A stretch of 64,000 nucleotides of DNA from Platanthera guangdongensis (Eukaryota > Streptophyta > Magnoliopsida > Asparagales > Orchidaceae), in assembly GCA_039583875.1 (NCBI GenBank), contig CM077159.1, positions 101,950,287-102,014,286 on the forward strand. The letters run 5' to 3'. The notes under the pieces were generated by a model. It saw only the letters and a list, made by a program, of their open reading frames with translations. It was not told the origin of the DNA and ran no database searches. Below, piece by piece: positions 1-64,000 of this stretch; position 1 is the stretch's first letter; each line of letters opens with the position of its first letter. The translations under genes were made by a program, and so were the position numbers.

Positions 1-123
1 TTTGTTATTGTCTGGAATGTCTGCACAGATTAGTGATTGGTTTTTCCTTTCGGTACAGGGGTAGTGTGCGTATTCCGGGATGGTTGTGAAATAGGAATAC
101 TGCGCACGATCATGGGATCTAAT

Positions 124-430
124 GCGCACGGCCACTGGTCGTGCGCCCCTGATCGTGCACACTACTCTATGTTTTCTAGAATCATCCTGGGGTAAGCGCA
201 CGACCACTGGACATACTGCGCACGACCACCGGTCGTGCACCACTGATCATGTGCATTGATTCCTCATTTCTGGAGTCTTGTCTGGGTAATCGCACGATCA
301 TTGGACTTAGTGCGCACGACCACTGGTCGTGCGACACTACTCGTGGAAATTATCCCAGTTCTTCTTCCTGTTATTCCATTCCAGTGCGCACGAGCACAGG
401 ACATAGTGCGCACGACCACTGGTCGTGCGC
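124..430. repeat. Four ~94-bp U3 repeats, each with a 23-bp palindrome
   Basis: Near-perfect palindromes with arms GCGCACGACCA and TGGTCGTGCGC around one central base lie at 124-146, 218-240, 312-334 and 408-430. Spacing is 94, 94 and 96 bases. Degenerate half-sites of the same word fill the gaps. The last copy ends 34 bases before the TATA box, which places the array where an LTR enhancer would be. The same four copies with the same spacing occur in the 3' LTR at 4973-4995, 5067-5089, 5161-5183 and 5257-5279. Confidence 0.9.
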
Positions 431-464
431 CTGTGATTGTGCGCATTATTCATTTCTGCTTTTG

Positions 465-472
465 TATAAATA
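465..472 (+). promoter_or_regulatory. TATA box of element 1 LTR
   Basis: TATAAATA stands directly after the palindromic array and about 30 bases before a pyrimidine-rich leader. The 3' LTR keeps the same box at 5314-5321. It marks the U3/R boundary near 495-505. Confidence 0.75.
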
Positions 473-1403
473 GTGCAGGTCTCGCCCTAATCGAGAAAAT
501 CCGGAGATCGCTCATTTTCCTCCGCCGTTTTCCGCCTTCTCCGTCGTTCCCCTTCATCTTCCACCCTAGGGAGGTGCTCCGGGCAAGCTTTCACTGCCAA
601 ATCCAAGCCAGAGCTTCCTCTCGGCCTTCTCCTTCATCCGTGAGCTTCAAGTAGGGTTTAACGCCATAGCCATCAAGCAAAGGAAAGCTGGCAAACTTCA
701 TCCGCTATCGTGAGACGAAGAAGACGGGCCATTGGAAGGTGGTGACAACCCTTCTCTACCCCGGACGCAGTTGAGGACCGAGCTTGGACGCGGAATGACA
801 ACCCGACGATTCCATCCGTGAATCCTCAGCAAGACTTCGGATTCGGTCGATCTCTTGACTTGTTCTTGCTTTATTGTTGAATATTGGTGTTTAACTTTAT
901 TTATAATTGATGAAGTATGCTTAGTTTGTAAAATGATTTTATACAATCATGTCTATGCGATTTTGTATGTTTTCGTTATTTGCTTGAGTTGCGCCATATT
1001 CCATCCACCACCATCCACCTTTGCCGCACTAGCAATTGCTAGTGGCGGGCGTAGCGAAGAGGTGCTTACGACCCTCATTCCGCCATTCTAACCACCTCAT
1101 CCTCAAGCCTACTAGCCCATCCGCCTAGCGATTCGGTGCATAGCGGCCCGACTAGTCTTCCATCCCGCCTGGCGAAGCATCGCATAGCGGCGTTGCATAG
1201 GAGTAGTTGTTAGCCTTTTGTTTTCTGTTTCCGCAACATCAAAACCTCCCCTTAGATAGCTCCGACCTAAGGACTTCAATCTCAAGTCCTCGAAATTAAC
1301 TCCACCTTACTGTGTTCCTTGTGAGATCGATACTTGGGAAAACCCCCATTTTTTTATTACTTGTTCGACCGGTTCACTGCCGTGATCTTAAGCATCAAGT
1401 TTT

Positions 1404-1420
1404 TGGCGCCGTTGCCGGGG
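1404..1420 (+). other. Primer binding site, tRNA-Asp type
   Basis: TGGCGCCGTTGCCGGGG matches the 3' end of plant tRNA-Asp in reverse complement, the primer typical of Athila and Tat gypsy lineages. It begins seven bases after the LTR end at 1397, with the spacer AGTTTT. Confidence 0.92.
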
Positions 1421-1630
1421 AACACAGTCGTGTGAGTTTTTGGAGAGTGAGATAATAGATTGAAGCCCTTTTCCATTTGTGCATATCATTTTTTTTATTT
1501 GCTTTTGTTATTAGAATTTTTATTTTGTTTATTTCTTTTTCCCCTTTTCTGATTTTTGATTTAGATAGCAGATCCGTGCTATTTTCATTTTAGCTGTGTA
1601 GCACTTTTTCAGCAATTATTTTTGTTCGTG

Positions 1631-2917
1631 ATGGATTCTGATGCTGAGTGTCGTATCCTTGACACTTTGCGCCGATCCATCGATGCCATTGCTGTTATGA
1701 ATGCCGAGCATTGCATTCGGTGTTTGTTATGTCAAGGTGAGGGCCACATGTTGAAGGATTGCCCTCGTTTGTGCAAGCCTTCTCCCTCTGAGGGCGTGTG
1801 CACAACAACCTCCCGTTCACGAAAGACTGTTGTGGACAGGCCTACCAGGGTGTTTCCTGGCCCATACACTGATATAACGCACTTTGCTCCTTCTTTACCC
1901 GTTGAGATTACAGAAGAATCTCTGGCCGCATACAACTCTTTCATGGGTCCCTCGATCCCTTTTTACGAGCTTTCCTTGAGTGATGATGATCACTCTGGTG
2001 TTAGCCAACAAAAAGAGGAGCAGGAACTCATGGACACTCCTGTATAGGACGATGAGATTGTTACGGTCATTGACGGGGTGGCGTCTGCGAATGATTTTGC
2101 GATGGGACCTGCTCATTCAGTGCTTGATTTTGAGAGCAGCCTTGCCCCTCCGCAATTTTTGCCGGATTGTTCTATTCCTCTTTCTTGTGAGTCGGTTGAT
2201 GATGTTGTATTTGTTGATGATTCGGTGCCCGAGGTTGCGCCGAAGTGGGATGATGATTCCTCTATCTCCGACGGGGAAAGTGGATCTTCGGAACACTTTT
2301 ACGCACCCCGGTGGGATGAGGAATGCCCCCTTTCCGATGCGGAGGTTTGCACCCCCTTATTGGATGAGGCCGTTCCTCTTACCACCGCGGACCTTGAGTT
2401 CTCGGATTCCCATCGATACGACTCATATGACACCGATAGTGATCTCTGCTTGGATCCTGCTGAGAGTGATACCGGGATCACTCTCCCTATTTCTGATTAT
2501 TTTAGTTCTTCTTCTCCTTTATTTCTTGATCCCTCTTCTTTATCTGAGCCTGTGTAGGTTGAATCTCCACAGGTAAGTTGGGTTGACGTTGAGCCTTGCG
2601 CTCAGGCTGTCGACGAGTGCATCCTCTTGTGTGAGGAGGTTCCTACCTCCTTCACAGTGGAAGCCCCTGCCGTCACCTTCGCCCCTAGTGAGCTTGTGGT
2701 GGACGAAACCTTGCTAGGCAAGGATTTGTTTTGTGGTGAGATGAGTGAGGACCAGGCCTCCTCCTCATCCTACTTCCTATTTCCTCTTCCTGCGAGGAGC
2801 AGGTATGATTATTTAGGTAGAGGGGTAACTGTTCTATCACCGTATCGGTACCAATTATCGAAACGGATATTGGAACAATTACCTGTGCACTTTTTATTTC
2901 ATAAGCTCATTAGCTAG
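1631..2917 (+). pseudogene. Acidic zinc-knuckle ORF with two in-frame TAG codons
   Basis: From the ATG at 1631 one frame stays open to 2917 except for TAG at 2045-2047 and 2555-2557, far fewer stops than chance allows over 429 codons, so it was coding. Near residues 30-50 it has one retroviral-type zinc knuckle, CLLCQGEGHMLKDC, with exact C-x2-C-x4-H-x4-C spacing. The rest is rich in Asp, Glu, Ser and Pro and shows no capsid, protease, RT or integrase motif. Both stops follow a Pro-Val pair (CCT GTA and CCT GTG) and each is one C-to-T change from CAG. A nucleic-acid-binding or gag-remnant role is inferred from the knuckle alone. The element needs enzymes in trans. I do not recognise the family. 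Confidence 0.7.
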
Positions 2918-4675
2918 AACTGTTTAGAATTGAATAAGTCGTACTGGGATGACAATAACCCCAGTATTTATCTTTCATTTTCTGCATTTTATTTTCTTTT
3001 CTATTTTTAGTTTTAGCATTTCTTTTTGTATATTTTCTTTTGTTTTTGCGGAGCTCACCCCTGCAGGTATTCATAGTAAATTGCATTGGTGGGGTTGTGA
3101 TTCTTCGTATGGCGGACCTGCTTTAGGTTTCCACGCGTCTTCTGGTATGCTCACTAGCTGAGCATTGGGTAACCTCTTCCCTTAGCTCTTTCTGATTTTA
3201 ATTTCTATAGCATCTGCTGTATTGTTTAGTTTAAGTCTGGGGGAGAGATTTGTTACCTATTGCACGCACACATTTCTTGTTCATACTAGAAGCCTTTATT
3301 GTTTTATTTTGCTTAGTTCATTACATCACACACCACTGCACCCACATGAGCGCGTGCTTAGCTTTTTGCGTGCTGCGAGTTAAACTCATTTCTTCGTTAG
3401 ATTTGGGAAAATTATGGTGCTGACATAAGATTGTGAGACGGAGTAAAATGTTGGCCTTGTTGTGATCCTAGTCAACTGCTCTCGTCTCGTGTAGAAATTG
3501 GAGTAGATTTAATTTTTCTGTATGCTTTTAGTTTTATATTTTTCTAATTGCGTAAATACTTTTTATTCTACTCAAAAGTTGGTGAATCCGGTATGAATCC
3601 GACGGTAGCTTAGGGATGTGTGTAGACGGTCGTTAGTTTTGTATTGCTCCAGTCGGGAGGATGGATAATCTTTCTCATTGGCTAAGAACTTGCCCCAAGC
3701 TATTCTTGAAGCATGGGTATAGGTTAGTCATGCATGAGCGTGATGTAGGCCATCATTTTGGCCCGGTTGAGCTTTGTACCGTTCCTGACATCTTGTCCTC
3801 GCTAGCCCCGTTGTGCCTACCCCTCCTTTTGATTCAGCTCCATCATGATTTCACCAAAGCCTCATAGCCAATCCTAGTCGCACACCGAAGTCGAGTTTAG
3901 TGTTTTATATTTTCATGTTGGGATGTGATGTGGTGTTATTATATGTGAAAATGTGGATGTGCTCCAAAGCTTATGTTTGCTGAATTTGTGAAAAGAAAAG
4001 TAATTTGAAAAAAAAAGAAAAGTTTAAAAAAAATGATGTTAAAGTGAAAAAGTGAAAAGGAAAAGTAAAAATTGAAAATCCTATTTGAGATGTGCTTATT
4101 TTTGGAGTAGGCGGTGCACACACCCATATGTAAAAGTTAAGTCTGGGGGTGTGGTGTACCCGCGTGTATTTTGCTTAGTAGAGGGATTCCTTTTATATTA
4201 GCTCATTTGGGTTTGGTGCTTAGCCATTCTTATTTATCATTGTTTACCTCACCGAAACCCAAGCCCCATGTCTTCATCTATAGTCCTACTGATTCGTGTG
4301 TGAACCAAACCAGTGCCGTGGAGAGAATGTGAAAGGGCAAGCATATGGTCACCGACATTGGTGGATTCCTTTGGAGGTTATCTGGAGCCCCGATCTTCGG
4401 CAATGCTCTCCTAGCGATTAGTCTACTTTCTCCCTACGCATGACCGGATGATTCACCGTGATTCTATTTTTGAGTAATAATAAAATTTTGATACGCATTG
4501 TGAAAAGTATAAACTATTTTGTATACTTAGAAATTTCTTCTATTATATTTTTACGCACGCGAGCATGCGACTTCGCATGGTACTTCGTATCGCAATTTCT
4601 TTGTTAACTAGTATTTTTCCCTATCTGCTTAGATTTTGTTTGCTCGGGACGCGCAAATAGTTAAGGCTGGAGGTG
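2918..4675 (+). other. 3' non-coding interior with three polypurine-like tracts
   Basis: No gene is seen. Three related purine-rich tracts occur at 3233-3248 (AAGTCTGGGGGAGAGA), 4139-4154 (AAGTCTGGGGGTGTGG) and 4663-4675 (AAGGCTGGAGGTG). The last abuts the 3' LTR and is the functional polypurine tract by position. The stretch 3990-4085 is an A-rich low-complexity run. Confidence 0.65.
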
Positions 4676-5997
4676 TGATGAGTCCATGTTTTATACCTAT
4701 TTTTGGACTCATCTGAGCTAGTTTTTACGCATTTGCACTTCACTTTTAGTTCATTATCATATATATTTCATCCTGTCTTTATTTCCATAGGAAGTGCACA
4801 TTTATGCCCGTGGTTGTGTATTGTTTTATTCTTTTAGTCTGTACTCCTTTTTGTTATTGTCTGGAATGTTTGCACAGATTAGTGATTAGTTTTTCCTTTC
4901 GGTACAGGGGTCGTGTGCGTGTTCCGGGATGGTTGTGAAAAAGGAATACTGCGCACGATCATGGGATCTAATGTGCACGACCACTGGTCGTGCGCCCCTG
5001 ATCGTGTACACTACTCTACGTTTTCTAGAATCAGCCTGGGGTAAGCGCACGACCACTGGACATACTGCGCACGACTACCGGTCGTGCACCACTGATCGTG
5101 TGCATTGATTACTCATTTCTGGAGTCCTGTCTGGGTAATCGCACGATCATTGGACTTAGTGCGCACGACCACTGGTCGTGAGCCACTAGTCATGCGCATT
5201 ATCCCAGTTCTTCTTCCTGTTATTCCATGCCAGTGTGCACGAGCACAGGACATAGTGCGCATGACCACTGGTCGTGCGCCTGTGATCGTGCGCATTGCTC
5301 ATTTCTGCTTTTGTATAAATAGTGCAGATCTCGCCCTAATCGAGAAAATCCGGAGATCGCTCATTTTCCTCTGCCGTTTTCCTCCTTCTCCATCGTTCCC
5401 CTTCATCTTCCACACTAGGGAGGTGCTCCGGGCAAGCTTTCACCGCCAAATCCAAGCCGGAGCTTCCTCTCGGCCTTCTCCTTCATCCGTGAGCTTCAAG
5501 TAGGGTTTAACGCCATAGCCATCAAGCAAAGGAAAGCTAGCAAACTTCATCCGCTATCGTGAGACGAAGAAGACGGGCCATTGGAAGGTGGTGACAGCCC
5601 TTCTCTACCCCAAACACAGTTGAGGATCGAGCTTGGACGCGGAATGACAACCCGACGATTCCAACCGTGAATCCTCAGCAAGACTTCGGATTCGGTCGAT
5701 CTCTTGACTTGTTCTTGCTTTATTGTTGAATATTGGTGTTTAACTTTTTTTATAATTGATGAAGTATGCTTAGTTTGTAAAACGATTTTATACAATCATG
5801 TCTATGTGATTTTGTATGTTTTCGTTATTTGCTTGAGTTGCGCCATATTCCATCCACCACCATCCACCCTTGCCGCACTAGCAATTGCGAGTGGCAGGCG
5901 TAGCGAAGAGGTGCTTACGACCCTCATTCCGCCATTCTAACCACCTCATCCGCAAGCCTACTAGCCCATCCGCCTAGCGATTCGGTGCATAGCGGCC

Positions 5998-6245
5998 TGT
6001 TGAGAACAAAGGTCCAGCGGGATTGGGTGTGTGTGGGACCGCATATTTGGGCTTCCCCATCGCGTTCCAGGTCTGGGTGTTGACCCCGGTGGGCCCCCCG
6101 TGTGGCGGAATATCCCCGCCATCCCGTGGATGGATTAGTCCCACATTGCCTGCAGCGGGTGGTCCTTGGTGTTTATGTACCCCCGTCCCCCCTTACCATC
6201 ACCTCGGGGTTTTGGGAAGATGTGTGGTGACGGGTGGTTTCAACA
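5998..6245 (+). repeat. 5' LTR of TRIM
   Basis: This is a 248-base repeat with TGTTGA/TCAACA termini. It contains AGTCCCACATTGCC, resembling a word often seen in plant TRIM LTRs (from memory, not searched). Confidence 0.93.
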
Positions 6246-6275
6246 TGGTATCAGAGCCATCCCGCTGCGGGGGTG
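6246..6275 (+). other. TRIM interior: primer site and polypurine tract only
   Basis: TGGTATCAGAGCC at 6246-6258 matches the 3' end of initiator tRNA-Met. It starts immediately at the LTR end with no spacer. The remaining 17 bases end in GCTGCGGGGGTG, the only candidate polypurine tract. There is no other sequence. Confidence 0.93.
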
Positions 6276-6523
6276 TGTTGAGAACAAAGGTCCAGCGGGA
6301 TTGGGTGTGTGTGGGACCGCATATTTGGGCTTCCCCATCGCGTTCCAGGTCTGGGTGTTGACCCCGGTGGGCCCCCCGTGTGGCGGAATATCCCCGCCAT
6401 CCCGTGGATGGATTAGTCCCACATTGCCTGCAGCGGGTGGTCCTTGGTGTTTATGTACCCCCGTCCCCCCTTACCATCACCTCGGGGTTTTGGGAAGATG
6501 TGTGGTGACGGGTGGTTTCAACA
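6276..6523 (+). repeat. 3' LTR of TRIM
   Basis: This is a 248-base repeat identical by eye to 5998-6245. It is followed by the second CGGCC target duplication. Confidence 0.93.
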
Positions 6524-6777
6524 CGGCCCGACTAGTCTTCCATCCCGCCTGGCGAAGCATCGCATAGCGGCGTTGCATAGGAGTAGTTGTTAGCCTTTTG
6601 TTTTCTGTTTTCGCAACATCAAAACCTCCCCATAGATAGCTCCGACCTAAGGACTTCAATCTCAAGTCCTCGAAATTAACTCTACCTTACTGTGTTCCTT
6701 GTGAGATCGATACTTGGGAAAACCCCCATTTTTTTATTACTTGTGCGACCGGTTCACTGCCGTGATCTTAAGCATCA

Positions 6778-7140
6778 TTGTCGACAGATTTCTAGAATGT
6801 GTCGACATAAGTCCTGTGTGTCGACACAGTTGTTGTTGACAGAATTCTGGAATGTATCGACACAAGTCCTGTGTATCGACACAGTTGTTGTAGACAGATT
6901 TTCTGTGTGTCGACACAAGTCCTGTGTGTCGACATAATCTGGCTCCTGGTGTCGACATAACTTTTCCCAAGTGTCGACACAATTCTTCTCAAGTGTCGAC
7001 ACTTGTACTTAGAGACTTTTTCTGCATTTCCTTAACCTGCACATTGAAACTCAACACAACATCAAATACACATTGATAAATATCATTGAGTTAGTTGAGG
7101 CTTCTCCAAATCAGGTACACATTTTCCAATGTACCCAACA
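6778..7140 (-). repeat. 3' LTR fragment of element 2
   Basis: The segment aligns to 19871-20232 almost base for base, including GTGTCGACAC words and the terminal ACCCAACA. On the minus strand it begins TGTTGGGTACATTGG. Its other part is separated by element 1 and falls outside the window. Confidence 0.93.
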
Positions 7141-7433
7141 ATCTCCCACTATTTGGAGAAGTCATAACCATTAGTCAATGATATACATCACTTATAATAA
7201 ATCAAAGATTATGATGTAAACAAGTATTTCAAAGACAAGAGTAACCATAAGCAGTCATAGTATGTATCAGTATTATCACAGAATGTGTTGTAACATAATA
7301 AACATGCATCACAAAATTTTAAGTAGCCAATATCAAATTAAAGAATAAACCAAGGAATTGTATTAATATATGTTCAGAATTACAATGATTTAGTCCAAAA
7401 TTTTACATTGACCCAAGCCTAGACCATCTAATT
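7141..7433 (-). other. Polypurine tract and 3' non-coding end of element 2
   Basis: Next to the LTR the minus strand reads AATAGTGGGAGAT followed by TGTTGGG, the usual copia polypurine tract to 3' LTR junction. The remaining bases are AT-rich and show no gene. Confidence 0.75.
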
Positions 7434-8669
7434 CTAGGATTGGTCATGCTCCTTGATAACAATTCCTTTGCCAGACTGAATCCTAGCTTGTACATTAGCT
7501 TCAGTGTCATCAGCCGTCTTCTTTCCTTTAAGATCCTTCTTCTTCAGCTCTTCAACCTTGACCTTTTGCCTTTCAAAATAATGATAAGGCTTTGGAAAGT
7601 ATTTGCTTGGCTCCACAGAAGTAGCAAGTATCTTCCCATCTTTGAGGTCTCTTCTGAACTGATAAATGACATCTTGCCGCTTCTGATACTTGCTCCATTC
7701 TTGTTCAGAGTACCACTTGCCTCTATCATGCATGTTGTCTTTATTAGCTTGCCAGGCAGTGAGAATAAAGTTTCTGGAGGTGGGACTCCATCTTTCAAAA
7801 TCAGGCTTTAATTCAGCCTGCTCTCTAAACTTTTTCTTAGAAAGTTGAGCTTCTTATTCTCTTTTCAAAGCAGCTTCAGACATTTCAACCTTTTCAATAA
7901 TGACATTTTGTACCTCCTTTGGAGGACTATATATTTGTTGAACTGCATATTGAATGTCCTCAAAATCAGCAGGTGGATAAATAATTTGAGCTACTTCCTG
8001 CTGAACCCCTTCATGGGAAGTTGATTGAATGCCTGATTCAGTAGTGTTATCATCATCACACATGGGTGGATAACCAAGAGTTGCTCTGATAGCATTAGTT
8101 ATCCATTTAGCATGTTCAGAGCCTGCATTGACTAATTCTCTCTCCCCCTTTATGACTTCTCTTTCAATATGGTCTCTTAGAACATCCTTTTGAAATCTAA
8201 TATGATTAGCTAGGTAATTGGTGCCTTCTTTATAGAATGATCTAAATTTCTGCAGTTTATCAGCAATCACTTTTTGAGAGTCCTGAATAGCAGTGTGGAC
8301 ATTAGCCAAATCTGCTTTGAGTTGTTTATCAAACTCGGACTTTTCTTCAACCATGTTGGCAGTGAAAGCAGTGACTTTATTCTGAAGTTCTGTTACAATA
8401 ACGTTGTGTGATTCTGTCAGATTGTCATTCATTTTGATTTGGTTATCCAGAACATAGCCTTGTTTCACTGCTATGTCATCTATTTGAGTTTTGGCTTCCA
8501 CTTGTTGCTTGGCTAAATAGACTACAACATTACCTCCCTTATGGAAGCAATCTGTCATTTCCTTTTTATGCAAATTCACTTCAAATCTGATAGATATGAT
8601 ATCTTGGGCTAGCTGAAATTGCAATTCATTGTTGCTCTCATCACCATATTTTTAAGGGCATATCTTTGT
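7434..8669 (-). pseudogene. Extra post-pol ORF of element 2, C-terminal part
   Basis: An open frame runs on the minus strand from about 8624 to a stop at 7434, broken by one in-frame stop at 7854. The product is rich in Lys, Glu and Gln with long helical, coiled-coil-like stretches and a basic C-terminus (QSGKGIVIKEHDQS). It continues the ORF at 10960-12529, from which it is separated by the solo LTR. Close to the junction the frame shifts by one base in an A-run. The function is unknown. Sireviruses often carry an env-like ORF here, but I see no signal peptide or clear membrane segment in this part. Confidence 0.6.
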
Positions 8670-10959
8670 TGTAACGCCCCGAAACTCAAAGGAACAAAAG
8701 AAGGACGTTTTGGGCCAGTTTGGGTTCTGGCTGCAGGCACACGGCCTGGGACACGGGCGTGTCCCAGGGTGTGTCAAGCCTGTGTCGACACTTAGCCGCG
8801 AAGTCGACACTCTACGTTCGATGAAGTGTCGAGACATGACACACGACCTGCGATACGGGCGTGTCGCAGGGCGTGTCGACCTATGTCGACGATCGTCCCG
8901 GGGAGTCGACGAGATTCGCTCGACGATGCATCGAGAGTGGGCACACGGCCTGCGACACGGGCGTGTCGCAGGGCGTGTCGACTCGTGTCGACACTCGTCC
9001 CGGAAGTCGACGAATCTTGCTCGACGATCGTCGAGACAAGGAACACGGCCTAGGACACGGGCGTGTCCGAGGCCGTGTCGAGTGTGGAGACCGTGTACAC
9101 GGCCCTGGAGCCCAGGCGTGTCAAGGTGACATGGGCAAGGACACGGGCGTGTCCTAGAACCCGTGCAGTGCTCGGGTTGATTTTGGGGAAAAATGATGGG
9201 GTACACGGCCGGCCACACGGCCGTGTCAGGTGGAACACGGGCGTGTCAGCTCGAACACGGGCGTGTTCGATACCCGTATGAGGTTCCAGGTGATTCGATT
9301 TTGACGGCGAATGAGGCACACGGCCCTGGACACGGGCATGTGCCAGGCCGTGTTCGGTCCAGATTGGGCATTTCAGCCCCGAATCGAAGCTGTTCATTTC
9401 TTTAACTGAAGATCCAACGGCTGGGGGTTGTTCCTGAAGGGATATACCCGGGTTTGGGCTTTCAAAACCCTGACTTTTTCTTAAGTGTTCTCTTTCTAAA
9501 GTCTTAGAGAGAGAGGAGAGCCAAGGGAGGAAGAAGGAGCTAGATCCCGCCATTGGAGGAGCTTTGGAGCTCCGAATCGCGAGCCGACTCCGGCTCCACG
9601 GAGGCAACGCTAGTGCGGTGGTTTTCATCCGATTACTTTTCCATGGCGCCAAAGAGGAACGCTAGGGTAACGATCCTCATCTTGAGCATGAGTAGCTCTC
9701 TTTCTTTGCATAGGAAGCCCGCTCTCGCGAGTTTGCGGAGAGTTGGAGGCGTTCCTTCGGGTAGATATGTGTAGTCCCCATTGTTTAGAGTCCGTAAGCG
9801 AGAACGGACATAGGCATGATGTGTGAAGCCTACCCGGACATGTTGGTCTGGATCGGTGATGTTGCATTGCATAAATGCCGGAGAAGACTCCGTGCTATGG
9901 TTTGTTTTTCGGGTTTTCTACGCGGTAGATTGCAGCAGGGAGCCTTGGGGACTAACCCAAAGGTGCACCCAGAAAACTGGGCGTATACGAGATCTTGCCA
10001 ACATGGAGGCCTGAGAGCCAACTTGAACATAACCGAGTTATGTGAAATTGTGTGACGAAAATGGGACTCGGGAGAAGTTTGACCTGCGCAAATGGCTTAA
10101 ATTGTCGTTGCGACGTGAGCACGGGTTAGATGGAACCGTACCCATATCTATGTCGTTTGGGTTAAAGAGACCTAAGGTTACGTGGCACTTACCGTTGGCA
10201 TAGATGGGAGTCTTCGGCGGTCAATGGATTAAATTGACGTGGCCCATGCCAGGAAGACAAATTGCTCATATGGTTGGCCGTCAAAGTGGCGGTGGTGCGT
10301 CTGGAATGTCCATGGCTTTAACTGACGTGACATCGACCGGTTCACCGAGAATGTTCCCTGAGTGCACGGGGTGTGTGGCTTTGTGAGCCTACGCCTGTGA
10401 TGAAATGAATGCTATTATATTGCTCGCTTATGCTAATAAAATTGCAGGGAAGGAGCATTGCCGCCCCGAGTTGGGGGCGGGATCGTTATAATTTAGTCAG
10501 CATTGCTGACCGTTACCTTTTTGTTTGCCACCGTGCGGTGGTTATGTTGCTTGCAGGTGTAGCTAGACCAAGCGGTCAATAGCGTGCTAAAGCCCGAATG
10601 CGAAGCCGGCCCTTGAAGGCCTAATTGGAAGTGTTTACTGCTTTATTCATGTGTGACCGGCCTGCGTGCCGTGGTTTGTAAAACATGTAATTGGAAGTGA
10701 AACATTTTGTAAGGCCTTAAGGCTTATTTTTGGGTATTTTGTATAACATTCCTATTCTGTACTAGTGGACATTCAGGCTCTAATGATGGGTTCTTTATTG
10801 CAACTTTAAAATACTGCTTCCGCTAGAATGCTCTGTGTAGGACGTTGAGATTGGTTGGATGGGTTCCATAAGTAACCACCCGGTCTGTCTGTGGCATACG
10901 GCGTCGGGCCCCGGCCGGACCTACTGCTATACGCTATCTGACGGATAGGGGGTGTTACA
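8670..10959 (+). mobile_element. Solo LTR of the chromovirus family (copy A)
   Basis: The segment starts TGTAACGCCCCG and ends GGTGTTACA, and is flanked by TTTGT at 8665-8669 and 10960-10964. It matches over its length the LTRs of the complete element at 49122-58616 in the opposite orientation. There is no interior, so it is the product of LTR-LTR recombination. It lies inside the extra ORF of element 2. Short open frames across it are frames of the palindromic array or of diverged LTR sequence and are not genes. Confidence 0.95.
8739..9362. repeat. ~101-bp palindromic repeats in solo LTR A
   Basis: Units begin with ACACGGCC-type words at 8739, 8841, 8943 and 9043, spaced 102, 102 and 100 bases. 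Each holds an inverted repeat such as CCTGGGACACG / CGTGTCCCAGG with a 2-base centre, followed by GTCGAC and TCGACGATCGTCGA palindromes. Weaker ACACGGGCGTGT words continue to about 9362. Confidence 0.88.
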
Positions 10960-12529
10960 TTTGTTCATCCATCTTTACTTGCAGTTGCACCAGAAGTGAA
11001 CTGAAGTCTACCACTGGAGCTGCTGCGTGTGGGAGAATCTGTACAGCTTTCTTATAGCCAGAGCTCCTTTTCCTTAGTTCCACAAGTTTTCTCATCTTTG
11101 CCCTGGAGGCTTTTTCATCTTCTGAGGAACTAGATGAACTTTTTATATCCACAGTGTCTTTTGGACTTGTGGCAATGATGGGGATCTCTTTTTCTGTTCT
11201 TGGCAGCTCCCACTTAGTCCTTGCTCCTTGGATGTCAGGAAATAACTCCTCTAGAGTGACCACTTGTTGCATTTGAACTGATGGAATAACAGTCTCTTTC
11301 TCAACAGGTAGACTATCTGTAAATGCAAAAATGTCTTCCATGGTAATATCAGTTTCAGGTACCTTGTATTGATTATTTTGTTCAGCATGATTCATATGTA
11401 CAGTCAGTGTAGCATTTTCAGTATTTATAGTAGCTTGATTGATATACAGTAGTACCTCAAGTATAGATTGTGTAGTTGCTTTACTGTCCAATACAGTAGT
11501 GTGGACAGGTGGATCTTGCTCATGAGCTACCCCTGAAGGTGATGCCTCTTGTTGAGCTGAAGCTGGAGAAAGATCATTGGCTCCCCCTTGATGATGCTCT
11601 ACCTGTACCTGATCCTCTGAGATGTTGGTGGTAGGAATATGCTCCCCCTACATCTGACTATCAGTTATAGTTTCTTGAGCAGGAGATTTGCTAGTCCTTT
11701 CTGCTCCTTCATCAGAGCTAAAAATAACCACTTCTTCTGAATCACTAGAAGATTCAGTGGTCTTGGAAGCTATTTTCTCCTTTTTTAGAATCTCCTTTGA
11801 TTGTTTCTGAGGGGTAGAAACATCTTTGGACAGTACCCTATCCCATCTGGACAGTATCCTTAAGGCCATTCTTCTCATGTGATTAATCTTAGAACCTGAA
11901 GATTGATTTATCTCTTCTAGTATATTCTCAGCCAAAAATAGGCTCAGTAATCTGCCCAGATTAGGTTTCTTGATTCCTTCTTTGATCTTGTCAAAGATAA
12001 CAGCAGACCAATTTGTTTTCACCTTGAATATCACTCTGGTCATTAGATTGAACATATAGGCTGAAATCCTATCATGTCCTCCGGATTTGCACATAATAAC
12101 TTTCCCTATAATTTCAGAAAGAAACTTGCCCTGGGAATTCATTCCCTTCCTGTTCATGGATGACCCAATCTTGGTAGTGGGATCCAGTCCACACTATTGG
12201 AGAGCATCTTTTGTCATGGAAGATGCTATTTCATCCTCTTCCTTAATCGTGGGAAGTTGAAGTGTTTTTCTTATGCTTTTCTGTGTCAGTTTTACCTTTG
12301 TTCCTTGAACTGATGACTTAATTTTCATGCCCGTCAAATCCATGGATGCCGACGAGTAGAATTCAAGAACTTCCTTTTTCCATATCCTTGTAGGTTCTGA
12401 GACCAAGTACTCCAATCCATTTTCTGTGATTAGGGTAATCACGGCTTTGATTTCTGGCGTGGCAGTCTCAAACGCATGGCAAACTAGTTCATCGACCTCG
12501 TTGATGTTCTCTTCCAGCTTTGGCGCCAT
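10960..12529 (-). pseudogene. Extra post-pol ORF of element 2, N-terminal part
   Basis: The likely start is the ATG at 12527-12529 (MAPKLEENINEV). The frame runs to the solo LTR at 10960 with in-frame TAG codons at 12194-12196 and 11648-11650. The N-terminal 150 residues resemble, by my recognition, the 'putative plant transposon protein' domain found in retroelement-derived ORFs (VLEFYSSA motif). A Ser/Glu/Lys-rich linker follows. With the part at 7434-8669 the intact ORF would have had roughly 930 codons. It lies after pol, in the position of the extra ORF of some Sireviruses. Function is not known. Confidence 0.6.
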
Positions 12530-12688
12530 TAGGGATGAGAGAGAGAGTGAAGAAGGAAGATGAAGGCTTGTCGACACAAAGATTTGGTCTCGAGAATACT
12601 GAGAGCGTAGTCGACAGAGTTTTACTACCACCTATTTATATGTTTCTACACAAAGAAGGTCAAAAGGCGGGTTGAAATAAGCTTATTA

Positions 12689-13000
12689 TGTCGACACTGT
12701 TGGGATTGTGTCGACACAGACTATTAAAGTCTCGATAGAGAATGTAAAGGTATTATAATACTATGTGTCGACACCATCTGCGATGAGTCGACACAGATAA
12801 TCTTAAGAGTCTACACTAATGTCTGTGTGTCGACACAGACGACTGTATGTGTCGACACCAATATCTAAGTGTCAGGAGAGCTATGTGTCGACACCAAATT
12901 CTAAGTGTCGACACAATCTTCTTGATGTGTCAACAGAATTATCCTTATATGTCGACACCAACTACTAAGTGTCGATACAGATGTTTTTATGTGTCAACAC
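12689..13000. repeat. GTGTCGACAC palindrome array between pol and extra ORF
   Basis: About a dozen exact or one-mismatch copies of the 10-base palindrome GTGTCGACAC are spaced 20-35 bases apart. The same word forms the U3 array in this element's LTRs (6778-7000 and 19574-20098). It fills the gap between the pol stop (13028-13030) and the extra ORF start (12529), so it may be a promoter or processing region for that ORF. Confidence 0.85.
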
Positions 13001-13027
13001 AAATTTACTTAGTAAAATTTGTCATTC

Positions 13028-14881
13028 TTATTCCAAGTTTAGCATGCCTAATTCAATTTTAAAATAATTGAATTTAATTTCATCCAATGGTTTGGTGAAC
13101 ATGTCAGCAATTTGAAAATTAGTATTGACAAATTCTAAACTTATGTCTTCCTTTTCAACATGATCTCTAAGGAAATGAAGTCTTATTTCTATGTGCTTAG
13201 TTCTGCTATGAGAAACAGAATTTCTAGCAATAGAAATGACACTAGTAGAATCACAAAATAATGGAGTTCTACTTACCTGGATTCCATAATCTTCAAGCTG
13301 ATGTTGTATCCATAATAGCTGAGCACAGCAACTGCCTGCAGCTACATATTAAGACTCAGCAGTGGATATAACCACACTTGTCTGCTTTTTGCTGCTCCAT
13401 GACACCAATCTTACACCTAGGAACTGACATGTGCCAGTTGTACTTTTCCTGTCTTCTTTGCATCCTGCAAAGTTTGCATCTGAGTAACCAGTTAGTAGAA
13501 AATCTCTATTCTTAGGGTACCAAAGGCCAAGATTTGGTGTTCCCTTAAGATATCTCAAAATTCTTTTGACTGTAGTATAATGAGATTCTTTTGGGGTTGC
13601 TTGATACCTAGCACAGACACATATAGCATACATAATGTCTGGTCTACTAGCAGTTAAGTATAAAAGGGAGCCAATTATCCCTCTATACAAAGACTCATCT
13701 ACAGGTTTCCCTGCATCATCTTTGCCTATAGGCATACTTGACCCCATTGGAGTTCTCATGGTGGAGGCTAACTACATACCATATTTCTTAATCAACTCCT
13801 TGGTGAACTTAGACTGGGATATGGACAAGCCATCATCAGTCTGTCTAACTTGGAGTCCCAAGAAGAATTTCAGCCCACCCATGCTGCTCATCTCAAACTT
13901 CTCTTGCATAAGTTTAGCAAACTTTCTACAAAGGTTGTTTTCTATTGATCCAAAGATAATATCATCAACATATATCTGGACTAGGATGATCTTGCCTTTT
14001 AATTCCCTTAGGAATAGAGTTTTGTCTATTTTCCCCCTTGAGAATTTGTTCTCAATGAGGAATGTAGACAAATTTTCATACCAAGCCCTATGGGCTTGTT
14101 TCAAAACTTATAGTGCTTTGTTAAGCCTTTACATATAATTAGGATAGAGAGGATCTACAAAACCTGAGGGTTGTTCAACATAAACTTCCTCTTTTAAGTC
14201 ACCATTCAAAAATGTTGACTTTACATCCATCTGAAATACCTTGAACCCTTGATAAGCTGCAAAGGCAAGGAACAACCTTATTTCTTCCAACCTTGCCACT
14301 AGGGCAAATGTCTGGTCAAAATCTATTCCTTCTTCATGTCTGTAGCCCTTTGCCACCGGTCTTGCTTTGTTCTTAACTATAATGTCATTTTCATCTAGCT
14401 TGTTCCTATAGATCCACTTAGTCCCTATGACATTGTGATTCTTTGGTTTAGGAACCAACTTCCAGACTTTGCATCTTCTGAATTGATTCAGCTCTTCTTG
14501 CATGACATCAATCCAATTTGGGTCTTGTATGGCTTCTTCAAATTTCTTGGGTTCCATCTGGGACAGGAAACTTGAGCAAAGGACTGTGTTCATGTTCTTG
14601 CTCCTTATCTGAACACCATGACTTAGATCACCAATAATTTGGTGTGCTGGATGATCCTTTAGATATCTTATTGCTGGAAGAAATCTATCTGCATCTTGAT
14701 TTTCTCCAATCACCTCACCATGCTGTACTTCATTGTCCTCTTCATCAGCTTGTGGGTCGTGTGCTCCCCCTGGACAACATCCATCATTTTCTTCATCCTG
14801 CCTTGCAGATTGGTCTTCACTAATGGTTAGCTTGTCCATCTTTTCCTTCAAACCTGTAGGGCTACAAGAAGTAGTAGACAA
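13028..14881 (-). pseudogene. pol: Copia pol: reverse transcriptase and RNase H
   Basis: The RT N-terminal region has GTKWIYRNK and the [12 protein letters not shown] core; the active site is IYVDDIIFGS near 13960-13990. The RNase H part has SLLYLTASRPDI, SDANFAGC and STAES. Reading continues past a TAA at 13349-13351 to the true end at 13028-13030 (GMLNLE). Further stops occur near 13772, 14104 and 14129. Similarity of the RT block to Sirevirus RT is my recognition, not a search. The order after integrase confirms copia. This copy cannot make an enzyme. Confidence 0.92.
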
Positions 14882-16198
14882 CTCATAGTTGATTAGTTTA
14901 GTTTCATCAAAAACTACATGGACAGATTCTTCTACAACTTAAGTAGTCAAGTTGTAGACTCCGTATGCCCTACTGCTGTTGCTGTACCCAACAAATATCT
15001 CTTCTTGGGATTTGGCAGCAAACTTAGTTAAATAGTGCTTGCCATTTTCAAGAACATAACACTTGCTACCAAAGATTCTAAAATATGCTAAATTTGGTTT
15101 TTTGCCTTTCATAATCTCATAGGGTGTCTTCTTGTGGCTTTTGGTGATGGAAGCCCTATTGAGAACATGACATGCAGTGTTTACTGCCTCAGCCCAGAAA
15201 TATTCTGGGAGAGAAGTGTCACTTAGTAGGGTTCTACCAGCCTCAATAAGAGTCATATTCTTTCTTTCAGAAATACCCTTTTGCTGGGGATTTCTAAGTG
15301 AGAAGAACTCTTGATGAATCCCTAGTTCTTCATAAAATCTTGTCATGCATTCAGATTGAAATTCAGTCACATGGTCACTTCTAATTTTGACCACTAAATT
15401 GTTAAGTTCATTCTGAATTTGCCTAACAAAATTTTGGAAGACAGTAGGGGTTTCAGATTTCTGCCCCAGGAAGAAAACCCATGTAAATCTAGAATAGTCA
15501 TCCACAACCACAAGTGTATAGACTTTCCTACCTAGACTATGAACTGGCATAGGACCAAATAGATCCATATGCAGGAGATACAAACACCCTACAGAATCTT
15601 TGATATCAAGAGTATGGAAGGGGGTTTTGGTCTGTTTGCCTTTTTGACAAGCTGAACACACATCCTCCTGGATGCACTTGACCTGAGGACCATTCCTCAC
15701 TAACTCCATACTATAGAGTTGGCCTATTGACTTGTAGTTCAGGTGAGCCAACCTCTTATGCCATTTGACACAATGAGAAGCTTTCTAATCTGCAACTAGA
15801 CAAATAGGAAAGTTCTTATTCTCACAATCAAAGTTGAGACAGTAAACATTTCCTTTTCTATAACTTGACAAGATGACCTCTTGATCACTTGTCCTTCTAA
15901 TCTGACACCCATTCCTAATAAAAGAGGTGTCATAACCAAGATCACTCAGTTGACTTATGCTTATTAAGTTATTTTTCAGACCTTTCACATAAGCCACTTG
16001 GGTGATAGTGATAGAACTATTGGAAATGTTACCAAACCCTTTGATGACCCCCTTTTTAGATCCACCAAAGATCACTTTGGGTCCATTCTTTATGGGAGAG
16101 TAGTCCTTCAGCATCCTTCTTGTTCCAGTCATGTGCCTGGAACATCCACTGTCCAAGTACCATATTGGGGTATGGCCACTTGGACTCACATGCATCAA
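14882..16198 (-). pseudogene. pol: Copia pol: protease and integrase
   Basis: The protease region near the start has WYLDSGCSRHMTG, the copia aspartic protease signature in its DSGC form. The GAG-pre-integrase domain follows (MAHLNYKSIGQL, CSACQKGKQTKTPF zinc-binding region). The integrase core shows DLFGPMPVHSLG, a second acidic residue in RSDHVTEFQSE and the closing Glu region near ISERKN. TAG at 15785-15787 and TAA at 14939-14941 interrupt the frame. The position before RT is diagnostic of Ty1/copia. Confidence 0.92.
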
Positions 16199-18477
16199 AT
16201 AAAATTACTTAACCTTAGAACCCCAATAATTATTGGGCTCTAGGTTCAGGTTAGACTGAAACTTGACATGCTTGCCTGCAACCTTTCTGACAGGAAAGCT
16301 GGCATTTTTTCTGATAGTAGTGTTGTGCCAACAATCAATGGCATAATGACCCACTTTGCCACAACACCAGTATTAATATCTATTGTATCTTCTTTTGAGT
16401 ACAGTCTTAACAACATTGCTGTCAGGAGTCCTTAAAGTTGTAGGTACAGTGGTCCTTTTATAGAGTGTTGGGGCTGGTGCAACAAACATTGATGATTACT
16501 GAAGAACATGGGGTGTTTGTTTATGGGCAGCCCTATTAGCATTTGCACCCTTATCATTCTGAACACTAAGCTTACAGTGACCATGTGTAATGTCATGGTC
16601 ATACTTGTTAGTAGGCTGCATCACTTTCCTGAAAGCAATAAGGAGTTTGAAGTCTAGTGGTTGAACTAGGGCTTTGCCTTTTCTTTTGGAATTAGCTTCC
16701 CCAGTTCTTCCCTTGAAGCCTAATCCTGTCTTACCCTTTTGGAGAATGAGTCATCAATTAAGGGTAAGACTAATTTTGGCTTTGAGAATTTAGCCACAAG
16801 ATCCTTCTCTCTCTTAAGTCTGATTTCCAGACTCTTGATTTGATCATTTTTGAATGTAATTGTACCCATCTGAATAAAATTTATATTTTTCAGTTTGACA
16901 ACTTCATCTATCTTCAAATCCAGCATTTTTACTGAATCTGATGCAGCCAATTTAAGAGATGCAATTTCCTCAGCCTATTCTTGTTAAGGATTCGGCTTCT
17001 CTTAAGATCTTACAATAATTCACCATACTCATCAATTAGTTGATGAACATCCCCTTCAAGTTTAGAACCATCCTTATCTCTTGATGCAGATGCTTTTGAT
17101 TCTGATCCAGTGTAATAATCAAAAACTGAAGATAGGTTGTTTACTTTACTTAGACCAGGCTGATCCTGGCATTGACCTTCCTCAGATATAGCCATCAGCC
17201 CTTTGCAATGAAGATCTCAATCCCATTGATAGAGTCCAGTATTTGCAAGAACTCAGATTCTACTGAATCCTCTTCAGCAGTGAACAATCCTATATAGTCT
17301 TCAACTTCAGTCTCTTCTCTTGATTCTGATGATGATGAGTCAGTCCAACTCTTCTACTTCTTTACAACTAAGGATCTCTCCTTCTTGCCTTATTTTGTTG
17401 CCTCTTTTTATCTTTAGATTCCTTTCTTTTATCAGGACAATCAGCTATGATATGTCCTGGCCTGTTGCAATAATAACAAAGAATTTTAGAAGAAGTTTGT
17501 TTACTGGGATTAGAGAAATACCTGTCATCCTTAGATATTTTCTTCTTCTTGTAATAGTCATCCTTGGAGAAGGATGAAGATGGCTTTGATCTCCATATCT
17601 TCTTCTTCATGAACCTTTGAAACTGACTTGTGAAGTCAGCAAAGTCTTCATCAGATTTGTGACTGTCTGAATTGATGATGTCAGAATTTTCAGATTCAAC
17701 TTTAGCCATTCTCTTGGGAGGAGAAGGTGACTTTCTCCTGCCCATTCTTGTGGCTTCAGCCTTAAAAGCAACTGACTTCTCTCTGTATTCAGACTTATTG
17801 CTTTTCTCCTCCTCCTTTCTAGCAGTGAGTTGCATCTCATAGGATAACAGTTTTCCAAATAAGATTGGTGGAGGTGTATCTGCAAGCCTGGCTACCTCTC
17901 TGATGGCACAGATTTTAGTATCCCAATCCTTGGTTAGTGATCTGAGAAACTTGTCATTTAATTCATAAGTGCTAAAGACTCTTCCATATGTCATTAGCTC
18001 ATTAGCAATTCTAAAGAACTTCTTATAGCATTCAGCTATGCTATCTGTCTTAGCTTGTTTAAAGCTTTCATACTCTTAATTTAACATAGACTTCCTATCC
18101 TCTCTCACTTCTTTTGTTCCCTCCATGTAGACAATCAAAGTGTCCCACATCTCCTTGGAGGTTTTGAAATGGACCAGATTATGGAATGTAGAGTCATCTA
18201 TGACACTCACAATTATGTTCTGTGCCCTCTAATCTAAGGTAGCTAGGATGATCTCTTCCTTAGTCATTTCTGAATATCTTTTTGGAGTCTTGAGGTTAGC
18301 ATCAAGAACTGATATGATCATAGGAATAAATGACCCTTCTAGCACTGTGATGTAAATTCTTGGATCAGATGCTTCCATAAACAATCTGACCCTCTCTTTC
18401 CATATGCCAAAATTTTCTTTCCTACAGATAGAAAGTTTCATGGATCCAAGTTCCTTTTGATTCTCACCTGAACCCAT
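16199..18477 (-). pseudogene. gag: Copia gag with coiled-coil tail and two zinc knuckles
   Basis: The ATG at 18477 lies 63 bases after the primer site. Stops at 18229 and later ones break the frame. The gag core is followed by a zinc knuckle, CYYCNRPGHIIADC, near 17430-17480. A helical, charged region (16720-16950, 17010-17195) follows. A second knuckle near 16370 reads YWCCGKVGHYAIDC, where the first Cys of the usual pattern is Tyr, one base change away. A long gag with a coiled coil and two knuckles is seen in Sireviruses. Several stops make this copy inactive. Confidence 0.85.
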
Positions 18478-18540
18478 TTTATCTAACTGATAAGTGCCTT
18501 ATAGATCAACTCAGACTGTTAAGTCTAATCTTGAGCAACC

Positions 18541-18554
18541 TGGCTCTGATATGA
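18541..18554 (-). other. Primer binding site of element 2, tRNA-Met type, degenerate
   Basis: On the minus strand TCATATCAGAGCCA differs from the standard initiator tRNA-Met site by two bases at its start. The exact LTR end (18552-18555) is uncertain for the same reason. Confidence 0.7.
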
Positions 18555-19420
18555 CTTGCAAAAATTGGTTTCAAGATATCCTAAATACCTAGAGGGAGGG
18601 GGGTTAATAGGTTCAATTCCTTTTGATTAAGGCAGGCAGTATATTTTACTAACAATTAATATATGCAACAACTATCATAGCACAGCTTTAAAACAAACAC
18701 AGCCAACACAGATTGCACACAGATTTATAGTGGTTCCCCAAGAGATGGGTACATCCACTTTCCCCCTTCGCCTATCTAACAGTATACTAGATTTGACCTA
18801 ACTTCCTTCTTCCTTCTAAGATCCTCAGATCTTACAACTCAGAACCCTGAAAGGTTCCTACAGCTCACACTTCACAAAGTGCTACAACTCAGATTCTTCC
18901 AGAGAATCCTACCTCAGAATGAGTCCACACTCCTACAACTCAGGCAATCCAGCCCTACCTCAACCTCTTTCACCAGGCCTACAACTCAGAGAAATTAATC
19001 CCCTACCTCAGGAACTCAGCCATACCTCAGCTTTTATAGATTTAGGCTTACAACTTAGAGAGCTAACTCTCCTACACTCAGATCTATAAGAGATCCTACA
19101 GAGAAATCTGATTATAAAAAGAATAAATCCTTCACCTGGATAGAGAGAGAATGGGTTGAAGGTTTCTTGATCAGTTCTTGATAGATCTGATAGCTTTAGA
19201 TTCAACATGTCTTAGCTTCTTCAAAGCTTCTTGAATTTGAACAAAGTAAGGTTGATCTTCTTATGAAGTTGGAGATGATCTTCAATCTAGCTTCCTTCTT
19301 CTATTCAGATGTGACTCTGAAGTCTTCTCGCAGACTTGTTCAAAATCTGCCCTTAGAGACTTGTTGATTTCTGGATGAAGACTTCTCTTTCTCTTTTTTT
19401 ATTTGATGATAGAACATGTC

Positions 19421-19428
19421 TTTATATA
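19421..19428 (-). promoter_or_regulatory. TATA box of element 2 LTR
   Basis: The minus strand reads TATATAAA, in GGTCTATATAAAGACATG. It lies about 150 bases downstream (minus strand) of the palindrome array. Confidence 0.75.
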
Positions 19429-19573
19429 GACCCCATCCGAGGTTACCGGCTGATCTGCTTCATAACGGCCTTCTGACAGCTCTGACAGATGCAACAACAT
19501 TGTTAGTTATGACAGCTGTCAAGTCTTCAGTCGTGACACTTTATCCCTCATTGTACTCTATCTCAGTAGAAAA

Positions 19574-20098
19574 GTGTCGAGACAATACTTCAAAGGTGTC
19601 GACACAAATAGACCATGTGTCGACACAACTCTTGATGATGTCGACACAGCTCTTATAATGTCGACTCAACCCTTCTTTATCTTCTCAACACAGCTTTAAT
19701 GGAATGTGTCGACACAAGTCTTGTGTGTCGACAGAACAGCTTCTATTCTCGACAAAGTTGGTGTTGATAGAATTCTGGTGTGTGTCGACACACGTCCTGT
19801 GTGTCGACATAATTGTTGTCGACAGAATTCTGGAATGTGTCGACACAAGTCCTGTGTGTCGACACAGTTGTTGTCGACATATTTCTGGAATGTGTCGACA
19901 TAAGTCCTATGTGTCGACACAGTTGTTGTCGACAGAATTCTGGAATGTGTCGACACAAGTCCTGTGTGTCGACATAGTTGTTGTCGACAGATTTTCTGTG
20001 TGTCGACACAAGTCCTGTGTGGCGACACAATCTGTCTCCTGGTGTCGACACAGCTTTTCCCAAGTGTCGACATAATTCTTCTCAAGTGTCGACACTTG
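19574..20098. repeat. GTGTCGACAC palindrome array in U3 of element 2
   Basis: More than 15 GTGTCGACAC or TGTCGACA words occur, many in a repeating unit of about 60 bases that contains TGTTGTCGACAG, ATTCTGGAATG and CAAGTCCTGTG. Unit number and order differ between this LTR and the fragment at 6778-7000. Confidence 0.9.
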
Positions 20099-21665
20099 TA
20101 CTTAGAGACTTTTTCTGCATTTCCTTAACCTGCACATTGAAACTCAACACAACATCAAATACACATTGATGAATATCATTGAGTTAGGTGAGCCTTCTCC
20201 AAATCAGGTACACATTTTCCAATATACCCAACAGTTTTCATTTCTCTAGAGTGTGTGCATGTGTACATTTATTTACTTCTACTCGTTTGAGTAGGACTCG
20301 CTTTCATTTTCCCCTACTCGTTTGTGTAGGATTCGCAATTTTCTGCTTTCATTTCCCGCCTACTCGTCTGAGTAGGACTTGCAATTTACCGCTTTCTTTC
20401 CTGCTTTATTTTACTGCTTTCATTTTCAGCTTTCATTTTATCACTTTCTTTCGATAGCCATCCCCATTCCGATGAGTGGCTAACCACTCTTATCCCTCAG
20501 TATCAAAGAACATTGAGACAGATAAAATAGCTTTAAATAATTAAAGGTCCTGTTTTCCTAATTAATTAAATTACTTAAGATTTACCCCGGGTCTACCACG
20601 CGTAGAATCACATATCGATGTGTGGGTTCTATTTCCGTAGTCCATACGCTAGCTAGCCGATACGCCGTGCGTATGGACCGATCACCCCTTGGTAAATGGA
20701 GTTCTGCACTAACCCTCGAGAGAGGAGGCACGCAAACTCTACCGGATTGGGTTCTGCACCCAATAGCGGGGTTCTTAGCATAATGCAGGCATTAAGAGGA
20801 ATCCTTCGTTGGACGAGAGCCCGGTCAAATAGTCTTAATGTTCAGGTGAGCGATAGTGCTAGAGATAGGTGAGCTCATTTTTGTGGAACCTCCACGGCCA
20901 AGTCTCCGGCTTAATTATTTTGAAATTTAGGATCTCTTTTTATTAAAAGTTTTTTTTAGTTCAAATCCCTTTAGATACAGCGACGCTAAGTTATTCATCG
21001 GCTCCATTTTAAGTTCTTTCATTTTTTGTTTTTTATATATATATAAATAATATCACGACAAGATAATTTTCGGTAAAATAATAGTCCCCTCCAAGGAAGA
21101 GTAAAAATATTCAACCCGACCCCGAGAACAATATGACCCCGATATTCCTCACCGGAATATCATGCACTACACGCAATAGGTGCACTTGCCTCCTTTCGTT
21201 AAAACTCGATTTCACCTGTTTTATATCCAAATAATAAATCTGCGTGCCCCGTCTTCCTAAATAAAATCAAATCCGCTTTCTAAATAATCCGCCCTGGGCG
21301 CCGCGCGTCCTGAATAATTTTTGGAGTTTTAACTCCCATCAATAAGAAAGAGAGAAATGAGAAGAGAAATAAAATTCAGAAGAATGAGAAGGAGAGGAAT
21401 GAGAAGTGAATGAAGAAGAAGGAGAAAAGAACAAAGATTGCGATTTAGAAGAACAAGAAGAAGAGAATGAAGAACATAGGAATTGAGAAATAACAGAATG
21501 ACAGAAATTTTACCTAGGAAAGTAGATCGAGATTAGAGGAGACGGATCCACGAATTTTGAAGCCAAAGATTTCCCAACTGAGTTCGTGGCATGAAGGAGT
21601 GCTGGAAGCTAGGGTTTTAACCAGGGATTGGAGAGGAGGAAGATGAGAACCGGTAGAACACGACC

Positions 21666-21672
21666 TTATATA
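21666..21672 (-). promoter_or_regulatory. TATA box beside the ACACGGG array
   Basis: The minus strand reads ACTATATAAGG directly after CCCGTGTTCGACAT, the first word of the palindrome array. An AAACCCTAG leader follows about 60 bases on. Confidence 0.6.
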
Positions 21673-21678
21673 GTATGT

Positions 21679-22332
21679 CGAACACGGGTTGCGACACGGG
21701 CGTGTGTGTACCCGTGTTCACTAAATTAAAACCGCTCAGTACACGGGTCTCAAGATGACGTGTGGTCAAGCTGATGGGAAAGCAGCGCGCCAGGCGAACA
21801 CGATCAACAACACGGCTGTGTGTGGACCCGTGTGGTCAAACTCATGGGGAAACCACGAGGCGAACACGGTGCACAACATGGGTGTGTGTGTACCCGTGTC
21901 TTCTTGGGAACAACATCGTCGAACTCATACACAACGTGCATTCGTCGAACTCCGACAAGGAGTGCTTTCATCAAACTTTGATACGGGTGCGCATACGGCT
22001 GGGTAGCTACCGGTGTGTTGCATCGTTGAACTCATTACCCTACACAGCTCTTTCATCGAACTCCTACATGACTTGTTTTCATCGAACTCCAACACAGCCA
22101 AGCACACGGGTGGGTGTCCACCCGTGTAGTGCTCGGGCAACAACATTAAATCGTCGAGCTCGGTGGACACGACATCATTCACACGGGTGTGTGTCCACCT
22201 ATGTGGTGCTCGTGATTAAATGGAGAGCGACACGGCCAAGTACACGGGCGTGTGTCCACCCGTGTGGTGCTCCGGAAAAACAATTATATGAACACGACTT
22301 GGCACACGAGCGAGTGCAAACCCGTGTGCTCC
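21679..22332. repeat. ACACGGG(C/T)GTGT and CCCGTGT palindrome array
   Basis: Inverted words such as ACACGGGCGTGT and GTACCCGTGT alternate with GAACTC/TCGTCGAACTC spacers. Examples lie at 21693-21720, 21880-21900, 22105-22130, 22180-22200 and 22240-22265. Sequence and spacing differ from the other arrays in the window. Confidence 0.8.
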
Positions 22333-22439
22333 TCTGAAGTCGAATTACTTTCTAAGTGATTTTTTATAATGATTTTATAATAAAATTTAACTAAAGTTTT
22401 ACTAAAGAATAAAAACTTAGAAAATTTATTAATTTACAC

Positions 22440-23377
22440 TTAATCAATGTCTAGTCGGAGGCATGATTCTTGGAGAGTGAAATCTTGAGGAAACTCTCCA
22501 TAATAAAGTTTTAATTGGTGCCTGTTGACTTTAAAATCTCCCTTCTCACGGTGGGTTAGTTCAATGGTGCCATAGGGAAAAACACCTTTGACATGGAAAG
22601 GTCCTGACCACCTAGACCTTAACTTCCCTTGGAATAATCTAAGACGGGAATTGAAAAGGAGGACTTGGTCACCTTTTTGTAATATCTTTGGTTTTCGAAG
22701 GTGACGGTCATGGAACAATTTAGTCTTCTCCTTATATATTCGAGAATTCCCATAAGGCATGGTTCTCCACTCATCTAATTCGTTAAGTTGAAGTTTTTGT
22801 TTCTCCCCTATAGAATTGGTGTCAAAATTCAAAGAGTGTATTGCCCAATACGATTTATGTTCTAATTCTATAGGTAGGTGACATGATTTACCATAGACTA
22901 GTCTAAAGGGAGTGGTCTCTATGGGTGTTTTGTAGGCGGTCCTATATGCCCTCAAACAATCATTTAGTTTCTTAGACCATTGTTTCCTATTCCCTTCTAT
23001 AGATTTTTCTATGATTCTCGTAAGCTCTCTATTTTAAACTTCAACCTGACCACTAGTTTGCGGATGATAAGGAGCGGCTATCCTGTGTGTGACCACGTAT
23101 TTTTGTAAGACTTTATCTAACTGTAGATTACAGAAATGTGTACCCCTATCTCTAATAAGCACACGTGGTGTGCCGAATCGTGTGAATAAAGATTTCAGAA
23201 AATGAATTACTACTCTACTATCATTAGTAGGGAAAGCTTGTGCCTCAACCCACTTTGATACATAATCTACAGCTACCAAAATATATTTATTCCCATAAGA
23301 AAGTGGAAACGGTCCCATAAAGTCAATCCCCCACACATCAAACACTTCACATTCAAGGATAAATTTTTGTGGCATTT
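22440..23377 (-). pseudogene. pol: Athila-like integrase, core and C-terminal half
   Basis: From the solo LTR junction at 23377 the frame gives the integrase core: [17 protein letters not shown] with the first catalytic Asp, then IRDRGTHF with the second, and a truncated [10 protein letters not shown] end, the Glu being in the final motif. A stop at 23034 separates the C-terminal part (22440-22955; GKSCHLPIELEHKSYWA, LKLYYGEF). There is no chromodomain. The N-terminal part is at 25535-26030, on the other side of the solo LTR. Confidence 0.88.
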
Positions 23378-25534
23378 TGTAATGCCCCGAAACTCAGAAG
23401 AGCGACGGGAGGCGTTCTGGGCCAAATTTGGAATTTGGCAGGGGGCACACGGCCTGGGACACGGGCGTGTCCCAGGGCGTGTCGTGTTTGGGTCGACGAT
23501 TTGGCCGAGTGGTCGACGAATTCTAGAGTCGACGATTGTCGAGTAGCGAACACGGCCTGAGACACGGGCGTGTCTCAGGGCGTGTCGAGCTCGTGTCGAC
23601 GATCTACCAGGGAAGTCGACGATTTTTGCTCGACGATGTGTCGAGACAGGAAACATGGCCTAGGACACGGGAGTGTCCAAGGCCGTGTCGGGTTGTCGAC
23701 GAACTGCGCTCGACGAAATGTCGAGACAATGAACACGGCCTGGAGCCTAGGCGTGTTCGGGTAGGAAACGGGCGTGTCCAAGACCCGTGTGAGTCTCGGG
23801 TTAGTGTTGGTCCTGTGTTGATGGAGGAACACGCCCGGGAACACGGGCGTGTACTGTCTAACACAGGCGTGTCAGGTCGAACACGGCATGTCGGGTGCCC
23901 GTGTGTTTTTCGAGATGCGTCGATTTCGACATGGAATGGGGGACACGACCCTGGATACGGGCGTGTCGCAAGCCGTGTTCGGCCCAGGTTTTGCATTTCA
24001 GCTACGGATTGTGGCCGTTCGTTTCCTTATTTTCGGATCCGACGGCTGGGGGTTGTTCCTACTGGGATATACCCGGGAATATGATTTCAAATCCATCACT
24101 TCTTTCACTAAAGTCTCTTTCTAAAGCCTAGAGAGAGGGGAGAGCAAGGAAGAAGAAAGGAAGCTAAATCCGGTTGCCAGCGGAGTTTCGAAGCTCCAAA
24201 TCGCGAGCCGACTTCGGATCTATGAAGGCAAAGATATTGCGGTGCTTTTCATCCGCATACATTTCCATGGCGCCAATGAAGAACGCTAGGGTAACGATTC
24301 TCTACTTGAGCATGTGAAGCTCTCATTTTATTTGCATAGGAAGCCCGCTTTCGCGAGTTTGCGGTGAGTTGAGGCGTTCCTTCGGGTAGACATGAATAGT
24401 CCCCGTTCTGTAGAGTTCGTAATCGAGAACGGATATAGTCATGATGTGTGAAGCCTACCCGGACAAGTTGGTCTGGATAGGTGATGTTGCATTGCATAAG
24501 TGGCCGGAAAAGACTCTGTGCGAATGTTTGTTTTTCGGGTTTTCTACGAGGTAGAATGCAACAGGGAGCCTTGGGGATTAACCCCAAGGTGCACTCAGAA
24601 AACTGGGCAGATGCGTGGTTCTGCCAAACATGGTGGCCTGGGTGCCAACTTGAACTTAACTGGGTTATGTGTTGTATGTAAACGATTTGGGACTCGGGAA
24701 AGTTTTACCCGTGCATATGTTTTAAATTAACGTTGTGGTGTGAGAAACGGGTCAGGCGGAACCGTACCCACTCTATGTCGTTCGGTTAAAGAGACCTAAA
24801 GTTACGTGGCACTTACCTTTGGCATAGATAGAGGGTCTTAGGCAGTGGCCAGAAAGACCAAATACTCACGTGATATTGTCGTCCAAGGGGTGGTGGTGAG
24901 TCATTGGATTTTGACCGTGATCACCGAGAATGTGCCCTGAGAGCATGGGGGGTGAGGCCATGCGTGCATGCGCCTATGATGTAGTGTTATAACTATACTA
25001 TTGGATTATGCTAACAAAGTGCAGGGAAGGAACATCACCGCCCCGAGTTGGGGACGTGATCGTTATAATTTGGTCAGCATAGCTGACAGTTGCCTTTGTT
25101 TTCCACCGTGCAGTGGATTGTTGCTTGTAGGTGCTGCGGAGCCGAGTGCTAAATAGCGGGCTAGAGCCCAAGTTGCTGAGTTGGCCCTCGAAGTCCTAAT
25201 TTTGAGTGTTTTCTATTATTCATGTATGGATGGACTGCGTGCCGAGGTTTGGAAAATATTGATATTCAAGCAAACTATTGTAAGGCCTTAAGGCCAGTCC
25301 TTGTGTATTTGTACGATCATTCATGTTGTCTTTGTAGTGGACATTCATGCTAGTAGTTGGGTTCTTTTATTTGCAACTATTAAAATTGCTTCTGCTAGAA
25401 TGACTATGTGTAGGACATTGTATATTAGTTGGATGGTTTCCATTAAGTAACCACCCAGTCTGTCTGTGGTATATGGCGTCGGGCCACGGCCGGACCTACT
25501 GCTATATGCTATGCGACGGATATGAGGTGTTACA
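23378..25534 (+). mobile_element. Solo LTR of the chromovirus family (copy B)
   Basis: The segment starts TGTAATGCCCCG and ends GGTGTTACA, flanked by CATTT at 23373-23377 and 25535-25539. It aligns to copy A and to the LTRs at 49122 and 56314, but is more diverged than copy A. Taking it out with one CATTT restores the integrase frame, so the insertion was clean. Palindromic ACACGGGCGTGT units fill 23448-23980. Confidence 0.95.
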
Positions 25535-26030
25535 CATTTCATGTAATTTAGAGATGTTACCTGATTTTTGACAAGAATCACATGAAAGTACATACCTTTG
25601 AGCATACCTAAACAGAAGGGGCCAATAAAAATAAGAATCAAGAACCATTTTAGCTGAGCGGTTTGCTCCAAAGTGACCACCTGTAGGGCCTGAATGACAC
25701 TGCTCCAAGATTTTCCAGCCCTCCTCCGCTGATACACACCTACGTATAATGAAATCTGCACATATCCGAAAAAGATAGGGGTCCTCCCAAAAGTAATATT
25801 TCAAGTCAAAGAAAAAATTCTTTTTCTGATGATATGAAAAATCTTTTGGAAGGACCTTAGCCACAATATAGTTTGCATAGTCGGCAAACCGCGGATAATC
25901 AGTATATATATATGTAGATAATACAAACAGTGATTCCTCTGGAAATGTATCACTAATCTCGGACTCATCTAACATTGTTCGTAGTTGATTTTCTAAACGT
26001 GAGATGACCTGCCGCTAAGTTTTCTGCTCC
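25535..26030 (-). pseudogene. pol: Athila-like integrase, zinc-binding N-terminus
   Basis: The frame at 25535-25975 has the HHCC region: CHSGPTGGHFG with both His, then SCDSCQKSG with both Cys. It ends at the solo LTR and joins, in frame after removing one target duplication, to the core at 23377. Upstream (minus strand) it connects to RNase H. Confidence 0.88.
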
Positions 26031-27826
26031 TTATTTATCCCTAATTTCCAAATCAAATTCTTGCAATAAAATAACCCAATGGATTAAACGAGGTTTTGCT
26101 TCCGCTTTGGCAAGTAAATATCTTAGGGCAGAGTGATCTGTGTATACTACCACCTTAGACAATGTTAAATAGGATCTAAATTTATCGAAGGCAAATACCA
26201 ATACTAGGAGTTCTTTTTCCGTAGTTGTATAGTTCTCCTGTGCGTTATTAAGTGTTTTGCTAGCATAATATATCGGGTGAAAGTGTTTGTTTCGGCATTT
26301 TCCTAAAATAGCTCCTACCGCAAAACTATTAGCGTCACACATGATCTCGAAAGATTAAGCAAAACCAGGTGCGATTATAATAGGAGAATTAATTAATCTT
26401 TCTTTCAAGAACTCAAAGGCTTGCAGACACTCTTGATCAAAAATAAAAGGTGTGTCTTTTTTTAAAAGCCTAGTAAGTTGTTTAGATATTTTAGAGAAGT
26501 CTTTAATGAACTGGCGATAGAATTCAGTATGAACTAAAAAGCTTCTCACGACCATAATGGAGGTTTGCGGTGTCAACTTTTCTATGGTTTCAATCTTCGC
26601 TCTATCTACTTGAATTCCATGGCTTGAGATCTTATGGGCAAGTACTAACCCTTCTTGCACCATGAAATGACACTTCTCCCAACTGAGTACTAGATTTATT
26701 TTCTCACACCTCCTCAGAACTTTTTCTAAATTCTTCAAACACAAATCAAAAGAATCACCAAACATGAAGAAATCATCCATAAACACTTCCATAATTTCTT
26801 CAACATACTCATCAAATATAGCTAACATTCACCTTTGAAAAGTGGCGGGTGCATTACATAAACCAAATGGCATACGTCTATAGGCAAAGGTACGGAATGG
26901 GCAAGTGAATGTTGTCTTCTCCTGGTCTTCTGGTGCTATAGGGATTTGGAAATATCCAGAAAGTCCATCTAGAAAACAATAATAAAAATAGCCTGATAAT
27001 CGTTCTAATATTTGATCAATGAAGGGTAGAGGGAAGTGGTCTTTCCTAGTGGCATCATTTATCTTCCGATAATCAATACAGACACGCCAACCTGTTACTG
27101 TTCGCGTTGGAATCAATTCATTTTTATCATTTGCTACTACTGTTAGAACACCCTTCCTAGGAACGACTTGTACATGACTAACCCGTGAACTATTCGAAAT
27201 AGGGTATATCATTCCAGCATCTAACAATTTAAAAATTTCAGCTTTCACTACCTCTTTCATATTTGGATTTATTCGATGTTGCTGTTGAATAGAATGCTTA
27301 TAGTTTTCTTCCAAAAGGATATTGTGGGTACAGAAACTAGGGTTGATACCTTTTATATCAATTATTTGACATGCTATAGCACCTTAATACTTCCTTAGCA
27401 CAGTTATTAACTTTTGTTTTTCAGTTTCAGAAAGATCAGAAGAAATAATAACTAGGTAAGTAGAATCAGATCATAAGAATGCATACTCAAGATGATCGGG
27501 TAATTTTTTAAGTTCTATTATGGGTGGAACCTTAGTGTTATTCTTAAGAACTTCAGGATCTCCTTGTGTCATCAAACTATACTCAATCTTCCTATTCATC
27601 GAAACAGAGTTATCTAGATAATATAAATGTTCGACAATATCTTGATTTTTGTCTTCTTCTAGGTAACTGTTAGTATGCAAATCTCTAAATGATCCCTATA
27701 ATATAACTCAGAATTCATATAAGTCATAATATTATCAACATCATGACAAAAGTAGCAACAATCATCATTATCCAAAGATTGCTTTATTGTATTGCCGATT
27801 TGAAAAATACCTTCATCTTCTCCTAC
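26031..27826 (-). pseudogene. pol: Athila-like reverse transcriptase and RNase H
   Basis: The RT N-terminus is at 27314-26829: VPRKGVLTVVANDKNELIPT, CIDYRKINDATRKDHFPLPF and GLCNAPATF. A TGA at 26829-26831 breaks the frame after FQR. The next part has the active site as FMDDF (usual YVDD) near 26780. RNase H (26031-26342) has [29 protein letters not shown] and [12 protein letters not shown]. The segment 27315-27826 is the protease-RT linker (ELKKLPDHLEYAFL). Stops make it inactive. Confidence 0.9.
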
Positions 27827-28140
27827 TCACAAAACTAATTTAGCATCAAAAACATCAATAAAAGCTCTAGATGTGGCTAAGAACGAACGACCTAGTATGA
27901 GTGGCACTTCTATATTTTTGTCCATATTTAAAATAACAAAATCGGCGGGAAATATAAACTTATCTAGCTTAACCAATACATCTTCTACTATTCCTCTAGG
28001 ATTCTTAACCGAACGATTTGCTAATTGAATACTCATTCTAGTAGGGCTAAGTTCTCCTAGACCTAGTTTCAAATATAGTTTATAAGGCATTAAGTTTATA
28101 CTAGCTCATAAGTCCGCTAAAGCTTTATTCACTTGTAAAT
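27827..28140 (-). pseudogene. pol: Athila-like protease with stop in the active site
   Basis: The minus-strand frame reads L-A-D-L-stop-A-S-I-N-L, then MPYKLYLKLGLGELSPTRMS and the flap-side motif ILGRSFLATSRAFID. The catalytic triad of this family is DLGAS, so the Gly codon is now TGA (28106-28108), directly after the Asp and Leu codons. Confidence 0.85.
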
Positions 28141-29709
28141 CACCGATTAAACATGGAATTGAAAAAGAACCGGTATCCCTAAGTTTTTGTGGTAATTTGT
28201 TTTGTAAAATAGCAGAACATTCTTCATTAAGTGTTATCAAAGATAATTCTTCTATTTTCTTTTTATTGGAAATTAAGTCCTTTAAAAATTTAGCATACTT
28301 TGGCATTTGAATGATTTCAAAAAAGGTAAATTAACATGTAATTGTTTAAACATAGATAAGAATTTACCATATTGCGCATCCATGCGCACCTTGTTCAGCT
28401 TCGCTTTATATGGAATTTCTGGTTGATACTCCTTTGATTTTGAATTCATGTCGTTCTGTCCTTCACCACTAGGCTCCTCTTGGGGTGCTTCCTTTGTAAG
28501 CCTTTGGTCGTGTAATTCGTTTCCACTGCTCAATTGGATTGCTTTTGCATGCTTCTTTGGGTTTGTTTCGGTATTACTAGGAAGTGTTCCTTATTGCCTT
28601 TCAAATACCATCCTTGCTAGCTGACCTATCTGATTCTCCAAATTCCGAATAGAGCCCTCTTGATTCCGGAAAGCTACATCAGTTGTTTGCATGAACTCAG
28701 TGAGTACATCTTCTAATGATGGCTTCCTTTGCTCCATTTATTGTGGTTTTCCAAACGCAGGTTGCTTGCCTTGATTTCCTTGTCCTCCCCAAGAGAAATT
28801 AGGGTGGTTCCTCCATCCCATATTGTATATAGAACTATATGGGTTGTTTGCTTGGTTGAAGGGAGGTCTGGAATTATTGCCCATATAATCAACATGTTCA
28901 TGCACTTGAGGTTCACAACCAGACATTCCACCAAATGAAGGGTCCCATTATTGTGGCACCATGGAGTGCGATGCTAAAGATAGGTTATCCATCTTCTGAT
29001 GAAGCTTCTCCACTTGAATAGCTAAGGCAGTGACGACATCCACTTCATAGATTCCTGCAGGGTTATTAGGCTTTTGTCTCATAGTAGTCCATTGATAGTT
29101 GTTCATTGCCATGTCTTCTATCAACTGTTGAGCCACTTTAGGTGTCTTATTATTCAAGGTGCCCCCACTAGCCGCATCGATCATCTGTTTAGTGGCTGGA
29201 TTGAGAGCATTACAGAATGCTTGAATCTGAAGCCGGGAATGTAATGCATGATGGGGACACTTCCTTAATAGTTCCTTGAATCATTCCCATGTGTCGTACA
29301 ACTATTCAAATTATAGTTGAGCATACGTAGAAATGTCACTCCTTAGCTTTGCAGTCTTCGCCGGTGGAAAATACTTCATCAAGAACTTCTCAACCATCAT
29401 ATCCCATGCAGTAATCGACCCTCTAGGTAATGAGTTTAACCACTGCTTCGCCTTGTGCCTTAGTGAGAACTGAAACAACCTCAATCAAATGACATCATTG
29501 GTAACGCCATTGTTCTTCAATGTATCACATATCTCCAAGAATCCGACTAAGTGTGTGTTGGGATCTTCATCTTTCAGGTCATCATATTGGACATACTGTT
29601 GAACCATATGAATAATAATCGGCTTCAATTCGAAATTGTTGGAGACAATTGGTGGTCTAACGATGCTTGACCCAGTACCCTGGAGATTAGGTCTAGCAAA
29701 ATTAGACAT
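28141..29709 (-). pseudogene. gag: Athila-like gag
   Basis: The N-terminal part (29485-29709) has the Athila gag signature: NFELKPIIIHMVQQYVQYD, then DPNTHLVGFLEICDTLKNNG. Downstream pieces at 28948-29184, 28738-28926 and 28282-28533 continue in broken frames: NYQWTTMRQKPNNPAGIYEV, an Asn-rich stretch, and IPYKAKLNKVRMDAQYGKFL near the gag-protease boundary. Many stops. Confidence 0.82.
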
Positions 29710-30076
29710 GGTTTGCTCATTCTAGTTAGCCATGTTATCTGGATTATCTGGATGATGATCTCCTAAGTTTAGTGTTTCCTCTTCTGAAAGTCCGTTTGAA
29801 TTATCTGTGTTATCAGTTCCCAAGTCCCTTTGGCCAGTATTGTGAATAATCTGTTCCAGGTCAGGATGAAATGGTGTTAGCCCAGAATTTCTCCCCTGGT
29901 CATAGACTAACAGACTACAAAACAGAGATTAAGCGATATAATTATGCAATAAACTAATTTACAATTACGTGTTAGTAATTTACAATTATATGCTATAAAC
30001 TAATTTACAATTATATGTAAGTAATCAAAAATTGGTAGCTTAATAGAGTTTAATCTTTCAAAATATTGAAAACGAG
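29710..30076 (-). other. 5' leader of element 3
   Basis: This segment lies between the primer site and the gag-like frame. It has no long open frame and is AT-rich. Confidence 0.6.
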
Positions 30077-30094
30077 TCCCCGATAACAACACCA
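30077..30094 (-). other. Decayed tRNA-Asp primer binding site
   Basis: The minus strand reads TGGTGTTGTTATCGGGGA. Compared with the intact site in element 1 it differs at five of 17 positions, all transitions (four C-to-T, one G-to-A). It lies six bases from the LTR end, as in element 1. Confidence 0.85.
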
Positions 30095-31104
30095 AAAACT
30101 TGATTGTTAAAAAAAACTGATGCGTATTCTTTCTACACTCTAGTATAAACTATGTAGATAGGCATAAGCTAGATTCATTTTAATCTCAGGCAAGTGCACC
30201 TATTAATTATAATATAGGAGAATTCTACATCTCGTGTCGTATTCCTCAGAGTCTTTTCAAGTACTCATACTCACTCTCGCTCTATTATCGTACCTATATT
30301 TAAGATTGGTTGTTTAATCTAAGATAGCATTACTAGGACTAATTGAATAAAGTGATATTGGAGGATTATGGATGATAAAAAGTAGATAGTCTAAGAGCAT
30401 TCACATGAGAATATTCACTCATTAATTCAACTCTATATACTCACGTATTAACAATATTATCAAATTCATTGTATTGTAAGGGTTCAATCTTTATCGAATT
30501 CTCTCTCGAGCAATCCAATACATAAATCTAAGTTGAGTAAATTTTCTCTCAAACAATTCACAACACTCAAGTTTGCACTAATATAAAGTACCCCTATCTA
30601 ATACAAAAATTCATGAAATCCTATCTCTAAAATACCACGAATCTCATTATCCGTATTGCCATTATCCAAACAATATATCTCTCGATCATGAAATTTGAAA
30701 TACAAAGAGAAAGAACACCAGAGAATGAAATTACAAGCCATCATCACAACCTTTCAATCTCTTAATCTAAAAGTTTGGGACTCATATAAAATAAATAATA
30801 ACTTCAAATCTAGGATTAATCCCTTTGTTTGAAACCACACATACAGATAAAATACCACAAATCTGATGTAAAAACCAAAATACATGATTACTAAATCGTT
30901 TCAAAGAACAAGTCTCATGCGAAATATAAAAATAAAGTTAGATCCATTAAGAGAATAGGGAAATTAAAAGAGATACATGAAGATTAAAACCATACGGATT
31001 ATCTCCTTCGATTTCCCCTTCACTTGTGTGCTCCACTTTCTTCCTCCAGAAGTTCTCCAAGTCCTTTTATCCAAAAAAAGTCCATTCTATTTCTTTGTGC
31101 AGGC

Positions 31105-31111
31105 TTTTATA
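31105..31111 (-). promoter_or_regulatory. TATA box of element 3 LTR
   Basis: The minus strand reads GACTATAAAAGCC. It follows the ACACGG/CCGTGT array by about 20 bases. Confidence 0.65.
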
Positions 31112-31130
31112 GTCTTCATGCAAACAGGTG

Positions 31131-31345
31131 TCGAACACGGGTTCCAACACGGCCATGTCATAGGCCGTGTAAGGTTAAACGGTGCGTCTGGGTGGTTTTT
31201 GAAATGAAAAGACGTGCCTGGTCGTGAGCTGTGTCATTTAAAATGGCTAGTAACACGACCATGTGTTCTACATGGCTCCAGGTCTGGTCCTTCCCGATAA
31301 AGACACGAGTAGTGACACGGGCATGTCCCTACCCATGTGGTGCCC
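31131..31345. repeat. ACACGG/CCGTGT words in element 3 U3
   Basis: AACACGGGTTCCAACACGG, CATGTCATAGGCCGTGT, AACACGACCATGTGTT and GACACGGGCATGTC appear within 215 bases. Several have C-to-T changes, so the array is older and partly decayed. Confidence 0.65.
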
Positions 31346-31627
31346 AATCCGAGATTTTCATGCCATCAGTCATGTTGGATCCGTGAACACCTCTGCTTGC
31401 TCAAAGACTTTTAGTTCCAATGGCTTGCAATACCTGCATTAAGAAAATTAATGAATAAATAAATAACTTAACAAAGGAAAGTGAAGAAAAATCTATATTG
31501 CGCTCTTCTATTCATGAAAATTCAAGTTCTTAACTAATTTTCACACAATTATAGCGAATGGAGGTAGATAATAGTGGACATGATTACAATTTTGATAGTG
31601 AAAAGAACTTAATAATTATACTCATCA

Positions 31628-32965
31628 TAGACATATGGATTTTCGATACCCCTTTGGACCGTTGGCCTACTTTTGTGGATATTGCGGTGCTGGACGGGCT
31701 GATGGTGGGTTGACTGGGCTTGGGCTGCGGAGTTACATGATCAATTATTTGGGGAGGAATTGAGAAGTGTCATCCTGCAACTCCAGCAAGTGGGAGGTGA
31801 GGATGCCCCAAAATTATTGCTGCAACTTAGTGCCAAAGGAATCTTGATGTTGTCGTATCCCCACTTGCTTCCGTCCTACCTGGATAAGAACATGAACTGG
31901 CTCAAAAAGCTCCTCCTACACCCATGTGAGAAGTTGTTTGTCAGGCGAATGTTTTGGGATGCTCTGCCTACTCGTGCATGGCTGAATCGATGGGGACTGG
32001 AGGAAAATTACCTCTGCCCATGGGACTGCGGGATGATTGAGAACCAGGATCACCTTGATGCCGAATGCACGAGACTTGTTGTCGTTGGTCAAGAGCTTCT
32101 CAGATGGGGGATGCGAATCCCAATTAGCAGGGCTTGGGAGGAGGTTGTGAGGATGGTAATATATGGGGGGGGGGGAGGCGGCCATATCTCCGGTCCGCCT
32201 CCTGTGCTATGTTATGTATCAATTCTAGTATGCCTGTAATGCTAAACTGCACAACCAGGAGGTAGGTAGCCCGATGGTCATCGCGGCTACGATAATAGAG
32301 AACCTCACCATTTTTGACCTAGGTCGTACTTCAGGATGTTGGAGCACCTCTCGCCGCTCGGGGCATCTTTGTTCTTCTTGGTGCCCCCATCTTCCGGGTG
32401 GATCAAAGTTAATGGGGATGGATTTTTGCTACCTTATAGATGTGCGGGGCTTGGTATTATGGTCCAGTCAGATGGTGGTCAGGTGCTAACAACGTCTAGC
32501 TTTGCTTCGTAGCACTGGGACGCGGGCCGGGTTGAACTTGAGGCGAACCTGGCGATCCGCCAGGTTATTATACTGACGCTTCTTGAGGCTAGGGGAATTA
32601 TTATTGAATGGGATGCGGTGAATGTCTTGGATTTCTGCAGTAATGCTGCTTGGGGTTCTGCCCGTTCTAACTCCTTCCCCGGGGATGTGGACCTCACCTT
32701 CCTAATGGAATATGCGGCGGTGTGGTTCCAGCATGTGGGCGGTGGGGAAAATCATGCGGCTGACCACTGCGCTCGGAGGGTGCTTGCAATGGACTTTGTG
32801 TGGCAGTCCGGTACTGGAGCGGATGCGAGTTTCCTCAGGCTGATGGCGGAGGATTGTCGGGGCCTCGAAGGCAGCTGACTATTGATTTTGCTTGCTATTT
32901 TTTGCTGTTTCTCTCATGATCTCTCCCCCTGTTGTACCCTTCTTTTTTGATTAATGCTACTACAA
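31628..32965 (+). mobile_element. LINE A: 3' fragment of an L1-type element
   Basis: The segment holds the C-terminal part of an ORF2, followed by a short tail ending near AATGCTACTAC. It has no poly(A), so the 3' end is approximate. The Athila-like LTR cuts it on the left. Confidence 0.75.
31760..32877 (+). pseudogene. LINE ORF2 C-terminus: RVT zinc-binding domain and RNase H
   Basis: The zinc-binding part has LFVRRMFWDALPTRAWLNRW followed by CPWDCGMIENQDHLDAEC (near residues 50-105 of the first frame). After a G-run frame break at 32165 comes an RNase H-like domain starting at a KVNGDG motif near 32408, then ELEANLAIRQVI and a HVGGGENHAADHCARR end, typical of the RVT_3 family. The frame is interrupted near 32510. 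These tails mark plant L1-type LINEs. Confidence 0.82.
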
Positions 32966-33627
32966 ATTTCACGGAACCCAAAATTTTTGGAGAGAGCATG
33001 TCTAGAGAGAGTGTGAGGGAGCGGTGGCGGCTTTGCTACGTGGGGGTGCCGCTGTGGTGCGGTGGAGGCGCAGGGTTGTGGTGTGGTAAGGGAGGTGGTG
33101 TGGGCTTGGTTGGCGGGGGTGCTGCAGCATTGGGTGTGGTGGTGCTTGCTTCAGTTTTGGAGCTGTTCGGTGGGCTACGACCCTGATTTCTTTTGCTGCC
33201 ATGGGGAGGAAGATGAACGACAAGGTTCATGGTAATTCCCTTTCTGTTTCGGATGTCCAGGTGTCATGATATGTGGCGCCTTCGCTGCCCGTTGTCCCTC
33301 TTGATTTTTCGCCTGGTGTGGGTTCTTCGCGCTAGGTATGTTTATCGCCTAAGAATTCTCCTGTTTTTCCCGGCCATGGTGATGCCTCTGTGGATTATTC
33401 TGGGTCGTCCAGTGATGGTTCAAAGATTGATGATGGAGATTCTGGTAGTTCGAATTCTGGCAGCTCTGTGAAATTGGGTGCCAATGCTATCTCTTGAAGC
33501 CGCACGCATGTTGTTCGGGGAAATGTCTCTGAGAACGCATCATCTTCCCAGTCCCATCAAATAAGAAATTAATTAAATCACGAGGCAAGACCTTTTATCC
33601 CTGGCACTGTTGATGCAATTTTAAATA

Positions 33628-34759
33628 GAGCATTGTTAAGTGCACTATAGTTTTCGCTATGTGCACTTTTTTGTTAAGAGCACCACACTACGATACGTGC
33701 CCACTTAATTGTTATGTGCACCGCTTTTTTGTTAATAGCAAACTAACAAAATTAACTTGATATATCAATGAAGACAATATATTGGCATATATGTGAGACA
33801 TAAAGCGAGAGTGAAAAAAAAAGATCGCTAATCTTTATCACATATCCTCCAACCCAATAACCGAACTATCCATCATGCTTGTCTGTGGAAGTATAATCCT
33901 TAACATATATAGAGATGCCAATCATGCTTCCTCCTGAACACATGACTGTCGGATGTAGGTTGCTGCCTCCCCAAGTAACCTAGATGCTTCCTAAAGCTTT
34001 ATAACCTGAATCAATTGGAATTAAACCTTAATCACCAAGAAGTAAGAACAAGCTCTCAGGTTTTGAGGAAGGAAATGGTGGCCGGCCACCATATTAACGC
34101 AAACTCAAGGAAATTTTAGTGTATTGGGAGGGGAAAAGAAGAAGGAGAAGAAATTCATGGAAGGAGAGAGCCTACAACAATGAAATAAAACATTGTTATG
34201 TTTTTGTCATGGAAGAAGTAATTCAAGAAGAAGAAGAAGAAATCCATGGGGCCACCATATTTTTCCTGTTTTGGTAACCGCCAACTTGTATGTGGGTTGC
34301 TGCCTCCCCAAGAAACCTAAATGCTTCATAAAGCTTTATAACCTGCTTTGGATTCTCTTTCGTTAGCTCAAAAAGAAAGAATGAAGGTACATTCAACAGC
34401 AGGGGTGAACTTCTTGTTGAATGTTGGAGGGGTAGCAACAATGGGTCAGTGGGAGGGGAGAAGTAGAAACTTACCAGAAGATCCAAGCTTGAGCAGCTTC
34501 CAAGCGCTTATGGCAGCGTAGAGGTGGGTCGGTGCTTTATGCGCGCTTCTTCGTGCGGAGTGGTGTGCGATGTTTCACGGGGATAGGGTTGCAGCGGCGA
34601 AAGGCGATGTTTCACGGGGCTAGGGTTGCAGCGGCTAAAGACGATGTTGTGCACAAAAACTGCGTGCCCTTAGTCATAAATTAAGGGAGAAGTTTAAAAT
34701 AAAAATTAAGTGACTTTGTGGTGCACATAGCGAAAATTGTTGTGCACTTAACAATGCTC
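33628..34759. mobile_element. MULE-type non-autonomous DNA transposon, 1132 bp
   Basis: Terminal inverted repeats of about 39 bases begin GAGCATTGTTAAGTGCAC at both ends, with shared TTTTCGCTATGTGCAC inside. A 9-base target duplication TTTTAAATA lies at 33619-33627 and 34760-34768. Nine bases is the hallmark of Mutator-like elements. No transposase frame is seen. The interior has two copies of a ~55-base block (GTTGCTGCCTCCCCAAG onwards, 33957 and 34296) and a tandem repeat with ATGTTTCACGGGG near 34569-34650. Confidence 0.92.
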
Positions 34760-34768
34760 TTTTAAATA

Positions 34769-35806
34769 TCTGTGGCATCTCTAGAGATTCGCCGGCCCCT
34801 CAGGATGGGAAACGACCAGGCAGTTGCTCTAGCCGCTGCTCTAGCCGCTGCTCCAGCTATTCTGCCACCGGCCAGCGGGTTTAGAATTCCTGCACCTGCT
34901 CCTCTTCCTTGGGTTTGGTCCAAAACATCTAGGCCCAATTTCCAAAGTTAGATATTCAACTAGTCTATTATTTCAAAGATGTTATTGTTGACCTTGATGA
35001 TGAGGAAGCCGACTAGGTCCAAGCAAAATTTGCGAATGTGCTTGTAGGGAGAGTTGTCGGGGTAATTTTTTGTTTGAATGGCTGTCAGCCCAGTTGCATC
35101 TAAAATGGGGAGCTTATGATGGTTTCCGGGTCTGCGACCTTGGAGAAGGCAATTTTTTGTTGAAATTTGCCCATAGGGTGGACAGTAACCTAGTGTGGGT
35201 GGGGGGGGGGGGGGGGGGCATGGCACGTGGCTGGCCAAGTTGTTGGTCTCGACATTTGGTCTGAAAAGATCATCCCGGCCCTCAACCCGCGCATGCTGGT
35301 TCCAACTTGGGTGAGGGCTCCCGGTCTTCCTTTGCAATTCTAGGGGGATAGAAATCTATTCTGGATTGTTGGCATCATTGGGGAGTTGCTCTATATTGAC
35401 GCCTTTATGAAGTCCAAATCCGGGACAAGTTTCGCGAGATTTTGTGTTCGAAGAGATCTTTCCACCCCGCTGCTTGGTGGTGTGGGTCTCAACAGCAAAG
35501 GTATCGGTAAATGTTTTTAAAAAAATTGTTTATGAAGGCATTGGATCGCTGTGGACAGCCTGCAGATTCACTGACCATGGGGATGCGCCTTGCAAGAGGC
35601 AGGATGCCAAGGAAGTTGTTGCCGAACGAAACCCACAGGCAGGATTGGATGATTGGATGCTAGTCATACCAAGGAAACCTCCACAAAAAACAAAAGTTGA
35701 CGGTGCATCGCAGCGCACTCCGACTACTGCTAATTGGAAGTGGCAAAAAGTGGAGAAGCCCAGCATCAAGGATTTGCCTAATCTGCCCGATTCTAATAGA
35801 AAGTGA
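34769..35806 (+). pseudogene. LINE B ORF1 (DUF4283-like)
   Basis: The frame pieces read KFANVLVGRVVG, then LKWGAYDGFRVCDLGEGNFL, and LNPRMLVPTWVRAPGLPLQF, the plant LINE ORF1 pattern. A knuckle-like CRFTDHGDAPCKR follows near 35560 but its first Cys is Trp. A long G-run at 35199-35217 and several frame changes break it. The last part (35444-35806) is open to PNLPDSNRK. Confidence 0.75.
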
Positions 35807-35989
35807 ATGTTGTGCCAGTGCCTAATGGTGAGGCTGCGCCAGCATTACCTGTGGTTACTATTGTACAACAACAAAATGAAGACCATGTTAATGATGAAAG
35901 TTTGGATGCCAACATGGGATTGGTTGAAAGTTTGGATGCCGGGTAGAGGAATCCAGAGCTAGCTCCCTTGCCTGAACGACGGGCGAGAT

Positions 35990-37203
35990 AATGCTGGATT
36001 AGGCTCGATTGTGTCCTCACCAACTCGGAGGGTTGGGATTTTCTTCCTCTTTCTCGGGTGCGCCACCTGAACCGTGTTGATTCAGATCACTGTCCTGCGT
36101 TACTTCCCTTTGTCGGGCTGGGGCTGCAGCGGTGTCACAAGCGGTTCCGTTTCGGGGATACATGGTTATCTTAACCTACTGCCAGAGGCATCGTTCAGAA
36201 GCACTGGAATCGACCTGATACAGGGAGCCCGACGGAGGGGATCTATAACAGGTGCTCACGCACTCTCCGGGCTTTGTTCTTTCGGAGCCAGAACAAGTTG
36301 GCGGACTTGGACAAACACAAAGCTATGCTGGAGTTTGAGGTTGCGGATCTACAACATCGGGAATCTGTAGGGATTGATTGGTCGGAGGCCCAGGCATCAA
36401 TTCTTATCATCAAGGTGAAATCCCTCTCGACTACCATGTCCTGCTTAAATTATTGGTGGAGACAGAGAGCGAAGGTGCATTGGATTCAATATGGGGACGC
36501 TAACACCTCCTATTTAATTCGATGGCCCCTTCCCGTCGTCGTGAGAATCGAATACGCCAGGTGTAGCTGTCTGATTCGGAGTTTACTGAGGACCCAGAAT
36601 CTATTGAAAACTCCTTTTGCTAGTACTTTGAGCGGAATTGGAGGTGCGACCCACCTATGATGGAGGGATGACCATCCTTTGGAGATCGGGCTGAGATTGT
36701 CCCCCAACAAGCTGAGATTTTCCCCAACAAGCTGCGAAAATGGTGCGGGATGTTTCCAAAGCAGAAATATAGGCTGTGGTGCACTCTCTCAAGCCCAACC
36801 AAGCCTCGGGCCTCGATGGTATGTACAACTCTTTCTTCCAAAACTTTTGTGACATTGCTGTCTTCCATGTGTACAGGGCGATGAAGAAGTTCTTTATTTC
36901 GGGATTGATGCTTGTTGAATGGAAAAAAATGGTGGTGGTGCTTATCTCCAAGATGCCTAATGCTGACAGGCTGGAGAAATTCCGTCCCATTAGCCTATGC
37001 AAGACAATCTATAAGATTGCATCCAAAATTCTAGTGGCCGGATGAAGGGAGTTCTCCCGCTCCTCATCTCACCCGAGAAAGGTGCTTTCGTCCCTGCTCG
37101 AAGCTTTTCCCACCAATGCCTTATTGCTCAAGATCTTATTAATAAGCTTCGAGTATCTACCTCTAAGGAGGGCTTCCTGGGGGTCATAGTGGATATGGAG
37201 CAG
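35990..37203 (+). pseudogene. LINE B ORF2: endonuclease tail and reverse transcriptase
   Basis: RLDCVLTNSEGWDFLP and VDSDHCPALL mark the C-terminal end of the APE endonuclease; the larger N-terminal part is missing, so there is an internal deletion. A helical linker precedes RT, with VHWIQYGDANTSYL. RT motifs are KPNQASGLDGMYNSFFQ, FRPISLCKTIYKIASKIL and EKGAFVPARSFSHQCLIAQD. The frame stops at 37203 where the Tat LTR starts, inside a D-M-E-Q motif. The frame is broken at 36660 and 37045. Confidence 0.83.
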
Positions 37204-37275
37204 TGTACAACCCCGTATCCGGCGAGTGGGGTAAACTAGGAACCAGACCGACTGGCTCAAATCACCCAGGCCCCA

Positions 37276-37345
37276 TGCGAGCTCGGCATTGAAACCCGAG
37301 CCCGAGCTCGGCATTCGTCGACCGCGAGCTCGACATTCGCCGAGC
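37276..37345. repeat. GAGCTC-palindrome cluster in Tat U3
   Basis: The words CGAGCTCGGC, GCGAGCTCG and CGAGCT occur about five times in 70 bases, in a CATTCG(C/T)CG spacer pattern. CGAGCTCG is an 8-base palindrome. The same words recur in the 3' tail (44035-44075). Confidence 0.65.
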
Positions 37346-37645
37346 TAAGTCAGGATTCGTCGAGCTGAGTCCAACTAATGGAGGCCAACCGATGGGCGAG
37401 CTTGTCGTCCCAGCCCGCGCTCACACAAAGGAGTTCGGCAACAGCAGGCAAGCTGGATTTTCAGGGGTGGCTGAGCTCCCTAACTCTCCCAGATCTATGA
37501 GGTACTTTTTTACTATTTTGCCCCCGCCGGTCTGCTCATAGCCCTTCAAAACAGCAGAGTTTGGGTTTTGGCAGACCCAGCCAATGGTATTTTGGTAACT
37601 TCATGCCAGTTCAGTTTGGTTATTGACAGTTCGAATTCTGAAATC

Positions 37646-37653
37646 TATAAATA
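37646..37653 (+). promoter_or_regulatory. TATA box of Tat LTR
   Basis: TATAAATA stands in ATCTATAAATAGGACC, about 30 bases before an AAGGGGTACC leader. Confidence 0.72.
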
Positions 37654-37924
37654 GGACCCAAGGGGTACCTCAGAAAACATGCTGCCAGTGCCCTCTTGCC
37701 CCGTCTCTCAAGTGCTTTCCGAGGATATCTTAGCTCGGCCTTTGTCTAAGGAGGGGAAGCGCTCTTAGATCTTCCGGGTGTGTGGTGGGTCCTCCCCGCC
37801 GAGCCCTTGGGTCAGTTATTTCTGGTTTCCCTTGTTGTTTTTCTTGCAGGAGCGAAGTAGGTGCGCGATCACCCCTTCCCCAAGGGTGAACTCCACAGGA
37901 GATCATTTTTCGGTTTCAACATTT

Positions 37925-37938
37925 TGGTGCGGTGAGCG
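37925..37938 (+). other. Candidate primer binding site of Tat element
   Basis: TGGTGCGGTGAGCG stands four bases after the LTR end. The position is right but I cannot assign the tRNA. Confidence 0.4.
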
Positions 37939-37973
37939 TGTAGCGTGGTTAGTACAGAAAAGCTTCAACGAGC

Positions 37974-39450
37974 TTGATGACAGGAGAGCAAGGATCTGAT
38001 AGGACGGATTCGCCGCCCCCCCACCTCTGGCCACGGTGGGGATGTTTGAAGATTTCAGGAATGCGGTACTGGGTCTCGTTAAGTTTTCACTCCGCACGCG
38101 GGCCGAGTGCTCGACTCCGGCAATCCAGATCGCAGCTGCCCCCCTATCTAGGCGAGGATGCCCCCGGCAGGCAAGCTGGGAAGGAAATGGCCGAGGAGGG
38201 CCGGACGTGCGATCTCCCCGGGCACGAGCTCTTCCCTGGCTCGGCAGGCAGAGGCCGGCTCGGCGAGCTGAGCCCGCGAGACGCGCCAGCTCGCCCAGTA
38301 GGGGGAGGCAGCCCCTTCAGCGAGTTGGTCTCTTCAGCACCAGTTCCAGAGGGGTTTAGGGAACCCGAGATGTCCTATTACATCGGGAAGGGAGACCCGG
38401 TCCAACACGTCCAGTAGTTTGAGGACGTGGTCTCGATCCGGCAGATGTCGGATGGGTTCAAGTGCCGACTCTTCGCCATCACCCTCAAAGAGAAGGAGAG
38501 AGAGTGGTTTCACCAGCTGCCGGCCAGCTCCATCTACTGCTTCGAGGACCTACGCCGGGGGTTCATGCTGAGGTTCACTACCTCGAAGAGGAGGAAGAAG
38601 GAGTCAGAGTCCCTGTTCCACATCAAGCAGGGAGTGAATGAGACGTTGGGAAGCTACATGGACTGGTTCCAGGAGGAGGTCACCCAGGTCCAGGAGTTGT
38701 CAGGCCATAGCCTGATGATGGCCTTCTCCCCGGGCTTGCAACAGGGATTCTTCAGGATGGAGTTGAATAGAGTGCCCCCCTCTCCTAAGAGGAGTTGATG
38801 GATAAGGCGGCGAGGGAAGTTGACGGGGAGGCATCAATTCTGGAGTTTGCCCGGAAGTTGGCCAGGTGGGCCACGGAGGAAGAGGAGTCAAGGGGAGGAA
38901 GAGGACAGGAGGAGCGGGGAGTCGAGCCCTGGCAGAGGGAGCAGAGGCAGCTCCAGGGGCTGCATCAACCCAGGTGGGGGCGTCAGGGGCCTGACCGTTG
39001 GCTAGGCTGGAGGCCCGAGTGGCAAGGGCAGTGGCCGCAAAGAGGGTACCAAGGAAGGGACCACCACCAGGGGGGTGGGGGCAAGATCAATTCCACCTCG
39101 GGCTGGAGGCAGGCCCAGAGGCCTCGACTCCCCGATCAAGAGGAGGCTATGGCCATAGCCATAGGGTAGAGGAGAAGAGTAGCAAGAAGGAGGAGAGAAG
39201 TTTGGGTGGAGTTACCCTACTGCGATTTCCATCATGAGGAAGGGCACACCACAGCCACGTGCCCGGAGTTCCTCGAAATGAGGGGAAACAGGGAGCAGCA
39301 GCAGTAGGGGCGTCAGGAAGTGAGGATCGAGGAGGTCTTGCCTCGGGCGGAGGAGGACCGCTATGAAGACCAAGTGGATATCGGGACCCGAGGAGGGATC
39401 AGAGTGATCCAGGGGGGGGGGGGTTAAGGCTTCCCGAAAGGCGAGCCTCC
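37974..39450 (+). pseudogene. gag: Tat-lineage gag
   Basis: One frame runs from about 37974 to 38798 with TAG at 38415-38417. The gag core is clear: GFKCRLFAITLKEKEREWFH then LPASSIYCFEDLRRGFM, as in Tat gag. After a frameshift near 38795 the frame continues (ILEFARKLARWATEEEE) into an Arg/Gly/Gln-rich part. Near 39210-39270 a Tat-type knuckle YCDFHHEEGHTTATC appears, in another frame. Several breaks and a G-run at 39411-39423 follow. Confidence 0.82.
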
Positions 39451-39455
39451 ATACC

Positions 39456-39760
39456 ATGTATCGCCAGAGCGTTGGCTCCACATCCCAAACCCCGCCCCCG
39501 AAAGAGAGGATCACCTTCTCGAGGAGCGATATGGCGGGTCATGATGATCCATTTTGTGATGCGCTGGTCATCCAGATAGCCATCGAAAATTTTACCGTCT
39601 CCCGGATCCTCGTCGACAACGGAAGCTCTATCAACGTCGTCTTTAAGAAGGCGTTTGACGCAATGAAGGTGGAGGCGAAGAGGGTGTTGCCCTCGGATGA
39701 GGGTCATCGTGGATGCCCCTCATCAGCGCCTTCCGCTGCATCCCCTCATCATTCCATCAA
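39456..39760 (+). pseudogene. pol: Tat-lineage protease
   Basis: The frame has ITFSRSDMAGHDDPFCDALV, then SRILVDNGSSINVVF, the aspartic protease motif with Asn replacing the usual Thr, and KAFDAMKVEAKRVLP. The frame shifts near 39700. The segment 39760-40126 is a Glu-rich linker in broken frames. Confidence 0.82.
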
Positions 39761-40126
39761 TGCTTGAAGTTCAATGCAAAGGGGATTCAGGTCAGGGTCA
39801 GGGGGGACCCCAAAGTGGCGCGGGAATGCTACGTCACCGCCGTGAACTCCATCTCTTGGCAGGAGGGAGCCGAGAAGATGGAGCAAAGGATGTAGCAGGC
39901 GGAGTAGGAAGCTGGCGGGGAGGAGCTGGAGGTGGAGAGCTGCGCCAAGGTAGAGGCGACAAGAGGAGATCGGGAGGAGTAGGCTGAGGCGATGGTCGTG
40001 GAGGAAGAGGTGGAGGCAGAGGTCCTCGTCCCAGAGGAGAGGAATGTTGAAGAATGGGGGGAGCAGTCCAGGTTGGAGGCTACAGAAGAGGTGGTGGAGC
40101 TGGAGGTCCTCACCCGTTAAGGCAGG

Positions 40127-41898
40127 GTGGAGAAGGTCCGCGCCAGCGGAGGGCTGACCCCGAAGGATCAAGGCAGGATGCTGGCATGCATCCAGAAGAA
40201 CGTGGATATCTTCTCATGGAGCACTGCAGATATGCCGGCGGTTGACGCGGATGTGGCTTGCCACCGCGTCAACTTGGACCCGGGAGCACGCCCTGTCCAA
40301 CAAAAGAAGAGGTCCACCGCGGACAAGCTGGCAGAGCCCATCAGGAAGGAGGTAGCCAAGCTTCTCAAGGCCAGCTTCATGTCCGAGATCCAATACCCCG
40401 GCTGGGTATCCAACTTAGTCGTGGTTAAGAAGGGGGACGACTGGTGGAGTATGTGTATCGACTTCTCTTTGCTTAAAAAAATCTTGTCCTAAGAACTGTT
40501 ATCTCTTGCCTCGGATCGACACGCTGGTTGACTCAGCCGTTGGCTTTTCTGTAATGAGTTTTCTAGATGCATTTTCAGGTTATCATCAAATCAGGATGCA
40601 CCCACCGGACATCAAGGATGTCTCGTTCATCACGGGGGATGGATGCTACTGCTATAAAATGATGCCCTTTAGGCTAAAGAATGCAGGGGTGACCTACCAG
40701 AAGATGATGGATAGGTTCTTCAAAGAATAAAAGGGGAGGAACCTGGAGGTGTACGTGGATGATCTCATGATCAAGAGTCGGGATGTAGACTCTCACCTCC
40801 AGGACCTAGAGGAGTCCTTTTGCTACCCTACGCAAGTACAAGATGCGGTTGAACCTCCTGAAGTGTGTCTTCGGGGATAGCAGGGGAAAGTTCTTGCGAC
40901 ACCTCCTCACCCCTACAGGGGTCGAGCCGAATTCTGATAAGGTCATAGCTATCATAAATCTGGAGTCGTTGCAAAATACCAAGGTGGTGCAATGGCTGAC
41001 GGGGAAGATGGCAGGGCTAAGTAGGTTCCTCTCCCGGGCTGGGGAGAAGTGCTCCCCCTTCTTCAAAACACTGAGGGGGGGGGGGGGTCAAAAATTTGAG
41101 TGGACCAAGGAGTGTGAGGAGGCATTCCAGGCCCTAAAGATGCAGTTGACTCGGGCCCCATTGCTCCAAGGGCCAAAGGAGGGGGAAAACCTGTTTTTGT
41201 ATCTTGGGGTCGGGGCGGAGGCATTAAGCTCTGTCCTAGTTCGTGAAGAAGGGAAAAATCAACTCCCTATATATTACGTGAGCAGGGTCCTGAGGAAGGC
41301 CGAGCTCAGGTATCCGATTTTGGAGAAGCTGGCCTTCGCCCTGGTCTTCTCAGCCCGAAAGCTGCGGCCCTATTTCCAGGCACACTCAATCCGAGTGGTG
41401 ACTGACCATCCCGTCCGCAACATCTTTGAGGGGGTGGAGCATTCTGGCAGGCTGGCTAAGTGGTCGGTGCAGTTCAATGAGTTCGACGTCTCCTTCGTCC
41501 CCCGCCTCTCGATCAAAGCTCAAGCGATGGCCGACTTCTTGGTCGATTATGCGATTGAGGTGACGGAGGAAGAGCTCGCTCGTCCGACTCCTTGGAAGGT
41601 GAAGGTAGATGGCGCCTCGGGGAGGCATTCCCTAGGAGTGGGGGTGATCTTGGAGAGACCCCAAGGGAATAGAATTGAGCAGACGGTGGTGGTGCACTTC
41701 CCCATCACCAACAATCAGGCCGAGTATGAGGCCCTGATAGCAGGGCTGCGCCTGGCCAGGGAGCTGGGGGTGTTGAACGTGGAGGTCCATTTTGACTCCA
41801 TGGTGGTAGCTTCCCAGATCAATGCGGAGTTAGAGGCGAGAGAGCCTACCCTGCAGCTATACTTAGCCAAAGTAAAGGGGGTCATTGGCACATTCTAA
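40127..41898 (+). pseudogene. pol: Tat-lineage RT, RNase H and second RNase H
   Basis: RT pieces are at 40127-40492 (VACHRVNLDPGARPVQQKKR), 40506-40730 (FLDAFSGYHQIRMHPPDIKD, MMPFRLKNAGVTYQKMMD) and VYVDDLMIKSRDVDSH near 40750, each in its own frame. From 40843 a single 351-codon frame holds the RT thumb, a gypsy RNase H (KLAFALVFSARKLRPYF) and a second RNase H: VKVDGASGRHSLGVGVILE, NNQAEYEALIAGLRLA, VHFDSMVVASQI. This second domain is the archaeal-type one of Tat elements. A G-run at 41077-41087 falls within the frame without closing it. Confidence 0.88.
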
Positions 41899-43299
41899 AC
41901 TTTTTCCATCCAGCACGTGCCCCGGGAGGGGAATGAACAGGTCGATCAGCTAGCGAAGCATGGTCCTCGGGAATGGGGTACCATCACCGACCAATTCCTC
42001 CCTTCCATCAAAGAGGGAGAGCTCATGGATATAGATCAGCGCCCCTCATGGATGGACTCGGTCACAACCTTTCTTTCCACGGGAGAGTATCCGGAGGGGG
42101 TGGACAAGAAGAAGCTCGGGTACAAATTGGCGTACTACCTCCTCCGGGACGGGCAGCTATACAGGAAGACCCTCTCGGGGATGTTGGCTCATTGCGTAGC
42201 CGAGGAGGAAGTACAAAGAATCTTGGAAGAAGTCCACTCCGGGGAGTGTGGGAGTCACTCCGGGAGTCAGACTCTGGAAGGAAGGATTGTCAGGCAAGGT
42301 TACTTCTGGCCCACCCTGGGCCGCGATGCGACAGAGTTCACAAGAAGATGTCACAAGTGCCAGCTGTTTGCCCCCCTCCAGCTACAGCCTGCCCAGCGAC
42401 TCAAGAGTATCACAGCGTCCTGGCCCTTTGCAATTTGGGGGATGGATTTGGTTGGACCGTTCCCCTAGGCCAGTGGGCAAAGGAGGTTCCTGTTGGTGAT
42501 GATCGACTACTTATCAAAGTGGTTGGTGGTGAAGGCGCTGGCCAAGGTGACCTCCCAGGTCATCAGAAACTTTATTTGGGGGGAGATCATCTGCCGCCAT
42601 GGGCTTCCCCAGGCCATTGTCACGGACAACAGACCACAGTTTGCCAGCGCGGAGTTCACTAGCTTCTACGAGCAGCTTGGGATCAACCTCAGGTTCGCCT
42701 CGGTCCACCATCCCAGGAGCAACGGGAAGGTGGAGGCCGCAAACAAAATCATCGTTAACCTCCTAAAGAAGAAAGTGTAAAACTTGAAGGGGAGCTGGGT
42801 GGAGCAGCTTCCTGCGGTTCTCTGGGCCTTGAGGACCACCCCCAACACAACTACAGGAGAGACCCCCTTCAAGGTCTCCCATGGGTGCGAGGCAGTGCTC
42901 CCCGTAGAATTTGAAGTCCAAACACCTCGAGTTGTTGCGGCTGGGGAAGGCAGTGAAGAATGGCAGGCTAAGAACGAGGAAGAGCTGCGGTTCTCCATTG
43001 ACATGGTGGAGGAGCTACGTGACCTCTCCGCCGTTCGACAGGAAGAGGTGAAGAGGAGGATGGCCAAGTACTTTGACAAACACGTCAGAGTCAAACAATT
43101 TGTGGAAGGGGACTTGGTGCTGAAGAAGGTGGACGCAGCAGGGAGGTCGACAACCATGGTGAAGCTCAACCCCGGCTGGGAAGGGCCATTCAATTTAAAA
43201 GAGGCATTGAAATCAGGAGGGTATCGACTGCAAAATGTGGAGGGCGCGACCCTGAGTCTCACCTGGAGTGGTGATGACTTGAAGCGTTTTTTTCCTTAA
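41899..43299 (+). pseudogene. pol: Tat-lineage integrase
   Basis: The frame is the same as upstream and has TAA at 41896-41898, TAG at 42466-42468 and TAA at 42778-42780. The zinc-binding part has HSGECGSHSGSQTL then CHKCQLFAP. The core has WGMDLVGPFP (first Asp), VTDNRPQFASAEF (second Asp) and SNGKVEAANK (Glu). The C-terminus is LNPGWEGPFNLKEALKSGGY, with no chromodomain. It ends TAA at 43297-43299. Confidence 0.88.
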
Positions 43300-43390
43300 A
43301 ACATGTAAGTGATGCTTTGATTTTTAATAAAGTTCTTTAACACATCAGTGTTGTCACAATAAGTTTGCGTGAAGAAGTGAAGTGTACTTA

Positions 43391-43975
43391 GACCCCGAGC
43401 AGATCCCGCTGTCACGCTCTCACCTAGCTAACAGGGCTGGATGTCACTCGATGGTATCAACCCCTGGACCCCGTGCAGATCCCGCTGTCAGGCTCTCACC
43501 TAGCTGGCAGGGCTGGAAGTCACTCGGTGTCATCCTCCGGACCCCAAGCAGATCCCGCTGTCAGGCTCTCACCTAGCTGACAGGGCTGGAAGTCACTCGG
43601 TGTCATCCTTAGACCTCGAGCAGATCCCGCTGTCAGGCTCTCACCTAGCTGACAGGGCTGGATGTCACTCGATGGTGTCAACCCCTAGACCCCGAGCAGA
43701 TCCCACTGTCAGGCTCTCACCTAGCTGACAGGGCTGGATGTCACTCGATGGTGTCAACCTACGGACCCCGAGCAGATCCCATTGTCAGGCTCTCACCTAA
43801 CTGACAGGACTGGAAGTCACTCAGTGTCATCCTTAGACCCCGAGAAGATCCCGCTGTCAGGCTCTCACCTAGCTGACAGGGCTGGAAGTCACTCGATGGT
43901 GTCATCCTTGGACCCCGAGCAGATCCTGCTGTCAGGCTCTCACCTAGCTGACAGGGCTGGAGGTCACTCAGGGAA
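43391..43975. repeat. Eight-copy 72-76-bp hairpin repeat after integrase
   Basis: Copies start (GACCCCGAGC-type) at 43391, 43467, 43540, 43612, 43688, 43764, 43836 and 43911. Two length classes exist, about 76 (GATGGTGTCAACCC end) and about 72 (GGTGTCATCCT end). Most units hold CTGTCAG and CTGACAG 12 bases apart, a 7-base stem with a loop around CTCACCTAG. Variation among copies is mostly single bases. Confidence 0.92.
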
Positions 43976-44461
43976 GTCCTACACTCTCCTGGTAGTGCCT
44001 AACAAGCTTGGCCCTTCTAAGAATAAGAGAGGAGAGCTCGGCACAGGCGAGTTCGGGCTCGCCAATTCAGCTCGGCCTCGGCAGAAGGGTGGTAAGCCAG
44101 GCCCTTGGACCTCGCCGAAGGGAGGCGAATCCCGCCAGGACACCTCACCCCCACTATGTTTTACTTGGAAAAGTTTAGCGAATTTGGTCTTATATTGATA
44201 AGGTTATGGGCCGCTCACAAGCGAGTCAGGGCGAGTCCCAAGAATCGGCGAGCTCTCAGATTGTACTCTCACAAACGAGTTCTAACAAATATCCTAATCG
44301 CAAAATATATCTACGCGAAGTCGCCCAAGGAAGCATTCACGAGCAAGCAGGGCACAGCGGGGACATGCAAAAAAAAGAAGAGAAAAAGAGGGGACAAAAG
44401 TTATATCAAAACTTTATATTTCTTTAAACGTCAATAGTTACAGGGGAGGCTCGCCTCGACG
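43976..44461 (+). other. 3' non-coding tail of Tat element
   Basis: No gene is seen. GAGCTCGGC and GGCGAG words like those of the LTR appear near 44035-44110 and 44215-44260. It stops at the chromovirus LTR. Confidence 0.6.
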
Positions 44462-44549
44462 TGTAACATCCCATGTTACTTCTGGACCCCTCAACTTAGA
44501 TTGGGTTAGGCATGGGGTGAGTTTTAGGGAAATTTGCTAGGTTTGACCC

Positions 44550-44915
44550 TAGGTAGTGGGTGGTAGCCAAGTGGAGCCCACTATAGGACCATAGTCAAAC
44601 TAAGTCAAACTAGCCTAAGTGGGGACCCTAGCCACACCATGACCCCACCACATTGCCCTAACCCTAAAAACAATCTATGTGCACCCTACGGCATGTCACT
44701 AGGTCAACACTTTGACCCTAATTGACCAAAGTCAACCTTGGGCTTAATTTGGTCAAACCCACACTCATAAGCCCAATTAGCCTAAGTAGGGCACCCCCTT
44801 GACCCAACCCAAGTTGGGTGGTGCCACTAGACCCATTTCCACCAAGTAGGGTCAGCCCACCCACCATGTTGACTAAGTCAACTCCCCAAGTCAACAAGTC
44901 AACAAATTGACCTAA
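44550..44915. promoter_or_regulatory. Cluster of 14 TTGAC/GTCAA words (W-box-like)
   Basis: Between about 44550 and 44915 I count 14 TTGAC pentamers on either strand, many as TTGACC or GTCAAC. TTGAC is the core of the W-box bound by WRKY factors. The last five fall in 60 bases (GTTGACTAAGTCAACTCCCC onwards). The 3' LTR keeps almost all of them. Confidence 0.6.
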
Positions 44916-47728
44916 AAGAGTGAAATGAAGACCAAGCCATCCTCCATTGGACCAAGCCCACCAAAATTGGCCCATGGCCAGCCCAAGTGAACAAGATCAG
45001 TCCTACCCCTCTAAATCAGGAGAGAGAACACATGCAAGGGGGTAGAATTGGGATTTTGAGAGAAGGAGGAGAGAGAAATGTAGAAGAAGGGAATGGTGGC
45101 CACATGGCCACCCCTTCAGCTGGATTTATCTGCCCAAAACCAGATGGCCGACCTCCTCTCTCCATTTCCAGCAGAAAACTGGGGCTGAGAGCCACTTGGC
45201 AGCTGGGGCGGAGCAACCAAAGCTCAACCGAACTCACATAGGTAATATCTCCCCATATACTCCACCTCAGTCCAAACAGACCTCACCAACAGCTTCAGGA
45301 GGTAGAAGGGAGTGGAATTCGAGTGCTGGATCATGGAGAATAGTGGAGAATCAAGGAATCATGGTGGAGCTCGCCGGCGCACCACCACCATGGCAAACCG
45401 CCGCCTGACCCGCAGTCAAGCCCCAATCCAGGTTCGTTTCACCTCACCTCTACCTGTACTAGATTTCTAGATCCATTTAGGGAGATATCGGGCTCAATCG
45501 AGCCCGATGCCATGATAGGAAAATGAAGAAATCCGGGATTTTTCTTCTTGCTCGGGTTCGCTGGAGGAGCCAACTCTGGCGGCCCCACCGCCGAGAAACG
45601 CTGGCCCCCACCTTAACGAAGGTGGTGGCGATATCCGCCGGCGGTGGTGGTGGCTCAGCTGGCCGGAAAACGCCAGCCAACTTCACCTAGGAAAACTCAA
45701 TCGCAGCCGTTAATCCATTGGAGAAGATGAACAGATCCCGTCGGTTTTCACTTTAAGATTCGTGCAAATCTATTTATATGATTTAATTTAAATGTAATGA
45801 ATAGTAAAATTCTGTCACATAAAAACAGTCCTTTTGCATGTTATTTTTAGGCCTCTTAGAGGCATTTCAAGAAATTCGTCCCTCAATGAAAAATGTAGCT
45901 GACTGTCTTACCTTTACGTTGCCACCTTAAAGTTGTTATTTAGTGTAGTGTACAGTCCTGTAGGGCATTTCGCCTAGGAATGGTCCTAGAGTAGGGCAGA
46001 AATTCATTTGGATGCCCAGGTCAAACTATTAATCACCATGGCCCCAAATTTTGGGTACATACATGATTAGGGCATACTTAGCCCCTGCCAAAATCTAGGA
46101 ATTTTTGAAACACTTTTTCCTATAGTTTTGGTCAAAATGTCAAATTGTAAATAAGTGAAATATATGGAGCTATATGCCTTCCCATGGCCCCAAATCTTGG
46201 TGGTAGGTCATTGGGGACATCCTTGGTGCATGATAAAAATTTCAGCACCTTTGGATCACTGCATGTTGGAGAATCCACTTGCATGTGTTAGTTCATATTT
46301 TGCCTTGGTGTGCTAATAGCAAAAGTTCAAATATTGTGTATTCAGCCCAATGGTGGCATGCAAAAATCTTGGATTTGTTTCCAGAGGTTCATTAGGGTAG
46401 ATTTCACCTCTAAAATTAATTATGGGATTTTTGGAATCAAAAATCTCATTTATTGGAATTTATTTTAAATGTAGCTCTTTTGAAAACAAATTTGGAAAAT
46501 AGGTTTTCCTCAAGCACAAATCCTCAAATTTTGCCAAGATATAGCTAAGGTTACATGTGACTTAGGAAAATTTTGATCCTGCTGTTTGAAGAGATTTTGG
46601 AATAGATATCTCAAATTGCTCATTTTACCATTATTTCATTTAATTCTTGAAATGATGGATATACACCTCAGAAAACTTTGGAATTTATTCTAGTGCTATA
46701 AAATTGTATTATTAGTCTTGCATAAATTTCTCAGAATTAATGGATGTATTGTTAGTTGTTAAATTAATACAATGACATTTTTGGTAAATATGTTATAATG
46801 GAATTTTATAGGCCATTACACAATAAAAATTTATGAGACTCTGCCAATAGTCATAAATTAGTGTTTTATATGTTCTGTAATTTTCCTGGAATTTTGGATT
46901 ACATATTACCTATACTTCATTTGGAAAATGGAATTTATGAGAATTTGGTATTAAATAAGAAATTGGAATACATAATTAAAGGAAAATTATGAAACTCTGT
47001 AGACAGTAATATTTTATCATTATACAACTCCAGAAAAATTACCTAGGTCAGTGGATGTTAAATCACACTACCTCATGTGTAAAGTGACCTAGTAATTAAT
47101 TTAAAAGATTTAATTAAATGATTATTTGGCCAAGGAAAATTATGAGAATTCATAGGGTAGTTCCCTTAGCCCAACCACCCTAGGATAAATATTTAGGGGC
47201 AAGATGCCTTAAGGATTGGAAGATCCCATTTTTAGGGTAATAATAGGACATGGTCTGCATATAACATAAATAGGTCTTGCCTTAGGGGATTATCAGGCGA
47301 TTGATTATTGGAAGAAATAAGAGAGTGCAACATGTATAACCCTGGTGGGTAGTATTGTCTTAGTGAGGGATCAAAAGTGCAAGTCTTTAGTTAGCAATTG
47401 GAGTGGGGGTCGACGGAAGACCGTCGGTTTCCTGGTAACATCTTAAGTCACTAGGGTTGTACCAGAGCAATAAAGAGAGCTGAGGGAGACATGGGTAGCC
47501 ATCAACTAAAATAAATATCCTTGCGGAACGCTGGGCGTAATCCCAACATAGTTCCTAGTGCCCCTTGAGAGCCCTTCACAGGGAATACCGGGGGCAGTCC
47601 TGGGATTAACCTTAAATCTCTAAGTATAATAACCCGTAGACAAGAGTAGTCTAATAGGTTAGGACATTGTTGTACCTTCTCGCCCGTGTAGGGTTGGAGA
47701 GATTCATGATATATGCTCACCTGTTTAT

Positions 47729-47832
47729 GGTTTGAGGGAGTTGGTATAAAGGCACTAATGTGCGTTCTCACCTCTTTTGGGGTTTGAGGGAGTTGGTATA
47801 AAGGCACTAATGTGCGTTCTCACCCGGGTTTG
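47729..47832 (+). promoter_or_regulatory. Tandem duplication carrying two TATA boxes
   Basis: A 52-base unit beginning GGTTTGAGGGAGTTGG appears twice, at 47729 and 47781, each with GGTATAAAGG (TATAAA at 47745-47750 and 47797-47802). A third partial start (GGGTTTGAGGG) follows at 47832. If these are real TATA boxes, this is the U3/R boundary. Confidence 0.55.
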
Positions 47833-49121
47833 GGTTTGAGGGTTTCAGGACGGGTTTGGTCCTGCGAGCGGGAGGCTCGGAATGAAATACTTGCATGTGC
47901 ATAAATATAGTGGCGGGGCATGCGGTACTGGTCGTTCGTCACACCGATGGCAGTACGGTGCACCAGGCGGTTGTGAGGGTTAGAGGGGCTAGTGGGTTGT
48001 TTTACACTGTGGTCTGGAGGACGATCCCCGATAACACACATCCGACCCAACAAGACCGACAGGTTGTCAGCAAAGTGCGTACGCGAGACTCTAGAGTGCA
48101 CCTTGGACGTGTACAGAGGCGTATGAGAGGGGTCTAAGGCTTGGTAGTGTGCATACCGGTCTAGAAGCGGAGACGCCCGCTCCGCTGCTGCCGTAGCCAC
48201 AGCGGTGGTACCCGAGAGTGATGCTAGCTCTCAAAAAGTGGGAACTAAATGTCTGTGATCACAGAGTCGTTGTGTGTGAGTTGCACTTGCCTGTGCATAA
48301 AATTGCATCATACATTCATTCATATTAGGTCATACGCTTCATAGATCTTTATCATATAAATTAGTATGGACTCTTTTATATGATAAGTTAAATTTCCTGG
48401 AAATCCTAACTTATATATTTGTATGGGCATTTATATAAGTTAGGGTACATTTGTGATGATAGTATAGTGGTAGTTTAGTTTATTTACTTGTTCATACTAT
48501 TGTTCTTTACTTCCTTTACTGTATTGCTCTTACTTACTACTTGTATCATACTTAGAACTGCTAGAGTAGATCATTGCTACTTGTTACAACTGCTAGTTAG
48601 ATCCTGTCACCAGCTTCCACTTTTGCTACCCCTTGTTGTCCTCCGCTTCGTCCTCCCGCCCGGTGCCTAGGAGCTGCGGGGCGAGGTGCGGAGGAAACGA
48701 CTTAGTCTTTTTGACTAATGGTCGGTGACCAACTATTTTTAGGAGCCCGTGGAGATGGAGCACCAGCACGTCGAGGCGGCAGGACTTGAGGAGCAGATAC
48801 CGCTTCAGCAGGCTACTACCACTACTGTGCGTTCTCAGGTGGGACGAGATCTGATGTTCTAGTATAGCTTCCGCTTTCATTTATTTTGAGAGAGAGTGAT
48901 TTTGATGTACTGGGCATAAGCCCTTATTACTCTTTCTTTGTACTCTTCTGTGGACTATATCGGTGTACTTTTCATTCCATTTATATGATTGTACTATGTG
49001 ACTTGTGGACTAGTGGATTTACATACTGTTTTACTTTTCTTCTCATATTGGCCTACAGGTTAAATGATCGTACTAGCCGGCAGGATCGGCGTGTTGCGGT
49101 GTCGACTAACCCGTGTGTTAG

Positions 49122-51425
49122 TGTAACACCCCCTATCCGTCGCATAACATATATCAGTAGGTCCGGCCGGGGCCCGACGCCATATACCACAGACAGACCG
49201 GGTGGTTACGTATGGAAACCATCCAACCAATCTCAACGTCCTACACAGAGCATTCTAGCAGAAGCAGTTTATAAAAGTTGTAAACAAGAACCCAGCATTA
49301 AAGCACGAATGTCCACTAGTACAAATTAGGAATGTTATACAAAAATACCCAAAACCGGCCTTAAGGCCTTACAAAATGTTTCACTTGAATATTACACGTT
49401 TTACAAACCACGGCACGCAGGCCGGTCATACATGAATAAAGCAGTAAACACTTCTACTTGGGCCTTCGAGGGCCAGCTTCGCAAAAAGGGCTTTAGCCCG
49501 CTATTGACCGCTTGGTCCAGCTGCACCTGCAAGTAACAAACCACCGCACGGTGGCAAAACAAGGCAACGGTCAGCAATGCTGACCAAATTATAACGATCC
49601 CGCCCCCAACTCGGGGCGGCGATGCTCCTTCCCTGCATTTCATTAGCATAAGCGAGCAATGTATAAATCCATAGCCATTTCATCACAGACGTTGGCTCGC
49701 ACGGCCACACGCCCCGTGCACTCAGGGCACATTCTCGGTGAACCGGTCTATGTCACGTCAATTTAAGCCATCAACATTCCAGACTCACCACCGCCAACTG
49801 ACGGCCAAACCTATGAGCAATTTGTCTTCTCGGCCTGGGTCACGACAATTTAAGCCATCAACCGCCGAAGACCCTACTCTATGCCGACGGTAAGTGCCAC
49901 GTGCCTTTAGGTCTCTTTAACCGAACGACATAGAACGGGTACGGTTCCATCTAACCCGTGCTCACATCGCAACGGCAATTTAAGCCATTTGCGCGGGTCA
50001 AACTTCCACCGAGTCTCATTTCCATCACAAGTCACATAACCCCGTTATGTTCAAGTTGGCTCTCAAGCCACCAAGTTGGCAAGATCTCGTATCCGCCCAG
50101 TTTTCCGGGTGCACCTTTGGGTTAGTCCCCAAGGCTCCATGCTGCAATCTACCGCGTAGAAAACCCGAAAAACAACCAATAGCACGGAGTCTTCTCCGGC
50201 CTTATGCAATGCAACATCACCGATACAGACTAACATGTCCGGGTAGGCTTCACACATCATGCCTATGTCCGTTCTCGCATACGGACTCTAAACAACGGGG
50301 ACTTTACATATCCACCCAAAGGAACGCCTCCAACTCTCCGCAAACTCGCGAGAGCGGGCTTCCTATGCTAAGAAAGAGAGCTATTCATGCTCAAGATGAG
50401 GATCGTTACCCTTGAGTTCCTCTTTGGCGCCATTGAAAAGTAATCGGATGAAAACCACCGCACTAGCGTTGCCTCCGTGGATCCGGAGTCGGCTCGCGAT
50501 TCGGAGCTCCGAAGCTCCTCCAATGGCGGATCTAGCTCCTTCTTCTTCCCTTATCTCTCCTCTCTCTCCAAGGATTTAGAAAGAGAACAAGTGAAGAAAA
50601 GTAAGGGTTTTCTAAGTCAAAACCCGGGTATATCCCTTCAGGAACAACCCCCAGCCATTGGATCTTCATTCAAAGAAATGAATGGCTTCGATTCGGGACT
50701 GAAATGCCCAATCTGGACCGAACACGGCCTGGCACACGCCCGTGTCCAGGGCCGTGTGCCGCATTCGCCGTCAAAATCGAATCACCTGGAACCTCACACG
50801 GGTATCGAACACGCCCGTGTTCAAACTGACACGGCCGTGTTCCACCTCACACGGCCGTGTGGCCGGCCGTGTACCCCATGATTTTCCCCCATTTTCAACC
50901 CGAGCACTGCACGGGTTCTAGGACACGCCCGTGTCCTTGCCCGTGTCACCTTGACATGCCTGGGCCCCAGGCCGTGTACACGGGACACTTCGTCGAGTGA
51001 AGATCGACGACTTGATGATACGGCCTTGGACACGCCCGTGTCCTAGGCCGTGTGCCCTGTCTCGACGATCGTCGAGTGAATCTCGACGACTCTCCGGGAT
51101 GATCGTCGACACGGGTCGACATGCCCTACGACACACCCGTGTCGCGGTCCGTGTGCCCATTCTCGACGAATCGTCGAGTATATCTCGACGACTCCGCGGC
51201 TAAGTGTCGACACGGGTCGACACGCCCTGCGACACGCCCGTGTCGCAGGCCGTGTGCCCATTCTCAGCGAATCGTCGAGAAAATCTCGACGACTTCGCGG
51301 CTAAGTGTCGACACACGCTTGACACACCCTGGGACACGCCCGTGTCCTAGGCCGTGTGCCTGTAGCCAGAACCCAAACTGGCCCAAAACGTCCCCCTTCG
51401 CTCCTTTGAGTTTCGGGGCGTTACA
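49122..51425 (-). repeat. 3' LTR of element 6
   Basis: Plus-strand termini are TGTAACACCCCC and GGGGCGTTACA. The ACACGG/CCGTGT palindrome array fills about 50720-51360. A long GC-balanced R-U5 covers 49122-50640 on this strand. The small frames here are not genes. Confidence 0.95.
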
Positions 51426-53802
51426 ACTCTCCCCCTCTTAAAAGAATTTCGCCCACGAAATTACATAAAGGAAAGACATGTACAAAACCAAAATTTGTAC
51501 CTGAGCGGAACAACTCCGGATACTCGTCAAGCATAGTCTGCTCTCTCTCCCAAGAGAGCTCCTCACGACCGCAATTGTCCCACCGGACCTTGACCATCCT
51601 GATCTCTTTATTGCGTAGCCGCTTGACCTCCGAGTCCTCAATCCGCGCGGGCTTGAGCTTTGTCGTTAGCCCACTATCCACCGGCACTTGATCAACCGCG
51701 ATCACCTGCGTAGGCTCTTGCACCGCCTTCCGAAGCACCGAAATATGGAATACATCATGTAAACCACTTAGCTCCACTGAAAGCTTCAACCTATAGGCCG
51801 CTTCACCAACTCGCTCCAGAACCTCGAACGGTCCAAGGTACCTCGGGCTTAGCTTTTTCAATCGCCGCACCCACGAGACACCCTTGAACGGCTTGATCTT
51901 TAAGTATACATAATCGCCCACAGCGAACTCCACGTTCATGTGCTTGGCATTATAGTACTTTGCTTGCCGGTCCTGAGAGATAAGCAACCTCTCCCGAATG
52001 GTTCTCACCAAAGAAGTAGCATCCTCCGCTTCCTATCGCTTATACAACTTTGACTCACCCGTTTCTAACCAAGACAACGGCGTGCGACATCTTCTACCAT
52101 ATAGGGCCTCGAAGGGCGCCATCTGAATACTTGCTTGGTAGCTATTGTTGTATGCGAACTCCACCAAATAAAGGTGGTCTTCCCATTGCTTTCCAAAATC
52201 CAAGACACACATGCGAAGCATGTCTTCCATGGTTCTATTGACCCTCTCGGTCTGCCCATCCGTTTGCGGATGGAAGGCTGTGCTAAACTTCAGCTTTGTT
52301 CCCAACATTTTCTGCACCAGCCTCCAATCATTGGACGTGAACTGCCCATCTCGGTCACTCACGATGCTGCGGGGCACACCATGAAGCCGTACTATGCTAT
52401 CCACATAAAGCTTTGCCAGCTTCTCCACCGGATCATCCTTCCTATGCGGAATAAAATGCGACACCTTCATTAATCGATCAACAACCACCCATATGGCGTC
52501 GTTTCCCTTTTGCGACCTTGGCAAACCGTGCACAAAGTCCATAGAGATGTCGTCGAATTTCCACTCCGGAATAGGCAAGGACTTAAGAAATACTCCCGGC
52601 TTTTGGCACTCCGCCTTTACCAAGGCGCAGGTTTGGCACTTCGCTACGTATAGCGCCACATCCTTCTTTAACCCCGGCCAGCAAAACAGTTTCTTCACAT
52701 AACGGTACATCTTCGTACTCCCCGGGTGAATCGAGTACTTGGTATGGTGTGCCTCGTACAACAACTCCACCCGTAAATTGCCCACACTTGGGACGCACAA
52801 TCGACCGTCTTTCCAAAGCAATCCGTCCTCCACGACGAATTGGGAATTTGACCCATCCAGAGCCTCTATCATGAATTGCTTCATATGAGCATCCATATCC
52901 AAAGCCTGCCGAATACGATCAGCCAGGTCATATTGGACTTCACTCCAATTCAGAACTGCTTCAGCACTTGATTGTCTGTCCACACAAACAATCTCCAACA
53001 CCTCCAACTCTCGCACCAACCGCTCATCGTGCACCGATAGCCAATTGGCTTGAGCTGGGGCTCGGCGACTCTGCGAATCCGCAACCACATTCCCTTTGCC
53101 AGGCACGTAGTGGATCTTGAATGTATAGTCCCCCAGGAACTCCATCCACCTACGCTGCCGCATATTCAGATCTTTCTGATCAATAAGGTACTTCAGGCTC
53201 TTGTGATCGGTGTAGATATCAATCTTCACACCGTACAAATAGTGTCTCCACAGTTTCAAGGCAAAAATCACGGCCGCTAACTCCAAGTCATGGACCGGAT
53301 AATTCCTCTCGTGCACTTTTAGCTGTCTCGAGCCATAAGCTATCACGCTTCCGTGCTGCAGTAGCACACAACCCAAACCGCTGCCTGAAGCATCGCTATA
53401 TATCTCATAGCCTTCGGTTCCACATGGCGAACTCAGCACAGGCGCCGTGGTCAACCGACACTTCAACTCCTCAAAAGCTCGCGCGCACTCCGGCGTCCAA
53501 ACGAACTTATGCTCCTTCCTCGTCAAAGTAGTGAGAGGTAACGCTAACCGTGAGAAGTTCTCTACAAAGCGCCTATAATAGCCGGCAAGCCCCAGAAAAC
53601 TCCGGACTTCCGCTACAGTAGCAATCTCAGGCCACTCCCGTATCGCAACAATCTTCGCCGGATCCACAGCAATACCCTCTCCACTTACTATATGCCCGAG
53701 GAACGCCACTGAGGATAGCCAAAACTCGCACTTCGAGAACTTGGCATACAACTGATTTCTCCTTAGCGTTTCCAACACCAAATGAAGATGCTTGAAGTGA
53801 TC
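51421..53802 (-). pseudogene. pol: Chromovirus pol: RT thumb, RNase H, integrase, chromodomain
   Basis: One frame runs from 53802 with a single internal stop, TAG at 52033-52035. It contains [20 protein letters not shown] (RT thumb), RNase H ([30 protein letters not shown]), integrase zinc-binding [15 protein letters not shown] and CQTC, and the core with DFVHGLP, SDRDGQF and TERVNRT. The C-terminal part has SWVRRLKKLSPRYLGPFEVL then a chromodomain-like end (IRMVKVRWDNCGREELSWER). The order and end are those of Tekay-type chromoviruses. The TAG is one C-to-T from CAG. Confidence 0.93.
51426..51443 (-). other. Polypurine tract of element 6
   Basis: The minus strand reads CTTTTAAGAGGGGGAGAGT directly before TGTAAC of the 3' LTR. 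The pol frame reads through it and stops at TAA in the LTR's first bases (51421-51423). Confidence 0.85.
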
Positions 53803-54869
53803 TTACTCACTTTGCGAGTACACCAAAATATCGTCGATGAAGACGATCACGAAATGGTCCAAGTACTCCCTGAACGTCCTGTTCATCAAATCCATGAATA
53901 CTGACGGCGCATTAGTCAGCCCAAACGGCATGACCGTAAACTCATAATGCCCGTATCTCGTACTAAACGCTGTCTTCGGGATATCACTCTCCCTTATTCG
54001 CAGCTGATAGTACCCAGCCTTGAGGTCCAACTTCGAGTACACCGTCGACCCGACTAACTGATCAAAGAGATCATCAATCCGGGGGATCAGGTACTTGTTC
54101 TTCTCCGTCAGCTTGTTTAGCTCCCGATAATCAATACATAGACTCAAGCTTCCGTCCTTCTTCTTAACAAAGAGGACCGGTGCGCTCCAAGGCGAAGAAC
54201 TCGGGCGCACATACCCTTGCTCCAACAACTCTTGCAGTTGAACTTTCAGCTCCACCATTTCCTTAGGCGCTAGCCGATACGGAGATCGTGACACAGGCTT
54301 TGCACCTGGCACTAGCTCGATCGTAAAATCTATCTCCCGTTGAGGCGGGGCTCCAGGAAGATCTGCGGGGAACACATCAGGGTATTCCGATACCACTGAA
54401 ATACAATCCAACGCGGGCTTCGGCTTTGCAACCTCCACTAGTGTAAAGAACAGTTCTGCTCCAGCACGAACCGCCTTCACCACCTGAAGAGCAGACATCA
54501 ACGTCTTGCTCGACCCCATTAAGCCCGTAAACGTCGTCTCACGACTCGCTCCCAGCTTAACTTCCTTGCTACCGCAATCTATATGGGCCTGCTGCTCCGA
54601 GAGCCAGTCCATGCCAAATATGACGTCGAACTCTACTAACGGAAGTAAAGACGCCCGCAGGTCGAACTCCTGCTCCCCAATACGAGTCTTAACATCGCAG
54701 ATCCTATTCGCTCGCATCGAACACCAATTGGGCAACAACACATCCAACTTATCCTTCGCCATCGAAGAAGGGACTCCGATGCGTGATATAAATCCTTCGG
54801 ACAAGAAGGAGTGTGAGGCTCCCGTATCAAAGAGTGCTCGTGCCGGATTTTCACAAATCAATACAAATC
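53803..54869 (-). pseudogene. pol: Chromovirus pol: protease and RT
   Basis: The frame enters from the intron-like segment. Protease is [16 protein letters not shown]; the RT block has [53 protein letters not shown] and the active site FIDDILVYS. It stops at TAA 53803-53805, immediately after the active site, and the same frame continues beyond as RT thumb. Without splicing there is no ATG near its start. Confidence 0.93.
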
Positions 54870-54945
54870 CTAAACAAGCAGTGGTAAGGTAACATGTGCA
54901 TAACAAGTATTTAAAGAAATTGACTTGCTATAAATTAAATCGTAC
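54870..54945 (-). other. Intron-like GT-AG segment between gag and protease (76 bp)
   Basis: On the minus strand the segment starts GTACGATTTAATT at 54945 and ends CTGCTTGTTTAG at 54870. It is about 30% GC by my count, against GC-rich flanks. In the unspliced frame TAA occurs three codons in. Removal places gag and protease in one frame, splitting a codon after base 1 (phase 1). In this copy the last exon base is T rather than G, which makes that codon TGA. The equivalent segment in element 5 has the same place and phase. Confidence 0.7.
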
Positions 54946-56062
54946 ATGTCACCACATCAGCTTGTTTAATGGCCTCCTGTTGGCCAAGATTATAGACCCT
55001 TGGTTGGGCCGGAGCATAATGGGATGCGGTCGACTCCACCGCCTTTCCCTTCTCTTCATAAGTAGCTCCCCGCCTCCTCTCGGACTTAGGACGTCCGCTC
55101 CAACAATCACGGGCGAAATGCCCCGTCTTTCAACATGTAAAACACACACCCGGGGTCCGACCCGTAGTCGCCCCAGAAGCACCAGAAGGAGCTGGACCCG
55201 AAGTCCTATGCTTCTTGAAAGACCTCCGATAGCCGGACTTTGAAGCAGTCGGCACTCTGAACTCAGATTTCTTCTCACCCAAGCTTTTCTTCGCTTGCAC
55301 GCTCTTCATGTCCTTCTCCAAGGACCGGGCAGTATTGACCAAGTTTAAGAAACTTTGCGTCATCGGCCCCGAAAGCAATAATCTCAACTCATCCCTCAGC
55401 CCTTCATAGAAGCGATTAGTCTTGCGCTCCTCATCCATGATGGTGGAGCTAGCATAACGACTCAGACGAGTAAACTCGTGGAGATATTCATCCACGCTCC
55501 TCTCACCCTGAACCAACTTCAGGAACTCATTCTCCAATGCTATCTTCTGCGTCGAAGGGAGGTATCTAGCCAAAAATAATCTTGAGAACTCCTCCATCGA
55601 GACATCACAAAGTTGCCTACCTCTCAGTAAGTGCAGCTCCAATCCTTCCCACCACATCCTCGCTTCGCCGTCCAGCAGGAACGTAGCGATGGTGGTCATT
55701 TGCCACTCCTCCGTCTCCGTCGCTGTCATGACTCTCTTCACCCTGGAGAGCCAGCCTTCAGCCTGAGATGGGGTTCCCAACCCCGAGAATAATGGAGGGT
55801 TAAAGCTCATTACATGCTTCAGCTGCCTCTCAGTTGCCCTCCTTGGCACTATTGGTTCCACAACCACTTGATCCACCCTCCTCGGCTCAGCCTCTTGAAG
55901 AGGTACTTGCTCCATCACAGGAGCGGGCTGCTGCGCTTGCCTTCCAGGCTGCGCATTTATCACGGCCAACACCGCTTCAGCCACCAATCGTATATTTTCA
56001 GCCGACAGAGGTGTTGCAGGAGCAACATCCGGTGCACTACTAGCCTCAGAAACTCGGCGTTC
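54946..56062 (-). pseudogene. gag: Chromovirus gag
   Basis: The open frame runs from 56062 (after a TGA at 56063-56065) to the intron-like donor at 54946. No ATG is seen at its start, so the start is lost or upstream. Gag core motifs: FNPPLFSGLGTPSQAEGWLS, FLLDGEARMWWEGLEL, then YLPSTQKIALENEFLKL and RFYEGLRDELRLLL. A zinc knuckle CFTC-stop-KTGHFARDC has TGA (55130-55132) at the first of the four spacer residues. That TGA is one C-to-T from CGA or one G-to-T from GGA. Confidence 0.9.
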
Positions 56063-56300
56063 TCACGGCCCAACACCACTTCTGGTCACCTATAGTGGTA
56101 CAAAACACCATTAAGCGACCAAATAAATTACAAACAACAATTATAGGAACACGTAGGTTCCTCAAACACGAGTATTTTCATTCCTAAGTGGACATTCATG
56201 GGTTCTTTTACCATTATAACGATGACGCACACAATGTGCTCACCACCCCTTAAAAAGAATTCGCCCACGAATTCACTTTAAGCCCGACCAAAACCAGTAG

Positions 56301-56310
56301 TCTGATACCA
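56301..56310 (-). other. Primer binding site of element 6, tRNA-Met
   Basis: The minus strand reads TGGTATCAGA, three bases after the 5' LTR end (spacer ATT). Confidence 0.9.
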
Positions 56311-56313
56311 AAT

Positions 56314-58616
56314 TGTAACACCCCCTATCCGTCGCATAGCATATAGCAGTAGGTCCGGCCGGGGCCCGACGCCATATACCACAGACAGACCGGGTGGTTA
56401 CGTATGGAAACCATCCAACCAATCTCAACGTCCTACACAGAGCATTCTAGCGGAAGTAGTTTATAAAAGTTGTAAACAAGAACCCAACATTAAAGCACGA
56501 ATGTCCACTAGTACAAATTAGGAATGTTATACAAAAATACCCAAAACCGGCCTTAAGGCCTTACAAAATGTTTTACTTGAATATTACACGTTTTACAAAC
56601 CACGGCACGCAGGCCGGTCATACATGAATAAAGCAGTAAACACTTCTACTTGGGCCTTCGAGGGCCAGCTTCGCAAAAAGGGCTTTAGCCCGCTATTGAC
56701 CGCTTGGTCCAGCTTCACCTGCAAGTAACAAACCACCGCACGGTGGAAAAACAAGGCAACGGTCAGCAATGCTGACCAAATTATAACGATCCCGCCCCCA
56801 ACTCGGGGCGGCGATGCTCCTTCCCTGCATTTCATTAGCATAAGCGAGCAATGTATAAATCCATAGCCATTTCATCACAGACGTTGGCTCGCACGGCCAC
56901 ACGCCCCGTGCACTCAGGGCACATTCTCGGTGAACCGGTCTATGTCACGTCAATTTAAGCCATCAACATTCCGGACTCACCACCGCCAACTGACGGCCAA
57001 ACCTATGAGCAATTTGTCTTCTCGGCCTGGGTCACGACAATTTAAGCCATCAACCGCCGAAGACACTACTCTATGCCAACGGTAAGTGCCACGTGCCTTT
57101 AGGTCTCTTTAACCGAACCACATAGAACGGGTACGGTTCCATCTAACCCATGCTCACATCGCAACGGCAATTTAAGCCATTTGCGCGGGTCAAACTTCCA
57201 CCGAGTCCCATTTCCATCACAAGTCACGTAACCCCGTTATGTTCAAGTTGGCTCTCAAGCCACCAAGTTGACAAGATCTCGTATCCGCCCAGTTTTCCAG
57301 GTGCACCTTTGGGTTAGTCCCCAAGGCTCCCTGCTACAATCTACCGCGTAGAAAACCCGAAAAACAACCAATAGCACGGAGTCTTCTCCGGCCTTATGCA
57401 ATGCAACATCACCGATCCAGACTAACATGTCCGGGTAGGCTTCACACATCATGACTATGTCTGTTCTCGCATACGGACTCTAAACAACGGGGACTTTACA
57501 TATCCACCCGAAGGAACGCCTCCAACTCTCCGCAAACTTGCGAGAGCGGGCTTCCTATGCTAAGAAAGAGAGCTATTCATGCTCAAGATGAGGATCGTTA
57601 CCCTTGAGTTCCTCTTTGGCGTCATTGAAAAGTAATCGGATGAAAACCACCGCACTAGCGTTGCCTCCGTGGATCCGGAGTCGGCTCGCGATTCGGAGCT
57701 CCGAAGCTCCTCCAATGGCGGATCTAGCTCCTTCTTCTTCCCTTAGCTCTCCTCTCTCTCCAAGGATTTATAAAGAGAACAAGTGAAGAAAAGTAAGGGT
57801 TTTCTAAGTTAAAACCCGGGTATATCCCTTCAGGAACAACCCCCAGCCATTGGATCTTCAGTCAAAGAAATGAATGGCTTCGATTCGGGACTGAAATGCC
57901 CAATCTGGACCGAACACGGCCTGGCACACGCCCGTGTCCAGGGCCGTGTGCCGCATTCGCCGTCAAAATCGAATCACCTGGAACCTCACACGGGTATCGA
58001 ACACGCCCGTGTTCGAACTGACACGCCCGTGTTCCACCTCACACGGCCGTGTGGCCGGCCGTGTACCCCATGATGTTTCCCCATTTTCAACCCGAGCACT
58101 GCACGGGTTCTAGGACACGCCCGTGTCCTTGCCCGTGTCACCTTGACACGCCTGGGCCCCAGGCCGTGTACACGGGACACTTCGTCGAGTGAAGATCGAC
58201 GACTTGATGACACGGCCTTGGACACGCCGTGTCCTAGGCCGTGTGCCCTGTCTCAACGATCGTCGAGTGAATCTCGACGACTCTCCGGGATGATCGTCGA
58301 CACGGGTCGACACGCCCCGCGAAACGCCCGTGTCGCGGGCCGTGTGCCCATTCTCGACGAATCGTCGAGTATATCTCGACGACTCCGCGGCTAAGTGTCG
58401 ACACGGGTCGACACGCCCTGCGACACACCCGTGTCGCAGGCCGTGTGCCCATTCTCAGCGAATCGTCGAGAAAATCTCGATGACTTCGCGGCTAAGTGTC
58501 GACACACGCTTGACACGCCCTGGGACACGCCCGTGTCCCAGGCCGTGTGCCTGCAGCCAGAACCCAAACTGGCCCAAAACGTCCCCCTTCGCTCCTTTGA
58601 GTTTCGGGGCGTTACA
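56314..58616 (-). repeat. 5' LTR of element 6
   Basis: Same termini and content as 49122-51425. The palindromes lie at about 57910-58555: for example CCTGGGACACG / CGTGTCCCAGG near 58520-58545 and GACACGGG/CGTGTCGC units upstream, spaced about 100 bases. Confidence 0.95.
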
Positions 58617-58621
58617 GTTAG

Positions 58622-58701
58622 TGCCACCGTAAGACGGCGGTTCTGGGCATAAGACCCGGTAGCCCTCCTTGGTAAGGGAGAGGGGGGGGGGGGGTCTTAC
58701 A
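58622..58701 (+). repeat. 5' LTR of element 5, downstream end
   Basis: This continues the LTR broken by element 6 (GTTAG duplicated) and ends GGGTCTTACA. A run of 13-14 G at 58681-58694 lies just before the end. Confidence 0.8.
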
Positions 58702-58704
58702 AAC

Positions 58705-58712
58705 TGGTATCA
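58705..58712 (+). other. Primer binding site of element 5, tRNA-Met type
   Basis: TGGTATCA follows the LTR end by three bases (AAC). The match stops after eight bases (then CTTGAAC), weaker than in element 6. Confidence 0.75.
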
Positions 58713-58885
58713 CTTGAACAACGATCATATGAGAAAGAAGTCCACAACAAGGGACCACCCCCGCCCGAGCATTAGTTTGCGGACAAACTATGCAGCGGAA
58801 GCAGTAGTGTGCCCATGTGCAAAAGTCACATAAATGGTCCATAAAGTACAATGTGTTAGGCCAGTTCTGTTTTAACCTTACCTTT

Positions 58886-59996
58886 ATGCAACGTCCACAG
58901 GTCGCCGCGCCGCAAAATGTGGCTCCTCCCCCTCCAGCTGCCACTCCATTTCTACATACGGAGATGGGGCAGACCTTGACGGCGATTCTAGATGCCTTCA
59001 GATCCCAGCAAGTCCCGACTCCACAACCAAATCCGGGGTCGAGCTGGCTGAGTGCATTCAAGAGCCTGTCCCCACCGACGTACCGTGGGATAGAGGATGC
59101 GGTAAAGACGGAAGAATGGCTGGAGGCCATACACGAGATCTTAGCAGGCATCAGCTGCCCAGTCGGCAAGGCAGTACCTCCAGCCACCTCTGCGCTGAAG
59201 GCTCATGCGAAGAGATGGTGGAAATCAGTCCGGGAGTCTACTTATGCGGACTTTGAGCTGTCAGAGATATCATGGGAGGAGTTTGGCGATGTATTTCTGG
59301 AGCACTTCGTCTCTACTACGGACAGAGATGCCTTGGAGGAGAGGTTTTTGAATCTCAGGCAGGGGACCAGATCGGTGATCGAGTATCAGAGAGAGTTCTC
59401 TCATTTGGCCAGGTTCGCAGGGATTCAGGATACCGATGATAGGAGGTATGCCAAGAGGTTCTACCGGGGCCTCAGGGACGACTTGAGGCAGGCCTTGCTG
59501 TTCATTTCTCATGGCACTTCTAGGCAGATCATCGAGATGGCAAAGAAGCTGGAGGCTGACCAGCTGATGGTGCGAGCCGGAGGGAAGAGACCATTTGATT
59601 GGTCGACATCAGTAGAGAGCAGCAGGGGCTCTCAGAGAGGCAGGACTATCGGATACAAGAAGTGTGGGGGACGTCGTCGTCCCAACTTCAGGCAGGAGCA
59701 GGGGCCTCCTCCAGCATTGGCTCCCCCACCTCTACAGATGCATGATCCGAGGAGACAGGATGACCGAGGCCACCGACAGGTAGTTTGTTACAATTGCCGC
59801 CAGCCCGGGCACATCAGGTCGGAGTGCCCACATCGATTCCATCCCCCTCCTCCTCCACCTCCAATGGCCCAAGTACAGCAGGGCTGAGGCCGAGGACGAG
59901 GCCGAGGCCGGGGATATCACGACAGGAGACGCGAGCAGGAGCAGATATACGCCTTGGACCTCACAGAGCAGAGGAACCCCGAGGAGGTTATCACAG
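58886..59996 (+). pseudogene. gag: Chromovirus gag with zinc knuckle
   Basis: The ATG at 58886 is in frame and follows the leader; earlier codons lack ATG. The product has a Pro/Ala-rich N-terminus, then SLSPPTYRGIEDAVKTEEWL, PPATSALKAHAKRWWKSV, FLEHFVSTTDRDALEERFL, SVIEYQREFSHLARF and RFYRGLRDDLRQALL. A CCHC knuckle, VVCYNCRQPGHIRSECPHR, is intact near residues 295-315. TGA at 59885-59887 cuts the frame in a Gly-Arg repeat, and is one C-to-T from CGA. The frame goes on to 59996, the intron-like donor. Confidence 0.92.
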
Positions 59997-60093
59997 GTAC
60001 TTAAAGTTAATTATTGAATTTCTTGAATTTTCAATTATATATAGTACCTGGAACTATGGGATAACAGTTAACTTTCACGTAAACAAACCTCAG
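59997..60093 (+). other. Intron-like GT-AG segment between gag and protease (97 bp)
   Basis: The segment starts GTACTTAAAG at 59997 and ends AAACAAACCTCAG at 60093. It is about 28% GC by my count. The gag frame meets TAA at 60002-60004, two codons in. Removal joins G59996 to GC (60094-60095), a Gly codon, and the frame then runs straight into protease. GTTAAC at 60067-60072 could serve as branch site. The donor context is ACAG|GTAC. Confidence 0.75.
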
Positions 60094-62063
60094 GCATAGT
60101 TATGATCAGCGGCAAGCCCGCTCATACTCTCTTCGACACGGGTGCTTCGCACTCGTTCATATCCGAGGCCTTCATCGACGGACTCGAAGGCGTGGAGAGG
60201 TTTCCTGGACTAGAGATGAGGGTGCGTCTACCCGATGGGTCAGAGCTGCGGACCAGTGCACATTGTGATATGGAGGCCGAGATTGGCGGCAAGGCATTTG
60301 AGGCGCCAGCAACTATTCTGAAGCTGCAGGACTTCGACTTGATCTTGGGCATGTCATGGTTACATCGGAACCATGCTCAGATAGATTGTCCGTCCAGGAG
60401 GATCACGCTAAGGCATGGCGACTCTCATGTTATCATCGAAGGTATTCAGCCTATTTGCCACCTATTATTATCTTCTGTACAGGCTGTGAAGGCCCACGAG
60501 CAGGGCGAAGAAGTTTATCTTATCTGCTTCGAGATGGTGGGAGCAGAGACGACTATCTCAGATATTCCGGTTGTCCGGGATTTCTCCGACGTATTCCCGG
60601 AGAAATTGCCCGGGCTACCACCTGCTAGAGACTTGGATTTCAGGATTCAGCTAGTGCCGGGAGCGAGGCCGATGTCCCCGGCACCCTACAGGATGGCTCC
60701 CAGGGAGTTAGCAGAGTTCAGGACTCAACTACAGGAGCTAGTCGAGTCAGGATTTGTGCGGCCCAGTTCATCGCCATGGGGAGCGCCAGTTCTCTTTGTG
60801 ATGAAGAAGGACGGGTCATTGCGACTATGCATAGATTACCGGGAGCTGAACCGGTTAACGGTCTGCAACACCTATCCTCTGCCTCGGATAGATGAGTTAT
60901 TTGACCAGCTGTAGGGAGCCTTCTGGTTCTCCAAGCTAGATTTGCGATCCGACTACTACCAGCTCCGTATCAGGGAAGAGGACATACCGAAGACGGCATT
61001 CAGTTCACGCTATGGATTATACGAGTTCACGGTGATGCCTTTTGTGCTCACGAATGCCCCTGCCGCATTCATGAGTCTAATGAACCGTGTATTCGAGCCT
61101 TTCTTAGACCGCTTCGTGATTGTATTCATCGACGACATTCTTATATATTCTCGGACTCAGGAGGAGCATACAGAGCACCTGGCGCAGGTCTTGCAGAGGC
61201 TGAGGGAGACCCAGATGTACGCAAAATTTTCAAAGTGCCAGTTCTGGCTACAGGAGGTGGCTTTCCTGGGGCACACGATCAGTGGGGCTGGATTAGCAGT
61301 GGACCCAGCCAAGATAGAGACAGTGAGGGATTGGCCACGGCCAAAGACCGCATCTGACATCCGCAGTTTCTTGGGACTAGCAGGGTATTATCGCAAGTTT
61401 GTGGAGGGATTCTCGAGGATAGCACTCCCCCTCACGTCCTTGACGAAGAAGGACGCAGATTTTGTTTGGTCAGAGCGGTGCGAGACGGCTTTTCAGGAGC
61501 TGAAGGACCGACTCATATCCTCCCCCATTCTTGCGCTTCCATCCGGGAGCGAAGGATTCCAGATCTACACGGACGCCTCTTATCAGGGGATGGGTGCAGT
61601 CCTGATGCAGCATGGACATATTATTGCTTATGCTTCAAAACAGTTGAAGAAGCATGAGCATAACTATCCAGTACATGACCTAGAGCTTGGGGCTGTGGTT
61701 TTCGCCCTAAAGATATGGAGGAATTACTTATACGGGATTCATTATGACATCTTTTCAGATCACAAGAATCTTAAGTATATCGATACACAGAAGGACTTAA
61801 ACCTGAGACAGAGGAGATGGCTGGAGTTCCTCTGTGATTATGACTACAAGATCTACTACCATCCGGGAAAAGCGAAGACGGTAGCAGATGCTTTGAGCAG
61901 GAGGGCCGACACTTCTGGACCAGAGCCCCGGTTGATGTCTATAGAGCTGCTACAGATGATGGAGGACATGCACATTACCATGGTATCCGAGACCGAGCCA
62001 GTAGTGTATCGAGAGTATTTGAGCTCAGTGATCAGTGGCGATGATATACAGGAGCGCATCTGA
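60094..62063 (+). pseudogene. pol: Chromovirus pol: protease, RT, RNase H
   Basis: The first ATG (60102) lies just before protease [19 protein letters not shown] motifs: [40 protein letters not shown], then after TAG at 60912-60914 [16 protein letters not shown], active site FIDDILIYS and [20 protein letters not shown]. RNase [36 protein letters not shown] and [11 protein letters not shown] at 62061-62063 ends this part. Both stops are one C-to-T change from CAG and CGA. Confidence 0.94.
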
Positions 62064-63494
62064 GCACATCAGAGGCTGGATGCTGCGTTACAACCGATTT
62101 TTAGTGCCCTAGAGAGGGGCAAGGTCGAGGACGACACGCTACAGTATGATCTTCTTCGATTCCGTGGGCGAATCTACATACCAGCAGGGGGCAGTATCCG
62201 GGATGACATACTCAGAGAGGCACATTGCTCGAGATATTCAGTGCACCCCGGCATCACCAAGATGTGGGCAGATTTGCGGAGGTCTATGTATTGGCCCGGG
62301 ATGAAGAGGGAGATCACGGATTTTGTGACCCATTGCGAGACCTGCCAGTATGTGAAGGCAGAATGCAAGAGCCCGGGAGGTTTACTACAGCCACTGCCAG
62401 TTCCAGAATGGAAGTTCGAGGACATTGCTATGGACTTTGTACACGGATTGCCTCGCTCTCACTCTGGGCATGATTCTATATGGGTCATAGTGGATAGACT
62501 GACCAAGGTAGCGAGATTTATTCCAGTTTGGAAGGATGCCCCAGTTGCAGTTCTGGTGAGATTATTTGTGGAGCAGTATGTCAGATATCATGGCATTCCC
62601 AGGACGATTGTTTCGGACCGTGATGGTCGGTTCACTTCGAGCGAGTGGAGGGTCGTGCATGCTTACTTGGGATCTCAGCTTACTTTTAGTACCGCCTTCC
62701 GTCCGTAGACCGACGGACAGACCGAGCGGACCATCCAGACCATGGAGGACTTACTCAGACTATGCATTTTGGATATGGGGAAGCCTTGGGAGAGGCTGCT
62801 GCCACTGATTGAGTTCTCGTACAATAACAGCCACCAGGCTAGCATCAGGATGGATCCATACGAGGCACTTTATGGGAGGAGATGCCGGACACCGCTATCA
62901 TGGGTTCAGGATGTGGATACCATGGCTCTTGGACCGGATTATATAGAGGATACTGAGGCTCAGATTCGATTGATCAGAGATCGGCTACAAGAGGCCCAGA
63001 GCAGGCAGGCAAAGTATTATGATGCTCGGCACCAGAAGGTGGAGTTCCAGGTTGGAGACAGAGTATTCTTGAAGATACGTCCAGTACACGGTGTCTCTCG
63101 GGTGCGGAGGCACAAGAAGCTCAGTCCGCGATACATGGGGCCATACCTGATCCTGGAGCGGATCGGCCCCTTGGCTTACCGACTGCAGCTGCCACCGGAG
63201 TTGGGTGCATTACATGACATCTTCCATGTCTCTTCCTTGCGAAGAGCTCTCCTTCGGCCGGAGCAGCACATTACTACTACAGCCGGACCGGTAGAGCCTG
63301 ACAGATCAGTTAAATTGGAGCCGATCTGGATTGACGATACAGCCATCCGAGTGTTGCGGAAGAAAAAGGTCCCTCTTGTGAAGGTGCTGTGGTCCAACCA
63401 TGGACGGGAGGAGCACACTTGGGAGCCGAGGGATCTGATGCTGGAGCAACACCTGGAGCTATTCGCATCAGGTACCTTCAAGTCATTTTTTTAA
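62064..63494 (+). pseudogene. pol: Chromovirus integrase with chromodomain-like end
   Basis: It is in the same frame as RT-RNase H. Zinc-binding part: AHCSRYSVHPGITKMWADLR and HCETCQYVK. Core: DFVHGLP (first Asp), SDRDGRFTSSEW (second Asp), TERTIQTMED (Glu). TAG at 62706-62708 interrupts the core and is one C-to-T from CAG. The C-terminus has VRRHKKLSPRYMGPYLILER then VLRKKKVPLVKVLWSNHGRE and ending RDLMLEQHLELF, a chromodomain-like end as in Tekay. The stop is at 63492-63494. Confidence 0.93.
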
Positions 63495-63579
63495 GTTTCT
63501 TAAAAATTCTTGCAAGTAGAACCCCGTAGACCCGAACTTAAATTTCGGGGACGAAATTATTTTCTTGTTTATTGGAATT
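63495..63579 (+). other. 3' non-coding end of element 5
   Basis: It holds AATTTCGGGGACGAAAT (63540-63556), a motif common ahead of the 3' LTR in chromoviruses. No strong polypurine tract adjoins the LTR (TTTATTGGAATT). Confidence 0.65.
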
Positions 63580-64000
63580 TGTAACATCCCATGTTACTTC
63601 TGGACCCCTCAACTTAGATTGGGTTAGGCATGGGGTGAGTTTTAGGGAAATTAGCTAGGTTTGACCCTAGGTAGTGGGTGGTAGTCATGTGGAGCCCACT
63701 ATAGGACCATAGTCAAACTAGGTCAAACTAGCCTAAGTGGGGACCCTAGCCACACCATGACCCCACCACATTGCCCTAACCATAAAAACAATCTAAGTGC
63801 ACTCTAGGGCATGTCACTAGTTCAACACTTTGGCCCCAAATTGACCAAAGTCAACCTTGGGCTTAATTTGGTCAAACCCACACTCATAAGCCCAATTAGC
63901 CTAAGTAGGGCACCCCCTTGACCCAACCCAAGTTGGGTGGTGCCACTAGACCCATTTCCACCAAGTAGGGTCAGCCCACCCACCATGTTGACTAAGTCAA
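63580..64000 (+). repeat. 3' LTR of element 5, first 421 bases
   Basis: It repeats 44462-44882 with about a dozen differences, and keeps the TTGAC/GTCAA words. The window ends inside it. Confidence 0.92.

Follow-up and report, generated by a model that had tools for sequence, protein, structure and literature searches.

A putative phase-1 intron between gag and protease in chromovirus-type retrotransposons of the orchid Platanthera guangdongensis

Introduction

CRR, the centromeric retrotransposon of rice, is a chromovirus. It has been described as a Gypsy element with spliced transcripts (PMC3735527). In Ogre, a Ty3/gypsy element of the Tat lineage, genomic copies retain an intron that is spliced out of only some of the transcripts, and this allows the whole polyprotein to be read. 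This intron lies between GAG-PROT and RT-RH-INT, with the ORFs 274 bp apart on average (PMC6317226). The barley element BARE1 (Ty1/copia) has a 104-nt intron, with CAG/GTAT as the donor, beside the end of gag, and its partial splicing leads to a Gag-only product (PMC3735527). Splicing also makes a Gag message in EVADE, a Ty1/copia element of Arabidopsis (PMC12786077). Bianca (Ty1/copia) has two ORFs with 172 bp between them on average (PMC6317226), and the Tekay chromoviruses of Beta (Bongo) carry gag and pol in one continuous ORF (PMC3605345).

Here we analyzed two Ty3/gypsy-type elements, called element 5 and element 6, in a stretch of 64,000 nucleotides of P. guangdongensis DNA (the window), in which a preliminary description had pointed to intron-like segments between gag and protease. 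As in Ogre, the putative intron is present in the genomic copies and its removal would restore the polyprotein; unlike in Ogre, which is a non-chromovirus, it lies between gag and protease and in chromovirus-type elements (PMC6317226). The strategy would resemble that of Ogre, but with another intron site. BARE1 is a single ORF in which splicing makes Gag alone, whereas here retention would do so; the GC contrast between segment and flanks resembles that of the BARE1 intron (PMC3735527). In EVADE, of the copia superfamily, splicing removes protease and ends Gag, unlike in the orchid elements (PMC12786077). Bongo shares its domain order with the orchid elements, but the ORF is continuous in the Beta chromoviruses and split here (PMC3605345). 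Bianca differs in belonging to the copia superfamily, and no splicing is described for it in the section of PMC6317226 consulted. Among the titles, abstracts and passages of the open-access literature that were examined, we recognized no description of a gag-protease intron in any chromovirus, Tekay included, and within that literature the earlier statement that none was known for Tekay-type elements stands.

Results

The two elements are nested, with element 6 lying inside element 5. Their features in the window are as follows.

49122..58616, minus strand: element 6, inserted within element 5
About 49122-51427 and 56311-58616: LTRs of element 6, 97.9% identical
55133..56062, minus strand: part of the gag reading frame of element 6 (Pfam gag)
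54870..54945, minus strand: putative phase-1 intron of element 6, 76 bp, CAT/GTACGA ... GTTTAG/G
53803..54869, minus strand: protease and start of RT of element 6 (Pfam RVP_2)
58808..59887, plus strand: gag reading frame of element 5 (Pfam Retrotrans_gag and zf-CCHC), broken by a TGA at 59885-59887
59888..59996, plus strand: 3' end of element 5 gag, up to base 1 of the split Gly codon, the last exon base
59997..60093, plus strand: putative phase-1 intron of element 5, 97 bp, CAG/GTACTT ... CCTCAG/G
60094..60914, plus strand: protease and start of RT of element 5 (Pfam RVP_2), with the FDTG motif
60915..63494, plus strand: remaining pol of element 5 in three frames with stops between them (RT-RNase H, integrase, C-terminus)

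Both window copies are decayed, element 5 having the TGA in gag and a stop that closes the first pol frame at 60914. The two are distant from each other, with 71% identity in a piece of RT (137 residues) and 29% in gag. GTTAG stands on both sides of element 6 (49117-49121 and 58617-58621) and is likely a 5-bp target site duplication. Elsewhere in the window, a further gypsy-type element, with its RT match at 40.5-41.4 kb, is followed downstream by a tandem array (43387-43971) whose period is close to 75 bp.

We presume that the elements belong to Tekay on the basis of the TGTAAC start of the LTR, a putative tRNA-Met site and a chromodomain-like end. As to a tRNA-Met primer site, TGGTATCAGA was seen beside the element 6 LTR and TGGTATC at 58705. 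The C-terminus of element 5 pol was judged by eye to be SH3-like and chromodomain-like, and the frames scanned gave no Pfam hit for a chromodomain. The additional RNase H of Ogre was also sought: no such Pfam family was found in the nine frames scanned, and there is one RT-RNase H region.

According to the preliminary description, element 5 has a 97-bp GT-AG segment of about 28% GC exactly where gag should read into protease, element 6 has a 76-bp GT-AG segment of about 30% GC at the homologous codon, and both split a codon after its first base and carry an early in-frame TAA. All of this was confirmed from the letters, coordinates included, with GC contents of 0.278 and 0.303. Gag of element 5 reads into the segment as GGT ACT TAA, with the TAA at 60002-60004, and gag of element 6 as TGT ACG ATT TAA, with the TAA at 54937-54935 on the minus strand. 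The pol frames open at 60072 in element 5 and at 54927 in element 6, and gag and pol frames overlap in neither. In element 5, 12 residues separate the split Gly from the F of FDTG. It had further been proposed that unspliced RNA makes Gag and spliced RNA Gag-Pol. These products do follow from the reading frames, but element 6 itself has T at exon base -1 (54946, ACAT/GT), and its literal splicing would create a T/GA stop.

Conservation of the segment was determined in the families of element 5 (A) and element 6 (B), the labels A to G being our own. The two genome searches gave 2863 and 2656 candidates at first look; 40 matches were scored per family, and of these we fetched the 20 that ranked highest once the window copy itself was set aside. 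The segment was found in 20/20 further family-A copies and 20/20 further family-B copies, in a sample that was selected by similarity to a segment-bearing query and cannot show how frequent copies lacking the segment are. An alignment of many junctions had been suggested as a check; including the window copies, GT was kept in 42/42 (21/21 in each family) and AG in 41/42 (20/21 in A, 21/21 in B). Segment length was 97-99 bp in family A and 75-77 bp in family B, a variation of 1-2 bp among copies. Six distinct indels were counted in 178 segment columns vs five in 1238 flanking columns (Fisher p 0.00098), a density about eight times that of the flanks. None of the six segment indels was a multiple of three, as compared to 3/5 in the flanks. 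This indel pattern fits non-coding DNA set between coding DNA. Divergence of the segment was 0.029 in family A vs 0.037 and 0.039 in its flanks, and 0.022 in family B vs 0.031 and 0.023. Substitution density in these two families was thus not clearly different between segment and flanks, in either direction, and gave no sign of neutrality; as segment divergence is not above that of the flanks, only the indels point to neutrality.

The T at exon base -1 was present in 6/21 family-B copies (the window copy, L031, L033, L035, L038 and L047), with G in the other 15, and removal of the segment would not restore the polyprotein in these six. The T sits on two intron haplotypes, GTACGA and GTACGG, and with it the joined codon would be a stop. 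Candidate explanations are a Gag-only subline, recombination and recurrent mutation. Only in the family-B copies with this T do the frames give the BARE1-type outcome, with spliced RNA encoding Gag alone.

The segment had been described as shared by two families. Both have it, but this was an understatement, as we found it in seven (A-G). Twenty 10-kb stretches, two from each of ten contigs at the set positions 50 and 100 Mb, held five gag-protease junctions detectable with the element 5 and 6 queries (L057, L060, L063, L065, L066). The segment was present at the same Gly codon in 5/5, and both GT and AG were kept in 4/5, the donor being lost in L063. Eleven copies from the seven families were tabulated, leaving out L063 for its lost donor and L073, whose upstream part is not gag. 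In all 11, the start of exon 2 precedes the F-D/N-T/S-G motif by 12 residues, and gag meets its stop between the 1st and the 14th codon past the split codon. After removal of the segment the split codon would be Gly in 10/11, and a stop in element 6. Length (71-118 bp across the tabulated copies) and sequence of the segment vary between families, while its place, phase and ends are constant. The retention of the GT-AG ends in families A and B and the fixed distance to the motif exceed chance. In families A, B, D, E, F and G, gag and pol are not connected by any frame. In family C (L057:2560-2960 and L065:6380-6780, the latter on the minus strand) the pol frame reaches 301-304 nt upstream of the acceptor without a stop, overlapping gag.

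A genome search with Pfam RVP_2 gave 98,709 candidates, of which 150 matches were scored. Just past the split Gly, at profile position 21-23, 52 of the 150 begin, and in 14 of these 52 the open frame measures exactly 1132 aa. The remaining 98 matches start at profile position 3-6. Six matches of each kind were read. Among those starting at position 21-23, five had the segment, and in L073 the upstream part was unrelated to gag. All six starting at position 3-6 run from gag to protease in one frame without the segment (open frames of 1224-1568 aa), and their Gly-to-motif spacing is the same. Single-frame elements are common in this genome; some lineages have the segment and others do not. The usual Tekay organization, with gag and pol in one ORF, was seen in these six controls (6/6) and not in families A-G, which are split by the segment.

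Protein searches returned ten different proteins, six of them from Platanthera zijinensis. Two of the six, from related families, end just past the site (P0002 with ITGTCKIY and P0009 with VTGTV). This is where intron retention would stop Gag, in line with the prediction of the intron model. The remaining four P. zijinensis proteins end before the site. Relatives were also sought in viral contigs, with 0/92 stretches confirmed.

Plant U2-type introns are U-rich and GC-poor in comparison to exons. In the 11 tabulated copies GC was 0.27-0.43 in the segment vs 0.47-0.64 in the flanks, with a T content in the segment of 0.31-0.49. Donors and acceptors were scored against the plant consensus. Donor positions +3 to +6 matched AAGT in 14/28 (p 0.004 if all bases are given equal odds, an assumption that favours AT-rich sequence). 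The acceptor was YAG in 7/7 families, and the nearest AG upstream of it was 19-54 nt away. Donor quality was mediocre, with GTCAGT or GTCAAT following CTG in family D and GTTCGA in family F. Donors of moderate strength are expected of introns that are often retained, and these may hint at such retention.

Splicing of the segment, together with occasional reverse transcription of the spliced RNA, would be expected to leave genomic copies that carry the exact junction. We therefore searched for a 24-mer joining the gag end of element 5 to its protease start in family A, allowing up to three mismatches. It was found at 18 places, six exact, five with one mismatch, four with two and three with three, while the reversed 24-mer, used as a control, was found at 0 places. 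Two of the 18 places, both exact (L086 and L087), were read beyond the 24-mer with 200 bp around each. In both, the base corresponding to 59996 runs straight into 60094 and the segment is precisely absent; identity to element 5 is 93% in gag and 94-96% in protease. Copies without the segment had been named in the preliminary description as an observation that would speak against an intron. Such copies do exist, but the two read in family A lack the segment exactly at GT/AG, which is the outcome expected from the copying of spliced RNA. L086 and L087 share three sites that are absent from the 21 intron-bearing family-A copies, and one event may lie behind both. Some junction matches are paired, about 41 kb apart (C6:94535952 and C6:94576687) and about 29 kb apart (C4:176797534 and C4:176826816); the C6 and C4 pairs share mismatches and are perhaps duplicates.

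A second lineage gave a similar picture. L075, L076 and L080 lack exactly a 94-bp GT-AG piece that is present in L066, to which they are 89-91% identical in exon 2 and 66-68% in exon 1 across the junction. The aligner sets the gap two bases earlier, which is an equivalent placement.

A tree of RT was built from 137 residues of this genome's elements only; it is weak at depth and is without L066, which had no RT match. Intronless L075 groups with intron-bearing families D and E (support 97) and is placed beside E (74), which favours intron loss in that lineage. Intronless L077 and L078 were at weakly supported places.

Discussion

From its ends, phase, position and conservation, the frame-changing indels inside it and the precise intronless copies, of which the exact junctions of family A are the strongest evidence, the segment is very probably a spliceosomal intron, retention of which would give Gag and removal Gag-Pol, as is dictated by the reading frames. 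We consider the following account, taken as a whole, to be likely. A short U2-type spliceosomal intron would lie within the two-gene transcript of these chromovirus-type elements. When it is retained, translation would end a few codons downstream of the Gly, yielding Gag alone; when it is removed, the split Gly codon would be rejoined and Gag-Pol would be made. Unspliced RNA would be the genome that is normally copied, given that the segment is present in every one of the 40 copies fetched for families A and B. We infer that splicing was the source of the intronless copies, that expressed elements would be spliced in part, and that this would set the ratio of Gag to Pol.

The segment could also be a real intron that is not a ratio switch. 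Splicing would then be a rare by-product, or would serve RNA export or the sorting of RNA between translation and packaging, and the excess of Gag would be set otherwise. Retention of the segment in all 40 fetched copies agrees with this, as spliced RNA was then seldom the copied template, and so do the single-frame relatives of 1224-1568 aa in the same genome, in which such a switch is dispensable. However, with the gag stop so close past the split codon in 11/11 copies, retention would yield Gag alone, and six of the families have no frame at all leading from gag into pol. We regard this reading as rather unlikely.

It is very unlikely that there is no splicing, with the segment being a spacer between two genes and Pol being made by reinitiation or internal initiation past the gag stop. 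Families D, E and F (L069-L071, L074, L072 and L066) do have an ATG in the pol frame at a distance of 16-19 nt upstream of the acceptor, and the first such ATG of family A is the third codon past the split codon, so reinitiation could serve families D, E and F, and perhaps A. The ATG in D, E and F would extend the pol ORF to a start of its own. In families B and C, however, the interval from the gag stop to the catalytic motif has no pol-frame ATG; the earliest one is at exon 2 residue index 35 or 44. In family G the ATG 70 nt before the acceptor is followed by an in-frame stop. As a general account reinitiation was rejected for the lack of a usable ATG in families B, C and G. Nor does it predict the exact intronless copies of family A.

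Those copies could instead have arisen by deletion between direct repeats, in DNA or during reverse transcription, from an AT-rich insert that was never spliced. The two sides of the segment indeed share CAGG or AGG. However, the identical deletion, exact to the GT-AG ends, would be required in two lineages, and the constancy of one codon and one phase in seven families, with segments that differ in length and sequence, would be left unexplained. Since the same exact event is seen in two lineages and the ends are common to seven families, splicing is the simpler reading, and we hold deletion between repeats to be highly improbable.

A programmed frameshift, readthrough or bypass linking gag to pol has next to no probability: a -1 shift could be imagined only in family C, where the pol frame overlaps gag, but the other 6/7 families have no overlap, segment length shifts by 1-2 bp between copies, and the two family-C copies had no slippery heptamer of the scanned form in the gag register before the junction, so that both frameshift and stop-codon readthrough were rejected.

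Returning to the intron as a splicing switch, we are evenly balanced on a wider proposal, in which the intron at one fixed gag-protease codon would be an old expression device shared by several chromovirus lineages of this orchid, and the copying of spliced RNA would sometimes turn two-message elements into single-ORF ones able to found lineages, switching the gag/pol strategy within a genome. The intronless copies would be genomic records of reverse-transcribed spliced RNA. To our knowledge, how plant Ty3/gypsy elements make an excess of Gag over Pol is largely an open question, and single-ORF chromoviruses suggest no ready solution. In the elements described here, an intron that can be removed from between gag and protease would be a direct and testable answer. 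As segment-bearing and intronless relatives coexist in one genome, they would form natural pairs in which the worth of such a switch may be gauged.
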